Shown: positions 1-64,000 of the stretch, one piece after another
How positions within the stretch are numbered: position 1 is the first letter of the stretch
Layout: every line of letters starts with the position of its first letter
From: an uncultured bacterium
GTDB taxonomy: Bacteria > Patescibacteriota > Saccharimonadia > Saccharimonadales > Saccharimonadaceae
Direction: 5' to 3'
DNA: 64,000 nucleotides
NCBI GenBank assembly: GCA_903821365.1
Contig: CAIJKY010000013.1
Coordinates: 1 to 64,000, forward strand
Translations under genes and position numbers: made by a program
Notes under the pieces: model-generated
Seen by the model: the letters and a program-made list of their open reading frames with translations, nothing else
The model's database searches: none
What the model was told of the DNA's origin: nothing

Positions 1-49
1 AGCGTCGCAAGGGTCTGCCAGGTGACAGATAAGGGCCCTTGTGAGAACA

Positions 50-385
50 TCAGTCGACCCGGAAGATCTCCACGGAATCGAGCGGCAGCGTGCGACCAAC
101 ATCTGTACACACTCCAACATGATGCTGAGCCGATTGGCCTATGCGCACCAGGTTTTCCACTGTGACAAACCCGGTCATGGAGTTGTAGCCCCAGTTGCAA
201 TCGCGGCAACGAATCCGAAGCTCACGCGAGACCTGCTCCTTATCGTTTTCGAACCGCCACTTTTCGATGGCGATCAGCCAGAACTTGTCGTGCGCGCCAC
301 CGGTCAACTCGATCGGCAGGTAGGTCACCGTCGTACGCAGGTCGGCATACGGCAGCGAGTTGTGCGGCTTACTAATTTCACTCAT
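50..385 (-). CDS. Hypothetical protein, GC-rich cargo gene
   Basis: A 111-residue soluble protein that I do not recognise. It has a Cys pair in RIRCRDCNWGYNS (about residues 59-71), which could be half of a metal site, but no second pair is obvious. The ATG at 385 is preceded by GGAG at a spacing of 8, and a promoter lies at 439-466. The reading frame ends with TGA at 50-52. The gene is visibly richer in GC than the neighbouring two-component genes and ends mostly in C or G at third positions. It resembles the other GC-rich orphans of this window (550, 4740, 6095-8392, 17436, 22792, 36591) in having its own promoter and a leader of about 50 nt. Its downstream region runs off the window. Confidence 0.7.
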   Translation of the reverse strand: MSEISKPHNSLPYADLRTTVTYLPIELTGGAHDKFWLIAIEKWRFENDKEQVSRELRIRCRDCNWGYNSMTGFVTVENLVRIGQSAQHHVGVCTDVGRTLPLDSVEIFRVD

Positions 386-438
386 GGTGATCTCCAGTTC
401 GCGAAGGTGCGGTCGAAACAGTTTGATGCTTCTTACGT

Positions 439-466
439 AGAATATAACTTTTTATGTTTCTGTCAA
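439..466 (-). promoter_or_regulatory. Promoter of the gene at 50-385
   Basis: On the minus strand a consensus TTGACA (461-466) is followed after 16 nt by TATTCT (439-444). The expected transcript start near 431-433 gives a leader of about 45-50 nt before the ATG at 385. Confidence 0.6.
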
Positions 467-484
467 TGTTCATAGCATAGATTA

Positions 485-513
485 TTGACATTATATTAAA
501 AACATTATACAAT
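485..513 (+). promoter_or_regulatory. Promoter of the gene at 550
   Basis: TTGACA (485-490), a 17-nt spacer and TACAAT (508-513). The predicted start near 520 leaves a leader of about 30 nt. The promoter is divergent from that of the minus-strand gene at 50-385, so the two GC-rich genes share this AT-rich intergenic region. Confidence 0.75.
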
Positions 514-549
514 CATTAAGTTTCACCCGTCCACGATTGGAGCACCGCT

Positions 550-885
550 ATGGATCCCGCCGTCAAGATGCTGGAGCACATCCACAACATCGTCAACGTC
601 GAGCTCGCCGCCACCGAGGGCATCGCCGCACCGCCGCCGATCGGCATGCAGGTGCTCGGAGAGTGCTTGCCGGGCGGAGACCACTGGTACTACAAGGTCT
701 TCCGCGACTTTCCGTCGTACCAGTCCAGCTTCGTGCTGGTGATGGCACCCAACGATCAGTTGGCCAGGGGCATGAGCCACCTGGCAACGTTCAGGCCTGA
801 GCTGCTGCGTAACGACAACACCGGTCGCTGGGTGATCGTTTCGGTCATCTCGCCGCCCGCCGGCGCACTTGAGCACCTCGGCTAG
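550..885 (+). CDS. Hypothetical protein, GC-rich cargo gene
   Basis: A 111-residue protein without a signal peptide or a clear membrane segment. I do not recognise a family. GGAG lies 7 nt before the ATG, and the stop is TAG at 883-885. Codons are strongly biased to C or G in third position, unlike the AT-richer protease gene that follows. It has its own consensus promoter and a real intrinsic terminator (952-993). Short complementary stretches in the leader (520-530) and after the stop (912-926) might pair, but they are weaker than at the other cargo genes. Confidence 0.7.
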   Translation: MDPAVKMLEHIHNIVNVELAATEGIAAPPPIGMQVLGECLPGGDHWYYKVFRDFPSYQSSFVLVMAPNDQLARGMSHLATFRPELLRNDNTGRWVIVSVISPPAGALEHLG

Positions 886-951
886 TAGGCCCCTCAAGAC
901 CAGAGGCGCCCACGGGTCTCAGAAACACCCACCCCGTCCGCCTCCCCGCAA

Positions 952-993
952 GCAGCCCCGCTATGCCATGAGGCTGGCGGGGTTGCTTTAATT
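952..993 (+). terminator. Intrinsic terminator after the gene at 550
   Basis: GCAGCCCCGC (952-961) pairs with GCGGGGTTGC (977-986), allowing one G-U pair, and is followed by TTTAATTTT. It separates this gene from the convergent protease gene ending at 988. Confidence 0.8.
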
Positions 994-1764
994 TTGGCCG
1001 TAGGTTGTCATGATATTTGCAAAATCAATCGCATCTGGGTCGCTCTCGGACTTATCATCAGAGACTGGCGCCATAAGCTTCTCGGCCGTCTCGCGGTGCG
1101 CTAAGCCAATGGCATGTCCCATCTCATGCAGTGTCGTGATGCGTTTTGTCCGCGCATCTGTGCGGCCAAGGCTGGTGGTATACAGCACAATATCCGCCTT
1201 AGAGCGATAACTCCCACTATACGAATAACTAGTCGTACCGGTTAGATTACTGCCATCCCCTGGCTCGGTACTCATAGGTACACAGGTTGTCGCAGCAGCC
1301 GGGCACGCCGCCACCGCCTGCGCGTCTATACATGGGCTCTGTGACCACGCCGTCACCCCTTCGCCAACATAGCCTGCGTACTCAGCCGGTAAACTGCCGG
1401 TAACAAAATAAATCGGTAGCTTGTCGGTGGTTTTTTGCCATGGTGGCGCCGTGTTATCGCCGGGGTTTTGGTCTTGTAGGGTTTGGCCGCTAGTGGCTGC
1501 ACAGGCAGCGGATGGCGGCACAGCAGCAACGCCAAACTGTAGGGCTTTGCTATTGCTGGCCTGATTGTCTGCAACGACGCTGGCGTTAGTGCTGGCGCCC
1601 TCTTGTAGTGCATCTTCTGCCTCTGCGTAGACAACGACAGTTGCGGCGAGTGAGGTCTGCAAAAGAATAATGCCAACAGCGGCAATGACTAGAGAGATGG
1701 CTAGGCTGGGGAAGAAGGCACGGCGAGAATGAAGAGGTTTTTTGCTTTTTGGGCTTGGTTGCAT
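988..1764 (-). CDS. Secreted matrixin-like zinc metalloprotease
   Basis: A 258-residue protein with a basic N-terminus and one hydrophobic segment at about residues 17-41 (signal peptide or anchor). The zinc site HEMGHAIGLAH at residues 213-223 fits the HExxHxxGxxH pattern of metzincin/matrixin proteases, with Met231 a few residues later as a possible Met-turn. Cys residues in the middle (CIDAQAVAAC, CVP) suggest disulfides outside the cell. It likely acts at the cell surface or in the medium, cutting peptides of the host or environment; the substrate cannot be told. It is a stand-alone gene, convergent with 550 and downstream of the histidine kinase on the same strand. Confidence 0.85.
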   Translation of the reverse strand: MQPSPKSKKPLHSRRAFFPSLAISLVIAAVGIILLQTSLAATVVVYAEAEDALQEGASTNASVVADNQASNSKALQFGVAAVPPSAACAATSGQTLQDQNPGDNTAPPWQKTTDKLPIYFVTGSLPAEYAGYVGEGVTAWSQSPCIDAQAVAACPAAATTCVPMSTEPGDGSNLTGTTSYSYSGSYRSKADIVLYTTSLGRTDARTKRITTLHEMGHAIGLAHRETAEKLMAPVSDDKSESDPDAIDFANIMTTYGQN

Positions 1765-1818
1765 GATGTTATTTTAGCATTAATATATGCACCTTAGTTC
1801 TGAATTGTACTAATAGCT

Positions 1819-3216
1819 TCAAAGTTTTTTATTAAGCGGAATTGTGATCGTAAAGCATGCTCCGGCATAGCCAGAATTATGTACCTCGATGGTGCCCTTA
1901 AAATGATCTTCGACAGCATTTTTTGCTATAACAAGACCTATTCCCATACTCTCGCCTTGTGGTTTCGTAGTGTAAAATGCTTCAAATATTCTTGGCAATA
2001 CATCGTTGGGTATGCCCTTTCCGTGGTCAACAACTTCTAAAGTTATTGACTCACGTAGCCTCATTAGCTTTATATCGACTACTTTTTTAGGACTCGGCTT
2101 CTGAGCATCAAATGCATTACTAATTAGATTTGCGACGATGCGATCAAATTGAGCCGCATCCCCCGTAAGTATTGTAGGCACGCCCTCGCCAAAGACTACA
2201 TTCACCTCATCATTAGCGCTAATGCTTAGCGAGCGTATAATTTTTGCAATTTCAGACTTAATATTAAAATTCTCTGATTTTTCTCTTTCGTGCAATTGCG
2301 CTCTAGCATGTTTTACGTACATCTCAATTTGTCGCAAGCTAAGTTTTGCATCTTCAAGCACTGATAAATGTTTATCATCTTTTATCTGGCCAATGCTCAT
2401 GGATGCAGCCATGAGCGGGCTTGCAAGATCATGCAACAAAGAAGAACTAAGCCGGCCAAACTCGGCAAACTTTTGAAGCTCTATTGTTTTACGAAGCTGT
2501 AAGCGTTCAAGCTCCCTAGATCTTTCGCGAACAGTATCTTCAAGTTTATCTCGTTCATGCTTTAACATGGCCTCAGACTTAAGCGCACGACCAAGCGATT
2601 GCCTAATCTCGCGATTCGAGAGCCAAGATACAATTGCAACAATCAGCAAGGTCAGCGCAAAGACTAATATATCATCATATCCTGCCGGCTTGGCTAGCCA
2701 GGTGTTATCTACAATAATCTGGCCTTCTTGATCTAGCATTAGTAGTAACGCCAAAGTTGCAGCACATAGTAAAGTGGTTGCGAACGCAGCCCTAGAAGTG
2801 GTAAGTATTCCTGCTAGCACAATCAATACGCCGTATGCCAGAAGACCTTCAGGGGCTAGGACTCCCCATCGCATAAGAGTGTAGGTTGAGATACAGTACA
2901 CAATTGACAAGAAGAGAAGAGTTGCAGAGTTAACATAGCCCAAGCGGCTGAGTCGCAATAAAAAATAAATTGCTAGCGTAATAATTCCACAGACAACAGG
3001 AGACAGACCAGAATAATCTGTAGTAAATATATATTTGATCAGAACGATGAATGTAACACTCAGTCCAAAGCACAAACTACCTATAATTAGAGTATCTAGC
3101 AAATTTTTCCTACGCTTACGCTCGTCTAAAACGATACTGCGCTGCAGAGCACTCTTCTTTACAATATGTTTTTCCGATTTATTTCGAAACATCATGCCGT
3201 TCAATCTTATAGCCAA
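1819..3216 (-). CDS. Membrane sensor histidine kinase
   Basis: A 465-residue protein. About six hydrophobic segments fill residues 40-200, followed by a coiled linker (205-245), a phospho-acceptor region with His262 in LHDLASP, and a HATPase domain with the N box NLISNAFDAQ (363-372), G1 DHGKGIP and G2 MGIGLVIAK. There is no large extracytoplasmic loop, so it probably senses something in or near the membrane. The start overlaps the 3' end of the response regulator gene by 38 nt, so the two are co-transcribed and probably translationally coupled. Confidence 0.92.
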   Translation of the reverse strand: MAIRLNGMMFRNKSEKHIVKKSALQRSIVLDERKRRKNLLDTLIIGSLCFGLSVTFIVLIKYIFTTDYSGLSPVVCGIITLAIYFLLRLSRLGYVNSATLLFLSIVYCISTYTLMRWGVLAPEGLLAYGVLIVLAGILTTSRAAFATTLLCAATLALLLMLDQEGQIIVDNTWLAKPAGYDDILVFALTLLIVAIVSWLSNREIRQSLGRALKSEAMLKHERDKLEDTVRERSRELERLQLRKTIELQKFAEFGRLSSSLLHDLASPLMAASMSIGQIKDDKHLSVLEDAKLSLRQIEMYVKHARAQLHEREKSENFNIKSEIAKIIRSLSISANDEVNVVFGEGVPTILTGDAAQFDRIVANLISNAFDAQKPSPKKVVDIKLMRLRESITLEVVDHGKGIPNDVLPRIFEAFYTTKPQGESMGIGLVIAKNAVEDHFKGTIEVHNSGYAGACFTITIPLNKKL

Positions 3217-3862
3217 CGCCGTGAATAGTTTTTATGAGTTTGTGCGAGAACGGTCTATCAACTTTGTCCCGTAAGTATTTTATATGGACATCTACCGCGT
3301 TTGTCCATAAATTCTCATTCATGTCCCAAACGTGCTCAATAATCATGGATCTCGTCACGGGCCTACCTTGATTTCTCATCAGATAATCTAGAAGATCAAA
3401 TTCTTTACGTCTCAAAACTATAGAGACGCCTTGCCTGCGTACTGTGCGAGACGTGACGTCTAATTCTAAATCACCGACAGATAACTGATTTGAGATACCT
3501 GAATCGACCCTTCTTCTTAGTAACGCGCGCAATCGTGCACTCACTTCTTCCATAGAACAAGGCTTAGTCACATAGTCATCAGCACCTATGTCCAAAAGTT
3601 TGACCTTTGCAGCAACCTCTATCGATGCGGTGATTATCATAATTGGCATCCCCCTACCTTCCTGTCGTAAGGTTTTGCAAACTTCGGCACCATTCATATC
3701 AGGAAGCTGCAGATCCAGTATTATAGCGTCATACGAAGTTGAAAGAGCTTGCAATAAACCATCCTGCCCCGAATAAGCTGCATCGATGGCATATGCACTC
3801 TTTAGGCCTCTCGCAAGTGCGGAGACGACTTGCTTATTATCTTCTATAATAAGTATTCTCAT
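3179..3862 (-). CDS. OmpR-family response regulator
   Basis: A 227-residue protein. The receiver domain has the acidic pair IIEDN near residues 6-9, phospho-acceptor Asp50 in IILDLQLPD, Thr78 and Lys100 in YVTKP. A C-terminal winged helix (about 125-222) carries the family's usual VTR, HI-YLR-K and GVGYK signatures. It is the first gene of a two-gene operon with the kinase at 1819-3216, its obvious partner. Targets are not visible. The promoter should lie in the AT-rich gap before 3862. Confidence 0.95.
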   Translation of the reverse strand: MRILIIEDNKQVVSALARGLKSAYAIDAAYSGQDGLLQALSTSYDAIILDLQLPDMNGAEVCKTLRQEGRGMPIMIITASIEVAAKVKLLDIGADDYVTKPCSMEEVSARLRALLRRRVDSGISNQLSVGDLELDVTSRTVRRQGVSIVLRRKEFDLLDYLMRNQGRPVTRSMIIEHVWDMNENLWTNAVDVHIKYLRDKVDRPFSHKLIKTIHGVGYKIERHDVSK

Positions 3863-3966
3863 CTAACTATTGTATTCTCTTACTTAATTTCTATACAGTA
3901 TCTAATAAACATGTTAAATAAAAATTAAATTAGGTGTCTGTATATGCCGCTCAGGTATGTGTGGCT

Positions 3967-3972
3967 TATAAT
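3967..3972 (+). promoter_or_regulatory. Leaderless -10 box TATAAT
   Basis: TATAAT ends exactly 6 nt before the ATG at 3979, so the transcript is expected to start at or next to the start codon. This is the clearest example of the leaderless pattern seen at many non-cargo genes here. Confidence 0.75.
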
Positions 3973-3978
3973 TACATC

Positions 3979-4653
3979 ATGAACACCCAAAAAAACTCCA
4001 CCCCCTACAAAACCCTGGCCACCATCGCCGCCGCCACAGCACTCACTGCCCTCGCCCTCCGCGCCTCCCGTCGCTCTGGCGTCACCGATGACGATCTCGC
4101 CCAGTCTCTCCCCGGCGACAACATCATCCCCGACGCTGGCTATGTTGCCGACCGTGCCACTATCATCAATGCCACGCCAGAAGACATTTGGCCATGGCTT
4201 ATCCAGCTTGGCCGAGACCGTGCTGGTTGGTATGCACCAACTTGGTTAGAGCGATTGCTTGTCTGGAACAAAGCCAAGCGTGGTGCTCGCCATATCGTGC
4301 CCGCCTTTCAAAAGCTTCGCGTTGGCGATGTCGTGCCCGATTGGGGCCCGGGCGAGCTTGAAGTTTTGGCCAAGCACGCGCCACACGTCTTAATATATGG
4401 CTCAGTCAAGCCACGTGACAGCGAAGGCTATATTCCAGGCGATTACCTCTTTAGCTGGGTACACACTGTTGAACAAATCAGCCCCACCCAAAGCCGTGTC
4501 TACACTCGCCTGCGCATGCGCACTGCCGATAGCCCGGTGCTCAATGCTCTAGCGCCAGTGGCCGGTGTCTTTGATTACGCCACTATGGTCACGATGTACG
4601 CTGGGTTAAAGCAGAATGTTGAGGCGGCGACGCAGCGGGTACATAAAGATTAA
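3979..4653 (+). CDS. SRPBCC-like protein with N-terminal hydrophobic segment
   Basis: A 224-residue protein, with the start chosen at the ATG placed 6 nt after a TATAAT box rather than an earlier in-frame ATG. The N-terminus has a short Ala/Leu-rich segment (about residues 10-27), possibly an anchor. The rest contains NATPEDIWPWLIQLG and WYAPTWLERL, the usual opening of SRPBCC (START-like) lipid or ligand-binding domains. The ligand and role are unknown. The promoter region is divergent from the two-component operon. Confidence 0.7.
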   Translation: MNTQKNSTPYKTLATIAAATALTALALRASRRSGVTDDDLAQSLPGDNIIPDAGYVADRATIINATPEDIWPWLIQLGRDRAGWYAPTWLERLLVWNKAKRGARHIVPAFQKLRVGDVVPDWGPGELEVLAKHAPHVLIYGSVKPRDSEGYIPGDYLFSWVHTVEQISPTQSRVYTRLRMRTADSPVLNALAPVAGVFDYATMVTMYAGLKQNVEAATQRVHKD

Positions 4654-4663
4654 AAGTGTAGAG

Positions 4664-4692
4664 TTTCTTATTTTGCAAATTTATTTTATGAT
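4664..4692 (+). promoter_or_regulatory. Promoter of the secreted cargo gene at 4740
   Basis: A weak -35 TTTCTT (4664-4669), a 17-nt spacer and -10 TATGAT (4687-4692). The expected start at about 4699 coincides with the first base of a perfect hairpin. Confidence 0.5.
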
Positions 4693-4698
4693 ATACCT

Positions 4699-4719
4699 AC
4701 TGTAGCACCGCGCTACAGT
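4699..4719 (+). promoter_or_regulatory. 5'-terminal hairpin of the 4740 transcript
   Basis: ACTGTAGC (4699-4706) and GCTACAGT (4712-4719) form an 8-bp stem with loop ACCGC, beginning right at the predicted transcript start. Cargo genes A-E have a hairpin in the same place. Confidence 0.6.
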
Positions 4720-4739
4720 ACTCACACCAGGAGGCGTTA

Positions 4740-5333
4740 GTGCATGCAAAACGTGCGCGATGGCGCGTCGGCACATGGGCGAGTGTTTTGCTCATTGCGG
4801 CGAGCGCGCTTATTGCGCCAGCGTCCACGGCGGCCGTTATCGAGGTTGCTTCGACGGGTGGCTGCTTCAGAGCTAGCTGCAACAATCAAGATCCAGTTGG
4901 ACTCTGCGATGGCGACGCAATTACCGTCGCGTCGAAGAGCGTTGACACTCCTGTTGGCTACGCCGGTCAGCTTGATCTGAGGTACTCCCCCAGCTGCCAG
5001 GCGAACTGGGGAAGATTCACCGCCGCCTACGGCAAGGAGGCTCTTAAGCAACTCATCCTCGGCCGATTGACCGGTGGCACGAGCTTGGCGACAGGCGGCA
5101 GTATCTATGTGTGGAACCCGGGCGGCGAACGCTACGACCGCGCGCGTTCTGCGGCTAGCACATCGTCGCTCTTGACTCTGCTGGTGTCATCGACATGGTC
5201 AAAGATGACGAACGGAGATCAGATGGCCTGCGTTGGCCTGGATCTAGCTCAAGCCACAGTTCAGAGCAAGAAGCTGCAAGATTTCGGCAGCGACATTGGA
5301 TCAGCAGGCTGGTACTCAGGTCCCTGCGTGTGA
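4740..5333 (+). CDS. Secreted DUF2690-like protein, GC-rich cargo gene
   Basis: A 197-residue protein starting at GTG 4740 with AGGAGG 4-5 nt upstream. The N-terminus (MHAKRARWRVGTWAS, then a hydrophobic run ending APASTAA) is a typical signal peptide. The mature part has Cys residues and the motifs DAITVASKSV, LDLRYSPSCQANWGRF and a C-terminal TNGDQMACVGLD, which match my memory of DUF2690, a family common in Streptomyces and relatives. GC and codon use are clearly higher than in the flanking genes, suggesting actinobacterial origin or adaptation. A 12-bp hairpin without a T-run follows the stop. Confidence 0.7.
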   Translation: MHAKRARWRVGTWASVLLIAASALIAPASTAAVIEVASTGGCFRASCNNQDPVGLCDGDAITVASKSVDTPVGYAGQLDLRYSPSCQANWGRFTAAYGKEALKQLILGRLTGGTSLATGGSIYVWNPGGERYDRARSAASTSSLLTLLVSSTWSKMTNGDQMACVGLDLAQATVQSKKLQDFGSDIGSAGWYSGPCV

Positions 5334-5337
5334 GCTT

Positions 5338-5364
5338 CCCCGGTCGAACGATGTTCGACCGGGG
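5338..5364 (+). promoter_or_regulatory. 3' hairpin after the gene at 4740
   Basis: CCCCGGTCGAAC (5338-5349) pairs perfectly with GTTCGACCGGGG (5353-5364) around a GAT loop. No T-tract follows, so it is not a standard intrinsic terminator. GTGTGAG (5328-5334), just before it, complements CTCACAC in the leader (4721-4727). Confidence 0.65.
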
Positions 5365-5412
5365 ACACACTCACTGTTTCAACAACATTAATTAATGGTC
5401 TATACTGATTTT

Positions 5413-5946
5413 ATGAATAAACGACTGACAAAGAAACTTTTAATTATTGCAGGCTGCGTGGTTATACTGGTGCAACTCTTTGTGAATATTTCACTTTCGA
5501 GTAATAATAGCGCCTTGCAACAACAATTCGCAGAAGTTGAAAGCGCACAAAATACGGCATCATTATATTTACAGCCTTCTACGATCAGTGAGGAAAAACT
5601 ACAATACCTTGTTGCGGCAAGCGTAACAATGCCACTTAACGATGCCACTAAGAACATAGTGTATGCTTCGTTTGGCAATATGAAAGATGGTACATTTAGC
5701 GTGCTCATTGGCAAAGCCTTCGGAGTTCGAAAGGTCTCCCCAATCAGCCTTAGCAACTGCAAAGTAATGGTGAGTTTGTCGACTGATAAGTCTACTAATG
5801 CGACTCAAGTATTGGCGAGCGAAATAACCTTAGCCGACACCAAAGTCTACATCTTCAAAAACGCCAACAAAAACTGCTACACGCAGTTCACCCAATCAGA
5901 GCTCGACGCTTTAGTTGATGCTGCAAAAAACATGCAGGTACGCTAA
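5413..5946 (+). CDS. Membrane-anchored hypothetical protein
   Basis: A 177-residue protein with one N-terminal transmembrane segment (KLLIIAGCVVILVQLFVNISL, about residues 7-27) and an extracytoplasmic domain of about 150 residues with two Cys residues near the middle and end. I do not recognise the domain. The ATG at 5413 is preferred over the ATG at 5395 because TATACT (5401-5406) sits 6 nt upstream, giving a leaderless start. Base use is like the core genome, unlike the GC-rich genes on both sides. Confidence 0.65.
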   Translation: MNKRLTKKLLIIAGCVVILVQLFVNISLSSNNSALQQQFAEVESAQNTASLYLQPSTISEEKLQYLVAASVTMPLNDATKNIVYASFGNMKDGTFSVLIGKAFGVRKVSPISLSNCKVMVSLSTDKSTNATQVLASEITLADTKVYIFKNANKNCYTQFTQSELDALVDAAKNMQVR

Positions 5947-5947
5947 A

Positions 5948-6029
5948 CTCTATGCGTTTCGTCTTATGCTTGGGCAATACGCCATTGCTGGACTCATCAG
6001 AATAGTTACCTAACTATTGACGCATAGAG
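5948..6029 (-). ncRNA. Type III hammerhead ribozyme A (3' of gene A)
   Basis: Read on the minus strand: stem III CTCTATGCG pairs with CGCATAGAG, the cleavage triplet is GTC, stem I is the closed hairpin AATAGTT/AACTATT, then CTGATGA, stem II starting G-C (GTC/GAC, with an inner GCAAT/AUUGC hairpin), and GAAA. All invariant hammerhead core residues are present. Predicted cleavage is between 6019 and 6018, leaving a 3' end just after the panhandle arm of gene A. Stem III is the longest of the five (9 bp) and its outer CTC overlaps arm a'. Confidence 0.93.
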
Positions 6030-6076
6030 CACTTAGTGACACACCTCTCGGTTCGGAGGGTGCCACTGCAGGAGTA
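6027..6076 (-). promoter_or_regulatory. 3' panhandle arms and hairpin of gene A
   Basis: In transcript order: b' TACTCC (6071-6076), an imperfect hairpin (about 6034-6066) and a' GTGCTC (6027-6032). b' complements GGAGTG and a' complements GAGCAC of the gene A leader. The arm a' leads straight into the ribozyme. Confidence 0.75.
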
Positions 6077-6094
6077 GATTGTGCTATCGCGAGG

Positions 6095-6526
6095 CTAGCG
6101 CGGCAATATTGCTCTGAGTTCGTCCACAGCCGCCTTAAACGCTTCTGTGCTCCCGTTGGTCTCGACAACCACTGGCACTACCTCTAGCGTGCTGTCGATC
6201 AGGTTGATGGGGTCGGCATGGATGATCACGCGCGCCACGTAATGGATCTCGATCGGCTCGTGCGACGCTTCGTCGACACCTTCATAGCCTTCGTAGATAT
6301 AGACCGTCACGTATGCCTCTTCGGGGCCGCCCTGGCCGATCATGAGGCTACTGATTTCCGCGTCGTACTGCTCTTCGTCAACCTTCACTTCCAGCTCTGT
6401 GTCAGTCCGGATTGCGCCCTGCTTGGTGCGCAAGAAACCTCGAGCGAATGTTGCGAACACCAACTCCATGAAGCAGTTGAGAAACAGGTCGTGCTCAACC
6501 TCGATGCGTACCTCGCGAACCGTCAT
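6095..6526 (-). CDS. Cargo protein A, ribozyme-associated paralogue family
   Basis: A 143-residue soluble acidic protein of unknown function. The start is the ATG at 6526, 4 nt after AAGGAG; the upstream ATG at 6544 lies inside the leader element GAGCACAAGGAGTG and is rejected. It shares a pattern with B and C: an N-terminal V-x-I/V-E/D-V/Q segment, a central LEVKVDEEQYDAEISSL-like strand pair (B: LLVSVNSGVYAGSLSYI; C: LVVSVNEVEYTAQIEMI) and a C-terminal Glu/Ala helix. Third positions are GC-rich. It is the last of four tandem modules and is followed by hammerhead A. No family was recognised. Confidence 0.8.
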   Translation of the reverse strand: MTVREVRIEVEHDLFLNCFMELVFATFARGFLRTKQGAIRTDTELEVKVDEEQYDAEISSLMIGQGGPEEAYVTVYIYEGYEGVDEASHEPIEIHYVARVIIHADPINLIDSTLEVVPVVVETNGSTEAFKAAVDELRAILPR

Positions 6527-6528
6527 GT

Positions 6529-6562
6529 CACTCCTTGTGCTCATAGTGGTGAAATTTTCACC
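6529..6562 (-). promoter_or_regulatory. Leader of gene A: hairpin plus panhandle arms
   Basis: In transcript order: hairpin GGTGAAAATTTCACC (6548-6562), arm a GAGCAC (6537-6542), AA, and arm b GGAGTG (6529-6534), which includes the Shine-Dalgarno sequence. Pairing of b with b' after the stop codon would hide the ribosome binding site. Confidence 0.75.
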
Positions 6563-6570
6563 AGAAGTGT

Positions 6571-6599
6571 ATTTTACAATCTTTTTGGATTTTAATCAA
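6571..6599 (-). promoter_or_regulatory. Promoter of gene A
   Basis: TTGATT (6594-6599), a 17-nt spacer and TAAAAT (6571-6576). It begins 1 nt after the end of hammerhead B, so modules are butt-joined. The start near 6564 places the leader hairpin at the 5' end. Confidence 0.75.
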
Positions 6600-6600
6600 C

Positions 6601-6663
6601 ATGCGTTTCGTCCTTTCGCTATGTAGCTGGACTCATCAGAATAACCCTTAGTTATTGACGCAT
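6601..6663 (-). ncRNA. Type III hammerhead ribozyme B (3' of gene B)
   Basis: Minus strand: stem III ATGCG/CGCAT, triplet GTC with cleavage between 6657 and 6656, stem I AATAAC/GTTATT with loop TAAGG, CTGATGA, stem II GTCC/GGAC with an inner GCT/AGC helix, and GAAA. The core is complete. It lies between the gene B hairpin and the gene A promoter. Confidence 0.95.
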
Positions 6664-6664
6664 A

Positions 6665-6713
6665 GAGCACGTGGCGGCAGGCCTTCCGGGTGGAAGGTGC
6701 CGCCGCAGGAGTG
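6665..6713 (-). promoter_or_regulatory. 3' panhandle arms and hairpin of gene B
   Basis: b' CACTCC (6708-6713), a strong hairpin GGCGGCA...TGCCGCC with inner CCTTCC/GGAAGG (6673-6704), and a' GTGCTC (6665-6670). No T-tract follows. The arms match GGAGTG and GAGCAC of the gene B leader exactly. Confidence 0.82.
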
Positions 6714-6733
6714 GGCATGCTAGCCACGCAGTG

Positions 6734-7159
6734 TCATCGCGGCCGCGGTTCGGCCAGAAGCGCGGCGATGGCCGCCTCTTCTTCGTCGGCCGTGCCACCG
6801 TTCGTCAACACGGCGATCTGCTGCAACGGATTGATTCGCTCCGCACCTCCCGGCGTCGTGATGTTGTTGACGAACCGCACCATGTACAGCAGCGGTGTGT
6901 GGTCATGCTCGGTAGCATCGTCCAGCACCTGCAGGGTCGCGCAGGCATCTCGCAGGTTGCCGCCCCGCGTGGTCGATATGTAACTGAGCGAACCTGCATA
7001 CACACCGCTGTTGACAGAGACCAGCAGTTCGGTCTTCGGTTCGGGGCTGTTGCCACCGTTGTCCAGCATCTGGCCAGACAACAAGGCCAACAGGTATTCG
7101 TTGTAGTTGGCCCAGAAGAGGTTTTGCTCCACGAACACCAGCGCACCGCGAATTTCCAT
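6734..7159 (-). CDS. Cargo protein B, ribozyme-associated paralogue family
   Basis: A 141-residue protein without signal or membrane segments. The start is the ATG at 7159, 4 nt after AAGGAG; a GTG upstream (7177) falls in the leader element. It is related to A and C by the N-terminal FVEQNLF...YNEYLLALL pattern (A: EVEHDLF...FMELVFATF), the central LLVSVNSGVYAGSLSYI segment and a C-terminal EEEAAIAALLAE helix. Function is unknown. Strong GC third-position bias. It is transcribed from its own promoter and possibly also by read-through from modules C and D, because no T-tract terminators separate them. Confidence 0.8.
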   Translation of the reverse strand: MEIRGALVFVEQNLFWANYNEYLLALLSGQMLDNGGNSPEPKTELLVSVNSGVYAGSLSYISTTRGGNLRDACATLQVLDDATEHDHTPLLYMVRFVNNITTPGGAERINPLQQIAVLTNGGTADEEEAAIAALLAEPRPR

Positions 7160-7161
7160 GT

Positions 7162-7195
7162 CACTCCTTGTGCTCACAGTGGTGATATCTTCACC
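7162..7195 (-). promoter_or_regulatory. Leader of gene B: hairpin plus panhandle arms
   Basis: Hairpin GGTGAAGATATCACC (7181-7195), arm a GAGCAC (7170-7175), AA, and arm b GGAGTG (7162-7167) containing the Shine-Dalgarno sequence. The hairpin stem is kept (GGTGA/TCACC) while its loop differs from that of A and D. Confidence 0.8.
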
Positions 7196-7203
7196 GAAGA
7201 TAT

Positions 7204-7232
7204 ATTATACAATTTTTCGTATACTTATTCAA
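7204..7232 (-). promoter_or_regulatory. Promoter of gene B
   Basis: TTGAAT (7227-7232), a 17-nt spacer and TATAAT (7204-7209). The -35 box directly abuts stem III of hammerhead C (starts 7233). Confidence 0.82.
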
Positions 7233-7299
7233 CATGTGTTTCGTCCTTGGATGCTAATTGGCAGGACTCATCAGAATAACCTTCAGTTATTGACACATG
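7233..7299 (-). ncRNA. Type III hammerhead ribozyme C (3' of gene C)
   Basis: Minus strand: stem III CATGTG/CACATG, triplet GTC with cleavage between 7292 and 7291, stem I AATAAC/GTTATT with loop TGAAG, CTGATGA, stem II GTCC/GGAC, and GAAA. Stem III differs from the ATGCG/CGCAT of the other copies on both strands at once, which is direct covariation evidence. Confidence 0.95.
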
Positions 7300-7301
7300 C
7301 G

Positions 7302-7350
7302 GCACTTGGTGACGACTCATCGCGGGAGAGTCGTCACCGCAGGAGTGAGC
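7302..7350 (-). promoter_or_regulatory. 3' panhandle arms and hairpin of gene C
   Basis: b' GCTCACTCC (7342-7350), a perfect 11-bp hairpin GGTGACGACTC/GAGTCGTCACC (7308-7338) and a shortened a' GTGC (7302-7305). Here the b/b' helix grows to 9 bp while a/a' shrinks to 4 bp. Confidence 0.78.
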
Positions 7351-7354
7351 GCTG

Positions 7355-7762
7355 TCAAGACAGCTGATCGGGCGAGACATTGTTGAGTTCGGCAACAGCA
7401 AGCCAGAACTCTTCATCAGTATCCCCCTCGAGTGGCGCCAGAACATCGCCCGAAAAAAAGAACGGCTCTGCGTCTTCGTACTGCGTCCTCTTGAGCGAGA
7501 CCAGGCAACACACCGGCGCACTGGTGCGAGCAAGCCGCTCGTCTTTGATCGTCAGCCGCAGGTACACTTCGTTGAGCCTGATCATCTCGATCTGCGCCGT
7601 GTATTCCACCTCGTTGACGCTCACCACCAGCTGCTCTCGCGGGGCGTTCCAGTCCATCGGACTGCCACGCAACCCGAGGACAAACTGCTCCAGCAGATGG
7701 TCGATATAGCGACGATTCATCAGGGCATGATCGACATCAATACGTACAACCATCGTTTCCAC
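7355..7762 (-). CDS. Cargo protein C, ribozyme-associated paralogue family
   Basis: A 135-residue acidic protein. The best start is the GTG at 7762, 5 nt after GAGGAG; an ATG at 7753 is the alternative. It resembles A most closely: VVRIDVDHALMN...IDHLLEQFVLGL against VRIEVEHDLFLN...MELVFATFARGF, then LVVSVNEVEYTAQIEMI and a C-terminal DEEFWLAVAELN. No known domain recognised. Third positions are GC-rich. It is the second module from the upstream end of the tandem array. Confidence 0.78.
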   Translation of the reverse strand: METMVVRIDVDHALMNRRYIDHLLEQFVLGLRGSPMDWNAPREQLVVSVNEVEYTAQIEMIRLNEVYLRLTIKDERLARTSAPVCCLVSLKRTQYEDAEPFFFSGDVLAPLEGDTDEEFWLAVAELNNVSPDQLS

Positions 7763-7800
7763 GCTCACTCCTCAGTGCTCGTTGTAGTGATAGATTCACC
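7763..7800 (-). promoter_or_regulatory. Leader of gene C: hairpin plus panhandle arms
   Basis: Hairpin GGTGAATCTATCACT (7786-7800), arm a GAGCAC (7775-7780, of which GCAC finds a partner), and arm b GGAGTGAGC (7763-7771), exactly complementary to b' at 7342-7350. Confidence 0.75.
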
Positions 7801-7807
7801 AGCTTAT

Positions 7808-7836
7808 ATTATACAATGTTTTCATTCGTTCGACTA
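7808..7836 (-). promoter_or_regulatory. Promoter of gene C, weak -35
   Basis: TATAAT (7808-7813) is perfect. The hexamer at the 17-nt spacing is TAGTCG (7831-7836), a poor -35 that overlaps the end of hammerhead D. Gene C may therefore depend more on read-through from module D. Confidence 0.55.
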
Positions 7837-7890
7837 CGCGTTTCGTCCTGTGAGGACTCATCAGAATAGTTACTAACTATTGACGCATAG
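7834..7890 (-). ncRNA. Type III hammerhead ribozyme D (3' of gene D)
   Basis: Minus strand: stem III CTATGCG/CGCGTAG (one U-G pair), triplet GTC with cleavage between 7882 and 7881, stem I AATAGTT/AACTATT, CTGATGA, a minimal stem II GTCCT/AGGAC with a 3-nt loop, and GAAA. Core complete; with 57 nt it is one of the two most compact copies. Confidence 0.94.
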
Positions 7891-7937
7891 AGCACGTGGC
7901 GGCAGGCCTCCGATGTGGAGGTGCCGCCGCAGGAGTG
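7890..7937 (-). promoter_or_regulatory. 3' panhandle arms and hairpin of gene D
   Basis: b' CACTCC (7932-7937), hairpin GGCGGCA...TGCCGCC with inner CCTCC/GGAGG (7898-7928), and a' GTGCTC (7890-7895). Arms match the gene D leader exactly. Confidence 0.8.
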
Positions 7938-7942
7938 GGCCA

Positions 7943-8392
7943 TCAGCTGGCCGCTTTGCGGAGAAGCCTGAGATTCTCGACTTCGGTGTCCAGCAGGTCG
8001 TCCTCCAGCACGGCGATCGCCGATGTGCACCGCCAAGAAGCGATCCTTCGATCACCGCCCAGCGAGTACGCCTCTGGAACAACACGGGCCAGGAACCTCA
8101 GCGGCTCATCGGCGCTCAAGAGGTTATCCCTGTGATTTACGAGCAGGATGATCTCTTCGAATCCAACTCTGGTGCTGTGTTTGGCTTTGATGATGCGGGC
8201 ACCGTAAGTGCCGAGGTGTGCGCCGTTGTGGACACGCAACCCAACATCATGGATTGGCTCGAGCACGTTGACATCGTTCTCGCCGTCTGCGCGACGCGCG
8301 GTCAAGCGCAACTTTGCGAGGTCCATGTAGGTCGTCAAGTGCGCCTCAAGCGTTACATCGTCAACGCCCACCATGGCGCGGTTGATGGCCAT
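7943..8392 (-). CDS. Cargo protein D, ribozyme-associated
   Basis: A 149-residue soluble protein of unknown function. The start is the ATG at 8392 with AAGGAG 8 nt upstream; in-frame ATGs further up lie in the leader or before the promoter. It is more divergent than A-C but keeps the general plan: an N-terminal helix region, a central VGLRVHNGAHLGTYGARI strand pair and an acidic C-terminal helix (LDTEVENLRLL). GC-rich third positions. It is the first gene of the tandem array and has the best-separated promoter. Confidence 0.78.
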   Translation of the reverse strand: MAINRAMVGVDDVTLEAHLTTYMDLAKLRLTARRADGENDVNVLEPIHDVGLRVHNGAHLGTYGARIIKAKHSTRVGFEEIILLVNHRDNLLSADEPLRFLARVVPEAYSLGGDRRIASWRCTSAIAVLEDDLLDTEVENLRLLRKAAS

Positions 8393-8397
8393 ATTTT

Positions 8398-8431
8398 CAC
8401 TCCTTGTGCTCATGTACAGGTGAATTTCACC
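8398..8431 (-). promoter_or_regulatory. Leader of gene D: hairpin plus panhandle arms
   Basis: Hairpin GGTGAAATTCACC (8419-8431), arm a GAGCAC (8406-8411), AA, and arm b GGAGTG (8398-8403) with the Shine-Dalgarno sequence. Confidence 0.8.
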
Positions 8432-8440
8432 CATAAATAT

Positions 8441-8469
8441 ATTATAGCACAAAATTTAAAATAAATCAA
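8441..8469 (-). promoter_or_regulatory. Promoter of gene D
   Basis: TTGATT (8464-8469), a 17-nt spacer and TATAAT (8441-8446), in an AT-rich region downstream of the small membrane gene at 8587. Confidence 0.82.
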
Positions 8470-8500
8470 TTTATCAGTCAATAATTACCCCTGTTAAGCA

Positions 8501-8517
8501 AAGACCCCGAAGGGTCT
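8501..8517 (-). terminator. Terminator after the 55-residue membrane gene
   Basis: Minus strand AGACCC TTCG GGGTCTTT forms a tight hairpin with a UUCG tetraloop and a short T-run. It separates this gene from module D. Confidence 0.65.
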
Positions 8518-8586
8518 CGCCAGGCTGATATATAGCGTCTAGGCGGCTCCACTTCGGGGTTGGGGTGTGATGACGTAGGTGCGGCC

Positions 8587-8754
8587 TTAACGCGACTGCG
8601 CCCGCTTGCGCTTGAGCAGCTTGAGCGCGCCGCCGGCGATCATCTTGATGATCGCCACCATGCCGATGAAAAAGATGGTGATCGTCACGCCTTCCCAGAC
8701 CACGCTGGCGATGTCTGCGAAGCGATCCTTCGAAACCAATCGGTTATTGCCCAT
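8587..8754 (-). CDS. Small single-pass membrane protein
   Basis: A 55-residue protein starting at the ATG 8754 after GGGAGTGGT. It has an N-terminal polar part, one hydrophobic helix (about residues 25-44, TITIFFIGMVAIIKMIAGGA) and a basic tail LKLLKRKRAQSR. The architecture fits a small positive-inside membrane peptide or a phage or toxin-like peptide, but no family is recognised. Codons are GC-rich as in the cargo genes next to it. TATAGT (8802-8807) and a 7-bp hairpin CCTCCGT/ACGGAGG (8773-8791) precede it, so the leader also starts with a hairpin. Confidence 0.65.
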   Translation of the reverse strand: MGNNRLVSKDRFADIASVVWEGVTITIFFIGMVAIIKMIAGGALKLLKRKRAQSR

Positions 8755-8772
8755 ACCACTCCCATCATCTCA

Positions 8773-8807
8773 CCTCCGTCGAATACGGAGGCATGCGCCG
8801 TACTATA
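8773..8807 (-). promoter_or_regulatory. -10 box and 5' hairpin of the gene at 8587
   Basis: TATAGT (8802-8807) followed by the hairpin CCTCCGT/ACGGAGG (8773-8791). I found no convincing partner arms after the stop codon of this gene. Confidence 0.5.
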
Positions 8808-8827
8808 CCATATAGGCATTTAGGCCG

Positions 8828-9211
8828 CTAGCGCTCTTGGACAAGTGATAACAAGTTGCCAGCCGGATCTTTAAACCAGGCCAGGCAAGCGCCAGTGCTC
8901 GTGCTTCTGTATAATCCGTGCTCATCGGTTTTAAGACTTGGCTCGTTGTATGATTCAAAATGGATGCCGTGCGTCTTCAGTTCTGACATTGCCCGCATGA
9001 TGTCATTGACCGGAAAATTAAGCACTGTATAGCTGGCTGGCCGATGGTCTGGTTTAGGATAAATAAAAATGTTTGCGCCAGTTACCAAATGCAGATGCAA
9101 TTGGCGATAGCCTTCGGAGTAGCTGAGGCCTAGTATTTTGCCATAAAAGTGTTCTGCTTTCTTGATATCGTCAACCGAGAAGCCACTAAATGCTCGCGTG
9201 TGTTTAAACAT
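8828..9211 (-). CDS. VOC-family (glyoxalase/dioxygenase fold) protein
   Basis: A 127-residue protein with the typical halves of a vicinal oxygen chelate fold: GFSVDDIKKAEHFYGKILGL at the N-terminus and ACLAWFKDPAGNLLSLVQE at the C-terminus. Such single-domain proteins dimerise and bind a metal or small ligand; whether this one is an enzyme is unclear. GGAGG lies close before the start codon. It is a stand-alone gene, divergent from the pilin at 9306. Confidence 0.85.
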   Translation of the reverse strand: MFKHTRAFSGFSVDDIKKAEHFYGKILGLSYSEGYRQLHLHLVTGANIFIYPKPDHRPASYTVLNFPVNDIMRAMSELKTHGIHFESYNEPSLKTDEHGLYRSTSTGACLAWFKDPAGNLLSLVQER

Positions 9212-9305
9212 ACGTTCCTCCTGTTAATTAGCGATGCAGGATTACGCATGCAATCGGCGTGTGCCTGCCTATTATTAGTATAGCGCTTTGCTATAATAAA
9301 CAGTA

Positions 9306-9824
9306 ATGAACCTTGCACACACTAGGCGCCAGCTGCTGCTTCGACGGCAAAAGGGCTTTACGATCGTTGAGCTGATCGTCGTCATTGTGATTCTTGGAAT
9401 TCTTGCAGTACTGGTCTATACGTCGTATAGCAAATTACAGAATGACGCTAATGAAGCGTCAGTGCGCACTGACCTTCGTAACATCGCCAAACAGGTCGAA
9501 TTGTACCGAGCCGATCTTGGCGTCTACCCTTCCACTGCCCAAATGAACGCCATGCGACTACGTGTCAACAAAAAAGCCTATGGCGTCAACCCTACGGGCG
9601 CCACAGGCTTTTACTGCGTCAATAGCGATGGTTCAGCATATGCGGTTGTTACTCGCGTGCGTTCGCAGTTACTGCTTGTCTATAATTCATATACCAATAC
9701 GTCAAACACGTACACTGGTTCAACAACAGCGCCACAACTGTGCACCGATGCAGGCGTAACGACTACAACGTACCTTGCCTTCACCAATAACGGTGTTTGG
9801 AATGACTGGGTGGCCACGCAATAG
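9306..9824 (+). CDS. Type IV pilin-like protein
   Basis: A 172-residue prepilin. The leader peptide ends in RRQKG, followed by FTIVELIVVIVILGILAVL with the conserved Glu5; cleavage and N-methylation would be by a PilD-type peptidase not present in this window. After the hydrophobic helix there is an amphipathic alpha-1 continuation, then a beta-rich domain with two Cys. TATAAT (9292-9297) is 8 nt before the ATG, so the mRNA is probably leaderless. It lies away from the pilus operons at 42.6-48.8 kb and is probably a minor pilin. Confidence 0.88.
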   Translation: MNLAHTRRQLLLRRQKGFTIVELIVVIVILGILAVLVYTSYSKLQNDANEASVRTDLRNIAKQVELYRADLGVYPSTAQMNAMRLRVNKKAYGVNPTGATGFYCVNSDGSAYAVVTRVRSQLLLVYNSYTNTSNTYTGSTTAPQLCTDAGVTTTTYLAFTNNGVWNDWVATQ

Positions 9825-9825
9825 T

Positions 9826-10137
9826 CTACTTAGCGGCTATGATGTCGAGGCGCTCTGGCTGCAACGGCAGTTCAAGCAACTCATCGGCATGATCTGTAAG
9901 CATTGCAGCGATTGGACCATCGAGGTGAGCTTGTCTGTCAAGTTCGCTGTCAAAAGTATCAAAAATTGCAAAAGTGCCATCATCAAACTTCAGCGCAAAC
10001 CAGCGTCGCGTACCGGTTTCATCTTTGGCCATAGCGAGTGCTGACTCCAATAATTCTTCGAGCTCGTCTTCTTTGCCACTTTTTGCTTCTAGTTTTACAA
10101 ATAAACCTACGTCCATTATGTATTGCTGCGCCTCCAT
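9826..10137 (-). CDS. ABM-like (antibiotic biosynthesis monooxygenase fold) protein
   Basis: A 103-residue protein with the pattern of a small dimeric alpha-beta barrel: VGLFVKLEAKSGKEDELEELLESAL, then RRWFALKFDDGTFAIFDTFDSELDRQAHLDGPIA. Related proteins are quinol or heme monooxygenases, but many have unknown activity. An internal ATG at 10116 is an alternative start. Convergent with the pilin gene, with 1 nt between the stop codons. Confidence 0.75.
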   Translation of the reverse strand: MEAQQYIMDVGLFVKLEAKSGKEDELEELLESALAMAKDETGTRRWFALKFDDGTFAIFDTFDSELDRQAHLDGPIAAMLTDHADELLELPLQPERLDIIAAK

Positions 10138-10223
10138 ACTTACGTGTCTTGCAACAATAAGTATTGCCTACTTTGGCGCGCCATACTGTGAAATATTACA
10201 TAGGCAGCAGTTTGAACGAGCTA

Positions 10224-11003
10224 CTAGTGGATGGCAGTATCGAGTGCCTCGTTAATCACTGGCGTCCATAATGCGTAGCCGTGAGCGTTTGGATGAAACT
10301 TATCAGCGGCGAACAAACCTGCGTCAGCCGCAAATGCTGGGCCAGTTTTTTCTGCGATCCGCGCAAATACAAGATTATTCGATGCAACAAGACGCTCAAC
10401 CATATGATTAACTGCCTGAGTCCGTAGTCCAACTAATTGACGCACTGGCCATGGCAAGCGTGGCACGGAACCCATATCCGGCGCACCAGTAACGATAATC
10501 TTTACCACTGGGTTGGCGGCGCGCAGTGCATCGATTGCTTGTTGCAAAGAGTGCTCAACCGAGCTGATGCGAGTGAGTCCCGTAACGTCGTTTGCGCCAA
10601 CAGCGAGTAATGCCACATCCGGTGCATAGCGCACAACTTGCGCCACTTGTAACGATGCAACGTCAGCCGCTTTTGCACCTGAAACACCAGCGTTAATAAA
10701 ATGCACGCTGTAGTGCCGCGCTAAATGTTTAGCAGACATATACGCATATCCCTCGCCATATGATGCACCTTGGGCAACTGTCGTACTATCGCCCAAAACG
10801 GCATACGTTAATGTTTTACCATGGCCAAGCACCGTCATAGCACGAGGGATAACTGGCACTGGCACTGCCGAGCCGTTGAATCGGATAATCAAAAATTCAA
10901 TTGTGATAAAAACGCCAATGAATGCACCAAGCAGGCCTGTTTTTAACAGTAACTTTTTCAGTGGACTCGACGCAGACTGATGGTTAGCTGGTTTTTTTGT
11001 CAT
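10224..11003 (-). CDS. SGNH/GDSL-family lipase or esterase, membrane-anchored
   Basis: A 259-residue protein when started at the ATG 11003, which overlaps the preceding gene by 20 nt. One N-terminal membrane segment (about residues 19-38), then block I GDSTTVAQG (catalytic Ser), block II GVSGAKAAD (oxyanion Gly), block III GANDVTG (Asn) and block V DKFHPNAHGY (Asp-His pair). All four SGNH residues are present. The active domain faces outside, where it may remove acyl groups from lipids or cell-wall sugars. Co-transcribed with the DUF4342 gene. Confidence 0.88.
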   Translation of the reverse strand: MTKKPANHQSASSPLKKLLLKTGLLGAFIGVFITIEFLIIRFNGSAVPVPVIPRAMTVLGHGKTLTYAVLGDSTTVAQGASYGEGYAYMSAKHLARHYSVHFINAGVSGAKAADVASLQVAQVVRYAPDVALLAVGANDVTGLTRISSVEHSLQQAIDALRAANPVVKIIVTGAPDMGSVPRLPWPVRQLVGLRTQAVNHMVERLVASNNLVFARIAEKTGPAFAADAGLFAADKFHPNAHGYALWTPVINEALDTAIH

Positions 11004-11250
11004 TCGGTTGGTCTTCACGCTCCACCAAAATAATACATTCCGTGACGAGAGCTGCGACCGCGCCTGCTGCAGCCAGTACTGGCGCCAGTGCCGCACCGAT
11101 CACACCGATCGATAGTGGAAACTCAACCAGTGTTTTGCCCTCTTTGTTCTTGACGACAATCCGGCGGATATTACCTTCTTTGAGCAGCTCTTTCATTTTC
11201 TTTAAAAATTCATCACCGCTCACGCGAAATTCTTCATTACGAGTTGCCAT
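10984..11250 (-). CDS. DUF4342-like small membrane-associated protein
   Basis: An 88-residue protein. An N-terminal amphipathic helix (FLKKMKELLKEGNIRRIVVKN), a beta hairpin EGKTLVEFPLSIGV and a hydrophobic helix of about 20 residues rich in Ala and Leu match the DUF4342 layout as I remember it. Function unknown. AAGGAG lies before the ATG. Its 3' end overlaps the GDSL gene by 20 nt. Confidence 0.75.
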   Translation of the reverse strand: MATRNEEFRVSGDEFLKKMKELLKEGNIRRIVVKNKEGKTLVEFPLSIGVIGAALAPVLAAAGAVAALVTECIILVEREDQPNDKKTS

Positions 11251-11261
11251 ATATTGCTCCT

Positions 11262-11825
11262 TTATTGGTTACGTGTAAGCTTCGGAAACACCAGGCCAAG
11301 CAGCACACCAACGCTACGCCATTCTTGCATTTGCCCCGCGTTAATCGCAGCCTTAATAGCCTCGATGCTCATCCAGCTTACCTCGATTTGCTCGCCAGTC
11401 TCCAGCTGCTGGCCATTTGCGCTTTGCTGATAATCAGTAACTAAATAGTAATAGAGATCCCAGTCAACCGTCGCGCCAGCGTTAGCGATTGTCAGTAGTT
11501 CTGGCTGAGTCACAATCAAGCCTGTTTCTTCGAGCGCTTCTTTGATAGCAGCTTCTTTCGCCGCTTGCTCCACGGCGTGACCACTCGCAAGCAGCTCTCG
11601 GTAATCGGCAATACTGTCGCGTACTTTACCGCCAGGGAGTCGCAAATCAATGCCGCCAGTTTCAGCTCGATGCTCTTTAGTAATTAAGATTTCATTATCA
11701 GGCGAGACAATAACCAGCCGTGTACCAGGGGGTCGACGATACTGTTCAAACACGCGGCCATCGGTTTGTCGTGTGTGAACAACTTCACCGATCTTACCGT
11801 CAAAGACTGTTTCTTCTCTGTTCAT
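11262..11825 (-). CDS. NUDIX hydrolase, ADP-ribose pyrophosphatase-like
   Basis: A 187-residue protein. The Nudix box is GGKVRD...AAKEAAIKEALEETGLI: glycine, then an insertion of about 15 residues, then the EALEETG core with the catalytic Glu residues. The N-terminal half (VVHTRQTDGRVFEQYRRPPGTRLVIVSPD) looks like the ADP-ribose or nucleoside-diphosphate-sugar branch. It probably removes toxic or damaged nucleoside diphosphates; the substrate is not provable from sequence. Confidence 0.82.
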   Translation of the reverse strand: MNREETVFDGKIGEVVHTRQTDGRVFEQYRRPPGTRLVIVSPDNEILITKEHRAETGGIDLRLPGGKVRDSIADYRELLASGHAVEQAAKEAAIKEALEETGLIVTQPELLTIANAGATVDWDLYYYLVTDYQQSANGQQLETGEQIEVSWMSIEAIKAAINAGQMQEWRSVGVLLGLVFPKLTRNQ

Positions 11826-11883
11826 GCTCTTATTTTACCATGAAAAACTAAGCCTGCGTGTGGCGCGAATTTTGAGTCAAGAC

Positions 11884-11912
11884 TTTACATTACCCACTTA
11901 CAAGGTTATGGT
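11884..11912 (+). promoter_or_regulatory. Promoter of the small coiled-coil gene
   Basis: TTTACA (11884-11889), a 17-nt spacer and TATGGT (11907-11912), giving a leader of about 28 nt before the ATG at 11947. Confidence 0.65.
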
Positions 11913-11946
11913 AGAAGTACTACTACTTAACCGAAAGGAGCTCATC

Positions 11947-12138
11947 ATGAGTTTAATCGATGACGCCAAAGCCAAGCTAGACGACGCAAAAGCTAAGGTA
12001 GAAGAAGTAGTCGACGACGCCAAAAAGCAGGTTGAAGTTGCGCAGCAAAAAGCCGAAGGCGAAGCCGACAAGCAAAAGGGTGACACGCTCAAGGGCGAAG
12101 CCAAAATCCAAGCTGCCAACATCAAAGAGAAGCTCTAG
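11947..12138 (+). CDS. Small Lys/Ala/Glu-rich coiled-coil protein
   Basis: A 63-residue, highly charged, almost wholly helical protein (SLIDDAKAKLDDAKAKVEE ...) with 11-residue-like periodicity and a C-terminal GDTLKGEAKIQ. It resembles stress proteins of the CsbD or LEA type in composition but lacks a clear signature. The start is the ATG 11947 with AAAGGAG 7 nt upstream; upstream in-frame codons are not supported. It has its own promoter and terminator, suggesting a well-expressed single gene. Confidence 0.75.
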   Translation: MSLIDDAKAKLDDAKAKVEEVVDDAKKQVEVAQQKAEGEADKQKGDTLKGEAKIQAANIKEKL

Positions 12139-12164
12139 TCTTTACTACTTCTTAATCGTTCTCA

Positions 12165-12206
12165 GTAGCAAATGCCCTCGCTTTTATGCGGGGGTTTTTG
12201 CTACTC
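12165..12206 (+). terminator. Bidirectional-looking terminator
   Basis: AGTAGCAAA...CCCTCGC pairs with GCGGGGG...TTTGCTACT around a TTTTAT loop, with T-runs inside the stem on the plus strand. It lies between the coiled-coil gene and the convergent hydrolase gene. Confidence 0.75.
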
Positions 12207-12957
12207 ACTGTCCCGCATTTTGTATCAGCTCGAGAATCATGCGCGCAACATATTCCGGTTCGCGGCGCGGTGAATGGTGGGTAAGGTTTTCTATCACGAT
12301 TTGTATCCGTTTGTTCATTACTCGTCCATCGAGATTCTTGACATAAGTGTGCCTATCGCGCGTGCCAACAAGCAGAAAAGTGGGCATTGTCAGCAGCGAA
12401 AGATCCTCGAATATTTCAGCAGGCTCTATCACTCGCTTCATAGAGCCCTCTCTCGCAGCATCGGCGTGGCGGGCAATAGTTGGCGATGTCGTCTGAACTA
12501 ACTTCCAGCCAATACGGCGAAATCTTGAATCAAGCAAAAAACGATAATGCACTCCTGTACCGCGAAGCGTTGAACGTACTTCTAGTGTATCTTTGTACAG
12601 CGGCGGGTGCAAAAGCGCCAAAGTCTTCACCTCATCTGCGTAGTCACGAGCAAGTCGCGCCGCGAGCAACCCACCCATAGAATGCCCAACCAAATTGAAC
12701 GGTTGCGTTATGTGAAGTGTTGCAAGCATCTCGCGGATATACGCAATATGCGCATCATACGAATACTCCGAATCATGCGGCTTGAGCGCTTTGCCAAAAC
12801 CAAGCAGATCAACTGCGATAACGCGACAACCAGCCGCCGATAGCAGCGGTTGCACTCGTGACCAATAGCGTGACGATGATAAAAAACCATGCAGTAGCAC
12901 CACGATCGGCCCGTCGCCACCAAAATCTGTTACACCATTTTTCATTTCACTTACCAT
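12205..12957 (-). CDS. Alpha/beta hydrolase
   Basis: A 250-residue cytosolic protein. It has the oxyanion motif VVLLHGFLSSSRYW, the nucleophile elbow GHSMGG (Ser about residue 92), and a late His in NLTHHSPRREPE near residue 230. The acid is probably in VGTRDRHT. It belongs to the broad proline-iminopeptidase or carboxylesterase-like group; no specific substrate can be named. Confidence 0.88.
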   Translation of the reverse strand: MVSEMKNGVTDFGGDGPIVVLLHGFLSSSRYWSRVQPLLSAAGCRVIAVDLLGFGKALKPHDSEYSYDAHIAYIREMLATLHITQPFNLVGHSMGGLLAARLARDYADEVKTLALLHPPLYKDTLEVRSTLRGTGVHYRFLLDSRFRRIGWKLVQTTSPTIARHADAAREGSMKRVIEPAEIFEDLSLLTMPTFLLVGTRDRHTYVKNLDGRVMNKRIQIVIENLTHHSPRREPEYVARMILELIQNAGQ

Positions 12958-13015
12958 ACTAGCGTATTATACCGCTTGCGCCCAACGAGCGAGTGCCCTA
13001 CTATGAGGCTTGCTT

Positions 13016-13711
13016 ATGGATGCCGAAATCTCAGACCACGCAAAAGTTCACGATGTGCCTTTTCTATCGAACCGCGACGACGACAAGCATTGTCTTCAAG
13101 CGGCTTACGGTATGATTCGACAATTCTTTGAGCCCGATTGGCAGATTGACTGGCGTGATTGGTCAGCCACTACCGGCTTCGAAGAGGGCCGCGGAAGTTG
13201 GTCGCTTGAGGGGATGTTATGGTTTCATGCTAATAATTATGATGTTCAGCATGTCACTGCCTTCGACTATCAACGGTTTGCGGATGAAGGCATTGATTAT
13301 ATATATGAATCGCTTGGCAAAGAAGTAGGCGATTGGGAAGCACACTTTTTTGACATTCCAAAAGAACAATCTCGAGCCAAAGCCTTTCTCGCAACAACAA
13401 TGTGGCAACATCGACGACCAGATTTTGAGGACATCAAGCTATATATCGAGCGCGGCTATCTCGTGAAATGCATCGTCAATCTTAATCACCTCAATGATCT
13501 GCCCGGCTTTGTGGGACACGCTGTACTCGCCGTTGGCTACACCGGTGAACATATTGTTATTCACGATCCTGGATTACCGGCCGTTGCCTACCGCAGCGTG
13601 CCGTATGAGAAATTTTTAAGGGCTTGGACTGATCCAAACGCCAACATGGAGAAACTCGACGCTATAAAACTCGTTTCCGTGTCGCAAGGTAAAGTGCCAC
13701 AAGGCCGATAA
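13016..13711 (+). CDS. C39-like cysteine peptidase family protein
   Basis: A 231-residue protein with DVPFLSNRDDDKHCLQAAYGMI near the N-terminus (Cys nucleophile followed by a helix), FVGHAVLAVGYTGEHIVIHDPG (His, then Asp) and no signal peptide. This Cys-His-Asp order is that of C39-like or papain-like folds that mature bacteriocin-like peptides or act as inactive peptide-binding domains. The ATG 13016 is used; a TTG at 13010 is possible. Its last 50 nt overlap the convergent YcnI gene. Confidence 0.72.
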   Translation: MDAEISDHAKVHDVPFLSNRDDDKHCLQAAYGMIRQFFEPDWQIDWRDWSATTGFEEGRGSWSLEGMLWFHANNYDVQHVTAFDYQRFADEGIDYIYESLGKEVGDWEAHFFDIPKEQSRAKAFLATTMWQHRRPDFEDIKLYIERGYLVKCIVNLNHLNDLPGFVGHAVLAVGYTGEHIVIHDPGLPAVAYRSVPYEKFLRAWTDPNANMEKLDAIKLVSVSQGKVPQGR

Positions 13712-14309
13712 ACAGGCCAATGCCACCGACATAGAGTCCTCTGCTCGCCATCGTATTAGCATCAAATGCCGATTGTTCAGCATCGTGGAGAGCGGTTGTC
13801 GCCGTACTTTCGCCTACAATTCGAGTTGTCGAGAATGGTCCACTGGTTGCATCTTCGCTGTCACCCTTGTCACTGCCGACCTTATCCCAAGACACCATAA
13901 CGCCATCAGCGTATGTTTGGTATGCCTTCCACTGCAGTTCGCCTGGCTGTGCAGGTACTTTACCGCTAAAGGTAAACTCATCACGTAGCCCGCTATCGAT
14001 CGCTCCATCGCTCCAGGTAATCGACTTAACATTCGCATCTTCGCCGCTACCATCTTTATCCATGCTGATTTGCCAACCAAGCTTAACATTCGGCGTAACA
14101 TTAGTCAGGCCGCCAGGGATAACGAGGCGTACGCTTGTCGTTGGAACCTGTCGCTCATTTGGCACACCGATTGTAAATGTCTGGTAATCTGCAGTCACGG
14201 CTTCGTTTGGCTTGACGACAACATGCGCCAATGCCGGCGTTGTTGTGCTCAGCGCAATACAACTTGCAACAACGGCGATAAGGATGACTTTTGGTGTTCG
14301 TAATTTCAT
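13662..14309 (-). CDS. YcnI-like (DUF1775) exported protein
   Basis: A 215-residue protein. After a signal peptide ending at ALAHVVVKPNEAV the domain starts with His, as in YcnI proteins where this N-terminal His binds copper. WQISMDKDGSG, WSDGAID and LQWKAYQTYADG match the DUF1775 core. A C-terminal transmembrane helix and basic tail (about residues 193-215) anchor it outside. It is the last gene of a three-gene set with an exported AHVL protein and a ferric-reductase-like membrane protein, pointing to copper or redox-metal handling at the envelope. Confidence 0.85.
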   Translation of the reverse strand: MKLRTPKVILIAVVASCIALSTTTPALAHVVVKPNEAVTADYQTFTIGVPNERQVPTTSVRLVIPGGLTNVTPNVKLGWQISMDKDGSGEDANVKSITWSDGAIDSGLRDEFTFSGKVPAQPGELQWKAYQTYADGVMVSWDKVGSDKGDSEDATSGPFSTTRIVGESTATTALHDAEQSAFDANTMASRGLYVGGIGLFIGLVALYLATRKRVL

Positions 14310-14359
14310 AGTAATAACCCTCTTGCTTATAACGTTTCGATTAATAATACTGTACCATA

Positions 14360-14902
14360 TCAGCGACTACTCATTGCAATCGCCTTACGATTATTGGCTG
14401 CCAAAATAACAAGGACAATCGCCGCAACTACCGCGCCCACCATGAGCAGCTCAGCCCAGTCATAACGCGGTTGTTGCAACGGACTGGTTTCTACCCCACG
14501 CGAGACACGCTGAACATAATCAAACGTACGTCCCGTACCCTTCGTGTCATTCGTTTTCGTCACAAGCTCCATGCGATACACGCCCTGACTCGCAAAGGTA
14601 TACACCGCGGTAATTGTATTGCCAGCGATTTTTGCCGGTACGTCGCTGCGCTGACCCTTATCGTCACGAATGGTAAGTATAGCCGTGTAATTTCCTGTCG
14701 CCAGTGCCTCGCTTTGGATATCAAAGAATAAATTGCTTGATTCGCCCGCGATTGGATCATCGTCGGGCTGTACATGTAAAATTGCCCCGACTTGCTTGGT
14801 CGTGTCAGTAATCAAAACATGTGCCCGCGCAACCGGTGCGTTAAAGGTCGCGAGCGCAAGAAGCGCGAATAAACAGCCCATGCCTAGCATCATTTTACGC
14901 AT
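14360..14902 (-). CDS. Exported protein with C-terminal anchor, metal-operon partner
   Basis: A 180-residue protein from the ATG 14902, which overlaps the upstream gene's stop by 8 nt (ATGCGTAA). The signal peptide ends at ARAHVLITD, so the mature N-terminus may again be a His as in CopC or YcnI domains. An immunoglobulin-like beta domain of about 110 residues follows, then a C-terminal membrane helix. The family was not firmly recognised (FixH/CopC-like folds are candidates). Coupled with 14895 and 13662. Confidence 0.65.
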   Translation of the reverse strand: MRKMMLGMGCLFALLALATFNAPVARAHVLITDTTKQVGAILHVQPDDDPIAGESSNLFFDIQSEALATGNYTAILTIRDDKGQRSDVPAKIAGNTITAVYTFASQGVYRMELVTKTNDTKGTGRTFDYVQRVSRGVETSPLQQPRYDWAELLMVGAVVAAIVLVILAANNRKAIAMSSR

Positions 14903-15686
14903 GCCGTACCGCCAAAGCACCAACAGTAGCACTGTTCGCGCCGTGATAATTTTGTACAAGTAAAGGAACAGAAAGCAGTAGCATTAGGCAAATCATCCAC
15001 AGCCCAAGAAATGCGGTGTAAAAGTACTCTGGTCGACGCAGCTCAGCGAACTGCTTTGCCAGCAGTGTCGTCGTTCGAAACATCTCAAGCCCAGCTAATA
15101 CGCCAAGTGCGATAAACGCCGTCCAACGCACCCATTCATACTCTAAATGTGTCCCGATCATCCAAATATGCAAGATAGCAAGTACACCACCAATATAGCC
15201 CAATCGATGCAGCCATTTCCAACGGATAAACGTCATAAATCGTATGACACTATCAAATGAAGTAAGCGCCATAATCAATAGAATAGCCACAGCCGCAACA
15301 CCTGCGCCCAGCGACCATTTGAACAGCGGCGGCAAATAGCCGATCTCACTCAGCCCGCCCAATTGTCCCCACAGAGCAACACCTAAGTGGAGGAGTGCAA
15401 AGTAGGCTGCCGACACACCGATTGCGCGTCGTGCAAATGTTAATCGCGCTAGTCGCTGTTTACCAAAAACATATGTCAGCGGTGATATTGCAAGTGCCAC
15501 ATACCAAAGCAATAGACTCATAAGTCCGTACACCTGTTCGGTACGAATATATAATAATTGATCGCTCGCTATTGTAAGTCGAAGCGCGCCAAAGACGAAC
15601 ACGCTCGCGCACAAGGCACTCACAAGAATGTAAAAACGGCTGTTCTGTAAGAGATGTATGCGAGTCGGACGTGGTTGATTTTTCAC
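14895..15686 (-). CDS. Ferric-reductase-like heme membrane protein
   Basis: A 263-residue protein with about seven hydrophobic helices. His residues lie in opposed helices (FALLHLGVALWG, WKWLHRLGYIGGVLAILHIWMI), as expected of a bis-His heme b protein of the ferric reductase/MsrQ superfamily. No flavin or NAD domain is attached. First gene of the operon with the two exported His-start proteins, so it may pass electrons to an external metal centre. A second, shorter protein of this type is at 21505. Confidence 0.78.
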   Translation of the reverse strand: MKNQPRPTRIHLLQNSRFYILVSALCASVFVFGALRLTIASDQLLYIRTEQVYGLMSLLLWYVALAISPLTYVFGKQRLARLTFARRAIGVSAAYFALLHLGVALWGQLGGLSEIGYLPPLFKWSLGAGVAAVAILLIMALTSFDSVIRFMTFIRWKWLHRLGYIGGVLAILHIWMIGTHLEYEWVRWTAFIALGVLAGLEMFRTTTLLAKQFAELRRPEYFYTAFLGLWMICLMLLLSVPLLVQNYHGANSATVGALAVRHA

Positions 15687-15757
15687 ACTCTCATCATACC
15701 AAGAAAAGAGCGTCCTGCTACAATACTACTAAAGAAAATAACCAAGAAAGTACTCCC

Positions 15758-16363
15758 ATGATTGAAATTGAACAGCGCTACAAGATTGTTGCGCCCGATG
15801 TCACCATCGCTCAACTAGCCGAATACGGCGCTACTCTAACTGGAAAAAAACATGTTATCGATGAATGGTTCACGCCGACATACGTCCACTCACAGGCCGA
15901 TGAAGAAGACTGGTTCGACGCAAAACATGGACTTGCCTATCGCATCCGCCGTGTCGAAAAAGCCGATGGCAGCTGGGATACTTTGCTCGACACAAAACAG
16001 CTCACCGAAGACAGCAACCACAACACTTTCAAGGAAGAAATCATCATGCGCGATGACGAAGCCGCAATGCGTTCTTTATTAGAAGAAAAAAATTATTACA
16101 ACTGGCTCACCATTGATAAACAGCGTTACAGTTTTGCCTCACCAGACCCCGAGCTGATCATCACCATGGACACTATTGTTGGCGTGCAAGAAGCGCTTGG
16201 TCTCGACACCGTACTCGAGATCGAGTACGCAGGTGATGCACCGCGAGACCAAGCGCTTGAGAAACTTGCTAGCTTTGCGGAGACGCTCGACCTTGCGCCC
16301 GAACTCTTGTTTGAAAAGAGCTTGACGGTTGAGTCGATGCGCGTCCTCGCTCGGTTTAAATAG
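15758..16363 (+). CDS. CYTH-domain phosphohydrolase
   Basis: A 201-residue protein that starts MIEIEQRYKI, the ExE signature of the CYTH (CyaB/thiamine triphosphatase) tunnel fold. Charged strands with RIRRV, DTKQ, FKEEII, ITMDTIVG and LEIEY follow in the usual order. Such enzymes act on triphosphates or inorganic tripolyphosphate with Mg2+. The ATG 15758 is chosen because the longer frame has no family similarity upstream. Single gene. Confidence 0.83.
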   Translation: MIEIEQRYKIVAPDVTIAQLAEYGATLTGKKHVIDEWFTPTYVHSQADEEDWFDAKHGLAYRIRRVEKADGSWDTLLDTKQLTEDSNHNTFKEEIIMRDDEAAMRSLLEEKNYYNWLTIDKQRYSFASPDPELIITMDTIVGVQEALGLDTVLEIEYAGDAPRDQALEKLASFAETLDLAPELLFEKSLTVESMRVLARFK

Positions 16364-16366
16364 CGA

Positions 16367-16867
16367 CTACTTGTTTTGCACTGTTTTCAGTAAGTCGTCG
16401 AGCAAGCCCCAGGTTTCTTTCATGCCTTCAAGCATACCCATTGCAACGATCTTTTCGCGTTCTTCGACCGTTTTGTATTCGCCGTGTAGAGTCAGTGTTG
16501 TTTTGCCGTCTTGTTCTTCGAAAGTAACAGTCGAAATGCCAGTAGGCAGGTCGTTGTTTTCGTTACCCGCTTCGTCAGAAAATGCATCACGAAATACGAT
16601 CTTGTTTGGCTCATCAATTTCTTGATATACTGCCTTGCCCCAGGCTTTTTCGCCATTTGGCCCAACCATGTTGTAGTGCCAGACGCCACCTGGACGGAAA
16701 TCAATATCGCAGACGTCGACTGGCCAGCTGCTTGGACCCCACCATTTAGCGACATGTTCAGGCTCTTTGAACATCGAGAATACGAGTGCTTTTGGCGCAT
16801 CGTATACGCGTGAGATTGTAATGCTTTTACCGTCTTGTGCGATTGTTGTTGTGCCTTCTGTGGCCAT
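16367..16867 (-). CDS. AHSA1/SRPBCC-domain protein
   Basis: A 166-residue protein with ISRVYDAPKALVFSMFKEPEHVAKWWGP near the N-terminus and an END in TWGLLDDLLKTV, typical of the AHSA1 (Hsp90 activator-like) branch of SRPBCC proteins. It follows an ArsR regulator gene after 1 nt; such pairs are common and the regulator usually controls this gene. The Shine-Dalgarno AAAGGAG is inside the end of the regulator gene. Confidence 0.88.
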   Translation of the reverse strand: MATEGTTTIAQDGKSITISRVYDAPKALVFSMFKEPEHVAKWWGPSSWPVDVCDIDFRPGGVWHYNMVGPNGEKAWGKAVYQEIDEPNKIVFRDAFSDEAGNENNDLPTGISTVTFEEQDGKTTLTLHGEYKTVEEREKIVAMGMLEGMKETWGLLDDLLKTVQNK

Positions 16868-16868
16868 G

Positions 16869-17261
16869 CTATTGCTCCTTTGTTGTTGAGGTTGCTTGTA
16901 TCTTCTGCAAATATACCGCTAAATTATCCAGACTTCCTTCCCACAGTTCACGGTAAGCTTCGAGCCACTCGGTTGCGCCCTTAAGGGTTTCGGCTTCGAG
17001 ATGACACGGACGCCATTGCGCATTCCTGGCGCGCGTAATAAGACCTGCCGCTTCAAGCACTTTCAGATGCTTCGATATTGCTGGCAAGCTCATTGCGTAC
17101 GGCGCAGCCAGCTCGTTAACTGTTGCATCACCACTCCGTAGTCGCAATAAAATTGAGCGTCTCGTGGGGTCTGCTAAAGCTGCAAAGATGGCGTTCAATG
17201 CGTCTTCCGAGGTGTGCGCGTTGGTTGTCTTGGTGTATTTAACTGTTTGGTTAATTACCAT
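16869..17261 (-). CDS. ArsR-family transcriptional regulator
   Basis: A 130-residue winged-helix protein: AIFAALADPTRRSILLRLRSGDATVNELAAPYAMSLPAISKHLKVLEAAGLI is the classic helix-turn-helix. No Cys pair for metal sensing is visible, so it belongs to the non-metal subgroup found with SRPBCC genes. TATAGT sits 6 nt before the ATG 17261, supporting that start and a leaderless mRNA. Operon with 16367. Confidence 0.9.
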   Translation of the reverse strand: MVINQTVKYTKTTNAHTSEDALNAIFAALADPTRRSILLRLRSGDATVNELAAPYAMSLPAISKHLKVLEAAGLITRARNAQWRPCHLEAETLKGATEWLEAYRELWEGSLDNLAVYLQKIQATSTTKEQ

Positions 17262-17330
17262 GAGATTACTATACCGCGTCTTACATAATTCCGTCAATAA
17301 TAAAGTGCAAATTAAGTTAACAACCATAAA

Positions 17331-17359
17331 TTGACACTAAGTAAATTAATTTATATAAT
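17331..17359 (+). promoter_or_regulatory. Promoter of the cargo gene at 17436
   Basis: TTGACA (17331-17336), a 17-nt spacer and TATAAT (17354-17359): both boxes are perfect consensus, the strongest promoter seen here. Leader of about 70 nt. Confidence 0.85.
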
Positions 17360-17393
17360 ATACTTATTAAGCACCGCTTTGTACTTCTATTTG

Positions 17394-17415
17394 TAACTAA
17401 TCAGCCCACCACAAC
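17394..17415 (+). promoter_or_regulatory. Leader panhandle arms of the gene at 17436
   Basis: Arm a TAACTAATCAG (17394-17404) directly followed by arm b CCCACCACAAC (17405-17415). Arm b complements 17912-17922 and arm a complements 17968-17978 (one U-G pair). The Shine-Dalgarno sequence lies further downstream and stays outside this helix. Confidence 0.85.
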
Positions 17416-17435
17416 CTACTAAAAGAAGGTGAACT

Positions 17436-17882
17436 GTGCCCGAACAAGTTTTGCTGAGAATTACCCAGCTCGATGTCGGCGGCGAACAGCAGCGGGTTGT
17501 CTACCCTGCTGGCAGCTCGGCCAGGGTCGGAACCATAACGGCCGAGCTATGCAGTGCCGCTACCGTTGCTCTGATGGTCGCGATGATCATCGACCAGAGC
17601 AGGCTGAGTGGCTCGGAGCACCCGATCGTCCAGTGCATCACGCCACCGGACGGTCCACTGCGCCTTGTCCACAGCAACTACTATGGGCCGGGCGCCATCA
17701 AGAATGGCGCAGCCGATCCCACTGCATACTACCTGTACGAGGTGACGCCCATACGAGAGGGCGACCCGCACTTCCAGGCCATCGTACGCATGGTGGTCAT
17801 GGCGATGACCAGTTCGTGCGGGCTCCGACGAAATCAGATCGCGGCAGGCATCCCCGAGTGGAGCTGGCCGCTGGAGATGTAG
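17436..17882 (+). CDS. Hypothetical protein, GC-rich cargo gene with panhandle
   Basis: A 148-residue protein starting at the GTG 17436 with AGAAGG about 6 nt upstream. No signal peptide or known domain; an alpha-helical Ala/Met-rich stretch (TAELCSAATVALMVAMIID) and a central YYGPGAIKNGAADPTAYYLYEV region are notable. GC-rich third positions. It is flanked by complementary leader and trailer arms of 11 + 11 bp but, unlike A-E, has no hammerhead after it. Function unknown. Confidence 0.72.
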   Translation: MPEQVLLRITQLDVGGEQQRVVYPAGSSARVGTITAELCSAATVALMVAMIIDQSRLSGSEHPIVQCITPPDGPLRLVHSNYYGPGAIKNGAADPTAYYLYEVTPIREGDPHFQAIVRMVVMAMTSSCGLRRNQIAAGIPEWSWPLEM

Positions 17883-17911
17883 CAAGCGCTCGCTGGAGCC
17901 TGTGTGAATCC

Positions 17912-17978
17912 GTTGTGGTGGGCAACGATACCAGCGCCATCTGCGCGCTGGTATCGTCCACCTCAGGCTGATTGGTTA
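17912..17978 (+). promoter_or_regulatory. 3' panhandle arms and hairpin of the gene at 17436
   Basis: b' GTTGTGGTGGG (17912-17922), a 12-bp hairpin ACGATACCAGCG/CGCTGGTATCGT (17925-17957), and a' CTGATTGGTTA (17968-17978). CCACC (17958-17962) can instead pair locally with GGTGG (17917-17921) and lengthen the hairpin, which would free arm b. Confidence 0.85.
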
Positions 17979-17988
17979 TAAATAACAG

Positions 17989-19491
17989 TTACAGCGCAAA
18001 CTGCTCAACCGGTGCGAAATCATCAGTTAAAATAGCGTCTTTTTGTAGCGGCAGCTGAATTTGATCACGAATCATCACTGAAAACTCACGATGTGACGAC
18101 GTTACTGCCTGCAAGCGCTCCCGGGTCAGTGGCTGTTTTGAAGCAATGAGCATAAGGTTCTGTTTAACAGCACGATCATATACCGGTGCCACAGGATACA
18201 CGCCCACATGCGCAAACTGCGAACCAAAAGTGTTGGCGACATATCGTATCATATTGCTTTGCTGACCCTCCACGGCCGAGATGATATTAACCACCACAAT
18301 ACCGTCCTTGTCGGTTGCACTCGCCATACGAGCAACAGCTTGCTGACTCAGCAATTGAAACGGCGGTACCGTTGCGCTAAAGGCATCAAGAAAGATCATC
18401 GCATAGCCGCTGTGATTCTCGTTTAGGTAGGTTCGGCCGTCGGCGGCAATGATTTTTAGGTTCTGCGGCTGCTTAAAATTAAAATACTGTTTACTAATGA
18501 CTGGCAACTGTTCGTCAATCTCAACAGTATCAACCTTTGCACGCGGCTCTTGCCTTGCAAGGTACTCGGGGAACGTAAAAGCGCCGCCGCCAATAATTAA
18601 ATATTTACTCGCGTCTGGACGGAGCTGCGAGGCATAGCTAAATCCTCGAATATACGAAAAGGGCTGGCCTTGAGTGCCGTCGATATAGACGCCAGACTGT
18701 AAGCCATTACGATCAGTCTGATACACGCGCACTTGAGCGTTATTGAGTGGCACATCACGGATAATCACGCGACTATATGCGGTATTGATCTCATCGACAA
18801 AACCACTGAGCATTGGTTTCGGCGACAAAAAACCAAGCACTATGATAAAAATAAACATGCCTAGCTGTAGATACCAGTATTTTTTTGTCAGCATCAACAG
18901 ACTCACTAACACCAAACCACCAGCGAGATAGGCCAGCAAATGTTGTGTGCCAACAACTCCAAACAGCCAGTAGCCTGTCATAAAAGTGCCGACAAGCGAA
19001 CCAACTGTGCTCGCAGCATCAATTCGCGACAATCGTCGTCCACTCGTTGCCACCGACTCGATACTTAAACGCGCCAGGTATGGTGATATTGAGCCCAGCA
19101 AAAAGGTTGGTAAAGCAAACAAAGCAATGCTCGCGAATAATGCCTCAACCTGTAACGGCAACTGCCAATCGGTTAGCCATAGAAGCACTGAATCTTTGAG
19201 AATATTGGTTGCGGCAATCATCAACGCGCCGCCAAGCAACAGCAAGACGATATCGCTTGCTTGTTTTCGTTTATCGGCCAAGATTCCCCCAAACGCATAG
19301 CCGAGCGCCAGCGCAGTCAGTATGATGCCAATGATGCTTGTCCAGGTATAAATTGTGTCGCCTAAGTACGGCGCAATAATCCGCGCGGCAGCGAGCTCGA
19401 AAGTCAGAACAGACATGCCGATGAAAAAAGCGGTCAGCTCGTAGCGTGAGATAGAGGTGCGAAATAGCTGTTTTGCGAGGGGCGTTGTCAT
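17989..19491 (-). CDS. Fused membrane transporter-like / spermidine synthase-like protein
   Basis: A 500-residue protein. The N-terminal half has about eight hydrophobic helices. The C-terminal half is a Rossmann methyltransferase-type domain with LIIGGGAFTFPEYLARQEP, VDTVEIDEQLP, IIAADGRTYL and MIFLDAFS, as in polyamine aminopropyltransferase-like proteins. Such fusions are widespread and mostly uncharacterised; the loops that bind putrescine cannot be confirmed. Tail to tail with 17436. Confidence 0.82.
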   Translation of the reverse strand: MTTPLAKQLFRTSISRYELTAFFIGMSVLTFELAAARIIAPYLGDTIYTWTSIIGIILTALALGYAFGGILADKRKQASDIVLLLLGGALMIAATNILKDSVLLWLTDWQLPLQVEALFASIALFALPTFLLGSISPYLARLSIESVATSGRRLSRIDAASTVGSLVGTFMTGYWLFGVVGTQHLLAYLAGGLVLVSLLMLTKKYWYLQLGMFIFIIVLGFLSPKPMLSGFVDEINTAYSRVIIRDVPLNNAQVRVYQTDRNGLQSGVYIDGTQGQPFSYIRGFSYASQLRPDASKYLIIGGGAFTFPEYLARQEPRAKVDTVEIDEQLPVISKQYFNFKQPQNLKIIAADGRTYLNENHSGYAMIFLDAFSATVPPFQLLSQQAVARMASATDKDGIVVVNIISAVEGQQSNMIRYVANTFGSQFAHVGVYPVAPVYDRAVKQNLMLIASKQPLTRERLQAVTSSHREFSVMIRDQIQLPLQKDAILTDDFAPVEQFAL

Positions 19492-19592
19492 ATGAATAGC
19501 GTACCATATCAGTGTAAGTCGACGTAGCGAGCCCTCAGGCTACTTTAAGCATACATAAGCAAACCCTCAAGTATAGAGCGCATTATACGTTC

Positions 19593-20588
19593 ATGATACG
19601 CAACTACACAGTCCACACCGTTAATCGCCATGCCACTTATACACTGCTCGAGCTCGCGCCCATTAATGGCAACTCCTTGCCTCATGAAGCTGGTCAATAC
19701 GTTGCGATACGTGCTTTGCACGGTGCGGCGAGCACACCTGTACGCGCTTTTTCGATCGTTAGCGAGCCGTCTGCCGCAAACCTCCAGTTGGCATTTCGGC
19801 GCAGTGGCGCGCTCACTGAGCGACTCTCAAGTCTATATATTGGTGACGAAATTGAAGTACAAGGCCCGTTTGGATCGTTCGTATTGCCCGATGATACTGA
19901 TCCTATCGTCATGATCGCAGGCGGCATCGGTATAACACCCTTTATAAGTATGCTGCGCCACATGGTTACTACTGGAGATACGGCGCGAGCAGTCATCCTA
20001 ATTCATAGCAATCGCTCACTTTCCACAACTCCCTTTTATGACGAACTTCTCGACCTGCAAAAAAAGTTACCTAACCTACAAACTATTATATATACAGAGA
20101 ATGGCGAAGATACTAGCCATCAAGGTACCGTTAACCAGTCGGTCGTCTCACTAATCAACACATATGCCCCGACAGCAGACTACTATATATGCGGGCCAGA
20201 CTCATTGACCAATCTTTCAGTTGCCCTGCTGAACGACCAAGGGATTGGAGATGAAAGGATTTTTACTGAATCATTCGCACAGTCCAGCAAAAGTGATACC
20301 TCACGTACCTTGATCAAGCGAACAGTAATCGGCAGTGCTCTTGCACTCGCGAGCCTGGTTGGAGTTATCGGATTCCGCGATGTTAGCGGCAAACTCGCAA
20401 GCGCTAGTCAAACGCAGACATCAACTTCCACTGCCGCCCCAGCAAGTACGACACCTTCAAAAGATACCGCAACGAGCACTACCGACAACAATTCCAGCAG
20501 CTCAAGTTCCGACTCGTACACGCCAACGCAGACATACACAGCACCGACACAGACTACTTATCAGTCCCCTCGGGGTGGTGCATCGTGA
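19593..20588 (+). CDS. FNR-type NAD(P)H flavin oxidoreductase with anchored Ser/Thr tail
   Basis: A 331-residue protein. FAD part: RAFSIVSEP near residue 52 and GPFGSFVLP. NAD part: IAGGIGITPFISMLRHM, ILIHSNRS and YYICGPDSL (residues about 107-205). A single transmembrane helix follows (about 240-260), then a low-complexity tail of about 70 Ser, Thr and Gln residues ending PRGGAS. With the enzyme domain inside, the tail would be outside. The stop overlaps the ApbE start (GTGA). It likely feeds electrons from NAD(P)H to the heme membrane protein at 21505. Confidence 0.83.
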   Translation: MIRNYTVHTVNRHATYTLLELAPINGNSLPHEAGQYVAIRALHGAASTPVRAFSIVSEPSAANLQLAFRRSGALTERLSSLYIGDEIEVQGPFGSFVLPDDTDPIVMIAGGIGITPFISMLRHMVTTGDTARAVILIHSNRSLSTTPFYDELLDLQKKLPNLQTIIYTENGEDTSHQGTVNQSVVSLINTYAPTADYYICGPDSLTNLSVALLNDQGIGDERIFTESFAQSSKSDTSRTLIKRTVIGSALALASLVGVIGFRDVSGKLASASQTQTSTSTAAPASTTPSKDTATSTTDNNSSSSSSDSYTPTQTYTAPTQTTYQSPRGGAS

Positions 20589-21508
20589 TCACTCAGCAAA
20601 GTGGTGATGCACTCGGCTCAAAAGTTTTATTCACATTACGCACAGCAAATGCTCAAGACGCAAACGATATATTAGCAAAAATTCGTATATTTCTTGGTGA
20701 TTTCGAGGCCCGATTCAGCCGCTTTTTACCCGATAGCGAGCTGACAAGAGTCAACAAAAAAGCCGGCGAATGGACCATCGTTTCTGATGAATTCATACGG
20801 CTCGCCAAGCAGGCCCAAATAATGCAAAGAGAAACCGATGGCTTATATAACCCATTGCTTTTAGCGCAATTACAAGCAGCAGGCTACCTCAAAAGCTGGA
20901 CTGGTAGCCCGCGAGCAAACGCTGTAACGGCTCCAGACTTTAGTAATCGAGTACTTTCAGACACGCTCCAAGCTAGCTTTGAGTTACGCCAAAATTCCAT
21001 CCGTATCCCCGCCACAAGCGCGCTTGATTTTGGCGGCATAGGCAAAGGCTATGCCCTTGATTGTATTGCCGAGATTATCGAAGCAAACGGTTGCACAAAT
21101 TACTGGATATCGCTTGGTGGTGACATCCTCAGCTCTGGTACGCAAGAATTAGAGCTTCCATGGCTGGTTGAACTCGGTGCGCTACATGAGGGTGGTTCGG
21201 ATACAGATGATGTACCCATCCTTTCGCCAATGTATGAAATGCCCCATGAGCGACGAGCCATCGCCACATCGAGCATTCTTAAGCGACAAGGTAAAGATTG
21301 GCATCACCTTATCGATCCGCGCACTGGTAAGCCTGCAAACACATCAGTTCTCAGTGCAGTAGTTATTGCTAATAGCGGCGTCACAGCAGATGTAATGGCA
21401 AAATGTCTAATTATCGCCAGCAAAGAGGTAAAGTCATTTTGGCGAAAGCACACCCAAATCGATGCATATGCGCAGTACCGCACCCATTATGAACGGCTAC
21501 ACGTATGA
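20585..21508 (+). CDS. apbE: ApbE-like FAD:protein FMN transferase
   Basis: A 307-residue protein. It shows the ApbE order: RFSRFLPDSELTRVNKKAGEW, DGLYNPLLLAQL, SALDFGGIGKGYALDCI (about residues 138-160), WISLGGDI, then WHHLIDPRTGKPAN and GVTADVMAKCLII. These are the FAD- and Mg-binding segments that move FMN onto Ser or Thr of target proteins. No export signal is visible, although many ApbE proteins work outside. Middle gene of a three-gene redox operon, with overlapping start and stop codons on both sides. Confidence 0.9.
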   Translation: MITQQSGDALGSKVLFTLRTANAQDANDILAKIRIFLGDFEARFSRFLPDSELTRVNKKAGEWTIVSDEFIRLAKQAQIMQRETDGLYNPLLLAQLQAAGYLKSWTGSPRANAVTAPDFSNRVLSDTLQASFELRQNSIRIPATSALDFGGIGKGYALDCIAEIIEANGCTNYWISLGGDILSSGTQELELPWLVELGALHEGGSDTDDVPILSPMYEMPHERRAIATSSILKRQGKDWHHLIDPRTGKPANTSVLSAVVIANSGVTADVMAKCLIIASKEVKSFWRKHTQIDAYAQYRTHYERLHV

Positions 21509-22101
21509 ACCTCGCCATTAGCCGTATTCTTGATTCGTGGCCTTGGTATGTTATTCGCGGCACAGGCATCATTGCCATCGTTCTCTTGGTCACTCTCATG
21601 ATTAGTGGTATTGGCCAAGTCACCGGCTGGACCTACCGCTTCTTAGAACCAGTCAAAGCATGGCTAGTGCATAAATGGCTCAGCTACGCCTTGCTCGCCG
21701 CAGTCGCAATACATGCACTCACCTTGCTTATTGATCATTACGTTAGTTTTCATATCGTTGACCTAGTGGTGCCGTTCGCTAATTTATATACCAATCAATC
21801 AACCATTCTTGGTATGCCGCTCACATACGTAGCAATTCCCGCGGGAATAATCGCCGCATACGGCATCGTCTACATTGTTGCAACATCACTTGCATGGATC
21901 AATACAAAAAAACGTGCCTGGAAGTATTCGCATTTCGTTAGCTACGGCGTTATGGGACTTGTCTTTTTGCATGACTTAGGCGCGGGGAGCGACACGACGA
22001 GCGCTATCGTACGAGTTGCCTTGATAGGCCTTACTCTACTATTGGGCGCAGCGGTTGTGAGACGTACCGCGTTTCGCAGTACAAAGCCCGCAGAAACGTA
22101 G
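21505..22101 (+). CDS. Heme b membrane protein, ferric-reductase-like
   Basis: A 198-residue protein with about five membrane helices. His residues HKWLSYALLAAVAIHALTLLIDHY and HFVSYGVMGLVFLHDL are spaced as in bis-His heme helices. It overlaps apbE by ATGA. In context it is the likely membrane electron carrier between the NAD(P)H oxidoreductase and an outside flavin. Confidence 0.75.
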   Translation: MNLAISRILDSWPWYVIRGTGIIAIVLLVTLMISGIGQVTGWTYRFLEPVKAWLVHKWLSYALLAAVAIHALTLLIDHYVSFHIVDLVVPFANLYTNQSTILGMPLTYVAIPAGIIAAYGIVYIVATSLAWINTKKRAWKYSHFVSYGVMGLVFLHDLGAGSDTTSAIVRVALIGLTLLLGAAVVRRTAFRSTKPAET

Positions 22102-22128
22102 TATGATTGCTATAGAGATAGCAACACC

Positions 22129-22662
22129 ATGCAAGAGACTCCGACACAAACAACTACAAAGTCAGCCCCTAATGTTGATGCGCCAAACTATTTAGCGGCC
22201 TTTTTACTAACGCTATTTTTAGGTTTTATCGGCACAAATCGCCTCTACACCGGGCATAGGTTACTTGGTTGGCTACGAGCAGTGATGTTTGTTGCCGTGT
22301 TTGTCGCGCCTGTCTTCTTTTTGGTCGACACGACAACCGGTATTATCGCCCTCAGTCTTGGCGCCGTTGCCAATGCTGCCGCAACGCTGTGGTGGTACAT
22401 TGATTTATGGCTCTATTTCACCGGGAATGTTCACGACCGCAAGACAGGCCAACCGTTGCATCGTGACAGTCCACGTGATTATTCGGTTGCGAGAAGCATG
22501 ATGTTGTCATTGCATCTTGCTGTGGTGGCGCTTGTTGTACTAGTATCGGTTGGTATTGGCCTACTTGTGAACAATCTGCAAAACGGTTCGTTACTAAAAA
22601 TGTTGCAGCCAGGTGGCGATACAACGCAAATACAGCAGCTTTTGAAAACGTACGGCGGTTAA
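22129..22662 (+). CDS. TM2-domain membrane protein
   Basis: A 177-residue protein. YLAAFLLTLFLGFIGTNRLYTGHRLLGWLR is the TM2 signature (two helices with a short polar turn), followed by two more hydrophobic segments and a C-terminal part with a helix at about 125-150. Function of TM2 proteins in bacteria is not known. It follows the redox operon by 27 nt and may be its last gene. Confidence 0.8.
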   Translation: MQETPTQTTTKSAPNVDAPNYLAAFLLTLFLGFIGTNRLYTGHRLLGWLRAVMFVAVFVAPVFFLVDTTTGIIALSLGAVANAAATLWWYIDLWLYFTGNVHDRKTGQPLHRDSPRDYSVARSMMLSLHLAVVALVVLVSVGIGLLVNNLQNGSLLKMLQPGGDTTQIQQLLKTYGG

Positions 22663-22708
22663 TTATTTTTTGCTCGCTTATATCAACTTACTAAGTGTCG
22701 TGTTGGAG

Positions 22709-22747
22709 TTCAACCCCCGCCGACCCTGATGGGTGGCGGGGGTTGAA
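22709..22747 (-). terminator. Strong hairpin downstream of the TerD gene
   Basis: A long inverted repeat with CAACCCCCGCC on one side and GGCGGGGGTTG on the other. No T-run follows on the minus strand, so termination is uncertain; it may protect the 3' end instead. Confidence 0.55.
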
Positions 22748-22749
22748 GC

Positions 22750-22789
22750 GATCAAGCTGCTGTCACCTTACGGTGACACTCCGTAGTGC
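22750..22789 (-). promoter_or_regulatory. 3' panhandle arms and hairpin of the TerD gene
   Basis: Transcript order: b' GCACTACGGA (22780-22789), hairpin TGTCACC/GGTGACA (22761-22777), a' CAGCTTGATC (22750-22759). Both arms are perfect 10-nt complements of the leader arms. Confidence 0.9.
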
Positions 22790-22791
22790 GG

Positions 22792-23490
22792 TCAGGCAGC
22801 GGCGGGCAGGCCCGCCTTGCAGGCCTCGGCGATGGCCGCCTTCGGGTCCTGCCCCATGACGACGTTGATCTGCACCGGCTTCTCGAGCGAGACACCTTCC
22901 CAGGTGTCGTCGTCCTTGCGGAAGTAGAGGCACAGCAGCAGGGCGTTGTAGCCCGCGTTGACCTCCACCGGGAACTTGTACCCGGCGACCGGCGACGTCT
23001 TCTCCGCGCCGTCCAGCGTGGCGAAGACCACGTTGTTGACGGCTCCGAGGTTGACACCCGGCTTGAAGGCCATCAGCACCGGCACGAGGTAGGCGATGCG
23101 CGCCATGTCGTCGTGGTTCAGGTCGGCGACGATCGTCTCGTCCCAGCCCTCGTCCGCGCCGGTCAGTGCGTCACCAGTGTGCCTGAGGGCGCCTCCGAGC
23201 GCCTTCATGTTGCCGAAGTAGCAGATGCCGAGCGCTCTGTGGTTCTTGTCGAACGCCACCGCCGCGATGTCGAGGTCGGCCGGCGTGCCCTCCTTGCTGG
23301 GCTTGCCGATACCGACCGCCTCGGCGAACTTGGCGAACATGCCGCGTCGGCGCGGCGGGGCGGCCGTGGCCTTGTTGTCCTCGATCGGGTCCCACTGGAC
23401 GGCGATGCCGAACACTCCCAGCGGGCGCTGGTCGTCGTTCACCAGCGGAGCGGCAACACGCGGCTCCTTCATCAAACTGGCCTTAGCCAT
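22792..23490 (-). CDS. TerD-family protein, GC-rich cargo gene
   Basis: A 232-residue protein. The C-terminal 180 residues fit the TerD/CABP calcium-binding fold: VQWDP, DLDIAAVAFDKNHRALGICYFGN, GDALTGADEGWDETIVADL, then YNALLLCLYFRKDDDTWEGVSL. TerD proteins of tellurite and stress operons bind Ca2+ at such Asp-rich loops; here the gene is alone. The ATG 23490 has GAGGAG upstream. GC content is extreme for this window (46 of 60 bases at 22801-22860). The family is common in actinobacteria, so transfer from a host is likely. The mRNA has the clearest panhandle. Confidence 0.88.
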   Translation of the reverse strand: MAKASLMKEPRVAAPLVNDDQRPLGVFGIAVQWDPIEDNKATAAPPRRRGMFAKFAEAVGIGKPSKEGTPADLDIAAVAFDKNHRALGICYFGNMKALGGALRHTGDALTGADEGWDETIVADLNHDDMARIAYLVPVLMAFKPGVNLGAVNNVVFATLDGAEKTSPVAGYKFPVEVNAGYNALLLCLYFRKDDDTWEGVSLEKPVQINVVMGQDPKAAIAEACKAGLPAAA

Positions 23491-23549
23491 TGCGTTCTCC
23501 TCTGTCATGAGCGTTTGACGCTCACCATCCACCAGGCGTTTGCCAGGTG

Positions 23550-23600
23550 GCACTACGGATACAGCTTGATCCAACTTGCATGCGATTTCGCGCTGCAAGC
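23550..23600 (-). promoter_or_regulatory. Leader of the TerD gene: 5' hairpin and panhandle arms
   Basis: A 5' hairpin (about 23574-23600, CTTGCA/TGCAAG with an inner GCG/CGC) is followed directly by arm a GATCAAGCTG (23562-23571), TA, and arm b TCCGTAGTGC (23550-23559). Two more small hairpins lie between here and the start codon (CCACCTGGC/GCCTGGTGG and GAGCGT/ACGCTC). Confidence 0.85.
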
Positions 23601-23601
23601 T

Positions 23602-23629
23602 GATATAAATTAGCAAAAATGGTAAAGAA
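23602..23629 (-). promoter_or_regulatory. Possible promoter of the TerD gene
   Basis: TATATC (23602-23607) with a weak TTCTTT (23624-23629) at 16 nt. The start would fall inside the first hairpin. Another AT-rich site exists further upstream, so this is provisional. Confidence 0.4.
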
Positions 23630-23710
23630 CTATGGCAAACTCTATTGCTCAAATCTAGATTATATTAAAACAAATTATAAAATAAAGCAATAGTATTGAT
23701 TAATATGTCT

Positions 23711-24646
23711 TTAGCTGATCGCCTCAATGGCCGCCTTATCTGGCCATACATTGCGACTCACCTTGATCGCCGCAGCTAACGTAGCATACTCGGCGCATTC
23801 TCTTAGAGTATAACCACTGAGGTAATATGCCATAAATGTTGCGTTAAAGCAGTCGCCAGCACCAACCGTAGTGACAGCATTAACCTTCTTGCCAGGAATT
23901 TCAAAATCTTCTTGTTGTGATTTAATTCTGCAGCCTTCGGCGCCTCGCTTCAACGCAACAAATTTGACGCCACTTGCCAGCACTTGATCCAAAGCCGTTT
24001 CGACAGATGTTGCATCGGTCGCTTGCAAAAGTTCTTCTTCATTCGGAAAGTAGCCCTCTATGTGTGCAAGCTGCGCATGAAAAAACGAGCGATCAGCCAA
24101 TGTTTCCGCGGCCGGAAAACGGTTTGGATCATAAAAAACTTTCACCCCGCGCGACGCAAGCACACTAAAGAGTTCGGCGCATTGCTCAAACAATATCGGC
24201 TGCTTCGCAGTGCCGCCAAAGTACACAGCCTCAGCACTTTTGAACAATTCGTGGTCAATAGCAATATCTTCAGCAGATAATGTCTTAGAAGCTTCTCCAT
24301 AATGAATACCTATGAACTCACCTTTTTTATCAACAAGATTAACCGCCATCGATGTCGCATGGCGCGCATCACTGCTTACCAAATCGCTAAGAATCCCCTT
24401 TTGCTTCAAAAGTTCCCTTACTTCATCTGACCCGGCATCCGTTCCGGTTTTCCCAACAAATCCGACATCAATATCAAGCCGATGAGCCTGCATGGCGGCA
24501 TTGACTGCCGACCCGCCTAGCACCCGCTCACCGCTCGCAGCAAAATAGTCCTTGCCCGACTCAAGCGTAAATTGTTCACCAGCGTTAACAGCGAAAAGAT
24601 TGTGATCTATATATATGTTGCCGACGGTTAGGAGGAGGTGTTTCAT
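23711..24646 (-). CDS. PfkB-family carbohydrate kinase
   Basis: A 311-residue protein. GGSAVNAAMQAHRLDIDVGFVGKTGTD is PfkB signature 1 and TTVGAGDCFNATFMAYYLSG is signature 2, with the catalytic Asp in GAGD. It phosphorylates a sugar or nucleoside with ATP; the sugar is unknown. The start at 24646 is set by TATACT 6 nt upstream (leaderless). Confidence 0.92.
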   Translation of the reverse strand: MKHLLLTVGNIYIDHNLFAVNAGEQFTLESGKDYFAASGERVLGGSAVNAAMQAHRLDIDVGFVGKTGTDAGSDEVRELLKQKGILSDLVSSDARHATSMAVNLVDKKGEFIGIHYGEASKTLSAEDIAIDHELFKSAEAVYFGGTAKQPILFEQCAELFSVLASRGVKVFYDPNRFPAAETLADRSFFHAQLAHIEGYFPNEEELLQATDATSVETALDQVLASGVKFVALKRGAEGCRIKSQQEDFEIPGKKVNAVTTVGAGDCFNATFMAYYLSGYTLRECAEYATLAAAIKVSRNVWPDKAAIEAIS

Positions 24647-24678
24647 ACTATGAGTATACCCGCTGGCAAGCAACCTTT

Positions 24679-25374
24679 CTAATTTTCGGTCGCACTATAC
24701 AAGAGCAATTTATCAGCCGTCGCTATATCTAAATTCTCAGATATCCAACAAGAATAGTGAAAGTTACTCTCACCATTCTTTACAAAATAAACTATATTAG
24801 TAATTGCGTTAGGCTTGGCCGCATCTCGATAGGTCACCTCGTAGCGAGCTGCTTCTTTACCGTTAAAGGTGAAGCTATCTTTATTTTTTATTGCAGTCCA
24901 GACCCTCATCGCTGTTGTGCTGATTACGCCATCATCGCCAGTATTGGTCGACTCGAACTCAGAAATAGCCGCACTGTAATCGGTCATCGAATCAGAAATA
25001 ACACAGCCCCTTTCGTCGGGATGTGCGGAGTCTTTCAGCACAATATTATTGCTGGCGAGTTCGCCTCCAGGGTGAATTATCGGCATCGCTGTTGCCGATA
25101 ATTGATTTGGGTAGGCGACTTTTAGCTTCATTGATGGATCCTCCAAAATTCTCCAGTCCACCGGAGGCGATGCGCTGTTCACCACTTTCAAATTATCCAA
25201 CTCTTTTATTTGACTTGTCGAAACAGAGCGAACAGGTTCTTTGTTCCAAGTACTCGGCTTACTAAGGACGCCAGGATGATCATGGTGGGCGAAATAAATT
25301 ACCGTTATCAAGAGGGCGCTTAGCACGACTATGAAAAATATAATTGCTCTAATTTTTATTTTTGAACATGTCAT
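24679..25374 (-). CDS. Membrane-anchored extracytoplasmic protein (paralogue 1)
   Basis: A 231-residue protein: one N-terminal membrane segment (IIFFIVVLSALLITVIYFA) and a beta-rich outside domain. The region FESTNTGDDGVISTTAMRVW...DSFTFNGKEAARYEV is clearly related to FESSNTGDDSAISTKPGRI...DEFSFKGHDAVRYAY of the divergent gene at 25452. The start is set by TATAAT 7 nt before the ATG 25374. Family not recognised; two Cys residues may form a disulfide. Confidence 0.7.
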   Translation of the reverse strand: MTCSKIKIRAIIFFIVVLSALLITVIYFAHHDHPGVLSKPSTWNKEPVRSVSTSQIKELDNLKVVNSASPPVDWRILEDPSMKLKVAYPNQLSATAMPIIHPGGELASNNIVLKDSAHPDERGCVISDSMTDYSAAISEFESTNTGDDGVISTTAMRVWTAIKNKDSFTFNGKEAARYEVTYRDAAKPNAITNIVYFVKNGESNFHYSCWISENLDIATADKLLLYSATEN

Positions 25375-25451
25375 TACCATTATTATATAGTCTAATCAGC
25401 GAATAAAGACAATCAACAAGCAGCACTTAAGCATTATGCTATATTTGGAGT

Positions 25452-26168
25452 ATGGAAGAACATAGAACTATCAATAAGACTTCTCACAAAAAAGCATATT
25501 TCTTAATCGTAGTAGCATTAATACTAGTTTTAGCAAGTGGTCTATTTTTAGCAAATATACCCAAGAAGAGCGCTAATTCGCCCAGTAATACTGCAGCGAA
25601 AAACATGGGTACACATAAAAATGTCACTTCTATACCTGAAGTTAATACGATAGAAAACATTGAGGCGCCGACCAGCAAGCCTCTAGGGTGGAAGAACTAT
25701 AATTCGACGAATGAAGACATCATTCTGAGCCATCCACCGGACTTGACCGTAAAGGAAGTCGTCCAACCTGCGCCATCTGGCAGTACGGCACGTTCAACTA
25801 TTATTAACTTCACAAACGATGCTGGAGTCATTCAATCATGCTGCAAAATAGTATTTAGTAGTACTAGTTTTTCGCAATCAAAGAAAGTATTCGAGTCAAG
25901 TAACACAGGAGATGATAGCGCAATCAGTACAAAACCTGGACGTATACTGATCAACATAACCGAGAAGGACGAGTTCAGCTTCAAAGGTCACGATGCAGTC
26001 CGCTATGCGTACTCTAAGCGAATATCATACCGATCAGATTTACAGAAATATATTATATATATGGTACAGAGTAGCTCAGGAAGTGTTATTTTGACATCAC
26101 AGTACGCCAACACCGATGAGCTAAACTTAACGCGTCAAATACTCGAAAACCTAGTAATAGAAAACTAA
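25452..26168 (+). CDS. Membrane-anchored extracytoplasmic protein (paralogue 2)
   Basis: A 238-residue protein with a basic N-terminus, one membrane helix (about residues 15-33) and an outside domain paralogous to the gene at 24679 on the opposite strand. TATATT (25440-25445) lies 6 nt before the ATG. The pair probably arose by an inverted duplication. Function unknown; a role in contact with the host surface is possible but not shown. Confidence 0.7.
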   Translation: MEEHRTINKTSHKKAYFLIVVALILVLASGLFLANIPKKSANSPSNTAAKNMGTHKNVTSIPEVNTIENIEAPTSKPLGWKNYNSTNEDIILSHPPDLTVKEVVQPAPSGSTARSTIINFTNDAGVIQSCCKIVFSSTSFSQSKKVFESSNTGDDSAISTKPGRILINITEKDEFSFKGHDAVRYAYSKRISYRSDLQKYIIYMVQSSSGSVILTSQYANTDELNLTRQILENLVIEN

Positions 26169-26173
26169 GAGTT

Positions 26174-28582
26174 TTACTCAATATTCATACCCTGTATCGT
26201 AGTGAAGTCGTCCATGCCTTTATAAATTGCCTGCCAATCATTATGATCGTTAGTAAGGTCCGCGCTATGGCTTCCATCGGAGTATCGTAGCCCACCTGAA
26301 TAAGGATAGGGCTTCGCATTTTCGTAGTGCATTACGCTATCATAATCGCCAACCGATAATGTTGTGCTGTCGATTTTAGAGAAGACGCACCCTTGAGATA
26401 GCAACTCAGGATACCGAGGACTCGAGCCAGTCAAACACATGTCGTGACCTAGTTCATGTATAATAGTTTTTTCAAGCCCAGTTTGGGCTAAGAATGAGTA
26501 GTTAGCTTTAAGCTCGCCATACGCTATAAGGTTGTCATCATCACCAGGATAAGATAGTCCATACAAGCCGGACGAATTTCCGCCCTCAACTAGCCTATCG
26601 GCTACGATCATGTATCTCCATATTCCAGACCTATTATTTTTGTCAAAACTTTCGCCCACTGTTAGATCGTTCTTGTAGTCATCATATATGTTTGCAGAAG
26701 GCTCAGCTCTAGTAATAGCTATAGGCGAATTGTATGCCACTGGCCTACCACCCCCAAACTGTCCTATGTCAAAGTGGGCGGTGATACCTTTTTGACTGTA
26801 CGCCGCAGTCAGCGCATTAATGCTAGAGCTCTCTGGGCGCAGGTGTTCACCATCAGGCATAATCATCCAGTCAATCTCAACATATAGATCTTTTACTGAT
26901 GGGTTCGGGTAGCTGCAACTAATCTGGGTATAATCAAAGTCAAGGCCACAGTAACTACTGTCTCTGTTGGGATACAATGTCGATTCTTTTAAATCGCTTA
27001 TACCATCATGGTCAGTGTCCTTCGTCGCAGACGAAACATCAAGCGTATCCTGCGCATTCTCCAGCCCCAGCGTTAGTCCATCCTGATCATAGTCGGCCAA
27101 AACACTATTTTGTGCAGTCACTTCAGATTGCGGATACGCGTCGCCAATACTGGCATCATCAATTTTGACTAAACGATTATCTGTTGCCGAACCGCAATAG
27201 TTAGAGTAGATTCCAAGTTTGCAAAAGCCCATATACAACGTGCCGTTCGTCACTTTTGCATCACCCTCAGCAAGTATTGGCCTAAAGTTGTCTTGAGCCG
27301 TTGTACCGGCATCTTCGGTAGTATATATGATGCTTTGTGCACCGCTCGTCGCATATTTACGAATAATAAGATGTTTGTCTGCATCACCACTGTTCTCGGC
27401 AGCGACCGAAACGACATACGTATTGCCGAGGCTATCTACCGTAATTGACGTGGTAAGCAGAGCGTTATTGAACGATGACGATATCTCCCTCACCGGAGAC
27501 TCGTAGTCAACATCTCCGTTGGCAGCAAATTTAACCAATAGGTCATTCGCCGTCCAAGATGAGTAGCTAGCGTCCCCAGCCAACGCGACCACGCCACCAT
27601 CCGGCGTTGCCGCAATGCTGTTGAGCCTGTACTTGCAGTCATCATTGGCAACTCTATCAACATTTCCTGACGTAAAATCAAGCCGTACAAACTCAGTGTC
27701 ATTGGTACACGGTGTCGCAGGATTTGTTGGGTTTGCCGTGGGAAGTGAGTCAGAAGATAGCTCAAAATAAGCACGGTGCGTTCCTGCTGCAATCGATCGC
27801 AGAACCGTCTGGCTCGATTGCATCGTCACATCTGTACGTTTAGCAACATTCTCCATTCCGCTTAGATCGAAGAACTTAGCAGATTTCTCGTAAAATACGA
27901 CTACGCCGTTATCATAAGGAAAAATATGAGGACTCTGCGTAACATAAAGATTATTGTTGTTCACGATACCGAGCGACGCAGGGACAAAGCCCGACTTGAC
28001 CTCTCCTGTCGATGCATCAACCGCATATAATTTATTATCTTGGGTTGATGGACTACAGCCAGGAGGCGATATTGCAAGATAATAGAGTGTATTACTCGCG
28101 CCAAGTGTTGGATAGGCCATCATTGCTTTGCCTGAGTAGTATGCATTTGCCGTACATGTATCAGCTTCTTTTGTCCAGATCAGAACACCCCGCTTATAAG
28201 CAGCCAGCCGATACAAAAACGAATTATTACTATATTTATATTCGCCACGATACACCATGCTATCGCCACCAGTAGCAACATCTCCGTATCCACAATTTGG
28301 CGACCAGCCATCGGTGCTACGCGGTATTGCGCTTATGTTCGATCGATCGCTCCCCCAAGTTTTCAGCGGAGCAGTATTTTGCTGTGAGGTGTCGCAAGAT
28401 GCGACCGAGACGCTGCCGTTACGATGCGCATAGGTGTAGCCAATGTCAGACGCATTTGGGCTATAGGGATTGCTAATATATGAGGTCGAGGCAAAAACAT
28501 TCACCGAAAAAAACAGGCTCGACGCAATCATACCGCTTACTGTTATAAAAGCGAGCATTGCAATCCGGAGTGTTTTTTTCAT
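26174..28582 (-). CDS. Large secreted protein with calcium-repeat and zinc-protease-like motifs
   Basis: An 802-residue protein with a signal peptide (residues about 1-32, cleaved after NVFA). The first 450 residues look like a repeated beta-propeller (SYISNPYSP, TSITVDSLGNTYVVSV, LVKFAANGDVDY). Then DYDQDGLTLGLENA and DTDHDGISDLKEST resemble thrombospondin type 3 calcium loops. Near residue 735 TIIHELGHDMCL has HExxH zinc-binding residues. The ATG 28582 is the first start after the tRNA gene; a longer frame runs through tRNA-Arg and is not coding. Probably an exported peptidase or adhesin. Confidence 0.78.
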   Translation of the reverse strand: MKKTLRIAMLAFITVSGMIASSLFFSVNVFASTSYISNPYSPNASDIGYTYAHRNGSVSVASCDTSQQNTAPLKTWGSDRSNISAIPRSTDGWSPNCGYGDVATGGDSMVYRGEYKYSNNSFLYRLAAYKRGVLIWTKEADTCTANAYYSGKAMMAYPTLGASNTLYYLAISPPGCSPSTQDNKLYAVDASTGEVKSGFVPASLGIVNNNNLYVTQSPHIFPYDNGVVVFYEKSAKFFDLSGMENVAKRTDVTMQSSQTVLRSIAAGTHRAYFELSSDSLPTANPTNPATPCTNDTEFVRLDFTSGNVDRVANDDCKYRLNSIAATPDGGVVALAGDASYSSWTANDLLVKFAANGDVDYESPVREISSSFNNALLTTSITVDSLGNTYVVSVAAENSGDADKHLIIRKYATSGAQSIIYTTEDAGTTAQDNFRPILAEGDAKVTNGTLYMGFCKLGIYSNYCGSATDNRLVKIDDASIGDAYPQSEVTAQNSVLADYDQDGLTLGLENAQDTLDVSSATKDTDHDGISDLKESTLYPNRDSSYCGLDFDYTQISCSYPNPSVKDLYVEIDWMIMPDGEHLRPESSSINALTAAYSQKGITAHFDIGQFGGGRPVAYNSPIAITRAEPSANIYDDYKNDLTVGESFDKNNRSGIWRYMIVADRLVEGGNSSGLYGLSYPGDDDNLIAYGELKANYSFLAQTGLEKTIIHELGHDMCLTGSSPRYPELLSQGCVFSKIDSTTLSVGDYDSVMHYENAKPYPYSGGLRYSDGSHSADLTNDHNDWQAIYKGMDDFTTIQGMNIE

Positions 28583-28653
28583 TTTTAAGTCTTTCTTATG
28601 TTGCTTGTGATTATTTATAAAGCAATTTTGAAATGAAAGCAATGAAATAGACA

Positions 28654-28729
28654 TGGTACCCCGGGTTGGGATCGAACCAACGGCCTTAGGCTTAGAAGTC
28701 CTCTGCTCTATCCACTGAGCTACCGGGGT
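28654..28729 (-). tRNA. tRNA-Arg(UCU)
   Basis: Acceptor ACCCCGG/CCGGGGU, encoded CCA at 28654-28656, D arm GCTC...GAGC, T arm with GGTTCGATCC. The anticodon loop is CTTCTAA, anticodon TCT. The anticodon stem is imperfect: GAGGA faces GCCTA, leaving mismatches at both ends (27-43 and 31-39). Confidence 0.9.
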
Positions 28730-28849
28730 GTACATGGGAGAGTATAGCATGCGGCCGAACGGCGGTCACGCAGGGTGGCAAGGCCAAGCAAAATCAGTTG
28801 GCATTGCTCGGCCGCATGCGCTACAATACTGCTAGAAGTTCCAACATAT

Positions 28850-28924
28850 GCGGGCGTGGTATAACGGTTATTATTCCAGTTTTCCAAACTGGCGAAGAGA
28901 GTTCGATTCCCTCCGCCCGCACCA
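28850..28924 (+). tRNA. tRNA-Gly(UCC)
   Basis: Acceptor GCGGGCG/CGCCCGC, discriminator A, encoded CCA (28922-28924). Anticodon stem CCAGT/ACTGG with loop TTTCCAA, anticodon TCC. Divergent from tRNA-Arg. Confidence 0.95.
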
Positions 28925-28937
28925 GAATTGATAGGCG

Positions 28938-28970
28938 AATAAGATAAGTAGTGCACTTATCTTATTTTTA
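28938..28970 (+). terminator. Terminator of tRNA-Gly
   Basis: AATAAGATAAGT pairs with ACTTATCTTATT, followed by TTT. Confidence 0.8.
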
Positions 28971-29035
28971 TTGATTATGTTCGTGCGACATTCAAGCGTT
29001 AGCCTTATCGGCCGCCATAACCTATACTTTTATAC

Positions 29036-29488
29036 ATGACAGCGTCGAACACTCCACCAGTCACAAACGACTTTTGGCATTGGCTATTCACCGAACAACC
29101 GTTACTACTTATCGGCTTTGTTATTCTCATGGTCATTGCGCTTGGCCTCCTGATTGTCGGCAGTGTCCGAAACCGCAACCTTTGGTGGAGCGTTCACAAA
29201 CAAAACCAACTGATGCGTAAAATCGCCTGGCAACTATATCTTCAGCAAGTCACTTCGCTTGGCCATGTTGATATCGAAGAGCTGTTGTTTTACTGCCACG
29301 AACAAGACCTGAGCGATCCTGACAGTGCCGCCGCTATTGAGCTCTTACAAGCCGCCTATTACGACGCCACTGACTACTACGGCAGTCACCTCTCGCGCGA
29401 CGACGCTAGTATTATTATCGCAGCCTATATCTTACATAAACCCGACATCGATGCGCTTGGCTACCAAAAACCTACGCCGACGTCGTAG
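29036..29488 (+). CDS. Single-pass membrane protein, hypothetical
   Basis: A 150-residue protein. One transmembrane helix at about residues 22-42 (LLLIGFVILMVIALGLLIVG) and a cytosolic helical domain of about 100 residues (SVHKQNQLMRKIAWQLYLQ...). TATACT is 7 nt before the ATG, so it is leaderless. It overlaps the convergent Clp ATPase gene by 17 nt. Function unknown. Confidence 0.7.
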   Translation: MTASNTPPVTNDFWHWLFTEQPLLLIGFVILMVIALGLLIVGSVRNRNLWWSVHKQNQLMRKIAWQLYLQQVTSLGHVDIEELLFYCHEQDLSDPDSAAAIELLQAAYYDATDYYGSHLSRDDASIIIAAYILHKPDIDALGYQKPTPTS

Positions 29489-31922
29489 TCTCTGGTGGAA
29501 TCACGACGGGCGCAGCACTCACCGCTTCTCCACTCAAGCTTGATTCAATATCGTCGCGCGTCAAAGTGATTGTCTGTCCAGGCTGCACCGTGCCGCTGAG
29601 CATTTGCTTGGCAACCAAGTTCTCGACACTACGGCTCACAATGCGGCGCATAGGACGCGCACCGAGACGCGGATCATAGCCTTTTTCAACCAATAACTGC
29701 TTAGCATCATCAGCCACCGAAACCGCCACCTTTTGCAAAGCTAAGTTTTTATTGATGCCGTTAATAATAAGGTCGATGACTTGCAAAAGCTCAGGCTGGT
29801 TAAGTGGTCGGAACATAACGATCTCGTCAAAACGGTTCAAGAACTCCGGTCGGAATAATTTTTGCTCGATCAAGCTGTTCACGAACGGCTGCTCAATCTG
29901 CTCAAGACTATAGCCAGCATCGATCGATCGGCGAATCATGTCAGCCCCAGCATTGCTCGTGGCAATGATGATAGCATCACGAAAGCTAACCGTTTTATTA
30001 TTGACGTCTCGTAAAAGCCCTTCATCAAGCAGCTGTAGCAAGGCGTTTAATACGTTCGGGTGGGCTTTTTCGATCTCATCGAGCAAGACTACTGAGAACG
30101 GTTGCTTTGAGACTTGCGCGGTAAGGCTGTGCGGATCGGTAGCGGCATCAGCGATTAAGCGTGACACATCGCTCGCTTGAGAGAACTCGTTTAAATCAAG
30201 CCGCACCAAATTATTCTCACCATTAAAGTACACTTCTGCCAACGCCTTACTCAGCTCAGTCTTACCCACACCGGTCGGCCCCATAAACAAGAAGGTGCCA
30301 ATGGGTCGATCTTGGTTGCGTACACCAGCACGGGCACGACGTAGAGCATCGCTCACCACCTTGACGGCGCGAGTTTGGTTGATCATACGCTGATGGATCA
30401 GGGCTTCCATATTAAGCAGTCGATCACGCTCCTCAGGTGCGTTAGCAGTGCCGACTTTTACTCCCGTTGTCTGTTCGATAGCTTTTTGGACAGAGCGTGC
30501 CGTGATCAATGAGCCATCAGCATAATTAGTCGCGCTGGTCAAAAGCTTTAAAGCTTTACCTGGCATCGCTTGCTCACTGATATAGCGCTCGCTTAAACGA
30601 TACGCCTCAGTTAATGCCTGATACATAAAGATAACTTTATTGTGATACTCAAGCGGCAACAACTGATCCTGCAAGACACGCATGGTCTCTTCACGGGTTG
30701 TTGGCTCAATAATAATACGGTTCAGTACGGTCGCCAGTGCTGGGTTACGTTGGCTAATCTGTAGCCAACGCTGCTCGTCCATAGTCAAGATTATCCGAAT
30801 AGCGCCGCCTTCAAGTACTGGAAGGAGTAAATTACTTATGTCGATCGAGCCGTTGCCGTCTTCAAAGAACAGCTGGGCGTTATCGAGACAAAGAATAATG
30901 TTCTTGGCTCGAAATGCCTCAAGAAGAAGATCGTTCATCAATTGCTCAATCTCACCACGGCCACGAGCCTGTGAAATCAAAGCACTTGCATCAAGACTAA
31001 TCACCTGCCGATAGCGCAGTGATGCGGGCAATTCATGCTTTGCCTCAAGCAGATACGCTGCAAACGCTTCTACGACTGTTGTTTTACCAACGCCAAGTGG
31101 CCCAACTAAGGTCGCATTTTGGCGACCAGAATGGGTAAACAGCTGAACAATTTGAGCTCGAGCCGCATTATGACTTTCGAGGTCAACATTGAGTAGCGCT
31201 CCGTGAGCAATTTGGTCGCTAATATTCACGCCAAAGCGGCGTAACAGCGGCGCATAGCCAAACGACCAGTCACGGGCGATACCACCAGTGCGTCGTGGCT
31301 TACTGTGGTAATCAATCAGTTCACGAATATGACGATGCCATAGCATACCGGCCACAACATCGTCTTCATCAAGTTGCAGCTGCGCCAAGAACTGCGCGTT
31401 GTTAGGCATTGCTTGCAACAACGCAACAACAATTTCGGCGCCGCTCACCGGCCCTGGAGTACTTCCGTGCAAACGAAGCGCATTCTCCCACACGTATTGC
31501 GTTGCGCTGGGCGCTTCACTACTCAATAGCGACAAAAAAGTTGGCCCGATACCAAACCGCCCGGCAAAAAACTGTCCACTCGAAGTCTGCATTGCCGCCT
31601 CAGCCAGCTGGGTCGGCGTAGGGTTGTTTGGCAATTTACCAAGCACTGCACTTTCAAGACGATCAGGTAACGTATTGCCACCGGACACTGTAATCGTCGT
31701 GAGCCCTCGCTGCATCCATACAATTACCATCACCAAAGGACTTGCAAGACTCATGACGAGCCAGCCAACCGAAACGTGCAAGTAAATAAGCAGAGCGCCC
31801 GCAAGCAATAACAGCGCAGAAATAATAATTGCGCCCGCTTTGTACGTCGGCACATTAAACTTATTTGCCAACCGAGCAGCTTGCCAACGAGGGTGATTAA
31901 ACTGATTGTTCACACGCGCCAC
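29472..31922 (-). CDS. Membrane-anchored ClpB/ClpC-like AAA+ ATPase
   Basis: An 816-residue protein. Two hydrophobic helices lie at about residues 28-70. A Clp N-like helical region is followed by AAA-1 with Walker A GPLGVGKT and Walker B IILCLDNAQ, then AAA-2 with GPTGVGKTELSKALAE, VVLLDEIEKAHP and the sensor and C-terminal RLGARPMRR. The presence of membrane helices is unusual for ClpB or ClpC and ties the unfoldase to the membrane. ClpP-binding loop not identified. It overlaps the gene at 31910 by 13 nt, so both are probably one operon. Confidence 0.87.
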   Translation of the reverse strand: MARVNNQFNHPRWQAARLANKFNVPTYKAGAIIISALLLLAGALLIYLHVSVGWLVMSLASPLVMVIVWMQRGLTTITVSGGNTLPDRLESAVLGKLPNNPTPTQLAEAAMQTSSGQFFAGRFGIGPTFLSLLSSEAPSATQYVWENALRLHGSTPGPVSGAEIVVALLQAMPNNAQFLAQLQLDEDDVVAGMLWHRHIRELIDYHSKPRRTGGIARDWSFGYAPLLRRFGVNISDQIAHGALLNVDLESHNAARAQIVQLFTHSGRQNATLVGPLGVGKTTVVEAFAAYLLEAKHELPASLRYRQVISLDASALISQARGRGEIEQLMNDLLLEAFRAKNIILCLDNAQLFFEDGNGSIDISNLLLPVLEGGAIRIILTMDEQRWLQISQRNPALATVLNRIIIEPTTREETMRVLQDQLLPLEYHNKVIFMYQALTEAYRLSERYISEQAMPGKALKLLTSATNYADGSLITARSVQKAIEQTTGVKVGTANAPEERDRLLNMEALIHQRMINQTRAVKVVSDALRRARAGVRNQDRPIGTFLFMGPTGVGKTELSKALAEVYFNGENNLVRLDLNEFSQASDVSRLIADAATDPHSLTAQVSKQPFSVVLLDEIEKAHPNVLNALLQLLDEGLLRDVNNKTVSFRDAIIIATSNAGADMIRRSIDAGYSLEQIEQPFVNSLIEQKLFRPEFLNRFDEIVMFRPLNQPELLQVIDLIINGINKNLALQKVAVSVADDAKQLLVEKGYDPRLGARPMRRIVSRSVENLVAKQMLSGTVQPGQTITLTRDDIESSLSGEAVSAAPVVIPPETTTSA

Positions 31923-32287
31923 ACAATCGCGCTTATCGCACCAATTAACGGCAGTACCGGCAAAACCACCCAGCCAACCAACAATAGAAGTCCGATAAGT
32001 GCTGTTAAAAACAACATAAGAATACCAACAAGCATGGTCACTGTGCGAATCGCTCCACCTACCAAACGTGACACTAATTTATCAAGCCAAGCATGAAGAC
32101 GCACTCCTAGCGGGCCCGTGCCGCCACCGGCCGAGATTTGTCGAAACGGAGCAAATAACGTGCGCAACAAGGCTACTATCGAGAAATAATCAGAGGTTGC
32201 GCCAAGCATTCGCGCCACCCGCAGCATTTGCCCATAGAGCCCTTCGCCGTACCACCAGCGAACCATACTTATGAGAACCATAAGCAT
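31910..32287 (-). CDS. Small membrane protein upstream of the Clp ATPase
   Basis: A 125-residue protein with two or three hydrophobic segments, notably VTMLVGILMLFLTALIGLLLL in the second half. A Gly-rich region and LRTLFAPFRQIS sit in the middle. Not recognised. It is coupled to the membrane Clp ATPase by a 13-nt overlap, suggesting a common complex. Confidence 0.7.
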   Translation of the reverse strand: MLMVLISMVRWWYGEGLYGQMLRVARMLGATSDYFSIVALLRTLFAPFRQISAGGGTGPLGVRLHAWLDKLVSRLVGGAIRTVTMLVGILMLFLTALIGLLLLVGWVVLPVLPLIGAISAIVWRV

Positions 32288-32361
32288 ATTGTATCATTTA
32301 AGGACTCGCTTCGGCGCGCGCAATTTCAAGAGAATTGCATAGTAATTTGCTATAATTGCTC

Positions 32362-33663
32362 GTGAGTATGCCACGAAAACACACTATTGCGGCCGGGAAG
32401 CTCTTTCGTCGCCTCGCTCGCCTGCGCGGCGGTGGGTCAGCACTCCCAGGATTGCTCGTCGAAAAGCTCGAGCCCGCCTTTTTATCAGAAGCCTTAAGCC
32501 AACTGCCCGAAGGGGTTATTTTAGTTTCGGGCACAAATGGCAAAACTACAACAACAAAAATGATTAGTGAGTTGCTCGCATCAAGTGGCCTTCGCGTCTT
32601 TACGAACGGCACAGGAAGCAACTTCACTCGTGGTGTCGTATCAGCCTTAATTGAATCAATTGAGCGCGACGGCAAGCTACCTTATGACATTGCCATGCTT
32701 GAGCTAGACGAAGCTCACGCCGTAAAGTTTGCCGAAAAGGTAAATCCACGTTTCAGCGTTTTTTTGAACGTACTGCGTGACCAACTCGACCGTTTTGGCG
32801 AAATCGACTATACCGCGCGCCTGCTTGGTGAGGTTGCTAAACGCACCAGTGACACCGTGGTATTAAATTACGATGACCCGCTTATTAAACGCTTAGATAA
32901 GCAACTAATGCCTAACGCGAGTGCCGTCTATTTTGGCGCCCACGAAAACGTCCGTCACTTATTCCCCGCCGATGACATGATGCGTACGCCAGCAAAACCT
33001 ACACCAAAAGCCAACACAGCAAAATCCAACCAGCATACCGATGTTGAGCTATGCGGTTTTAAAGATCAGATCGTTGGCTTTCGCATAGGCAGTAAAATTT
33101 ACAAAACCGAACTCAAGCTCAGTGGTTTCTATAACTTTCTAAACGCAGCGGCAGCGCTTACTATTGTGCGCCAAGTGCAGCCGCGCGTCGGCATTGATAC
33201 TTGGCTCAAAGCACTGTCAAAAGTAGAACCGGCTTTTGGACGCGGCGAACGTGTCCTCTACCACAAGCAGCCTATTGAATTTGTGCTCGTCAAAAATCCA
33301 GCTGGATTCCGCCTTGCCCTTGCCTCGGCGGCTGGCGCAAACAACGATGAAGCGACGATGATTGCCATTAACGATAACTTTGCCGATGGCCGCGACATGT
33401 CATGGTTATGGGACGTTGATTTTACCAGCCTCAAAGAAGACGGGATCGCCATGATAAGCGGTATTCGCGCATACGATATGGCTCTGCGCATGCAATACGA
33501 TAGCGTTACAGTTGGCGATATAGAGCTTGATGTCGCCCGTGCCTTTAAAACCATGCTCACCAAGCACAGTGGCAAGCCAATGCGTATCTACTGCACCTAT
33601 ACCGCGATGCTTCAGCTTCGGCGCATCGCCGAAAAAGAACTCCATATGAAGAAAGCGATCTAA
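32362..33663 (+). CDS. murT: MurT-like Mur ligase (lipid II amidation)
   Basis: A 433-residue protein. P-loop VSGTNGKTTTTKMI, Mur-ligase middle signature DIAMLELDEAHAV, NYDDPL, and a C-terminal DUF1727 part containing VKNPAGF and SGIRAYDMALRM. With GatD it amidates the D-Glu of lipid II. In Firmicutes MurT a four-Cys zinc ribbon is inserted after the NYDDP region; here that segment (about residues 185-235) has only one Cys (ELCGF). The start is taken as GTG 32362, 5 nt after TATAAT; ATG 32368 is also possible. Confidence 0.88.
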   Translation: MSMPRKHTIAAGKLFRRLARLRGGGSALPGLLVEKLEPAFLSEALSQLPEGVILVSGTNGKTTTTKMISELLASSGLRVFTNGTGSNFTRGVVSALIESIERDGKLPYDIAMLELDEAHAVKFAEKVNPRFSVFLNVLRDQLDRFGEIDYTARLLGEVAKRTSDTVVLNYDDPLIKRLDKQLMPNASAVYFGAHENVRHLFPADDMMRTPAKPTPKANTAKSNQHTDVELCGFKDQIVGFRIGSKIYKTELKLSGFYNFLNAAAALTIVRQVQPRVGIDTWLKALSKVEPAFGRGERVLYHKQPIEFVLVKNPAGFRLALASAAGANNDEATMIAINDNFADGRDMSWLWDVDFTSLKEDGIAMISGIRAYDMALRMQYDSVTVGDIELDVARAFKTMLTKHSGKPMRIYCTYTAMLQLRRIAEKELHMKKAI

Positions 33664-33677
33664 AGGAGTACCAAATC

Positions 33678-34397
33678 ATGCCAAAAAACACTGTCAATAT
33701 TCTCTACCTATATCCAAAAGAAATGAACATTTATGGCGACTGGGGCAATGTGCTTACTGTTGGACGTCGTTTGCAATGGCACGGTTACACGCCAAAAATT
33801 ATGCAGCTGCACATTGGCAAAAAAATACCGGCCGATATTGATATCGTCATCGGTGGTGGCGGTCAAGACTCCGGCCAGGGCTTGGTTGAGGCGGACCTGC
33901 AGCGTCACGCCAATGATCTCCATAAACTCGCTGACGATAAAGTACCGATGCTTGTTGTCTGCGGTCTCTATCAACTATTTGGCCGCTTCTTCAAAACTGC
34001 CGACGATAAACAGCTTAAAGGTATCGGCCTGTTCGCGCTAGAGACTCATGCGACAAACAAGCGAATGATCGGCAATGTTATCGTAGATACGCCATTTGGC
34101 GAAGTTATTGGCTACGAGAACCACAGTGGCAAAACCGTACTCGACAGTTCGCAGGCCAGCTTCGGCTCAGTCAAAAAAGGTGCCGGCAACAATGGTAACG
34201 ACAAGACCGAAGGTGCAGTGTTTAACAATGCGTACGGCACCTATATGCATGGCTCCCTGCTGCCAAAGAATCCGAATTTTGCCGATGAGCTGATCAAGCA
34301 TGCCGTCGAACACAGCGGCCAAGAGTTTGAGCCAAATGTGATTGATGATCTGTTTGCCGATAAGGCTCGCGCAATCGCTAAGCGACGACCTCGATAA
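33678..34397 (+). CDS. gatD: GatD-like glutamine amidotransferase
   Basis: A 239-residue class I (CobB/CobQ-like) amidotransferase. Nucleophile Cys in MLVVCGLYQLFGR (about residue 95), the family's GGGGQDSGQ loop near residue 57, and the His in GTYMHGSLLPKNP (about residue 191). It supplies ammonia to MurT. 14 nt after murT, with AGGAG before the start: one operon. Confidence 0.92.
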   Translation: MPKNTVNILYLYPKEMNIYGDWGNVLTVGRRLQWHGYTPKIMQLHIGKKIPADIDIVIGGGGQDSGQGLVEADLQRHANDLHKLADDKVPMLVVCGLYQLFGRFFKTADDKQLKGIGLFALETHATNKRMIGNVIVDTPFGEVIGYENHSGKTVLDSSQASFGSVKKGAGNNGNDKTEGAVFNNAYGTYMHGSLLPKNPNFADELIKHAVEHSGQEFEPNVIDDLFADKARAIAKRRPR

Positions 34398-34859
34398 CTA
34401 CTTCTGCTCCTGAGCCCTTTGCAGCTCTTTCAAAGTTTCGGCCACCTGATGTCCATGTCCTTCTGGCGTCACTCGGCCAAACTCTTTAGCGATTTTGCCA
34501 TCGGGCGTGATAATAAAGGTCTTACGCAAAATCCCCTCTTTGCCAAACATTTTTTTGCCCCAAGCACCATAGGCTTCCATGGTTTTGCCATCGGCATCGG
34601 TTAACAAGTGAAAACTGAGGTCGTACTTAGCTTTAAATTTGTCATGACTCGTGGCATCGTCTTTTGAGATGCCGACAACTTGCGCGCCGAGCCGGGTTAT
34701 TTCGTCATGCGTATCCCTGAAGCTACATGCTTCGATAGTACAGCCCGGCGTATCATCTTTCGGATAAAAATAGAGTACTAGCCAATGGCCGGCAAAGTCA
34801 CTCAGCGACATTATAGTGCCGTCTTGGTTGGGGAGAGAGAATGGAGTAGCGTTATTCAT
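34398..34859 (-). CDS. bcp: Peroxiredoxin, BCP/PrxQ type
   Basis: A 153-residue protein with the peroxidatic Cys in YPKDDTPGCTIEACSFRD (PxxxT-x-x-C with the second Cys 5 residues later, as in BCP/PrxQ). It reduces peroxides with thioredoxin. The start at 34859 is fixed by TATAAT 6 nt upstream. Convergent with gatD. Confidence 0.95.
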   Translation of the reverse strand: MNNATPFSLPNQDGTIMSLSDFAGHWLVLYFYPKDDTPGCTIEACSFRDTHDEITRLGAQVVGISKDDATSHDKFKAKYDLSFHLLTDADGKTMEAYGAWGKKMFGKEGILRKTFIITPDGKIAKEFGRVTPEGHGHQVAETLKELQRAQEQK

Positions 34860-34923
34860 GCTGTTATTATAACACTGCGGGCTCAGCCCACACTCAGCCA
34901 ATACTTGTTACACTAGTGTTTAG

Positions 34924-36051
34924 ATGTCAAAACCAGCCCTCTCAAAAGCCGCGGGTCTTCCGCAGGAACGTATTATCGCACTCGATTATTTACGAGGCTT
35001 CTTTATATTAGTTATTATCATTGATCACCTCAATCGCTGGCCAAGCTTGTTTGTCGTTTTTACAGGACAAGGTGCATTATGGGCTTCGGCAGCCGAGGGT
35101 TTCTTTATCATCTCTGGCTTCCTCATCGGCTACATTCGTGGGCGTAAAGATATCAAAAAGCCACTCCGTGAGGTGACAATGAAGCTCGTGAAGCGTGCCG
35201 CTATGTTGTATGCTTGGTCAGTTGGGCTCAGCTTGCTCTATATCGTCACTATTTGGAATCTAAAAATCGACCCATCGCTCAGGCCGGACATGTTCTTCGC
35301 GCAGTACGATTGGCGTGATGCAATTACACAAGTTGTCAGTCAAAACTATGCTGCGGGTTGGTCATACTTCTTAAAGCTTTACTGGATAATGCTCCTCCTA
35401 TCTCCCCTGGTTGTTTACCTTTTCCGCAAGCGATTAGAGTGGGTTGTGGCAGCCATATCAATCATTACATGGCTCATTGGAATACCACTGCACACCGATT
35501 GGCTGCAATGGCAAATACTTTTCTTCTTGCCAGCTATTGCAGGATTTCACCTTGATACTATTCGCGCTTGGTTTGCCGAGCGTACTCCACGTACCCGAAA
35601 AACAATAACCTGGACAATTTTTGGTAGCTTTGCATTTACGGCAGCTCTATCGGCTTTTTGGACGCTCGGCTGGCCACTAGTTGAAGGAGCACATGCTATC
35701 ATGTCGCGCGAGATATACGTTCAGTATCGAACCTGGATCGATCCACTGTTTGGACGCGACCCAGTGGCGGCGCTTCGCATCATTACTTCTTTCTTGTGGG
35801 TGACGGCGCTCCTGCTTTTGTTCCATAAATTAGTACCGTTTATCAAGAAATGGCTGCACTGGCTGCTTCTAAGTTTTGGCACACGATCATTGACGGCCTA
35901 CACCATGCACGGACTATTACTAGTTGGTGTGCAGACCTTATTACCCATTAGTACCAATATCTACTACAACAGCGCCATCGGGCTTGGCATGGTTCTACTC
36001 GTATGGTTGTTGCTTCAGCAGAAGTTCATTCAAAGGGTATTTCCTCGCTAA
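34924..36051 (+). CDS. OpgC-like membrane acyltransferase
   Basis: A 375-residue protein with about ten membrane helices. RIIALDYLRGFFILVIIIDH (Arg/Asp/His near residue 25-40) and SAAEGFFIISGFLIGYIRGRK are the OpgC/acyltransferase-3-type starting motifs. It probably adds or moves acyl groups on a surface glycan; the substrate is unknown. TACACT is about 9 nt before the ATG. Confidence 0.82.
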   Translation: MSKPALSKAAGLPQERIIALDYLRGFFILVIIIDHLNRWPSLFVVFTGQGALWASAAEGFFIISGFLIGYIRGRKDIKKPLREVTMKLVKRAAMLYAWSVGLSLLYIVTIWNLKIDPSLRPDMFFAQYDWRDAITQVVSQNYAAGWSYFLKLYWIMLLLSPLVVYLFRKRLEWVVAAISIITWLIGIPLHTDWLQWQILFFLPAIAGFHLDTIRAWFAERTPRTRKTITWTIFGSFAFTAALSAFWTLGWPLVEGAHAIMSREIYVQYRTWIDPLFGRDPVAALRIITSFLWVTALLLLFHKLVPFIKKWLHWLLLSFGTRSLTAYTMHGLLLVGVQTLLPISTNIYYNSAIGLGMVLLVWLLLQQKFIQRVFPR

Positions 36052-36146
36052 TACCCCGTGAGCTTAACACTGTTGATGTAATATATTTAACAGCTCAGAC
36101 CTTACTCTAATGGCATGATAGTGTCATAAAGATAAAGGAGAAATAT

Positions 36147-36419
36147 ATGTTACTAGATATAGTGTTATGGATTTTGTTCGGTGCACTCGCAGGATGGATT
36201 GCATCAAAGATCATGGGCACTGACGCACAGCAAGGTGCGCTAGCAAACATTATTGTTGGTATTCTTGGTGCGTTCATTGGAGGTTTCCTAATGCGTACCC
36301 TGACAGGCAACAATGTTGAGGGCTTCAACCTCACTAGCTTGCTCGTAGCGATCGTTGGCTCAGTTGTACTACTTGCCATCGTCAAAGCGGTTCGTGGCAA
36401 AGGTCATATCGCCAAATAA
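36147..36419 (+). CDS. GlsB/YeaQ/YmgE-family small membrane protein
   Basis: A 90-residue protein with three hydrophobic segments and the motifs GALAGWIASKIMG and NIIVGILGAFIGGFLMR, which identify the transglycosylase-associated (GlsB/YeaQ/YmgE) family. AAGGAG before the ATG. It ends with a good terminator. Function of the family is unclear; linked to stress in other bacteria. Confidence 0.92.
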   Translation: MLLDIVLWILFGALAGWIASKIMGTDAQQGALANIIVGILGAFIGGFLMRTLTGNNVEGFNLTSLLVAIVGSVVLLAIVKAVRGKGHIAK

Positions 36420-36437
36420 GGGTAAGTTTTACCTACA

Positions 36438-36470
36438 AAAAGACGCGCTCAACGTAGCGCGTCTTTTTTG
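36438..36470. terminator. Bidirectional terminator between glsB-like gene and ribozyme E
   Basis: AAAAAGACGCGCT and AGCGCGTCTTTTTT form a 12-bp or longer stem with A-run and T-run, able to terminate both strands. It lies just behind hammerhead E on the minus strand. Confidence 0.88.
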
Positions 36471-36471
36471 T

Positions 36472-36523
36472 TGCGTTTCGTCTCTCACAAGACTCATCAG
36501 AATACCTATATGATATTGACGCA
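36472..36523 (-). ncRNA. Type III hammerhead ribozyme E (3' of gene E)
   Basis: Minus strand: stem III TGCG/CGCA, GTC with cleavage between 36518 and 36517, stem I AATATC/GGTATT with loop ATATA (one U-G pair), CTGATGA, stem II GTCT/AGAC, and GAAA. Stem I and stem II differ from copies A-D on both strands while pairing is kept. At 52 nt this is the shortest copy, 28 kb from the others. Confidence 0.94.
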
Positions 36524-36524
36524 T

Positions 36525-36572
36525 GAGCACGTGGTAGAGGCCGGTTGGCCGTTGCCTCTACCGTTCAGGGTA
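36525..36572 (-). promoter_or_regulatory. 3' panhandle arms and hairpin of gene E
   Basis: b' TACCCT (36567-36572), hairpin GGTAGAGGC/GCCTCTACC (36533-36562) and a' GTGCTC (36525-36530). b' changed together with its partner: the leader has GGGGTA instead of GGAGTG. Confidence 0.82.
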
Positions 36573-36590
36573 TGTGCCTCAGGCACATTG

Positions 36591-37055
36591 TCAGGCGCGC
36601 AGCCACTCGATGGCCTGGTTGACGCCAGCATCGGTCGCTGGCACGCGACAGACACGCTGTGGGATGATCCAGTCTTCGGCGTCGAGCTGGGTCGATTCCC
36701 GTGGACGGATGATCATCACATCGTAGGCGACAATGTCGCCCGCTTCATCCCGGATGTCCACCGCCACGATGATTTCTGTGGTGCAGAAGCCGATCGTGGA
36801 GACGCCGAGAACGCGCGCCGGGTGAATGGTGCTGGTTGGCGCGGTGTAATCCGGTGCGTCACCGACGCCGTACTCTTGATCACCGACCCTCAGATGCACG
36901 ATGAAGTCACCTGCGAGGCGCGGGTCGTACTCGTCCGACTCGGTAAAAGTGGAGTAGCGACGTGCGTGAGACTTCAACACAGGCCGCAGCTGCGCGCCTT
37001 CGGCCAGCTCGATGCTGACCTGACGCTCGTCGGGCTGCGGTTGCAAGTCGATCAT
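36591..37055 (-). CDS. Cargo protein E, ribozyme-associated
   Basis: A 154-residue soluble protein of unknown function. The start is the ATG 37055 after AAAGGGG. It is only distantly like A-D: FIVHLRVGDQEYGVGDA may match the central V-x-V-x-x-x-x-Y strand pair of A-C, and the C-terminal ends in a helix (AGVNQAIEWLRA). GC-rich codons. Same leader, trailer and ribozyme layout as A-D, but single-copy, between a terminator and tRNA-Pro, a location typical of insertions. Confidence 0.78.
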   Translation of the reverse strand: MIDLQPQPDERQVSIELAEGAQLRPVLKSHARRYSTFTESDEYDPRLAGDFIVHLRVGDQEYGVGDAPDYTAPTSTIHPARVLGVSTIGFCTTEIIVAVDIRDEAGDIVAYDVMIIRPRESTQLDAEDWIIPQRVCRVPATDAGVNQAIEWLRA

Positions 37056-37058
37056 ATT

Positions 37059-37090
37059 TACCCCTTTGTGCTCGGTTGGTGCGGGTGCAC
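37059..37090 (-). promoter_or_regulatory. Leader of gene E: hairpin plus panhandle arms
   Basis: Hairpin GTGC-ACCC-GCAC (37079-37090) replaces the GGTGA/TCACC hairpin of A-D; arm a GAGCAC (37068-37073) is kept; arm b GGGGTA (37059-37064) contains the Shine-Dalgarno sequence and complements TACCCT after the stop (one G-U pair). Confidence 0.8.
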
Positions 37091-37098
37091 TCTTGTAT

Positions 37099-37127
37099 AT
37101 TTAACAATTTTTGCTGAATATTGTCAA
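37099..37127 (-). promoter_or_regulatory. Promoter of gene E
   Basis: TTGACA (37122-37127), a 17-nt spacer and TTAAAT (37099-37104). Confidence 0.75.
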
Positions 37128-37156
37128 ACAATAGTTTATTCTCGCAGTGAAACTTT

Positions 37157-37190
37157 AAATAAAAAAGAACCGCTTTCGCGATTCTTTGTT
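37157..37190 (-). terminator. Terminator of tRNA-Pro
   Basis: Minus strand AAAGAATCGC...GCGGTTCTTT followed by TTTATT. It isolates tRNA-Pro from gene E. Confidence 0.78.
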
Positions 37191-37202
37191 ATTGCAAAAT
37201 CA

Positions 37203-37278
37203 TGGTCGGGGTGAAAGGACTCGAACCTTCGGCCTCACGGTCCCAAACCGCGCGCGCTACCAACTGCGCCACACCCCG
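37203..37278 (-). tRNA. tRNA-Pro(UGG)
   Basis: Acceptor CGGGGTG/CACCCCG, encoded CCA (37203-37205), anticodon stem GCGGT/ACCGT-like with loop TTTGGGA, anticodon TGG, T arm with GGTTCGAGTCC. Confidence 0.95.
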
Positions 37279-37376
37279 ATAAAGTGTTGCACCACTCAAT
37301 AGTTTATACCACACCAGAGGTAACAATGCCATACCTGGCTTGCAACCTTAAAAAATGGTATTATAGTGTAAATACT

Positions 37377-37541
37377 ATGAAGTACGCCTCAGTTTTCGTC
37401 ACGATATTGATTGTATGGATTGCCGCCATTATCATCTCCCTATTTGTGCTGACTTCAACCCAGCGGCTTCAACTCTTTATTTTGGTGACGTTATTCACAC
37501 TGGTATTATTTGTGATTGGATTTGGTCAAAAACGGCGCTAA
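37377..37541 (+). CDS. Small two-helix membrane protein
   Basis: A 54-residue protein with two hydrophobic helices (FVTILIVWIAAIIISLFVL and LFILVTLFTLVLFVIGF) joined by TSTQRLQ. The ATG 37377 is used; upstream in-frame codons run through the tRNA flank. A TATAGT box precedes it. It lies 4 nt before the UbiB-like kinase gene and is probably in its operon. Unknown role. Confidence 0.65.
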   Translation: MKYASVFVTILIVWIAAIIISLFVLTSTQRLQLFILVTLFTLVLFVIGFGQKRR

Positions 37542-37545
37542 ACAG

Positions 37546-39108
37546 ATGGGCTCTACGCACGACTACCAAGCAATTCAACGCATCAAGCGCCAGCGCGCCG
37601 CAACGTTAGCGCGTATTATTGGCGGTGCATACTACCGCTGGCGACGCAAACAAATGGACGACATGTACCGTTTTGTTTGCGATGAATTCATTGGCATGGG
37701 TGGTGTCTACGTTAAGTTTTTACAAGGTGTTTTATTGCGGAGTGAGTTTATGAAACGTAGTCAAAATGACGCTCGACTGCGCGTGTTCGAAGATCTTGAC
37801 CGTGAGCCGCTCGACATCGAAGCAATACTCGCAGTTGAACTGAGTGCTGAAAAACGAAAGCACATCACTAACGTTAATCCTGTGCCGTTTGCCGCAGGTA
37901 GCTTTGGCCAGGTCTACTACGGCATGCATAGCAGTGGCAAGCCAGTCATTATTAAGGTGCTGCGACCGCTCATCAAAGAAACCCTCAAGTTTGACCTACG
38001 ACTCATCTCAATCTTCACTAAGCGCTTCAGCAAGCGGCTATCGCCAAATACTGACTTTGACATCAAGAAGCCACTCGAAGATTTCAAAAACGCCACACTC
38101 CGCGAAACCGATTACAAAAGTGAGGCGGCATTCGCCAACGAAATGTATCAAGCCTATCGCGGCCATGACCATTTCGTTATTCCCGAAACATTCATCGATC
38201 TGTGCACAGATAACATTATCGTCCAGGAATATCTTGATGGCATATCTGCCGCTCATCTCGTAAAAATGAAAAGCCAAGGCCATGATCCGCATGAATACGT
38301 CCGCCACTATCTCGATAGTGATCTGTCAAAACAGCTAACCGTGCTTGGCTATGAGTATTTGCTTGGAATCTTTACCTTGCCACGTATCCAGGGAGATCCT
38401 CACCCTGGTAATGTACGTTTAATGCGAGATGATAAGGTAGGATTGATTGATTTTGGCATCTATGCTGACGCACCAAAAGAGAAGGCCGCGCTCTATGGCC
38501 TTCTTGAGCAATATAACGGCCTGTACCAAGGTAAGCTTGATGTCCCGGCTCTATTTGGGCAGTTTATGCGTTTCTTCAGCCCAGAGCTTTACCGCGCCCT
38601 GGAGCGTATTAACCAGCTACTCCCTCCGGATAAGCAAAGCGATAATTTGGCACGTGATATCGGCGAGGTAGCTTCGGTTGGTTTTCATAAAAAGACCAGC
38701 ACCAGCCAGGTTGAACATATGATTAAAGATGGCACAATTATCAAAAGTATTAATCAACTAACCAACAAGGACAATCGCTTTGGATTAATCATGCGTATCG
38801 AATCAGCTGATATGATTCGCGCAGCCCAAACCTACCTGACACTCGTCGAATCGCTTGGCGCGTCGTCAATCCTTGGCGACGTATTTAGCCGGGCGCTTGA
38901 GCATGTTGCCAAAGAACACTCCGAAATACTACAAGAAGAACGTTCGCCAATGTCGGTAAACCGCTCCGTGGAGATTATTGCCAGCTGGCTGGGCCGCGTT
39001 GCCGAACGTGATCCACAACTTTTTGGTGTGCTATCATCAAAAATGAGATCAGGCGAAGCGGACGCACGTGAATTAGAAAAAACCATTCAAAAGGAGATTA
39101 AGAAATAA
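37546..39108 (+). CDS. ABC1/UbiB-family kinase-like protein
   Basis: A 520-residue protein. Kinase-like core with the Ala/Gly loop AAGSFGQVYYG, PVIIKVLRP, the ExD-type VQEYLDG, QGDPHPGNVRL and VGLIDFG. In other bacteria UbiB/AarF supports quinone synthesis; no quinone genes are present here, so it may have another lipid-related role. Start at ATG 37546; a TTG 30 nt earlier overlaps the small gene. Followed by a 64-residue membrane protein overlapping by 1 nt. Confidence 0.9.
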   Translation: MGSTHDYQAIQRIKRQRAATLARIIGGAYYRWRRKQMDDMYRFVCDEFIGMGGVYVKFLQGVLLRSEFMKRSQNDARLRVFEDLDREPLDIEAILAVELSAEKRKHITNVNPVPFAAGSFGQVYYGMHSSGKPVIIKVLRPLIKETLKFDLRLISIFTKRFSKRLSPNTDFDIKKPLEDFKNATLRETDYKSEAAFANEMYQAYRGHDHFVIPETFIDLCTDNIIVQEYLDGISAAHLVKMKSQGHDPHEYVRHYLDSDLSKQLTVLGYEYLLGIFTLPRIQGDPHPGNVRLMRDDKVGLIDFGIYADAPKEKAALYGLLEQYNGLYQGKLDVPALFGQFMRFFSPELYRALERINQLLPPDKQSDNLARDIGEVASVGFHKKTSTSQVEHMIKDGTIIKSINQLTNKDNRFGLIMRIESADMIRAAQTYLTLVESLGASSILGDVFSRALEHVAKEHSEILQEERSPMSVNRSVEIIASWLGRVAERDPQLFGVLSSKMRSGEADARELEKTIQKEIKK

Positions 39109-39302
39109 TGAGCTCACCACTACGAGACATGGTACTATTCGTAAAATATCCATACACTGCAGGCATTATTGCTACGATGTGGCTCGGCACGGCCGCGTTT
39201 ATCGCAATCGATCGTAAACTCGATATTGTTGTTATGGTCGGCGTGACGATGGTTGCAAGCGCGATTGTTGCGCTCATGGGGTTTGCGGGCGGCAACGAGT
39301 AG
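39108..39302 (+). CDS. Small two-helix membrane protein
   Basis: A 64-residue protein with hydrophobic segments at about 15-30 and 38-58 (IVVMVGVTMVASAIVALMGFAGG). The start overlaps the UbiB-like stop by 1 nt (TAATG), so it is coupled. Not recognised. Confidence 0.7.
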   Translation: MSSPLRDMVLFVKYPYTAGIIATMWLGTAAFIAIDRKLDIVVMVGVTMVASAIVALMGFAGGNE

Positions 39303-39312
39303 TTGCCTAAGC

Positions 39313-39777
39313 TTAACCAGTGATACGCTGGTAGCCGTCGTCATCCATTTCGCGCTGACGAACTTGTTGCATATAGGCACTCATTTGTTGGGCAAACTGC
39401 TCAACAACCTGAAAGCGATTGCGTAACTCATTCATTTGCTGTGAGGTGTAATCGACAGACTGCATTGACCGTTGCACCGCGACAAGCGCTTGTTGCATTT
39501 GCTGAAACTGTTGCTGCATCTGCTGTACTTGCTGTTGAATTTGCTGGTTCTGCTGCTGGAGCTGTTGGACGGCCTGTTGCGTACCTTCGACGCGCGGCTT
39601 TGCTTCTTCAACATGCTGGCGCACGCGCTGCACATCTTCGCTATTACTGCTTGCCGAACTGTTAACTTGGGCCTTTAAATCGTTAAGCGTGCTTTTCAAA
39701 TCGTTAAGCGTGCTTTTTACTTGATTATTACTATCATTAACAATTCGCTGAATATCGTTGTAGCTTAAGTCGGCCAT
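39313..39777 (-). CDS. Gln-rich coiled-coil protein
   Basis: A 154-residue protein, almost entirely helical, with a perfect short duplication STLNDLK-STLNDLK (about residues 17-30) and a Gln-dominated coiled coil (QQVQQMQQQFQQMQQ). No signal or membrane segment. It could be a scaffold or tether; no family is recognised. Confidence 0.72.
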   Translation of the reverse strand: MADLSYNDIQRIVNDSNNQVKSTLNDLKSTLNDLKAQVNSSASSNSEDVQRVRQHVEEAKPRVEGTQQAVQQLQQQNQQIQQQVQQMQQQFQQMQQALVAVQRSMQSVDYTSQQMNELRNRFQVVEQFAQQMSAYMQQVRQREMDDDGYQRITG

Positions 39778-39804
39778 ATGTACGTATTATATAGCTGGTA
39801 ACGC

Positions 39805-41325
39805 TTATTTAGCAAACTCAATTGCACGAGTTTCACGAATAACGCTCACCTTGATAGTGCCAGGATACTGCATGCTGCTTTCAATTTTATTAGCAATATC
39901 GCGAGCAAGTTTAATCGCTGACAAGTCATCAATCTCACGTGGTCGAACCATAACGCGTACTTCACGTCCGGCGCTGATGGCGTAGGCTTTATCAATTCCT
40001 GGGAAACCTGTTGCGATGTTCTCGAGTTCGCGCATACGCTCGGCAAAGTTTTCGGCGCTAATATTACGTGCACCCGGGCGAGCTGCAGACAATGCGTCAA
40101 CAACACGTATAACCAACGCTTCTGGAGTCGTCGCCTCGACATCATCATGATGCGCTTCGATAGCGTGGGCAATTTTTTCAGACACGCCGTATTTACGAGC
40201 AAGTTCCGCGCCGATGTGATGATGCTTGCCTTCGACTTTATGCGTAACTGCTTTGCCGATGTCGTGGAGGAGCGCGGCATATTTAACAACACGGACATCA
40301 ACCCCAAGCTCAACCCCAATTAAGCCTGCCACATGTGCCATTTCGGTACTGTGTTTTAAGACATTTTGACCATAACTAGTGCGATACTTCAATTCACCAA
40401 GTAAGCGAAGGAGCTCGCGCGGAATACCGGCAATGCCCACTTCACGCGCAGCATCTTCGCCGGCACGTTCAACGTCTTTGTCGATTTGTTTACGAGCCTT
40501 TTCAACCACTTCTTCAATACGGCCAGGGTGAATGCGCCCATCTTTCATTAACATTTCAAGTGTTACGCGCGCTATTTGGCGACGAATTGGGTCAAAGCTC
40601 GAAAGCACCACCATGCCTGGCGTGTCATCAACGAGCACATCAACACCTGTCGCACGTTGAATCGCCTGGATGTTGCGCCCTTCTTTACCGATAATGCGCC
40701 CTTTCATCTCTTCATCTTCTAATTTCAGAGCGGTTACGGTACGCTCGGCGGTTACCTCAGAAGACATACGTTCCATCGCGCTCACCAGGATAACTTGAGC
40801 TTTTTCTTCAGCATCATCTTGCGCCTCACGTTGCAACTTGCCAACCAAACCAACGAGGTCATGCTTGATGTCTCGTTCGGTCATAGTCATTAGTTTTTCG
40901 GCAGCTTCAGTCTTTGATAACTTAGCAATTTTTTCAAGCTTTTCTTGCTGTCGCACACGGATGTCACGGATCTCGCCTTTCAAGCTCTCAACTTCGTCAT
41001 CTGCCTTGCGAAGATTTTCGGCTCGTTTGTCGAGCTCTTCTAGTTTGCGGTCGAGACTCGCTTCTCGGTCAAGAACACGGCGCTCAGTCTTATTGATTTC
41101 ATCGCGACGCTCGCGCTCTTCTTTCTTCGCATCATCAGCGCGTTTCAAAGCTTTATCAGTCGCTTCTAACTCAATTTTTTTAGCTTTTTTCTCAGCATCA
41201 GTAATAAGTCGCTCGGCAGTAAGTCCAGCATTTGCGCGGCGACGGCGCGACAAAACAACCGTGCCTCCAGCGCCGGCTCCCGCTCCAACAATTACAGCAA
41301 TAATACTGCTTATCAGTAGTTCCAT
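39805..41325 (-). CDS. rny: Ribonuclease Y
   Basis: A 506-residue protein: N-terminal membrane anchor (ELLISSIIAVIVGAGAGAGG), long coiled coil (about 30-190), KH domain with GRIIGKEGRNIQAIQ (about 210-224), and HD domain with LLHDIGKA and EAHHDDVE. It starts bulk mRNA decay at the membrane by internal cuts. A structured leader precedes it. In this organism it is one candidate consumer of, or barrier against, the panhandle mRNAs. Confidence 0.97.
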   Translation of the reverse strand: MELLISSIIAVIVGAGAGAGGTVVLSRRRRANAGLTAERLITDAEKKAKKIELEATDKALKRADDAKKEERERRDEINKTERRVLDREASLDRKLEELDKRAENLRKADDEVESLKGEIRDIRVRQQEKLEKIAKLSKTEAAEKLMTMTERDIKHDLVGLVGKLQREAQDDAEEKAQVILVSAMERMSSEVTAERTVTALKLEDEEMKGRIIGKEGRNIQAIQRATGVDVLVDDTPGMVVLSSFDPIRRQIARVTLEMLMKDGRIHPGRIEEVVEKARKQIDKDVERAGEDAAREVGIAGIPRELLRLLGELKYRTSYGQNVLKHSTEMAHVAGLIGVELGVDVRVVKYAALLHDIGKAVTHKVEGKHHHIGAELARKYGVSEKIAHAIEAHHDDVEATTPEALVIRVVDALSAARPGARNISAENFAERMRELENIATGFPGIDKAYAISAGREVRVMVRPREIDDLSAIKLARDIANKIESSMQYPGTIKVSVIRETRAIEFAK

Positions 41326-41346
41326 ACGAATCCTTTCTCTTTAGTG

Positions 41347-41406
41347 CGATACTGCCGAGCAACAGCGGCGAGAATGCAGTACGTTCCTCGAAAAGAGACA
41401 GTATCG
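41347..41406 (-). promoter_or_regulatory. Structured leader of RNase Y
   Basis: CGATACTG (41399-41406) pairs perfectly with CAGTATCG (41347-41354) and encloses about 44 nt including GCCG/CGGC-type inner pairs. AT-rich -10-like sequence lies just upstream (about 41405-41420). Possible autoregulation of the RNase by cleaving its own leader is an inference. Confidence 0.55.
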
Positions 41407-41557
41407 ATATAATTTATACAAATCAGTCATGGCCAAGCCACGAATAAAACAACAGGGGAGAATCGTGTGCATAAGTGGGTGCGCATGGTGTAAAGGCGCA
41501 CGGCGACACATTATTCTCTATGGTGTATTGTACGGCCAGTTTGTCAAAAACACAATC

Positions 41558-41947
41558 TTACTTGCGTGGTTTTGTGATGTGCGCATCAGCACCGTAGAAC
41601 GGGAGCGCGACCTTATCATTATCACCTCGGAGTAAGCGCTCGGCGCCGAGTTGCTGCCAATCATCGCCGTTTTCAGTCACAATTGGCACCGTTAGGCCAT
41701 AACTGAGCGCATTCACGGTCGCAGCTCCAATACGCAGGCCGGTAAAGCTACCCGGCCCACTAAAGAAAATGACGCCAGTAATATCTGCCAACGTCATATC
41801 AGCAGACTTGAGCAAAGCAATAATACGGCCTGGCAACTCTTTAGCCATTTGCCGTCCCAGCTCATCCTGCGACTTTGCAACAACCTGGTCTAAATCTCGC
41901 AGAGTGAGTTCAGCCATGGGACTATCGGTTCGTACGCTCAAGATCAT
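41558..41947 (-). CDS. tsaB: TsaB-like protein, short form (t6A synthesis)
   Basis: A 129-residue protein. [14 protein letters not shown] (in place of the usual ILAIDTS start), the helical LLKSADMTLADITGVIFFSGPGSFTGLRIG motif, typical of TsaB, and ALSYGLTVPIV. TsaB proteins are usually over 200 residues; this one lacks the second half. It follows tsaE with an ATGA overlap. The partner TsaD is not in the window. Confidence 0.85.
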   Translation of the reverse strand: MILSVRTDSPMAELTLRDLDQVVAKSQDELGRQMAKELPGRIIALLKSADMTLADITGVIFFSGPGSFTGLRIGAATVNALSYGLTVPIVTENGDDWQQLGAERLLRGDNDKVALPFYGADAHITKPRK

Positions 41948-42444
41948 TGCAGTTCTTCTTTCAGTACAGCAATAACTTGCTGAAAATTAGTGGGCACGAC
42001 AAACTCAATCGTACGAGCCGATGACGGATCATGCGAGAATGTGCAGTGGATTGTCGTTTCGGCTGGCAAGACATCCTCGACAGTCTCATTCCACTCAACG
42101 ACAACAACGTTCCCTTCTGTCGTTACGGCTTCTTGTAGCTCAGCTCGCATAATACCCGGCTCACTTAAGCGGTAAAAATCGTAATGAGCAAGCTGCATAG
42201 CATTGTGCGCTGCGTAGAGCCGCTCAATCGTGAAAGTTGGACTCTGCACAACGTCTGTCACGCCCATACCAGCGGCTAAGCCCTTTGTGAAGGTTGTCTT
42301 GCCGCTTCCAACATCGCCGTTAAGTGCGAAGACTTCACCGCCACTCAAGACAGCGCCCAAGGCTTTGCCAATAGACTGCATCGATTCGGCCGTTACAATC
42401 GAGCGTAGTGTCGTTTTAAATGGTGGGGTAACTACTGAGGACAT
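41944..42444 (-). CDS. tsaE: TsaE ATPase (t6A synthesis)
   Basis: A 166-residue protein. Walker [39 protein letters not shown] and VVVVEWNE are all TsaE hallmarks. It supports TsaB-TsaD in making the threonylcarbamoyl-A37 modification of tRNAs. First gene of a two-gene operon. Confidence 0.95.
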
Positions 42445-42610
42445 ATGCCCATAAGTATAGCAAAAAAGCGCCGGAGTACCTGTACTTTTCTGCTCAAAAT
42501 GGTTATGCTAGTAAGGTATACGTCCATGCATTCATAGCATTTCAAACAAAGATCGCACTAATAGATAGGTCACCCTCGCCAATGTCATCAAGGCATTAAA
42601 ATTATCAGTT

Positions 42611-44395
42611 ATGCGAATAGCCGAAGACACACTCATTCAATTGCTCCGCGCTGCCGGTAAAATTACCGACGATAGTTTGAAGACCCTTCAAGAAGTTGCT
42701 AAAAAAGACAATCAGTCATTGCTTAACACGGTGATTAGCAAAGAGCTTATTAGCGACAGCGAGCTGACAAAAATATACTCAGGCTATCTTGATGTACCCT
42801 TTATCGACCTTGATGCGCATGCTATTACCAGAGAAACGCTTAGTGTCATTCCTGAGCGTATTGCACGTCAGTACAATGCTGTCGTTTTCGGCAACAAAGA
42901 CGGGTATACGCTCCTCGCCATGGAAGACCCCGAGGATGTTCAAGCGGTCAACTTCTTGCAGAAATATATTGGTAATCAATTCAAGCTGTACATGGCACCA
43001 AAAGAGAATATTCTTTTAGCCCTTGAGAACTATCGAGAAGGTGTTGCTTCAGAAATCGACAAGGTGATTGAGATCCAATCTGAGAGTGAAGAAAAAGCTC
43101 AAGAATCAGTTTCCGACGAAGACATAGCCGAGAACTCACCAATCGCACAAACAGTTAACTTGCTCCTTGAATACGCCATTCGTTCAGGCGCCTCCGACCT
43201 ACATATCGAACCTCGCGAAGAATACGTCCAGATTCGCTACCGTATTGATGGCGTGCTAAAAGAGGCAAACCGCCTACCTCGCAACATCATGAACGCCTTG
43301 ATCAGTCGTATTAAAATTTTGTCGGCACTCAAAATCGACGAGCGGCGTGTCCCGCAGGACGGTCGTTTCAAGATCGTCGTAGCAGGCAAAAAATACGCCC
43401 TGCGTGTCAGCACTCTACCAATCACCGATGGCGAGAAGATTGTCATGCGTGTGCTCGATGAAAGCAACCGCGCCGCCACACTCGAAGAGCTTGGCTATTG
43501 GGGCCCAGCGCTGAAAGCCGTCAATAACGCCCTTGTTCAGCCGCATGGGATGTTGCTTGTCACTGGACCAACCGGCTCGGGTAAGTCGACGAGCCTATAT
43601 AGCTCGCTGAGTATTCTTAATCGTCCAGAAGTTAACATATCAACTGTTGAAGATCCGGTTGAGTACAAGATTGTGGGTGCGAATCAAACACAGGTCAATC
43701 CAAAAGCTGGTATGACTTTTGTCGCGGGGCTACGTGCTCTTCTGCGACAAGATCCGAACATCATCATGGTTGGTGAGATCCGCGACAGCGAAACCGCCAA
43801 CTTGGCGGTGCAGGCGGCACTAACCGGACACCTTGTCTTCTCAACACTGCACACAAATAATGCCGCGACCTGCTTGCCCCGCCTCCTCGATATGGGCATT
43901 GAGCCTTTCTTAATTGCTTCGACCGTTCGGGTTGTCGTTGGACAGCGCCTCGTCCGAAAACTATGTACAACGTGCAAAGAACAGCATGAGCCAACCGCAG
44001 AAGAGCTCAAAGAACTATCTACCGTGTTCAAACTCAACGATGCCACGAGCTTTGCAAACTTACACAAACTTGAAATAGCTGCCGCTGACGAAAAGCTTGG
44101 TGGCGATTCTCGAGACTATAGTACGACCGAGACAACAATTAAAAAGCTTTGGCGCGCTAAAGTTGGTGGCTGTGACGAATGTGGCAAGACTGGCTACAAA
44201 GGCCGCATGGGCATTTACGAAGTCCTGACAAATACTGTGAAGATCCAGAATTTGATTGTTGGCAACGCAACAAGCAATGACATACAAAAAACGGCGATTG
44301 AAGAAGGAATGGTGACGATGCAAAACGATGGTTTTATTAAAGCACTGCGTGGCGAGACAAGTGTTGAAGAAATTCTGAGAGTGACGCGAGAATAA
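42611..44395 (+). CDS. pilB: PilB-type pilus extension ATPase
   Basis: A 594-residue protein. N-terminal MshEN-like domain (about 1-150), DLHIEPREEYVQIRYRIDG, Walker A GPTGSGKSTSLYS, VEDPVEY, Walker B MVGEIRDSETA, and a CxxC pair CTTCKEQ ... CDECGKTG of the zinc-binding type seen in PilB/GspE. It powers pilus assembly. Overlaps pilC by 1 nt. Confidence 0.96.
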   Translation: MRIAEDTLIQLLRAAGKITDDSLKTLQEVAKKDNQSLLNTVISKELISDSELTKIYSGYLDVPFIDLDAHAITRETLSVIPERIARQYNAVVFGNKDGYTLLAMEDPEDVQAVNFLQKYIGNQFKLYMAPKENILLALENYREGVASEIDKVIEIQSESEEKAQESVSDEDIAENSPIAQTVNLLLEYAIRSGASDLHIEPREEYVQIRYRIDGVLKEANRLPRNIMNALISRIKILSALKIDERRVPQDGRFKIVVAGKKYALRVSTLPITDGEKIVMRVLDESNRAATLEELGYWGPALKAVNNALVQPHGMLLVTGPTGSGKSTSLYSSLSILNRPEVNISTVEDPVEYKIVGANQTQVNPKAGMTFVAGLRALLRQDPNIIMVGEIRDSETANLAVQAALTGHLVFSTLHTNNAATCLPRLLDMGIEPFLIASTVRVVVGQRLVRKLCTTCKEQHEPTAEELKELSTVFKLNDATSFANLHKLEIAAADEKLGGDSRDYSTTETTIKKLWRAKVGGCDECGKTGYKGRMGIYEVLTNTVKIQNLIVGNATSNDIQKTAIEEGMVTMQNDGFIKALRGETSVEEILRVTRE

Positions 44396-45624
44396 TGGCA
44401 CATTTTACTTACAAAGCAACGACTGCTGATGGCAAGACAGTAAATGGTAAGCTTGAAGCTGTCGATCGAAGTGCTGCAATTAACTCTCTCTACAAAGAAC
44501 AGCTCAAACCCGTCTCACTCGCTATAACAAGCGAGAAACGTTCAGGCGGCTTTGATATCAACAGCTTGCTTGGCAATAACCGTGTTAAGAGTCAAGATTT
44601 GGTCATCTTTACCCGTCAGCTCAGTACCATGGTTAGCGCAGGTGTGCCTTTGCTTCGTTCACTTGGATCACTTCAATCACAAACCGAAAGTGCTGGCCTA
44701 AAGCTGATTCTCGCCGATGTGCTCCGTGATGTTCAAGGTGGTACCTCACTTGGCGATGCCTTTGCAAAACATCCAAAAGCCTTCAACGATGTCTACGTCA
44801 ACATGGTGCGCGCAGGTGAGGCTGCGGGTATCCTTGAAGAAATCCTAAAACGTGTCGCAGCACAACAAGAACGCAATGCCTCCATTCGCAAGAAAGTAAA
44901 AGGTGCCATGACCTATCCGATGGTGCTGGTCTTTATTACCGTTGGCGCCTTTTTTGTACTCATGCTCTTCGTGATCCCTAAAATTGGTGGCATCATCAAA
45001 GACCTTGGCGGCCCAAATGCTGATCTACCAGCTCTAACGAAGGGGATGCTCGCCATAAGTGGCTTCTTGCAGTCGTATTGGTATATTGTCATTGGTGGCT
45101 CTATTCTGTTTTTCATCTTGTTCCGCCGCTACATTGCGACCGACAAAGGTAAAGAGCAATTTCATGCTGCTATTCTCAAAGTGCCCGCCGTTGGCCCTAT
45201 CATCAAGAAAGTAGCTGTTGCTCGTTTTGCCCGTACGTTCGCCTCTCTTATGGGCGCTGGCGTGAGCGTGCTAGAGGCACTTAAAGTAACCGGTCGTGCC
45301 ATCGGTAATCGTAGTTATGAGAAGGCGCTTCAGGATGCCGCAAATCAGGTGCAGAATGGCAAGCAACTCTCGGAGTGCCTTTCGGGTAGCAGTCTATTCC
45401 CTGCAATTGTTCCGCAAATGCTTGCCGTCGGTGAAGAAACCGGCCAAACAGACACCGTATTAGTGAAGGTGGCCGACTTCTACGAAGAAGAAGTAAACGT
45501 TGCTATCGATGGCATTAGTGGCGTTATCGAGCCGGTCATGATCGTGCTGATGGGCGGCATGGTGGGTGTGATTGCGGTGAGCGTACTCGGTCCAATTAGT
45601 AGCATCTCTCAAAACATCAAGTAG
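44395..45624 (+). CDS. pilC: PilC inner membrane platform protein
   Basis: A 409-residue protein with two T2SSF domains: FTRQLSTMVSAGVPLLRSL (about 76-94) and FARTFASLMGAGVSVLEAL (about 279-297), separated by membrane helices. It joins the ATPase to the pilin pool. Start overlaps pilB stop (TAATGG). Confidence 0.95.
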   Translation: MAHFTYKATTADGKTVNGKLEAVDRSAAINSLYKEQLKPVSLAITSEKRSGGFDINSLLGNNRVKSQDLVIFTRQLSTMVSAGVPLLRSLGSLQSQTESAGLKLILADVLRDVQGGTSLGDAFAKHPKAFNDVYVNMVRAGEAAGILEEILKRVAAQQERNASIRKKVKGAMTYPMVLVFITVGAFFVLMLFVIPKIGGIIKDLGGPNADLPALTKGMLAISGFLQSYWYIVIGGSILFFILFRRYIATDKGKEQFHAAILKVPAVGPIIKKVAVARFARTFASLMGAGVSVLEALKVTGRAIGNRSYEKALQDAANQVQNGKQLSECLSGSSLFPAIVPQMLAVGEETGQTDTVLVKVADFYEEEVNVAIDGISGVIEPVMIVLMGGMVGVIAVSVLGPISSISQNIK

Positions 45625-45633
45625 ACAAGCTAC

Positions 45634-45969
45634 CTACTTGATTTCTGAGAATGGATTGTCACGACCCGGAGCATAATCCGGGATAACAGGGCCGCTATTC
45701 GCGGTCTGTAATTGCAACACTTTATCAACGACCGTCTTATCTTGATTAAGTCGCACCTGCACAACAGAAGCTTTTTCAGTCTCTCGATAATCAATGTCAT
45801 CGTAAGCAAAAAGCGACGATGTCATGTAAATGACAAAGCTCAGTGACAGCACCATCGCCACCGAGAAGACGAAGAAGAGTCGCTTCTTTATTGGGTTCCA
45901 AACGATTAATCCAGTCGCTGTTGCCTGCTTGATGAACTTCTCAACTTCGGGTGATGTTTTCATATGCAT
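45634..45969 (-). CDS. Last gene of the pilMNO operon, single-pass membrane protein
   Basis: A 111-residue protein: one transmembrane helix (FVFSVAMVLSLSFVIYMTSSLF, about 31-52) with a short cytosolic start and an outside tail ending DNPFSEIK. The place after pilO is where pilP usually stands, and the terminal motif NPFSEI resembles the start of pilus alignment proteins (DPF), but PilP proteins are longer. Function tied to the pilus by position only. Confidence 0.7.
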   Translation of the reverse strand: MHMKTSPEVEKFIKQATATGLIVWNPIKKRLFFVFSVAMVLSLSFVIYMTSSLFAYDDIDYRETEKASVVQVRLNQDKTVVDKVLQLQTANSGPVIPDYAPGRDNPFSEIK

Positions 45970-45973
45970 ATAA

Positions 45974-46531
45974 TTATTTCTTCTTGATGAATACTTCTAC
46001 GTTTAAACTTGCGCTCGATAGCAAGTCAGGTGAATTTGCATCAGGCTGCATGGTTAACGTATTAACTTGCACGTGCTGTAAGTTGTTCTCTAATTTCTTA
46101 ACGAAAGCAGTAAAGTTATCGTACGATGAACCAGCGCCAATGGTAATAGTGAGCGGCATCGTCACGACGCCAGCAGGAGTAATTGTGGCAACAACGCCTT
46201 TGTCAAGGAAGGTTATGCCGGTCACGCTTATCCCCCCATCGCTCGCATACTTATACAAATCAGCGACAAACTGCGATCGATAGCTGTCGGGAGGAATGAC
46301 TTGTGACATGGCGGTGAGGAGCTTCTCAACTGCAGGATCACTAAATTGCTTTTGTACATTCTGAAGACTAGCCTGTGCTTGATCATTTAGTTCGGCATCA
46401 ATCTTAACATGATTGGCAGCACGAACGTTTTCTTGCAACATACCATACGCGTAGTATGTACCAAATCCAGCCGCGCCAAAGACAATAACGAGGCTCGCCA
46501 GTAGTACTAGCATTAGCTTACGAGCATTCAT
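45974..46531 (-). CDS. pilO: PilO-like pilus assembly protein
   Basis: A 185-residue protein: N-terminal transmembrane helix (about 7-28), a coiled coil, and a ferredoxin-like outside domain with VVTMPLTITIGAGSSYDNFTAFVKKLENN, as in PilO. It forms a dimer or heterodimer with PilN in the alignment complex. Starts at the last base of pilN's stop. Confidence 0.85.
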   Translation of the reverse strand: MNARKLMLVLLASLVIVFGAAGFGTYYAYGMLQENVRAANHVKIDAELNDQAQASLQNVQKQFSDPAVEKLLTAMSQVIPPDSYRSQFVADLYKYASDGGISVTGITFLDKGVVATITPAGVVTMPLTITIGAGSSYDNFTAFVKKLENNLQHVQVNTLTMQPDANSPDLLSSASLNVEVFIKKK

Positions 46532-47136
46532 TACTGTGACCCCTTTGCTTGGGCGGCTTTGATACTCGCCGGGACCAGAGTGGCAGTGATTGTTGCGCTA
46601 AATGGGTATTTATCACCGCTCACGCTGGCTCCACCAGTCTTGCCGCCAGCTTCAATACCAACAAGCTTTACATCTTTAAAAATGCCTGACGCTTCAAAAT
46701 TCTCTTTAAGAACCGCTCCTTTATTAAAACTATCGAGCCGGACAGTCAACGTAATTGGTGTCGCAAGCGTTTTTGTATCAAGTGTCAACGTGCCAATGAC
46801 TGCGCCTGGTGGGAGCGCTTTTGCAATACCAGCAACAACGTCACTCAAAATAATTTCTGAACCATAGATGGCTCGAGCTTGCTTGATGTTCTCGTTAAAG
46901 GCTTGTACTTTATCTCGTGTGTCTTTAAGGCTGCCGAGCTTCTTGTCGCTCTCCTCTTTGAGCTGAACGTATGAGGCCTTGTTGCGTTCGTTGAGAACGA
47001 ATGACACACCAAAAACTCCGATCACGCAGACTGCCGTGATGGCGAGTATCGTAAGGTAACGAATGAGTTGCGTATTGATGCGCCCTGCGCGAAACTCTTT
47101 TTTGGAATCGGGAGGTAAAAGATTGATCATCGCCAC
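46531..47136 (-). CDS. pilN: PilN-like pilus assembly protein
   Basis: A 201-residue protein. MAMINLLPPDSKKEFR is the PilN N-terminal motif that binds PilM (consensus INLLP); one helix (about 25-50) and an outside PilN domain follow. Overlaps pilM by 10 nt. Confidence 0.92.
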   Translation of the reverse strand: MAMINLLPPDSKKEFRAGRINTQLIRYLTILAITAVCVIGVFGVSFVLNERNKASYVQLKEESDKKLGSLKDTRDKVQAFNENIKQARAIYGSEIILSDVVAGIAKALPPGAVIGTLTLDTKTLATPITLTVRLDSFNKGAVLKENFEASGIFKDVKLVGIEAGGKTGGASVSGDKYPFSATITATLVPASIKAAQAKGSQ

Positions 47137-48176
47137 ACCTTTTTGTAGTCAATCATGCCAAGCCCAATAGCGGTAATAAATCGTGGCCGCAGCTGCTTAG
47201 GAATTGGCTTAAGCTTACCAAAGTCAAGCACTTGCCACGGGCTCGCAACGCGTGAAGCTATTACCATATTTTCAGTAAAGTAGTCCCCGAGTCCTGGCAT
47301 GTTAGAGCCACCGCCAACAATAATGAGTTGCTCGATCTTGGTTTTATTACCGAGTCGTTCAACGTAATAACGCATGACTTTTTTTGTCTCGCTCATAATC
47401 TTTTGCAAAGATGGCTCAAGCGTTTTGCGTATCAAGGCTTGCTTTGGACCAACTGCAAGACCACTCTGTATGCGCAGTAGGTGAGCGGCTTCTTCAGTGA
47501 TTTTCATCGTCTTCATCAAAGAGGCTGTCATTGTGTGGCCACCAACATCAACAGCACCCGTGACACGGATTGACTTGTCAAGAATTGCGATGTCGGTTGA
47601 GTCGGCGCCGATGTCAAGGATTACGGTTGGCAAATCACCGCTTTCGGCACGTTCAATTAGCCTCGCTACCGCAATAATACCCGGTTCAATAAGTACTGGC
47701 GTGATGCCTGCGGCGTAACATGCCGACATAGTGGCATCAACATATAACTTTGGCACGGCTGACATCAGTACTTCGATAGAATCTGCTTTTTTCTCAATCA
47801 CCTGATGATCAATATATAGCTCATTAATACTGACGGGAATGTACTGCTCGGCCTCAAGTTGGATCGCACTCAGCAAGTCGCTTTCGGCAGCACGAGGCAG
47901 CGTGATGCTTCTCGTGAAAGTACGGTACGTTGGAACGCTAACCGCAGCTTGACGACTCGGCATGTGACCAAGAGAGTGCTTATCCATCATTTCGGTCAGC
48001 TGGGTGCGCAGATGACTTTCTACGTCATGGACGTTTTGCATTTTTGCCCTATCAAGTTCAACATAGCCGTAGGCTTCGACCTCGTTGTGCTTTTGCGAGA
48101 GCGCCACAAACTTAGCACTTGTTTGCGAAATATCAAGCCCAACAAGTGGCTTTTCTTTAAAAAATAACTGGCTCAT
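47127..48176 (-). CDS. pilM: PilM actin-like pilus assembly protein
   Basis: A 349-residue actin-fold ATPase: VGLDISQTSAKFVAL phosphate 1, ILDIGADSTDIAIL phosphate 2, and IIVGGGSNMPGL adenosine loop. Binds PilN's tail on the cytosolic face. First gene of pilM-N-O-(45634), which converges with pilB-pilC. Confidence 0.95.
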   Translation of the reverse strand: MSQLFFKEKPLVGLDISQTSAKFVALSQKHNEVEAYGYVELDRAKMQNVHDVESHLRTQLTEMMDKHSLGHMPSRQAAVSVPTYRTFTRSITLPRAAESDLLSAIQLEAEQYIPVSINELYIDHQVIEKKADSIEVLMSAVPKLYVDATMSACYAAGITPVLIEPGIIAVARLIERAESGDLPTVILDIGADSTDIAILDKSIRVTGAVDVGGHTMTASLMKTMKITEEAAHLLRIQSGLAVGPKQALIRKTLEPSLQKIMSETKKVMRYYVERLGNKTKIEQLIIVGGGSNMPGLGDYFTENMVIASRVASPWQVLDFGKLKPIPKQLRPRFITAIGLGMIDYKKVWR

Positions 48177-48248
48177 ATGCCCACATAATCATTATGCTTA
48201 TTATATAGCATAGGGGCTCAATAGCCCACTATGCTTTTGTCGTAATTA

Positions 48249-48280
48249 GAAAAGCTCCAGCGTAAGGCCAGAGCTTTTCT
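48249..48280 (-). terminator. Terminator of the major pilin gene
   Basis: Minus strand AAAAGCTCTGG...CTGGAGCTTTT hairpin (one mismatch) followed by CTAATTA; placed 27 nt after the pilin stop. Confidence 0.72.
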
Positions 48281-48306
48281 AACACTAGTCTAGTTACAGC
48301 AGAGAA

Positions 48307-48813
48307 CTACTGGTTAAGACTTGTCTTTGTCTGAACACCACCACCAGCACCGTTGATGGCTTCTTCATTCCAGTAAAGGATGTACTTGCCACAAGTGCTT
48401 GCTGTTGTACAAGGAGTTGTTGTACCGGCGTTGTAGGCAAGGTAGCCGTACTGGATAGTTGTTGGCGTTGCAGTACCGTTCAGCGTGTTACCGCTACCGC
48501 CAGGTGCCTGAAGCGCGTTTGCATCAAGACCCTTGAGAATACCTTGTACTGCTACAACCGTTGCTGGCTGGATGATTGTCGAACCAAGTGGGTAGTTGCC
48601 TGGGTTAGCGTTTGCTGGGTCAGATGCAAACACCTCAAGCTGGCTTGCCAAGCTCTTCATGTCAGTCTGGCGCTCGGTGTTACGTGCGCGTGCCTGGACA
48701 CCACTAAAGGTGTTCAATACGATAGCCGCAAGGATACCGATAACAACGATCACGATCAAAAGCTCGACAATTGTGAAGCCGGCTTGACGTCGTGTTTTTA
48801 ATGTTTGTAGCAT
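48307..48813 (-). CDS. pilA: Type IV pilin, likely the major subunit
   Basis: A 168-residue prepilin: short leader RRQAG, then FTIVELLIVIVVIGILAAI with Glu5, long alpha-1 and a beta domain with Cys pair CTTASTCG near the C-terminus. Its own terminator, its position beside the pilM-N-O operon and its small size fit the major pilin. Confidence 0.9.
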   Translation of the reverse strand: MLQTLKTRRQAGFTIVELLIVIVVIGILAAIVLNTFSGVQARARNTERQTDMKSLASQLEVFASDPANANPGNYPLGSTIIQPATVVAVQGILKGLDANALQAPGGSGNTLNGTATPTTIQYGYLAYNAGTTTPCTTASTCGKYILYWNEEAINGAGGGVQTKTSLNQ

Positions 48814-48946
48814 TTTTAATGCCCCCTATATTATTTTGTAAGCCAGGCTAGGCCTGTTCTAACACTAATAGTACTGGTAGCGTATTGGGCTGTCAATATG
48901 CTTATGTCTTATAGCCTGGGTTTTGCACAACACTTTGCGCCAATTA

Positions 48947-50428
48947 TTAATTACTTGGCCTTGCCCAGTCCCAAAGTCGTCGAACGCTGGCTCTATAGTC
49001 ATATGCTAGATAGCCACTTGTCACCATTGCCATACCGCCAGCAACCCATACAGTGGCGTCTTGTTTTGCCTTCGCTTCAGGTGTTGTTAGCGTATTCTTC
49101 GTCGTTTGTTTTGCTTTTTTAGGCTTTGGCTGTTTTGGCACTTTGGGTTTAGCTGCGGCTTTTGGTGGTTTAGGTGCTTTGGCTGTGGTTGTTTTCTTGC
49201 TCACCGACTTTATCAGGCTGGGCACCACTGCCGGCGCTAACGTAATAGTGTTGGCACCACCTGGCGTTGGCGACAGCGTCCACTGCCACTGTCCGTTGTC
49301 AGCAAGCGCCCAAGATTGACCAGGCTTTGCGACTAGATAGGTTACCGATTGCAGCACGGTACCATCATGCGCCGCTAGTGTAATGTTAGTGCCGCTATTA
49401 GTCAGGGTAAGGCCTGACTCTTTCGCATACACAGCGTAATACTCATGAGGTTCAAGATTTATATTGCTAGAAATAGTATAGGTATTGGTTTTTGATGCGC
49501 CAACAGTAATGATAAGTCCACCCATTGCAACCACTTCATCGCTCTTGTTGTAAAGCTCAATAAACTCATCTTCGGCATCGACATATGGCGCAACCGGATC
49601 GGGAAGTAACTCATTGATAGCTATAGCTTCCCGTAGAATCCCGACGGCCTCAGCGCTCATAGTCGGCTCTGGCACTTCGGTATTAATTTGATCGCCGCTT
49701 GTCACCGGCGGTATATACATATCAGCCATACCAGGCGTGGCAACCAGACTCAACTCAAAATCTTTAACATTATCATTTGTATCAATTAATTCATTCGATT
49801 GGTCAATGGTTCGTTTCAGGCTGCCCGAAAGCGAATGCATTGGCGCAGGCGTTCCTTCGGCCGTCGCTGTTGCGAGGCCAGTTGTTGATACCTTCCCGTA
49901 GCCTAATAAGTCCTCCTGAAGGGTCGTGCCGTGCACAACATCGACAGACACAAGACGTATTTGGCCACCAGTACTTGCAAAACCGAGATTGGTCGCAGGC
50001 ACAAAATCGGCGCGCGGCAGGTTGGCAGATGGAGAAGCAATAACGAATCGTGCTTTCGCAGCGATTACAACTTGGCACTGGACACCACAGCCAAGTCTCG
50101 CTTTCGTGTCTTGATCTTTGCCTGTGCTAGACTTATCCACCCAAGCCTTGTCCGGCGTTGTGCTGGCAGTGCGGTACTGCAACAGCCATCCCGTCATGTC
50201 GACCGGGACATCGTTGGGATTGTAAAGTTCAACAAAGTCGGCATCGGTATTCGATTCCCCCGCTGCTTTCATTTCGGCAATTATAATTGCCTTACGCGGC
50301 GGTGGGGTCGTCTCAATTTGCGAAGGTTGCGTTGCCACTGCGGCCGCTGCTTGCTCGCTGATTGTTAATGGGATAACTACTATTATTGCCACCATGCTGC
50401 ATATGATTTGTTTTTGTATGTATTTCAT
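48947..50428 (-). CDS. Secreted lamin-tail-domain (LTD) protein with Lys-rich stalk
   Basis: A 493-residue protein: N-terminal signal, two LTD domains (IIIAEMKAAGESNTDADFVELYNP at about 48-71 and AINELLPDPVAPYVDAEDEFIELYN at about 291-315), a Lys/Pro/Ala-rich stalk (KTTTAKAPKPPKAAAKPK, about 410-450), and a C-terminal membrane helix with Trp and basic residues. LTDs in bacteria occur in surface and DNA-binding exported proteins. The Lys-rich stalk could bind wall polymers or DNA near the uptake pilus; this is inference. Confidence 0.82.
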   Translation of the reverse strand: MKYIQKQIICSMVAIIVVIPLTISEQAAAAVATQPSQIETTPPPRKAIIIAEMKAAGESNTDADFVELYNPNDVPVDMTGWLLQYRTASTTPDKAWVDKSSTGKDQDTKARLGCGVQCQVVIAAKARFVIASPSANLPRADFVPATNLGFASTGGQIRLVSVDVVHGTTLQEDLLGYGKVSTTGLATATAEGTPAPMHSLSGSLKRTIDQSNELIDTNDNVKDFELSLVATPGMADMYIPPVTSGDQINTEVPEPTMSAEAVGILREAIAINELLPDPVAPYVDAEDEFIELYNKSDEVVAMGGLIITVGASKTNTYTISSNINLEPHEYYAVYAKESGLTLTNSGTNITLAAHDGTVLQSVTYLVAKPGQSWALADNGQWQWTLSPTPGGANTITLAPAVVPSLIKSVSKKTTTAKAPKPPKAAAKPKVPKQPKPKKAKQTTKNTLTTPEAKAKQDATVWVAGGMAMVTSGYLAYDYRASVRRLWDWARPSN

Positions 50429-50546
50429 GGTGGACTTACAATAGACGACCGCCCAGCAACTGGCCAGTAGTTTTAATAAGTGAGACTCGCCAGTCAGCCT
50501 TCAATCGGCACTTGAAGTCGGCTGCAAAATGCTTGATACTGATGCT

Positions 50547-51158
50547 ATGCTCTTATGGAAAGAACGACTCGAAAACTGCCCAATTATGAGTCTCCAAACC
50601 GGAAGCCAACTTGGCGTCGCTATGAGGCCAATTATTGACCCCCGCAACCTTACACTTGTTGCCTTCTACGTTGATGGTCCACTTATAGAGGTGAAGCCCT
50701 CAGTATTACATGCGGCTGACATCCGTGAGTTTGGTTCTCTTGGAATGATTGTCAATGATAGCGACGACATCATGCCGCTAAGCGATGATTTGGTACGGCT
50801 CAACGAAACAATACACTACGGTTTTGAATTTATTGGCATGAGCGTTATCGACACGCATAAGCACAAATTAGGCAAAGTCAGTGATTATGTTGTCGATAGC
50901 ACGGACTTCACCATCATGAAATTTAATGTGAAAGCCTCATTCCTTCGTGGCGCTCGGGTTGGCGGTGATTTACTCATAGGCCGTCAGCAGATCCGTGAAA
51001 TCACTGATCATGAGATTGTCGTTGCAGCTCCGACGGTAGCCGAATCTCAAAAGCAAGTCCCCGTACGGAGTCTCGCAAACTTCGAGAACCCATTCCGCAA
51101 GCCACAAGCCGAAGGTAATCACGCCAACAGCGATAATCACTCGTCGTCAGCTGGTTGA
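50547..51158 (+). CDS. PRC-barrel domain protein
   Basis: A 203-residue protein with two PRC-barrel-like parts (about residues 10-75 and 92-160), notably GMSVIDTHKHKLGKVSDYVVD. PRC barrels in RimM and photosynthetic proteins bind ribosome or membrane partners. The start at 50547 is set by GATACT 6 nt upstream. Its end overlaps recX on the other strand by 22 nt. Confidence 0.82.
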   Translation: MLLWKERLENCPIMSLQTGSQLGVAMRPIIDPRNLTLVAFYVDGPLIEVKPSVLHAADIREFGSLGMIVNDSDDIMPLSDDLVRLNETIHYGFEFIGMSVIDTHKHKLGKVSDYVVDSTDFTIMKFNVKASFLRGARVGGDLLIGRQQIREITDHEIVVAAPTVAESQKQVPVRSLANFENPFRKPQAEGNHANSDNHSSSAG

Positions 51159-51748
51159 TCGCTGAGAGCTCGTTTAACCGCGTCATACGAGTAGCCTTGG
51201 CGCATAAGATACGCGATAAATTTCTGTGGGTCAGGATAACGTGCTCGCTTTTTATCGACAAGCCTTTGCAGCGCATCTTTTTCATCAAAGCCATCCCCGG
51301 TAGCAAGAGCCGTCTCGACATGCTCCTCTGCAATACCTTTCTGCCGAAGTTCTAGACGCAGTTTTCGTAAACTTGTCGGACGGCCAAGCGAACGGTGACG
51401 TACCCACACAACCGCAAAAGCAGCATCGTCGAGATGCCGCTTTTCGAATAGCCGCGCGATGACCCTCTCGGTCATCGCAGGCTCCCATTTTTTGCGCCAG
51501 GCATAATCACGGAGCTCTTTTTCGCTGCGAGGGCGACGCATGATGTACTCAAGCGCTCGAGCGTACGCCTTGCCGAAGGCGCTCTCTTCCAAAAGGGTCG
51601 TGAGTTCAGCCTCGGTGTATTCTTTGCCTGTGCGCACACCAGTGCTGACGAGTTGCAACTCGTCAAGCGAGAATTTGTACGCGCCATCAACAAAAATATT
51701 GAAGCGGCCTTTGGTTTTTACCGCTGCTTTAATTGCCGTTATTTTCAT
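51137..51748 (-). CDS. recX: RecX, regulator of RecA
   Basis: A 203-residue protein. ALEYIMRRPRSEKELRDYAWRKKW and HLDDAAFAVVWVRHRSLGRP are the RecX repeats, ending DAVKRAL. It limits RecA filament growth. The ATG 51748 overlaps the stop of the Nudix gene (TGATG); recA is just upstream, so recA-Nudix-recX form an operon. Confidence 0.94.
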   Translation of the reverse strand: MKITAIKAAVKTKGRFNIFVDGAYKFSLDELQLVSTGVRTGKEYTEAELTTLLEESAFGKAYARALEYIMRRPRSEKELRDYAWRKKWEPAMTERVIARLFEKRHLDDAAFAVVWVRHRSLGRPTSLRKLRLELRQKGIAEEHVETALATGDGFDEKDALQRLVDKKRARYPDPQKFIAYLMRQGYSYDAVKRALSDQPADDE

Positions 51749-52302
51749 CAATCAGATAGTTCCAGGCCTCGTACGACGTTTTGAAAATAAACATCCCCAT
51801 GAGGAACTAAGTCATGACCTTCTAGCTCACCGTTAGCAAGACGTCTTAAATCACTCAAAGGGAGCCACATCGTTTCAGAGACTTCATCTGCTTGGAGCAA
51901 AAAAATATGCTCTTCAGTGAGTTGCAGCCCGTAAATCCACTGTAACTCGTTCTCGATGATGGTATCGTAAACTATGCGTTGTCGAAAGGCGAATAAAAGC
52001 GAGAGCGCAGATTTATCAACACTAAGCCCCACTTCTTCTTGTGTTTCTCTCAACGCAGCATCAAGAGTGGCCTCTCCAGCATCAATATGACCGGCTGCTG
52101 AAATGTCCCAGCAGTTAGGCCAGGTAGTTACTGCTGCAGACCGTCGCTGCAGCAGTACTTTTTTTTCACCATTCCCGTCAAGCTGCCATAGCCATACGTG
52201 CACTGCTCCGTGCAGTGCACCCAGGCGGGCATCCTTCAGGCTAAGTTGGCCTTCGATTCTTTGGCCGTTTGGTGCATACGGCTGCCATGGTTTTTCAGGC
52301 AT
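51748..52302 (-). CDS. NUDIX hydrolase, IPP-isomerase-like branch
   Basis: A 184-residue protein: HGAVHVWLWQ, VLLQRRS, WDISAAGHIDAGE-TLDAALRETQEEVGLSV (Nudix box with GxxxxxE...REXXEE). It is closer to the IDI/YfcD branch, which acts on pyrophosphates. Lies between recA and recX, 9 nt after recA. Confidence 0.88.
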   Translation of the reverse strand: MPEKPWQPYAPNGQRIEGQLSLKDARLGALHGAVHVWLWQLDGNGEKKVLLQRRSAAVTTWPNCWDISAAGHIDAGEATLDAALRETQEEVGLSVDKSALSLLFAFRQRIVYDTIIENELQWIYGLQLTEEHIFLLQADEVSETMWLPLSDLRRLANGELEGHDLVPHGDVYFQNVVRGLELSD

Positions 52303-52311
52303 TATTTTGCC

Positions 52312-53370
52312 TTAGGTTTCTTCGAGTGCTACTTTTTTACGCACAGCCGCATCAATCTCGGCTTTCACTTCTGGATTTTGCTTCAAATATGTCTTTGCAG
52401 CTTCTCGGCCTTGGCCAATTTTTGCTTCCTTATAATCGAACCAGGCACCAGATTTACCAACAATACCGTGCACGACCGCGAGGTCAAGCACGTCACCGTT
52501 GGAGCTAATACCTTCGTTATACATAATGTCAAACTCGGCGATACGGAATGGAGGCGCAACCTTGTTTTTTACCACTTTAACTTTGGTTCTGTTGCCGATA
52601 ACTTCTTCACCCGTTTTGATCTGGCCAGTACGGCGAATATCGAGACGCAGTGATGCATAGAATTTAAGAGCATTACCACCGGTAGTAGTCTCGGGATTAC
52701 CAAACATCACACCAATTTTCATACGAATTTGGTTAATGAAAATAACCGTTGCCTTGCTCTTGTTGATGATTCCCGTGAGCTTACGTAGTGCTTGGCTCAT
52801 AAGGCGTGCCTGAAGTCCCATATGGCTATCGCCCATGTCACCTTCGATCTCAGCCTGTGGCACCAAAGCGGCAACCGAGTCAACGACAATCAAGTCAACT
52901 GCGTTGCTGCGAACTAATGTCTCACATATTTCAAGTGCTTGCTCACCATTATCAGGCTGAGCGACAAGTAGATTGTCAGTATCGACACCAAGCTTGCGTG
53001 CATAACTTGGGTCAAGTGCGTGCTCGGCGTCAATAAATGCTGCTGTGCCACCAGTTTTTTGAATTTCAGCGATCGCATGTAACGTGAGCGTCGTTTTGCC
53101 TGAACTTTCTGGACCATAAATCTCAATGATGCGACCCTTTGGATAACCACCACCAAGTGCTAAATCGAGGCTTAGCGCGCCCGAAGAGATCAACTCAACA
53201 TCAGCGCGATGCGCATCGCCAAGTTTCATAATTGAACCGTCGCCAAACTGTTTCGTAATTTGATCCATTGCAAGGCCAAGCGCCTTGCTCTTACCGTCGA
53301 GCTTTGGTTCTACCTTGCTGCCGGTTTTCGTATCGTTTGCGGGTGCTGTCTGCTTTTGCTTATCTGCCAT
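52312..53370 (-). CDS. recA: RecA recombinase
   Basis: A 352-residue protein: Walker [16 protein letters not shown], Walker [13 protein letters not shown], loop L2 with [30 protein letters not shown]. The start at 53370 has GGAGGAG 6 nt upstream; longer frames extend into the promoter. It drives strand exchange and, with ComEC and the pilus here, probably natural transformation. Confidence 0.98.
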
Positions 53371-53535
53371 GTGACTCCTCCTGTAATATACTGCCGTGCT
53401 GAATGCACTTACTTTACCCTTAGGCACCTTATACCGGCCGCGCCACGAATGCAACCATGTCCGTAACTCATTATATACTAAGCTTTTTAGCTTTAAGTAC
53501 TTTAAACGCCTGATAATTTGTTAGAATAGTCCTAC

Positions 53536-53931
53536 ATGCATAAACAATCTGGTTTCACTCTAGCCGAAGGAATGGTCGCAACAGCTGCTATTGTCATTGC
53601 GTGCGTTCTTGTATTTAGCCAATGGCAATACATGGGAGCCAGCCAGCGTGATACAAAGCGAAAAGTCGCAATCAATACCATTCATTACTATCTTGAAGAA
53701 GTCTATTTCAAGAAAAACCAGTCGTATCCTTCTTATCTGACAGCAAGTGATCTAACGTCACTTAATGATGAGCTCATTAAAGACCCCTACGGCCGCGCTA
53801 TAGGCGATCAAGCGTCAGACTTGCATTACACGCCAGGAAACTGTGTCGTCAACGCCTGCGCCCGCTACGAGCTGCGAGCAAACCTCGAAAAAGAAGATGA
53901 CTTTATTCGCGTCAATCAAAGCAGTGATTAA
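53536..53931 (+). CDS. Pseudopilin-like protein
   Basis: A 131-residue protein starting MHKQSGFTLAEGMVATAAIVIACVLVF: a prepilin leader ending in Gly, Phe1 and a hydrophobic helix, with Glu at position 5 (FTLAE). The outside domain has two Cys. Third pilin-like gene of the window, probably a minor pilin. TAGAAT is 8 nt before the ATG. Confidence 0.85.
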   Translation: MHKQSGFTLAEGMVATAAIVIACVLVFSQWQYMGASQRDTKRKVAINTIHYYLEEVYFKKNQSYPSYLTASDLTSLNDELIKDPYGRAIGDQASDLHYTPGNCVVNACARYELRANLEKEDDFIRVNQSSD

Positions 53932-53937
53932 AGGCGT

Positions 53938-54723
53938 TTAGTACTCGCTCAGCTCATTGCCCATAATCGGGCGCCCATTCTTGAACGCCTCAACAGCATC
54001 ATTGAGTAAAGCAATTTGATGTCGAGGGTTCGCAACATAACTAAAGCGGTATGTCGTCTCTTCACCTTGAGTTGACAAGCGGATATTACCATACCCCAAT
54101 ATATGTTGTAGTACGCCATGCTGGCGATAGCTCGCGTCTTCAATGTTAGCGAGGCTGATCGTCTGTTCCTTGCGTGAGAATAAGCTTATTTGAATAAATT
54201 GTATGACACTCTCGTTGGTCAAGAAAAACTTATTTTGAGTGTAAACATAGCTGGAGACAAATCCTCCAAGCAGTATTAATGCAACGATACCAAGAAAAGG
54301 CATCATGACGGCACCAAAGGTAAGCGCGGTGCTGTTTTTCATTCCCAACGTCGCAGCAAATGTCGCTTGATTTTGCAGCACAAATACCAACATAGCGACC
54401 ATTATGGCGATGATGAAGCCAGTCACAAACCATATCGAAAGCAATCCAATGGGGTGGCGGCGGATTGCGCTAATAACAAATTCACCTCTGCTTAAATTAA
54501 GCTCAGGATAAAGACGTTTCGACTCTTCATGCTTGCGTTGAGCGGCTTCAGGAATTTCAGGTTCTTCGGGAATAGTCGGACGAGCCAAGTACACCATTTG
54601 GGGTGAGTCCCCATTTGCATTATTCTGCTGATTGGTGTTATTAGCTGGCTGAACTGGTATCACTGGAGTGTAGCCGTTTGATTTCGGCATCGCTCCGGGA
54701 GAAGTGGTTTTCTCATCTGGCAT
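53938..54723 (-). CDS. PH-domain membrane protein
   Basis: A 261-residue protein: disordered Asn/Pro-rich start, two membrane helices (about 98-118 and 135-160) and a bacterial PH domain (FFLTNESVIQFIQISLFSRKEQTISLANIEDASYRQHG). Role unknown. TATACT lies 6 nt before the ATG (leaderless). Confidence 0.8.
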   Translation of the reverse strand: MPDEKTTSPGAMPKSNGYTPVIPVQPANNTNQQNNANGDSPQMVYLARPTIPEEPEIPEAAQRKHEESKRLYPELNLSRGEFVISAIRRHPIGLLSIWFVTGFIIAIMVAMLVFVLQNQATFAATLGMKNSTALTFGAVMMPFLGIVALILLGGFVSSYVYTQNKFFLTNESVIQFIQISLFSRKEQTISLANIEDASYRQHGVLQHILGYGNIRLSTQGEETTYRFSYVANPRHQIALLNDAVEAFKNGRPIMGNELSEY

Positions 54724-54758
54724 ATTGTTAGTATACCAGGAGATAAGCTATTTCGTCA

Positions 54759-55772
54759 TCAGTTTTCAGTTTGCGGCCTCTCTAAATGTCGGCGAGCTTT
54801 GTGCGTTACTTTGCGACCTCTTGGTGTGCGCTCCAAAAAACCAATCTGTAATAAATAGGGTTCGTAAAAGTCTTCTATGGTTGATATTTCATCACCAGTC
54901 AAAGCCGCGATTGTGCTAAGTCCGACTGGCCCACCGTTGTAATTATCGATGATTGCGAGCAGTAATTGCCTGTCCGCTGGATCAAGTCCAAGCGAATCAA
55001 CTTCTAATAGTGTTAGTGCCTTTTCGGCAATAACCGTATCAATTATGCCATCGCCATTAACATCGGCGTAATCACGTACGCGTTTTAGTAAGCGGTTAGC
55101 TATACGTGGTGTTAATCGTGCACGAGTTGCAAGGTTACTGGCCGCTTCGGGGGCAATCGTGACACCTAAGATAGTAGCTGAACGCTGAATAATACGCGCG
55201 ATCTCGTCAGTAGTATAAAATTCATGTCGATGAATAAGACCAAAACGATCACGCAGTGGTGCCGCAAGACTACCTGTTCGAGTTGTCGCACCGATAACCG
55301 TGAACTTTGGCAGATCAAGTCGGACGCTGCGGGCAGCAGGCCCTTTACCAATAACGATGTCAAGCTTAAAGTCTTCCATCGCCGAATAAAGCACCTCTTC
55401 AACCGTGCGGCTCAACCTATGAATCTCATCAATAAAAAGAATGTCTCCCTCAGCAAGATTGGTTAGAATGCTTGCAAGATCTCCAGCCCGCTCAATTGCT
55501 GGCCCGGCCGTTATGCGGATCGCCGCGCCCATTTCATTGGCAATAACACTTGCCATCGTTGTTTTTCCGAGACCCGGCGGGCCATAAAGTAAGACATGGT
55601 CGACTGGCTCACCCCTTTTAATCGCTGCGTCAATCGCAAGTTTGACATTAGCCTTAAGTCGTTCTTGGCCAATGTAATCGCTGAATTTTTTGGGGCGTAA
55701 CGTGACTTCGAGCGCTTCTTCTACCGGATCTTCAGCGGGCGCACTAGTATCGACAATTCGTTCAATCGCCAT
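54759..55772 (-). CDS. ruvB: RuvB Holliday junction helicase
   Basis: A 337-residue AAA+ ATPase: [17 protein letters not shown], Walker [12 protein letters not shown], sensor GATTRTG, and the C-terminal winged helix with [12 protein letters not shown]. Branch migration with RuvA. One nt after ruvA. Confidence 0.98.
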
Positions 55773-55773
55773 A

Positions 55774-56352
55774 TTATTGCGCCTTCAATGCTTGACGGAT
55801 ACGTTCTTCGACAGGCAGATTGGCATCGACTGCCTGCAATGCCTCGACGGCTTGCGCAAGACTAAAGCCAAGCGCCATCAGTGCCTCAGTGGCATCATCG
55901 GCCGGCGCAAGTGTCTGCTGTTGAGGCTTCACTTGCTCGTATGCTGTTGTCGGCAAGCCAACCTTGTCCTTAAGATCAAGCGCCACTCGTTCAGCGCCAC
56001 GCTTGCCAACTCCGGTCGCTTTTTGTAGAAAATGTGCGTCACCATTGGCAATTGCACTTCGTACCTGCTCACTCGGCGCAAGGCTAAGAATCGCAAGTGC
56101 AGCTTTTGGCCCAACTCCTTGCACTGTTGTCAAAAGTTCAAATAATCGCTTTGCAGCAAGACTTGAAAAGCCAAATAGGCTTTGCTCTTGTTCTCGCACT
56201 TGATGATGTGTATATAATTTTATGGGTGCATGCAAATGAGCGGCTTCGTATTCTAGTAGCGATACGAACACTTCATAGCCAACGCCACCAACATCCACGA
56301 TAAGTGAATTTTGAAACTTTTCAACAACAACCCCAGAGACGTGCGCAATCAT
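55774..56352 (-). CDS. ruvA: RuvA Holliday junction binding protein
   Basis: A 192-residue protein: MIAHVSGVV start, OB fold, two helix-hairpin-helix motifs ([33 protein letters not shown]) and the C-terminal RuvB-binding domain. The start at 56352 is preferred over longer frames that lack RuvA similarity. Confidence 0.97.
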
Positions 56353-56416
56353 ATCACTGCTATTATAGTGAAGTGTTGGGAATTTTGGAAAATAAAATAT
56401 AGAATAGATAAAGATT

Positions 56417-57058
56417 ATGGTAAAAAATGTTTCCCCACCCCCCGAAATTTCGAGCGAACTAGAAGACGATGGCCCTTTTCCCTGGAAAGCCTGGGCATTG
56501 CTCCGGATAGTGACCGTCGTTGTCATCGTCGGTGGTTTCGTTGCCGCCCTGACCGTTGCCATGCATTCCGCAAGCAGCCAAGCAGAGGCTATTAGCCAGC
56601 AGCGAGATGCCCAGCTACGTATTAGTCCAAACGACTTACAAAAGGTGTCTGACCGTATTTCAAACGCCTATGCGACATTGCCCAGTGATATCCCACTCAT
56701 CTATACCGACGCCAAGACAAACTGTACCGATACCACCAAATCGGGTTCAAGAATAATTTGCTTCAAAGATAAGGCTTACGCCAAGCTACGACTTAACCCA
56801 TCAGCTGGAAATGGACTGACAGCGGCGGACACTTTAAACGGGGCATTCACTACGGCAAACTGGAATCAGACGACTTATAGCGTCACGAAAAAGGACGGAG
56901 CAGTAATTAATCGTAACGACAGCGATGGAAGCGATGTGCTCTCTATTAAAATGGCTTACAAATCACCGCTCGTGGACAATAAGTATTACTGCATTGGCAT
57001 TGTCTATTGGCAAGCCAACGAATTGCAATGGAAAGGAAGCGTCCAAGAGTGTAAGTAG
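56417..57058 (+). CDS. Membrane-anchored hypothetical protein
   Basis: A 213-residue protein with a Pro/Glu-rich cytosolic start, one helix (LLRIVTVVVIVGGFVAALTVAM) and an outside domain with four Cys, likely two disulfides. It lies between ruvA and ruvC on the opposite strand, convergent with ruvC. Unknown. Confidence 0.7.
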   Translation: MVKNVSPPPEISSELEDDGPFPWKAWALLRIVTVVVIVGGFVAALTVAMHSASSQAEAISQQRDAQLRISPNDLQKVSDRISNAYATLPSDIPLIYTDAKTNCTDTTKSGSRIICFKDKAYAKLRLNPSAGNGLTAADTLNGAFTTANWNQTTYSVTKKDGAVINRNDSDGSDVLSIKMAYKSPLVDNKYYCIGIVYWQANELQWKGSVQECK

Positions 57059-57059
57059 G

Positions 57060-57542
57060 CTAGATTCGAGCCATGAGTGCGTGCGTTATCGCCGCAGCCA
57101 AGGCATCGGCACAGTCGTCGGGCTTTGGCACTTCGGTCAATCCAAGCGTCACACGGACCATCTCTTGTACTTGTTTCTTATCGGCCTTGCCATACCCCGT
57201 GACCGTCTGCTTAATCTGCATTGGCGTATATTCAGCGATGCTAAGGCCAGCTTGTTTACCCGCAAGCATCGCCACGCCACGAGCATGGCTTACGCTAATA
57301 GCCGTGGTGACATTACGCGAAAAGAATAATTGCTCGATACTCATCATCGTTGGATGATTGGCAGCGATAATTTCTTGCACTGCTTCATATATTTCGACCA
57401 GCCGCTCATCGAGCGCTTGGTGAACTTTTGTACGGACAACGCCCGCATCAATAAGCCGTGCTTTATTATTTGTAAAATCAATAACGCCAAACCCTAAGAT
57501 ACCAGTCCCTGGATCAATACCAAGAATGCGTACTGTTTTCAA
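57060..57542 (-). CDS. ruvC: RuvC Holliday junction resolvase
   Basis: A 160-residue RNase H-fold nuclease: ILGIDPGTGILGFGVID (Asp), SIEQLFFSRN (Glu), and the C-terminal DDCADALAAAITH (Asp pair). Starts with TTG, 4 nt after yebC. Confidence 0.97.
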   Translation of the reverse strand: MKTVRILGIDPGTGILGFGVIDFTNNKARLIDAGVVRTKVHQALDERLVEIYEAVQEIIAANHPTMMSIEQLFFSRNVTTAISVSHARGVAMLAGKQAGLSIAEYTPMQIKQTVTGYGKADKKQVQEMVRVTLGLTEVPKPDDCADALAAAITHALMARI

Positions 57543-57546
57543 TGAG

Positions 57547-58269
57547 TTACTCAGCGATGGTGAAGTTAGCGTGAACGTTTACGACATCGGCAAGCTCATC
57601 AAGCGCATCCATAAGCTTCATGATCTTTGCGGCAACGGTCTCATCGGTAATCTCAATCTCGGTATTGGCAACATATGTAAGCTCTGCACTTTCCAAGCTT
57701 AAGCCACGAGCGCGCAAGTCATCACGAACCGCTGCGAGCTGTTTTGGGTCAGTATAGACAGATAGCTCATTATCATCAATAATCTCAGCGTCTTCAGCGC
57801 CGGCTTCGATTGCTGCAAGCATGGCTTCGTCGTTGTCGCCAACGAAATTAGCTCGAATATGCCCTTTGCGCGCAAACAAGAATGCGACTGCTCCTGCCTC
57901 TGCGACGTTACCGCCATTCTTGGCAAAAGCATTGCGAACATCTGGGTATGTTCGATTTTTATTATCAGTTGCGCATTCCACGATAATGGCAATGCCGCCC
58001 GGGCCGTAGCCTTCGTAGGTTGCCTCTTCGAGTGCTGCAGCGGATTTGTCGGTGACGCGTTGCACTGCACGATCGATATTGGTCAGTGGCATACCAGATT
58101 TCTTTGCTTTCTCAATAGCCATCGCAAGAGTCGCATTCATTGCAGGGTCGGCACCGCCGCGTGCTGCGACTGCGATTTGATTACCAAGCTTGGTAAATAG
58201 TACGCCGCGCTTGGCGTCGTTCGCGCCTTTTTGGCGCTTAATTGTTGACCATTTAGAGTGTCCAGACAT
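57547..58269 (-). CDS. yebC: YebC/TACO1-family protein
   Basis: A 240-residue protein: SGHSKWSTIKRQKGANDAKRGVLFTKLG and YEGYGPGGIAIIVECATDNKNRT are YebC signatures. Members regulate transcription or aid translation of proline stretches. TATAAT sits 7 nt before the ATG. Operon with ruvC, a common pairing. Confidence 0.97.
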   Translation of the reverse strand: MSGHSKWSTIKRQKGANDAKRGVLFTKLGNQIAVAARGGADPAMNATLAMAIEKAKKSGMPLTNIDRAVQRVTDKSAAALEEATYEGYGPGGIAIIVECATDNKNRTYPDVRNAFAKNGGNVAEAGAVAFLFARKGHIRANFVGDNDEAMLAAIEAGAEDAEIIDDNELSVYTDPKQLAAVRDDLRARGLSLESAELTYVANTEIEITDETVAAKIMKLMDALDELADVVNVHANFTIAE

Positions 58270-58293
58270 AATTGCTATTATACCAGATATAGC

Positions 58294-59748
58294 TCATATT
58301 ATCTGCTTTTGCAGTGCCTGTCGTCGCTGTTGACGCGACAGCTTCGCCCACGAGATAGCGACCGCAATACCCATCATCGAATACCACAGCACCAGGCCAA
58401 GTGCTGAAATATGCACTTCAATGGAAGCCCACGGTACTGCGCTCATGATATACACCATCCAGACAATAAGCGCCAGTAGCGCATGTGCAGGCACTGCAAT
58501 AAACGCTGCTACCGCCGGAAGCGCCATGTCCATAAAGCCCGCTATCGCCACAAGCAACATGGCAAGCGGAATAAGGGGCACGATCAGCACATTGGCAAGA
58601 AGCCCAAGAATCGATAAATTACCAAAGAATAGCAAGATTATAGGCAGCGTGATAAGTTCTGAGATAAATGCTTCCAATGCAATCTGTAAAATAATTGGCG
58701 GCTCACCTTCGCGCCAAACAGTACTCGTCACCAACGGCACCACCAAAAGAATACCAGCAAAAGCACTGAAACTGAGCCACCAGCCAATATCGCCCCAAAG
58801 GTATGGCGGATAAGCAAACGCCGTTGCCGACATGACAAGAAGCAGTGCGATAAGTGGTTTCATTTGACGGCCATAGTACCAGGCAACCAAAGATATTCCG
58901 CTTACTAAACCCGCTCGTACCATACTTGGACTATTGCCAGTAATCATTAAGAACATCATGATTAGGCCTACGCTCAACAGCAATGTTTGAAGCCGTGACT
59001 GTTTCTGTCTTAAGCGTTTTGCGACGCGCACCAACACCGTAAGATTATAGCCACTTGCAACGACCATATGCGTTAACGACAGCTCTTGCAACGCAAGATT
59101 CATGTCTGGCGGCAATGATGCCTTCATGCCTATCACGAAACCAAGCCCCAAGCTCGCGTGTGGCTCCGGCAACACGGCAATAACGCCAGCAGCGAACCGA
59201 CTCCGCACGTGATCGAAAACGTTTTGCTCATGACCAATTACCTGGACTTGACCATACGATACGCTACCTTGGAACGGACCAAAGCCTGCTTTTAACTTAC
59301 CTGTTACTCGTACTCGATCGTGACGCGTTATGTCTGGCGAGGATGGCGTACTGATGAAAAGATCGCCCGTAAGTCGCAGCCGATGTCCATCTTGCACAAT
59401 AATTATCTGTTCGATAGAAAACTGTTTTGCGGCATTCTTGGAGTACGTAGGATCTTCTTTGATCAATCCTTCGATTACAACCGTTTTCCCAACATAGTCA
59501 CGATACGGCATGACTGATTGCTGAAATGCCGTTCCCTGCGTAATACCCATGCCGGCACCAGCAATCACGACGATTATGCATGCAGCATAGCTTTTATGAA
59601 GTATGGCACCGACAGAGATGATAAAAAGCGGCAGGAGTAACCACGCTGAGACAATATGCAGCCCCGCTTGGCACAAGCCAAGCCCAATGAGAACGCTTGC
59701 GAATAGCCACGACATAACAGTAGTACGATGAACAGTATTTCGCGCCAT
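58294..59748 (-). CDS. comEC: ComEC-like DNA uptake channel, no hydrolase domain
   Basis: A 484-residue protein. About 12 hydrophobic segments, an OB-like DUF4131 region (VGKTVVIEGLIKEDPTYSKN), and the Competence domain (LSLTHMVVASGYNLTVLV, then GNSPSMVRAGLV). The C-terminal metallo-beta-lactamase domain present in full-length ComEC is missing: the protein ends shortly after the last helix. It would pass single-stranded DNA through the membrane, fed by the type IV pilus. Confidence 0.9.
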   Translation of the reverse strand: MARNTVHRTTVMSWLFASVLIGLGLCQAGLHIVSAWLLLPLFIISVGAILHKSYAACIIVVIAGAGMGITQGTAFQQSVMPYRDYVGKTVVIEGLIKEDPTYSKNAAKQFSIEQIIIVQDGHRLRLTGDLFISTPSSPDITRHDRVRVTGKLKAGFGPFQGSVSYGQVQVIGHEQNVFDHVRSRFAAGVIAVLPEPHASLGLGFVIGMKASLPPDMNLALQELSLTHMVVASGYNLTVLVRVAKRLRQKQSRLQTLLLSVGLIMMFLMITGNSPSMVRAGLVSGISLVAWYYGRQMKPLIALLLVMSATAFAYPPYLWGDIGWWLSFSAFAGILLVVPLVTSTVWREGEPPIILQIALEAFISELITLPIILLFFGNLSILGLLANVLIVPLIPLAMLLVAIAGFMDMALPAVAAFIAVPAHALLALIVWMVYIMSAVPWASIEVHISALGLVLWYSMMGIAVAISWAKLSRQQRRQALQKQII

Positions 59749-59838
59749 GCGGCCATTGTACGTCGATGTCTAGCCCAGCCAAACCATGGCCGCTTCAATC
59801 ATTAAGACTTCATTGCAGCAGTCTTTTATAGCATATTG

Positions 59839-60210
59839 CTATCGTGCTGGAATTTCTTGCAACGCCCAGCTATTGCCATCTGGATCTGCAAAATATGCAT
59901 ACTTAACACCGCCCATGTCTTGTACTTCACTTAACTCAACACCACGTTCAAGAAGCAACGTATGCGCTGCCGCAATGTCTTTTACTACCAAGTGCAGATT
60001 TTGGATAGAACCAGGAGCGTTTGCGCTGCCCATACCAGTGCCAAAGACGATCGAACAGGCCGAGCCTGGAGGAGTAAGCTGTATGACACGCATACCGTTC
60101 CCAGGCTGCACATCGTGATCGAGGTGAAATCCAACTTTTTCAACATAGAAGGCGAGGCTACGCTCAACATCGGTCACTGGAAGTGGAACTAATTCGAGTT
60201 TCATATCCAT
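59839..60210 (-). CDS. VOC-family protein
   Basis: A 123-residue protein: LVPLPVTDVERSLAFYVEKVGFHLDHDV and YAYFADPDGNSWALQEIP are the usual N- and C-terminal VOC strands. GGAG is 9 nt before the ATG. Not closely alike to the VOC protein at 8828. Possible lactoylglutathione-lyase-like or resistance role is not determinable. Confidence 0.85.
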   Translation of the reverse strand: MDMKLELVPLPVTDVERSLAFYVEKVGFHLDHDVQPGNGMRVIQLTPPGSACSIVFGTGMGSANAPGSIQNLHLVVKDIAAAHTLLLERGVELSEVQDMGGVKYAYFADPDGNSWALQEIPAR

Positions 60211-60270
60211 AGTTTATTTCTCCTTAGTTAATGATTTTATGAATAGATAGGGTTCTACCGTCATAGTAAC

Positions 60271-60298
60271 AAAAAAGAGCCCAAAATGCGGCTCTTTT
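60271..60298 (-). terminator. Terminator of tRNA-Lys
   Basis: Minus strand AAAAGAGCC...GGCTCTTTTTTG hairpin with a T-run. Confidence 0.8.
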
Positions 60299-60320
60299 CA
60301 AAAAACACATAGTGCAATCG

Positions 60321-60397
60321 TGGAGGGACCACTGGGACTTGAACCCAGGACACCCTGCTTAAAAGGCAGGTGCTCTAACCAGCTGAGCTATGGTCCC
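60321..60397 (-). tRNA. tRNA-Lys(UUU)
   Basis: Acceptor GGGACCA/TGGTCCC, encoded CCA (60321-60323), anticodon stem CCTGC/GCAGG with loop CTTTTAA, anticodon TTT. Confidence 0.96.
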
Positions 60398-60434
60398 ATA
60401 GCGTGCTAAATATATCATTTTATATCTGTTATTG

Positions 60435-60920
60435 TCAATGGTGACTCGCGTGGTGTCCGCCAGATTTCTTGCTCGTAGCAAACATTGTGTCGAGTACGGC
60501 CCATATAATTAGTGCCGCAGTCACCACGCCGCCGTAGTTTGTTACAAGCATGAAGAACTTTTCGACAATCGCATCGTTCGCCACTGTTGCCCTGAGTACT
60601 GGCACCATGAAAAGTATTCCCAGTACACTAAACAGCAGTCCACCAAAAACGCGCGATTTCTTTTGTGCGTACTCCGGTCCGCTCGTCAGCAAAAATAACA
60701 CAGGCAGCATTGTCAGCCCTACCCCAACTACCGTGCCGAGCGGTGGTGCGATAAGCTGAACCCCTTGGCTTTCAATCAGCGCTGCTGCAGAGCTTGTAAA
60801 ATACTGGCTCAACAGCGCACCGGCGCAGAGGCCAAGTGCAAGGATACCAAAACGACGCTTGCTAAAGTAAGCGACCAGAAACAATATTCCAAAAACGATA
60901 GCGAGTGCTGCGGATGCCAT
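60435..60920 (-). CDS. Polytopic membrane protein, hypothetical
   Basis: A 161-residue protein with four or five hydrophobic helices and a His-rich tail (SGGHHASHH) that could bind metal or be inert. GTG-TATG context before the ATG. Resembles small CvpA-like colicin V production proteins in layout but I cannot confirm this. Confidence 0.65.
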   Translation of the reverse strand: MASAALAIVFGILFLVAYFSKRRFGILALGLCAGALLSQYFTSSAAALIESQGVQLIAPPLGTVVGVGLTMLPVLFLLTSGPEYAQKKSRVFGGLLFSVLGILFMVPVLRATVANDAIVEKFFMLVTNYGGVVTAALIIWAVLDTMFATSKKSGGHHASHH

Positions 60921-60939
60921 ACACCCTTATGGTATCATT

Positions 60940-61845
60940 TTAAGCGCCGATTTTGTCTTTTTTGTTGCGCCTTTTAGCGTTTAATTCGACATATTCGATC
61001 ACTTTGGCAGCAACATTTCGCCCAGTGATAAGCTCTGGAGTCTTAAGACTTGCCGACGAGTTAACTTCTAGAACTAAGGGTCCTCGATCAGAGCGCATCA
61101 TGTCAACACCGCAGATTGAAAGTCCCATAGTACGAGCGGCCTTAATGGCTGTTTTTTCTTCATCTGGGGTCAACTTGATAATCGTCCCTACGCCACCTTG
61201 GTGTGTGTTTGAACGAAAATCATCATCAAGGCTTTGTCGTTTCACACTCGCAACCACTTTGCTTCCCACCACGAGTGCACGAATATCAGTTCCTGAAGCC
61301 TCTTTGATAAACTCTTGGACAAAAAAGTTTACGCCTTCAACAAAAAAGGCTTGCATTACCGCTTTGGCGGCTTTTGGCGTTTCGGCAAGCACTACACCAT
61401 TGCCGTGTGTGCCTCGTGCTACTTTAATGATCAATGGAGTCTTACCGACGAGCGATATGACATCTTCGAAGTTAGCAGTCTCACGTGCGAGCACTGTTTT
61501 AGGAATTCCGACATCAGCTTTTGCCAGTAACTGATATGTTCGTAGCTTGTCGCGTGAACGATTAATCGCGATTGAACTGGCGGTAGTGTAGACATTCTGC
61601 ATCTCAAACTGCCGAACAACCGAGCTACCATAACGCGTGTAACTTTGAGCAATACGAGGAATGATTGCGTCATAACCAGTGAGCGGCTCGCCCTTGTAGT
61701 AAACAATAGGCATGCTTTTTTCAACAGTCATGTAGCATTTGTTATAACTGATAACACGGACTTCGTGCCCACGCGCACGAGCCTCTTCTTTGAGACGCTT
61801 TGTCGTGTAGTTACCAGAACCATTGGAAAGGATAATTATTTTCAT
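60940..61845 (-). CDS. rimK: RimK-family ATP-grasp ligase
   Basis: A 301-residue protein: DAIIPRIAQSYTRYG, SRDKLRTYQLLAKADVGIPKTV, KVARGTHGNGVVL (ATP loop), VQEFIKEASGTDIRALVVG, and LEVNSSASLK (Mg-binding Glu/Asn). RimK joins glutamates to protein or cofactor tails. It overlaps (ATGA) the retropepsin-like gene upstream, a known genetic pair. Confidence 0.92.
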   Translation of the reverse strand: MKIIILSNGSGNYTTKRLKEEARARGHEVRVISYNKCYMTVEKSMPIVYYKGEPLTGYDAIIPRIAQSYTRYGSSVVRQFEMQNVYTTASSIAINRSRDKLRTYQLLAKADVGIPKTVLARETANFEDVISLVGKTPLIIKVARGTHGNGVVLAETPKAAKAVMQAFFVEGVNFFVQEFIKEASGTDIRALVVGSKVVASVKRQSLDDDFRSNTHQGGVGTIIKLTPDEEKTAIKAARTMGLSICGVDMMRSDRGPLVLEVNSSASLKTPELITGRNVAAKVIEYVELNAKRRNKKDKIGA

Positions 61846-62336
61846 TTGTCGCGGCCTTCTTCTTCATCTTTAGGAAAATCAATACCAAGCAGACGCTGTA
61901 GGGTTATACGGTCAAGACTGCTTTCTGCTGGATCAATAATAAATCGATCGTTGAGCAGCTTACGTCCGAGCAGGATTGGATAGGTCATTTTTGAACGGTC
62001 AGTGAGCGTAAAGCCATCAGTGAAAATTTTTGGCCCAAGCTTTACTTTTAACTTCACTTCATAGCGATCTTGGCTCTGCCCAAACGAGTTAGTAATACCA
62101 ACTTGATGGAACGAGGTGGTTGTGACGACCTGTTTTGTTACGCCAACGTTTGGATGTCCGGCAAGTAATGTAAATGATAGCGTCGTGCCATCACATACAA
62201 TATCACTCGCATGAATTGCCGATCGATAGGCACCGGTATCAACTTTGGCGGGAATTTGCGCGATGCCAAAATCAACAAAAGTAAGCACTTCTGATCGACC
62301 TATGACAACTTTATGGAAATCGCGTTTCGTGGGCAT
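61842..62336 (-). CDS. RimK-associated retropepsin-like protein
   Basis: A 164-residue protein: FGIAQIPAKVDTGAYRSAIHAS carries the Asp-Thr-Gly of an aspartic-protease-like (retropepsin) fold, then YPILLGRKLLNDRFIID. Annotated elsewhere as ATP-dependent zinc protease. Probably trims or works on the product of the adjacent RimK. First gene of the pair. Confidence 0.88.
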   Translation of the reverse strand: MPTKRDFHKVVIGRSEVLTFVDFGIAQIPAKVDTGAYRSAIHASDIVCDGTTLSFTLLAGHPNVGVTKQVVTTTSFHQVGITNSFGQSQDRYEVKLKVKLGPKIFTDGFTLTDRSKMTYPILLGRKLLNDRFIIDPAESSLDRITLQRLLGIDFPKDEEEGRDK

Positions 62337-62461
62337 GGAATGTATTATGAATGAGATACTGATTTTAGCAATAGTGATATATTACTAATATACTAACACA
62401 TTTTTAAATAATTTCAATGCTTCTATCTTGAATTCGGCTGAATAAGCGATGTGCGAACATG

Positions 62462-64000
62462 CTACTGTTTTAAATTTTTTTCAGCATGAACCAGCCGATA
62501 GATGCCATAAGCGATTAACGTTGCGGCGATAATGCCTACTTGCACAAATGCGTAACTGCGTGCCATATATATGACCGCCACAATACTTACAATAATTGAC
62601 CAGTAGATAAGATACGCACGACGATCAAATACGCCAACAACCAGCAGGGCTGCGTGCTCGGCGAGCAAGATCAACGCGTATGTTTCTGGGTCGGCAACAG
62701 TTTGATACACGACTGGCAGAGAGAAGACTGCAAGTGCTGCGTACTTTGTTAGCTCGGCCGACTGTATCATTTTTCGGGTACGCAATCTCCACACCACAAG
62801 CGCAAGGTATGCAGCCCATATATGCGTATAAATTAACCATGACGTTTCAGGCATCGCGCGCCACATTAATTGCTGTAGCGCAACCAGAGTGAAAGCAATT
62901 GGCACAAGCATCTGCAGAGACGACAGGCGCAAACGATGCCCCTCGAGCAGAAGCATTCCAGCTGTTGCCGCTAGTAGTAGTGGTCCTATCGCAAGGGGCA
63001 ATAGTCCAGGATTTGCGAAGTCAATGAGCCAACCAAAGAGCGCAAGAGTCGCTGTCGTGACAATAAGCGCTCTTGCACGCTCGCCCTCAGCTCGGATCAA
63101 GTGAATTGTTATATAGCCAAAGACCGCGCCAATAACGAGTGCCAGTATGAAATATAGTGCCGTAGAGCGCTCGGCACCAAGCAAAAGCAGCAGCCACTGC
63201 CAAGCCGCGAGACTGAATAATAGCGGCACCGCTGCCGCGAGTGTCGGCGATTGGTCCTTGTACGATAAAGCCAATGTCACGAGCGCCGCGCTTAACAACA
63301 CAATAATTGCGAGTAATATAGATGGCTGGCCAAGCGCCACAACAACAGTTCCAGCGATTGCCGCGCCGTATACCGCTCGATAGGCATGAAGCGTTTCTGG
63401 CAACAAACTCATTCGACGCACGAAATACGCGACAGCCCCTACGGCAGCAGTGAGTAGCAGTACAGTATACGGCTGCTCAGCAACATAGATCGATGCACCC
63501 GACACTGCGACGAATCCAATGATCATTGCGGCGGTAAAAACCAAGGCCGCTGCCGCGAGCGCATAGTATTGTGCGCTTTTTTGTAAATATCCTTCAAGCC
63601 AAACTGCGGAACCAATTGCAAATAGTGCCCATAATAATAAATGTGCACTTAGCCCAAGCGGTGCGCCATATGCCAAAATAATTTGCTCGGCGGCAATCAC
63701 ACCCGCTGCTGCAGCTACCGTTCGCCACTCAAGAGAGACCTGATATTGGGTGAGCTTATACAGCGCAATAACTGCATAGGTGAGTAGTATAAGTGGTGCA
63801 ATAAATGCAGGTGCAATAGCGACAGAGGCAATAAACCAAGCAACAAGACCTAGTCCGATCGTCCATGCAAACATCGCGTATTGCGTCTTCGGGCGGACAC
63901 TTCTCTCGGCATACAGTAAGCTGTATACGCTTGTAATCAGCACAGCCGAGAGCATCACTTGCTGCACCGTGAAATGCAACTGCAGACCATCAGCAAGACT
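62462..64000 (-). CDS. Large polytopic membrane protein, 5' end cut by the window
   Basis: At least 505 residues, with about 15 or more hydrophobic helices separated by very short loops. The open frame continues to the window edge (no stop in 63980-64000), so the TTG at 63979 is unlikely to be the true start. Alanine- and leucine-rich; no motif seen. The layout recalls large DUF2157/SCO7613-like membrane proteins of Gram-positives, but this is only a resemblance. Confidence 0.7.
   Translation of the reverse strand, partial: SLADGLQLHFTVQQVMLSAVLITSVYSLLYAERSVRPKTQYAMFAWTIGLGLVAWFIASVAIAPAFIAPLILLTYAVIALYKLTQYQVSLEWRTVAAAAGVIAAEQIILAYGAPLGLSAHLLLWALFAIGSAVWLEGYLQKSAQYYALAAAALVFTAAMIIGFVAVSGASIYVAEQPYTVLLLTAAVGAVAYFVRRMSLLPETLHAYRAVYGAAIAGTVVVALGQPSILLAIIVLLSAALVTLALSYKDQSPTLAAAVPLLFSLAAWQWLLLLLGAERSTALYFILALVIGAVFGYITIHLIRAEGERARALIVTTATLALFGWLIDFANPGLLPLAIGPLLLAATAGMLLLEGHRLRLSSLQMLVPIAFTLVALQQLMWRAMPETSWLIYTHIWAAYLALVVWRLRTRKMIQSAELTKYAALAVFSLPVVYQTVADPETYALILLAEHAALLVVGVFDRRAYLIYWSIIVSIVAVIYMARSYAFVQVGIIAATLIAYGIYRLVHAEKNLKQ

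What the first reader, a model, noticed from the sequence alone, without database searches (positions are those of the whole stretch)
5948..8469. Four tandem small genes, each closed by its own hammerhead ribozyme
Seen: four type III hammerheads (5948-6029, 6601-6663, 7233-7299, 7834-7890) on the minus strand, each directly after a small GC-rich gene and butt-joined to the next promoter. All keep CTGATGA, GAAA, GTC and a closed stem I; stems I, II and III vary with pairing kept (for example CATGTG/CACATG in C against ATGCG/CGCAT in B). Known: type III hammerheads occur in bacteria and in circular satellite-type RNAs. Inferred: a gene-ribozyme module that was duplicated. A ribozyme as the standard 3' end of a family of protein-coding genes in such a genome is, to my knowledge, not described.
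Basis: partly seen in the sequence, partly recalled or inferred. Interest (0 to 1): 0.96.

Follow-up and report, generated by a model that had tools for sequence, protein, structure and literature searches.

The report
Ribozyme-ended, self-closing bacterial mRNA modules
In a bacterium with a tiny genome (inferred to be a Saccharibacterium), small unrelated genes each carry a self-cutting RNA (hammerhead ribozyme) just after their end, next to a stretch that pairs with the start of the same message, which suggests a previously unrecognised way of making and closing bacterial mRNAs.

Summary
Four type III hammerheads lie on the minus strand at 5950-6027, 6599-6665, 7232-7300 and 7834-7890. A fifth complete module was missed at 36469-37127, and the genome has eight hammerheads. 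The order is inferred to be Saccharimonadales (Candidatus Saccharibacteria). A model built from relatives finds such ribozymes in 96 of 393 genomes of the order, up to 14 per genome.

They are 3'-UTR elements: about 95 nt after the stop codon of small, mostly unrelated orphan genes.

The new point is a second half at the 5' end. A promoter and a short hairpin are followed by a strand complementary to the 3' UTR segment that ends 7-10 nt before the ribozyme cut. 56 of 147 modules show it, against 1 of 147 in a mirror control, with 49 different sequences. In the window array this helix covers the Shine-Dalgarno sequence. Many relatives have a longer covarying leader whose Shine-Dalgarno side weakly matches Rfam RAGATH-10.

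Best reading: the ribozyme makes the 3' end of a monocistronic mRNA whose trimmed 3' UTR pairs with its own leader, closing the message and gating translation or stability. Cleavage and regulation are inferred, not shown.

The parts
7943..8392 (-). gene D (149 aa orphan; ATG 8392)
   Evidence: ORF with SD AAGGAGTG; no Pfam
7355..7762 (-). gene C (about 135 aa orphan; GTG 7762, ORF open from 7768)
   Evidence: ORF, SD GAGGAGTG; no Pfam
6734..7159 (-). gene B (141 aa orphan)
   Evidence: homologous to gene A, E 4e-8
6095..6526 (-). gene A (143 aa orphan)
7834..7890 (-). hammerhead D, type III; cut between 7882 and 7881
   Evidence: RF00008 48.2 bits; R1 E 3.1e-18
7232..7300 (-). hammerhead C, type III; cut between 7292 and 7291
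   Evidence: RF00008 41.9 bits; R1 E 4.1e-17
6599..6665 (-). hammerhead B, type III; cut between 6657 and 6656
   Evidence: RF00008 40.9 bits; R1 E 8e-17
5950..6027 (-). hammerhead A, type III; cut between 6019 and 6018; stem III can extend to 10 bp into the 3' closing strand
   Evidence: RF00008 41.5 bits; R1 E 2.7e-17
8441..8469 (-). promoter D (TTGATT-17-TATAAT)
   Evidence: sequence
7808..7813 (-). -10 box of promoter C (TATAAT; -35 weak)
7204..7232 (-). promoter B (TTGAAT-17-TATAAT), abutting hammerhead C
6571..6599 (-). promoter A (TTGATT-17-TAAAAT), abutting hammerhead B
8419..8432 (-). 5' hairpin P1 of unit D (GGGTGAAATTCACC); same element in C 7786-7800, B 7181-7195, A 6548-6562
   Evidence: differs in sequence between units, stays a hairpin
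8398..8411 (-). 5' closing strands of unit D (GAGCAC and AGGAGTG, the latter holding the SD); C 7761-7778, B 7162-7175, A 6530-6542
   Evidence: predicted pair probability 0.73-1.0 in the cleaved mRNAs of A-D
7890..7937 (-). 3' closing strands of unit D (CACTCCT 7931-7937, GTGCTC 7890-7895) around the GC-rich hairpin P3 (7898-7928)
7302..7352 (-). 3' closing strands of unit C (GCGCTCACTCCT 7341-7352, AGTGC 7302-7306) around P3 (7308-7338)
6665..6713 (-). 3' closing strands of unit B (CACTCCT 6707-6713, GTGCTC 6665-6670) around P3 (6673-6704)
6027..6075 (-). 3' closing strands of unit A (ACTCCT 6070-6075, GTGCTC 6027-6032) around P3 (6035-6067)
36591..37055 (-). gene E of a fifth, separate module (154 aa orphan); promoter 37099-37127, P1 37079-37090, 5' strand 37068-37073, P3 36533-36562, 3' strand 36525-36530
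   Evidence: GAGCAC/GTGCTC pair probability 1.0
36469..36526 (-). hammerhead E; cut between 36518 and 36517
   Evidence: RF00008 34.2 bits; R1 E 2.3e-13

Best explanation
Each unit is a monocistronic mRNA module. RNA polymerase starts at the unit's own promoter; the RNA begins with a small hairpin, then a 5' strand that contains or lies near the Shine-Dalgarno sequence, then the gene, a GC-rich hairpin, a 3' strand complementary to the 5' strand, and a type III hammerhead. The hammerhead cuts itself and so makes a defined 3' end (2',3'-cyclic phosphate) 7-10 nt beyond the 3' strand, in place of an intrinsic terminator. The trimmed 3' UTR then pairs with the leader of the same RNA, closing the message. 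In the window array this hides the Shine-Dalgarno sequence, so the likely effect is to limit new rounds of translation once the message is complete, and to protect both ends or tune decay. Shown here: the ribozyme motif, its 3'-UTR position, promoter-like sites, and 5'/3' complementarity kept in different sequences. Inferred: cleavage in the cell, formation of the closed form, and its effect on translation or stability.
For: Hammerheads. Position: upstream gene on the same strand in 93 of 117 (naive gene calls), downstream gene 65 same to 51 opposite, stop-to-ribozyme median 95 nt. Few intrinsic terminators before (13/135) or after (16/135) the ribozyme. 5'/3' complementarity: 43/119 in the order reach score 27 against 1/119 (mirror), 10 (antisense), 8 (downstream), Mann-Whitney p 5e-16 against mirror; 56/147 against 1/147 with Watson-Crick scoring, 49 distinct sequences, 50 of 56 ending 7-10 nt before the cut. 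Test selected on the 3' side only: 16 of 20 loci have TGACAAGC upstream, controls 1 and 2. Array-type units: each unit pairs with its own partner at least as well as with any other, except E, whose score is exceeded by two foreign 3' ends; C5 replaces GAGCAC/GTGCTC by GTGACGCT/AGCGTCAC. Probable orthologues L085 and L072 differ by compensated changes. Predicted pair probability 0.73-1.0 for units A-D. Promoter-like sites upstream of the 5' strand in 41/52 (20 shuffled, 9 control region), predicted start to strand about 34 nt.
Against: No cleavage or transcript data. Only about 40% of modules show a clear contiguous helix with my search; the rest may have bipartite or weaker pairing, or none. 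G-U against A-C mismatches in the helices are 4 to 6, so they do not by themselves distinguish RNA pairing from a DNA inverted repeat. The Shine-Dalgarno sequence is inside the helix only in part of the modules; in the long-leader type it lies about 100 nt further on. Hammerhead clusters in other classes (G535, G576) show no such helix with this test. Secondary-structure folding gives hammerheads B and E poor stem II probability in the full precursor.
Confidence: 0.6

Rival explanations
1. The hammerheads only cut long read-through RNAs into single-gene mRNAs, as proposed for clustered hammerheads in prophages; the 5'/3' complementarity is secondary.
For: Tandem arrays here and in G272, G328, G178, G087; few terminators around the ribozymes; published precedent (PMC3088659).
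Against: Units have their own promoter-like sites; most modules are single; the strand of the downstream gene is near random; it does not explain the conserved partner strand next to the cut.
Confidence: 0.15
2. The RNA is circularised: the helix brings the ends together and the 2',3'-cyclic phosphate end is joined to a processed 5' end, by a ligase such as RtcB or by ribozyme reversal in tandem units.
For: 5' and 3' ends are brought within a few tens of nt; hammerheads are typical of circular RNAs; two of the three inner array units could re-form a hammerhead from the two neighbours' halves by stem III pairing (D with C five pairs with two wobbles, B with A six; read from the sequences).
Against: Most modules have one ribozyme, so the 5' end should carry a triphosphate; stem III of C and B do not match; no second self-cleaving motif was recognised in the leaders that were scanned at permissive E-values.
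Confidence: 0.1
3. The complementary arms are DNA inverted repeats of a mobile gene cassette, with the ribozyme as passenger.
For: Cargo genes are mostly unrelated orphans; arms look like inverted repeats; mismatch types do not favour RNA.
Against: Promoter and 5' hairpin lie outside one arm and the ribozyme outside the other; arm position is fixed relative to the cut and the predicted transcription start; arms differ between modules; in the array the arms are bipartite around a hairpin and include the Shine-Dalgarno sequence.
Confidence: 0.1
4. Chance or decayed motifs without function.
For: All four window elements are under Rfam's gathering score.
Against: Conservation and covariation over the order and other classes, fixed 3'-UTR position, shared loop sequences GTGT/GCGT with AAAA.
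Confidence: 0.02

Closest known systems
Type III hammerhead ribozyme (Rfam RF00008)
   Same: Core, NUH cut site, closed stems I and II, open stem III.
   Different: Used as a regular 3'-UTR element of chromosomal genes in Saccharibacteria; many with short stem II (GUCC-AAAA-GGAC) and scores under Rfam's threshold.
Clustered hammerheads flanking single genes in bacterial prophages (Perreault et al. 2011, PMC3088659)
   Same: Several hammerheads near single genes, gene identity not constant.
   Different: Here no phage genes were seen around the array, one module pattern has no match in 2.9 million viral contigs, and units have a promoter and a 5' partner strand.
RAGATH-10 RNA (Rfam RF03147)
   Same: The Shine-Dalgarno side of the long leader matches it weakly but repeatedly (up to 33.5 bits); the name means an RNA associated with genes associated with twister and hammerhead ribozymes (from memory; the source paper is not held).
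   Different: RAGATH-10 covers only part of the leader; the helix to the 3' UTR and the hammerhead are not part of it.
icaR 5'-3' UTR pairing in Staphylococcus aureus (PMC3868564)
   Same: A 3' UTR motif pairs with the Shine-Dalgarno region of the same mRNA.
   Different: One gene, no ribozyme; here many unrelated genes and a defined place beside a hammerhead.
Hammerhead in the 3' UTR of mammalian Clec2 genes (PMC6155905)
   Same: Type III hammerhead in a 3' UTR of a protein-coding gene.
   Different: Discontinuous with a huge helix I, one gene family in mammals.
Viroid-like circular RNAs, Obelisks and retrozymes
   Same: Hammerheads and compact self-pairing RNAs.
   Different: DNA-encoded chromosomal genes with promoters; usually one hammerhead; no evidence of circles.

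Membership tests
Type III hammerhead ribozyme | CUGANGA, GAAA and NUH at the cut, in the right order | tested here: met
Type III hammerhead ribozyme | Three helices with stem III open, compensatory changes | tested here: met
   16 of 18 pairs with two-sided changes over 43 elements (sampling required at least 3 pairs per stem, so partly by construction)
Type III hammerhead ribozyme | Score above Rfam gathering threshold | tested here: inconclusive
   40.9-48.2 bits against 48.5; two relatives pass
Type III hammerhead ribozyme | Self-cleavage after NUH | not testable with these tools
   needs in vitro transcription
Prophage-type clustered hammerheads | Hammerheads flank single genes | tested here: met
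Prophage-type clustered hammerheads | Phage or prophage context | tested here: not met
   flanking genes are a two-component system, glyoxalase, GDSL lipase, NUDIX, hydrolase; one module pattern (CTGCTTGTCA variant) has 0 matches in viral contigs; a few cargo proteins of relatives have PHROG matches
RAGATH-10 | Match to the family model | tested here: inconclusive
   18.8-33.5 bits against 41.2; six of eight weak matches in 16 genomes lie in the leader of a hammerhead module; none in G000
icaR-type 5'-3' UTR control | 3' UTR complementary to own Shine-Dalgarno region | tested here: met
   window array
icaR-type 5'-3' UTR control | Pairing lowers translation and recruits RNase III | not testable with these tools
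   needs reporter and decay assays
Viroid-like or retrozyme circular RNA | Unit bounded by ribozymes that can re-form for ligation | tested here: inconclusive
   stem III strands of neighbours match in two of three array units; most modules have one ribozyme

The most novel reading that the evidence does not exclude
A bacterial lineage uses a portable two-ended RNA chassis on dozens of unrelated genes: a ribozyme, not a terminator, makes the mRNA 3' end, and the cut message closes on itself by 5'/3' pairing, in the long type with a switchable leader (RAGATH-10-like), giving an mRNA type not known from other bacteria.
Probability: 0.4. Interest if true: 0.93.

Novelty: new variant of a known kind. 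Interest (0 to 1): 0.86.

Why it matters
The role of hammerheads in bacteria is an open question. Here they have a fixed place, a partner element at the other end of the same mRNA, and a wide spread in one lineage, which makes the question directly testable. If confirmed it adds ribozyme-made 3' ends and closed-loop mRNAs to bacterial gene expression, and gives the RAGATH-10 motif a context.

Tried and rejected
Protein function: no Pfam match for genes A-E; an AlphaFold model of gene A had pLDDT 63.5 and no structural match at E <= 0.001 in PDB or the viral library (the best viral matches include ssRNA phage coat proteins at E 0.036 with TM 0.3, not significant). Free duplex energy between leader and 3' UTR was too loose: long gapped duplexes, own leader never best, though the mean was better than non-cognate in all 10,000 permutations; replaced by anchored contiguous tests. 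Empty-site test in the nearest genus relative failed for lack of synteny. G-U against A-C asymmetry gave no signal. RAGATH-10 in 61 relatives: none at E <= 0.1 with strict filters, then weak matches in six of 16 genomes, mostly chosen because they carry modules. Literature searches for hammerhead or self-cleaving ribozymes in CPR, Patescibacteria or Saccharibacteria returned no paper in the held library.
Full report
OBSERVATION. The four elements are real. A default Rfam scan shows none, because all score just under the gathering threshold; with E-values listed, the four are the best matches in the region, RF00008 Hammerhead_3, 40.9-48.2 bits, full length, minus strand. The genome (G000, 1.03 Mb, 17 contigs) holds eight hammerheads by a model built from relatives and these copies, E 3e-18 to 2e-13: the four, a fifth in the window (36469-36526), and one each on C1, C5 and C8.

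WHERE THEY OCCUR. RF00008 matches 35 of 101 relatives at E <= 1. The model R1 (43 elements, 18 pairs, 16 with two-sided changes; note that my descriptor demanded at least three pairs per stem) matches 96 of 393 genomes of the order at E <= 0.01, up to 14 per genome, and 47 of 380 genomes sampled across the phylum at E <= 1e-4, 39 of them outside the order. A DNA pattern for one variant of the 3' half (CTGCTTGTCA, gap, CTGATGAGTCC) in named genomes gave 19 stretches: 17 in records called Candidatus Saccharibacteria or Saccharimonadia, one in a 6.9 kb contig of a Bacteroidales bin and one in an unnamed bacterium. The same pattern has no match in viral contigs. So the order is taken to be Saccharimonadales; G000 itself is unnamed and this is an inference.

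ANATOMY. In 118 distinct elements the upstream gene is on the same strand in 93 of 117, while the downstream gene is 65 to 51; the stop codon lies a median 95 nt before the ribozyme (IQR 67-124) and the gene has a median 153 codons. Intrinsic terminators are rare before (13/135) and after (16/135) the ribozyme. The genes are mostly unrelated to each other; 82 of them give matches to only 12 Pfam families, nearly all with one member. So this is a 3'-UTR element shared by unlike genes.

THE SECOND HALF. Folding units C and B of the array closes their ends: leader GAGCAC plus AGGAGTG (with the Shine-Dalgarno sequence) pairs with CACTCCT plus GTGCTC in the 3' UTR, around a GC-rich hairpin, next to the ribozyme (unit C has its own variant of both strands). 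Pair probabilities for the cleaved mRNAs of A to D are 0.73-1.0, and 1.0 for GAGCAC/GTGCTC of E. Differences between units are mostly compensated: C has AGGAGTGAGCGT with GCGCTCACTCCT; the C5 unit has GTGACGCT with AGCGTCAC; the G058 unit has AGAAAAGA with TCTTTTCT. In an eight by eight comparison each unit's own 3' end is the best or tied for best, except for unit E, whose 29.5 is exceeded by A (31.5) and G058 (30.5) and tied by D, B and G047; shuffled 3' ends reach the observed value in 0-2 of 300 for the G000 units, and 23-24 of 300 for G047 and G058.

GENERALITY. For each hammerhead I asked whether the segment just before stem III has a contiguous complement upstream. In the order 43 of 119 reach score 27, against 1 (mirror-reversed segment), 10 (antisense region) and 8 (downstream region); p 5e-16 against mirror. 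The last two controls can be inflated by neighbouring modules. With Watson-Crick scoring 56 of 147 pass against 1 of 147, with 49 different sequences, and 50 of the 56 end 7-10 nt before the cut. Examples: TGACAAGCAGACA/TGTCTGCTTGTCA, TGACAATCCGTTC/GAACGGATTGTCA, GCAACAAACCG/CGGTTTGTTGC, and outside the order TAGCGTGTGGTGA/TCACCACACGCTA. The probable orthologues L085 and L072 carry TGACAATCCGTTC and TGACAACTCGTTT with matching 3' strands. A test chosen on the 3' side only, in the named contigs: 16 of 20 have TGACAAGC 487-1201 nt upstream, against 1 downstream and 2 antisense; some of these loci are the same genomes as in the first set. Promoter-like sites lie upstream of the 5' strand in 41 of 52, predicted start about 34 nt before it.

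LONG LEADERS. Many modules have a leader of about 140 nt: hairpin P1 (TTGTTGAG...CTCC), the 5' strand, a long hairpin P4 (CACAAGGTGAG...CCTCATCTTGTG), further hairpins, then the Shine-Dalgarno sequence. Over 25 of them, P1 and P4 have two-sided changes in 18 of 20 pairs, reached in 0 of 500 shuffles. The 3' part matches Rfam RAGATH-10 weakly; of eight weak matches in 16 genomes, six have a module hammerhead downstream on the same strand. In the RAGATH-10 fold the P4 3' strand pairs with the Shine-Dalgarno side, so P4 and that helix exclude each other: a possible switch. In some of them the 3' closing strand can also pair locally (TGGCAAGTGGACATTGG/CCAATGTCTGCTTGTCA). These are readings of sequence, not measured states.

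MECHANISM. Best reading, about 0.6: ribozyme-made 3' end plus closure of the message by 5'/3' pairing, gating translation or stability. The icaR mRNA shows that a 3' UTR can block its own Shine-Dalgarno region (PMC3868564). In unit A the ribozyme's stem III can extend into the closing strand; the outer closing pair falls from 0.98 in the cleaved to 0.38 in the uncleaved model, which would couple closing to cutting. Rivals are processing of read-through RNA, circularisation, and a DNA cassette with inverted repeats; none is excluded.

NOVELTY. Parts are known: hammerheads, their presence near single genes in prophages (PMC3088659), a 3'-UTR hammerhead in mammals (PMC6155905), 5'/3' UTR pairing, RAGATH-10. 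Their combination into one module on many unrelated chromosomal genes of Saccharibacteria was not found in the papers I could search; the library lacks most subscription papers, so this is not proof of absence.

Noticed in passing
G178 (L189, L195), G051 (L190), G371 (L191), G168 (L192), G068 (L194): Weak matches to RAGATH-10 (RF03147) fall in the leaders of hammerhead modules, which suggests that this orphan Rfam motif is the Shine-Dalgarno half of the long leader.
   Followed up: partly
L148 (G535 C16) and L149 (G576 C32), outside the order: Tandem hammerheads (five in about 3 kb in G535) for which my test found no 5' partner strand; possibly a different use of the ribozyme.
   Followed up: partly
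L163, Bacteroidales bin Horse_feces62, 6.9 kb contig: Carries the Saccharibacteria-type 3' half; perhaps a misbinned contig.
   Followed up: no
cargo set A4 (82 proteins of hammerhead modules): Two cargo proteins match Pfam Tad4 (Thoeris inhibitor, best E 6.5e-24); others match NUDIX, RpoA C-terminal domain, Band 7, glycosyltransferase 2, DUF350, DUF4419.
   Followed up: no
L083 and L086 (G272, G328): A subfamily with leader TGTAAGGAGA paired to TCTCCTTACA beside the ribozyme, again with the Shine-Dalgarno sequence inside the helix.
   Followed up: partly
window 36437-36463: Intrinsic terminator directly after hammerhead E.
   Followed up: yes
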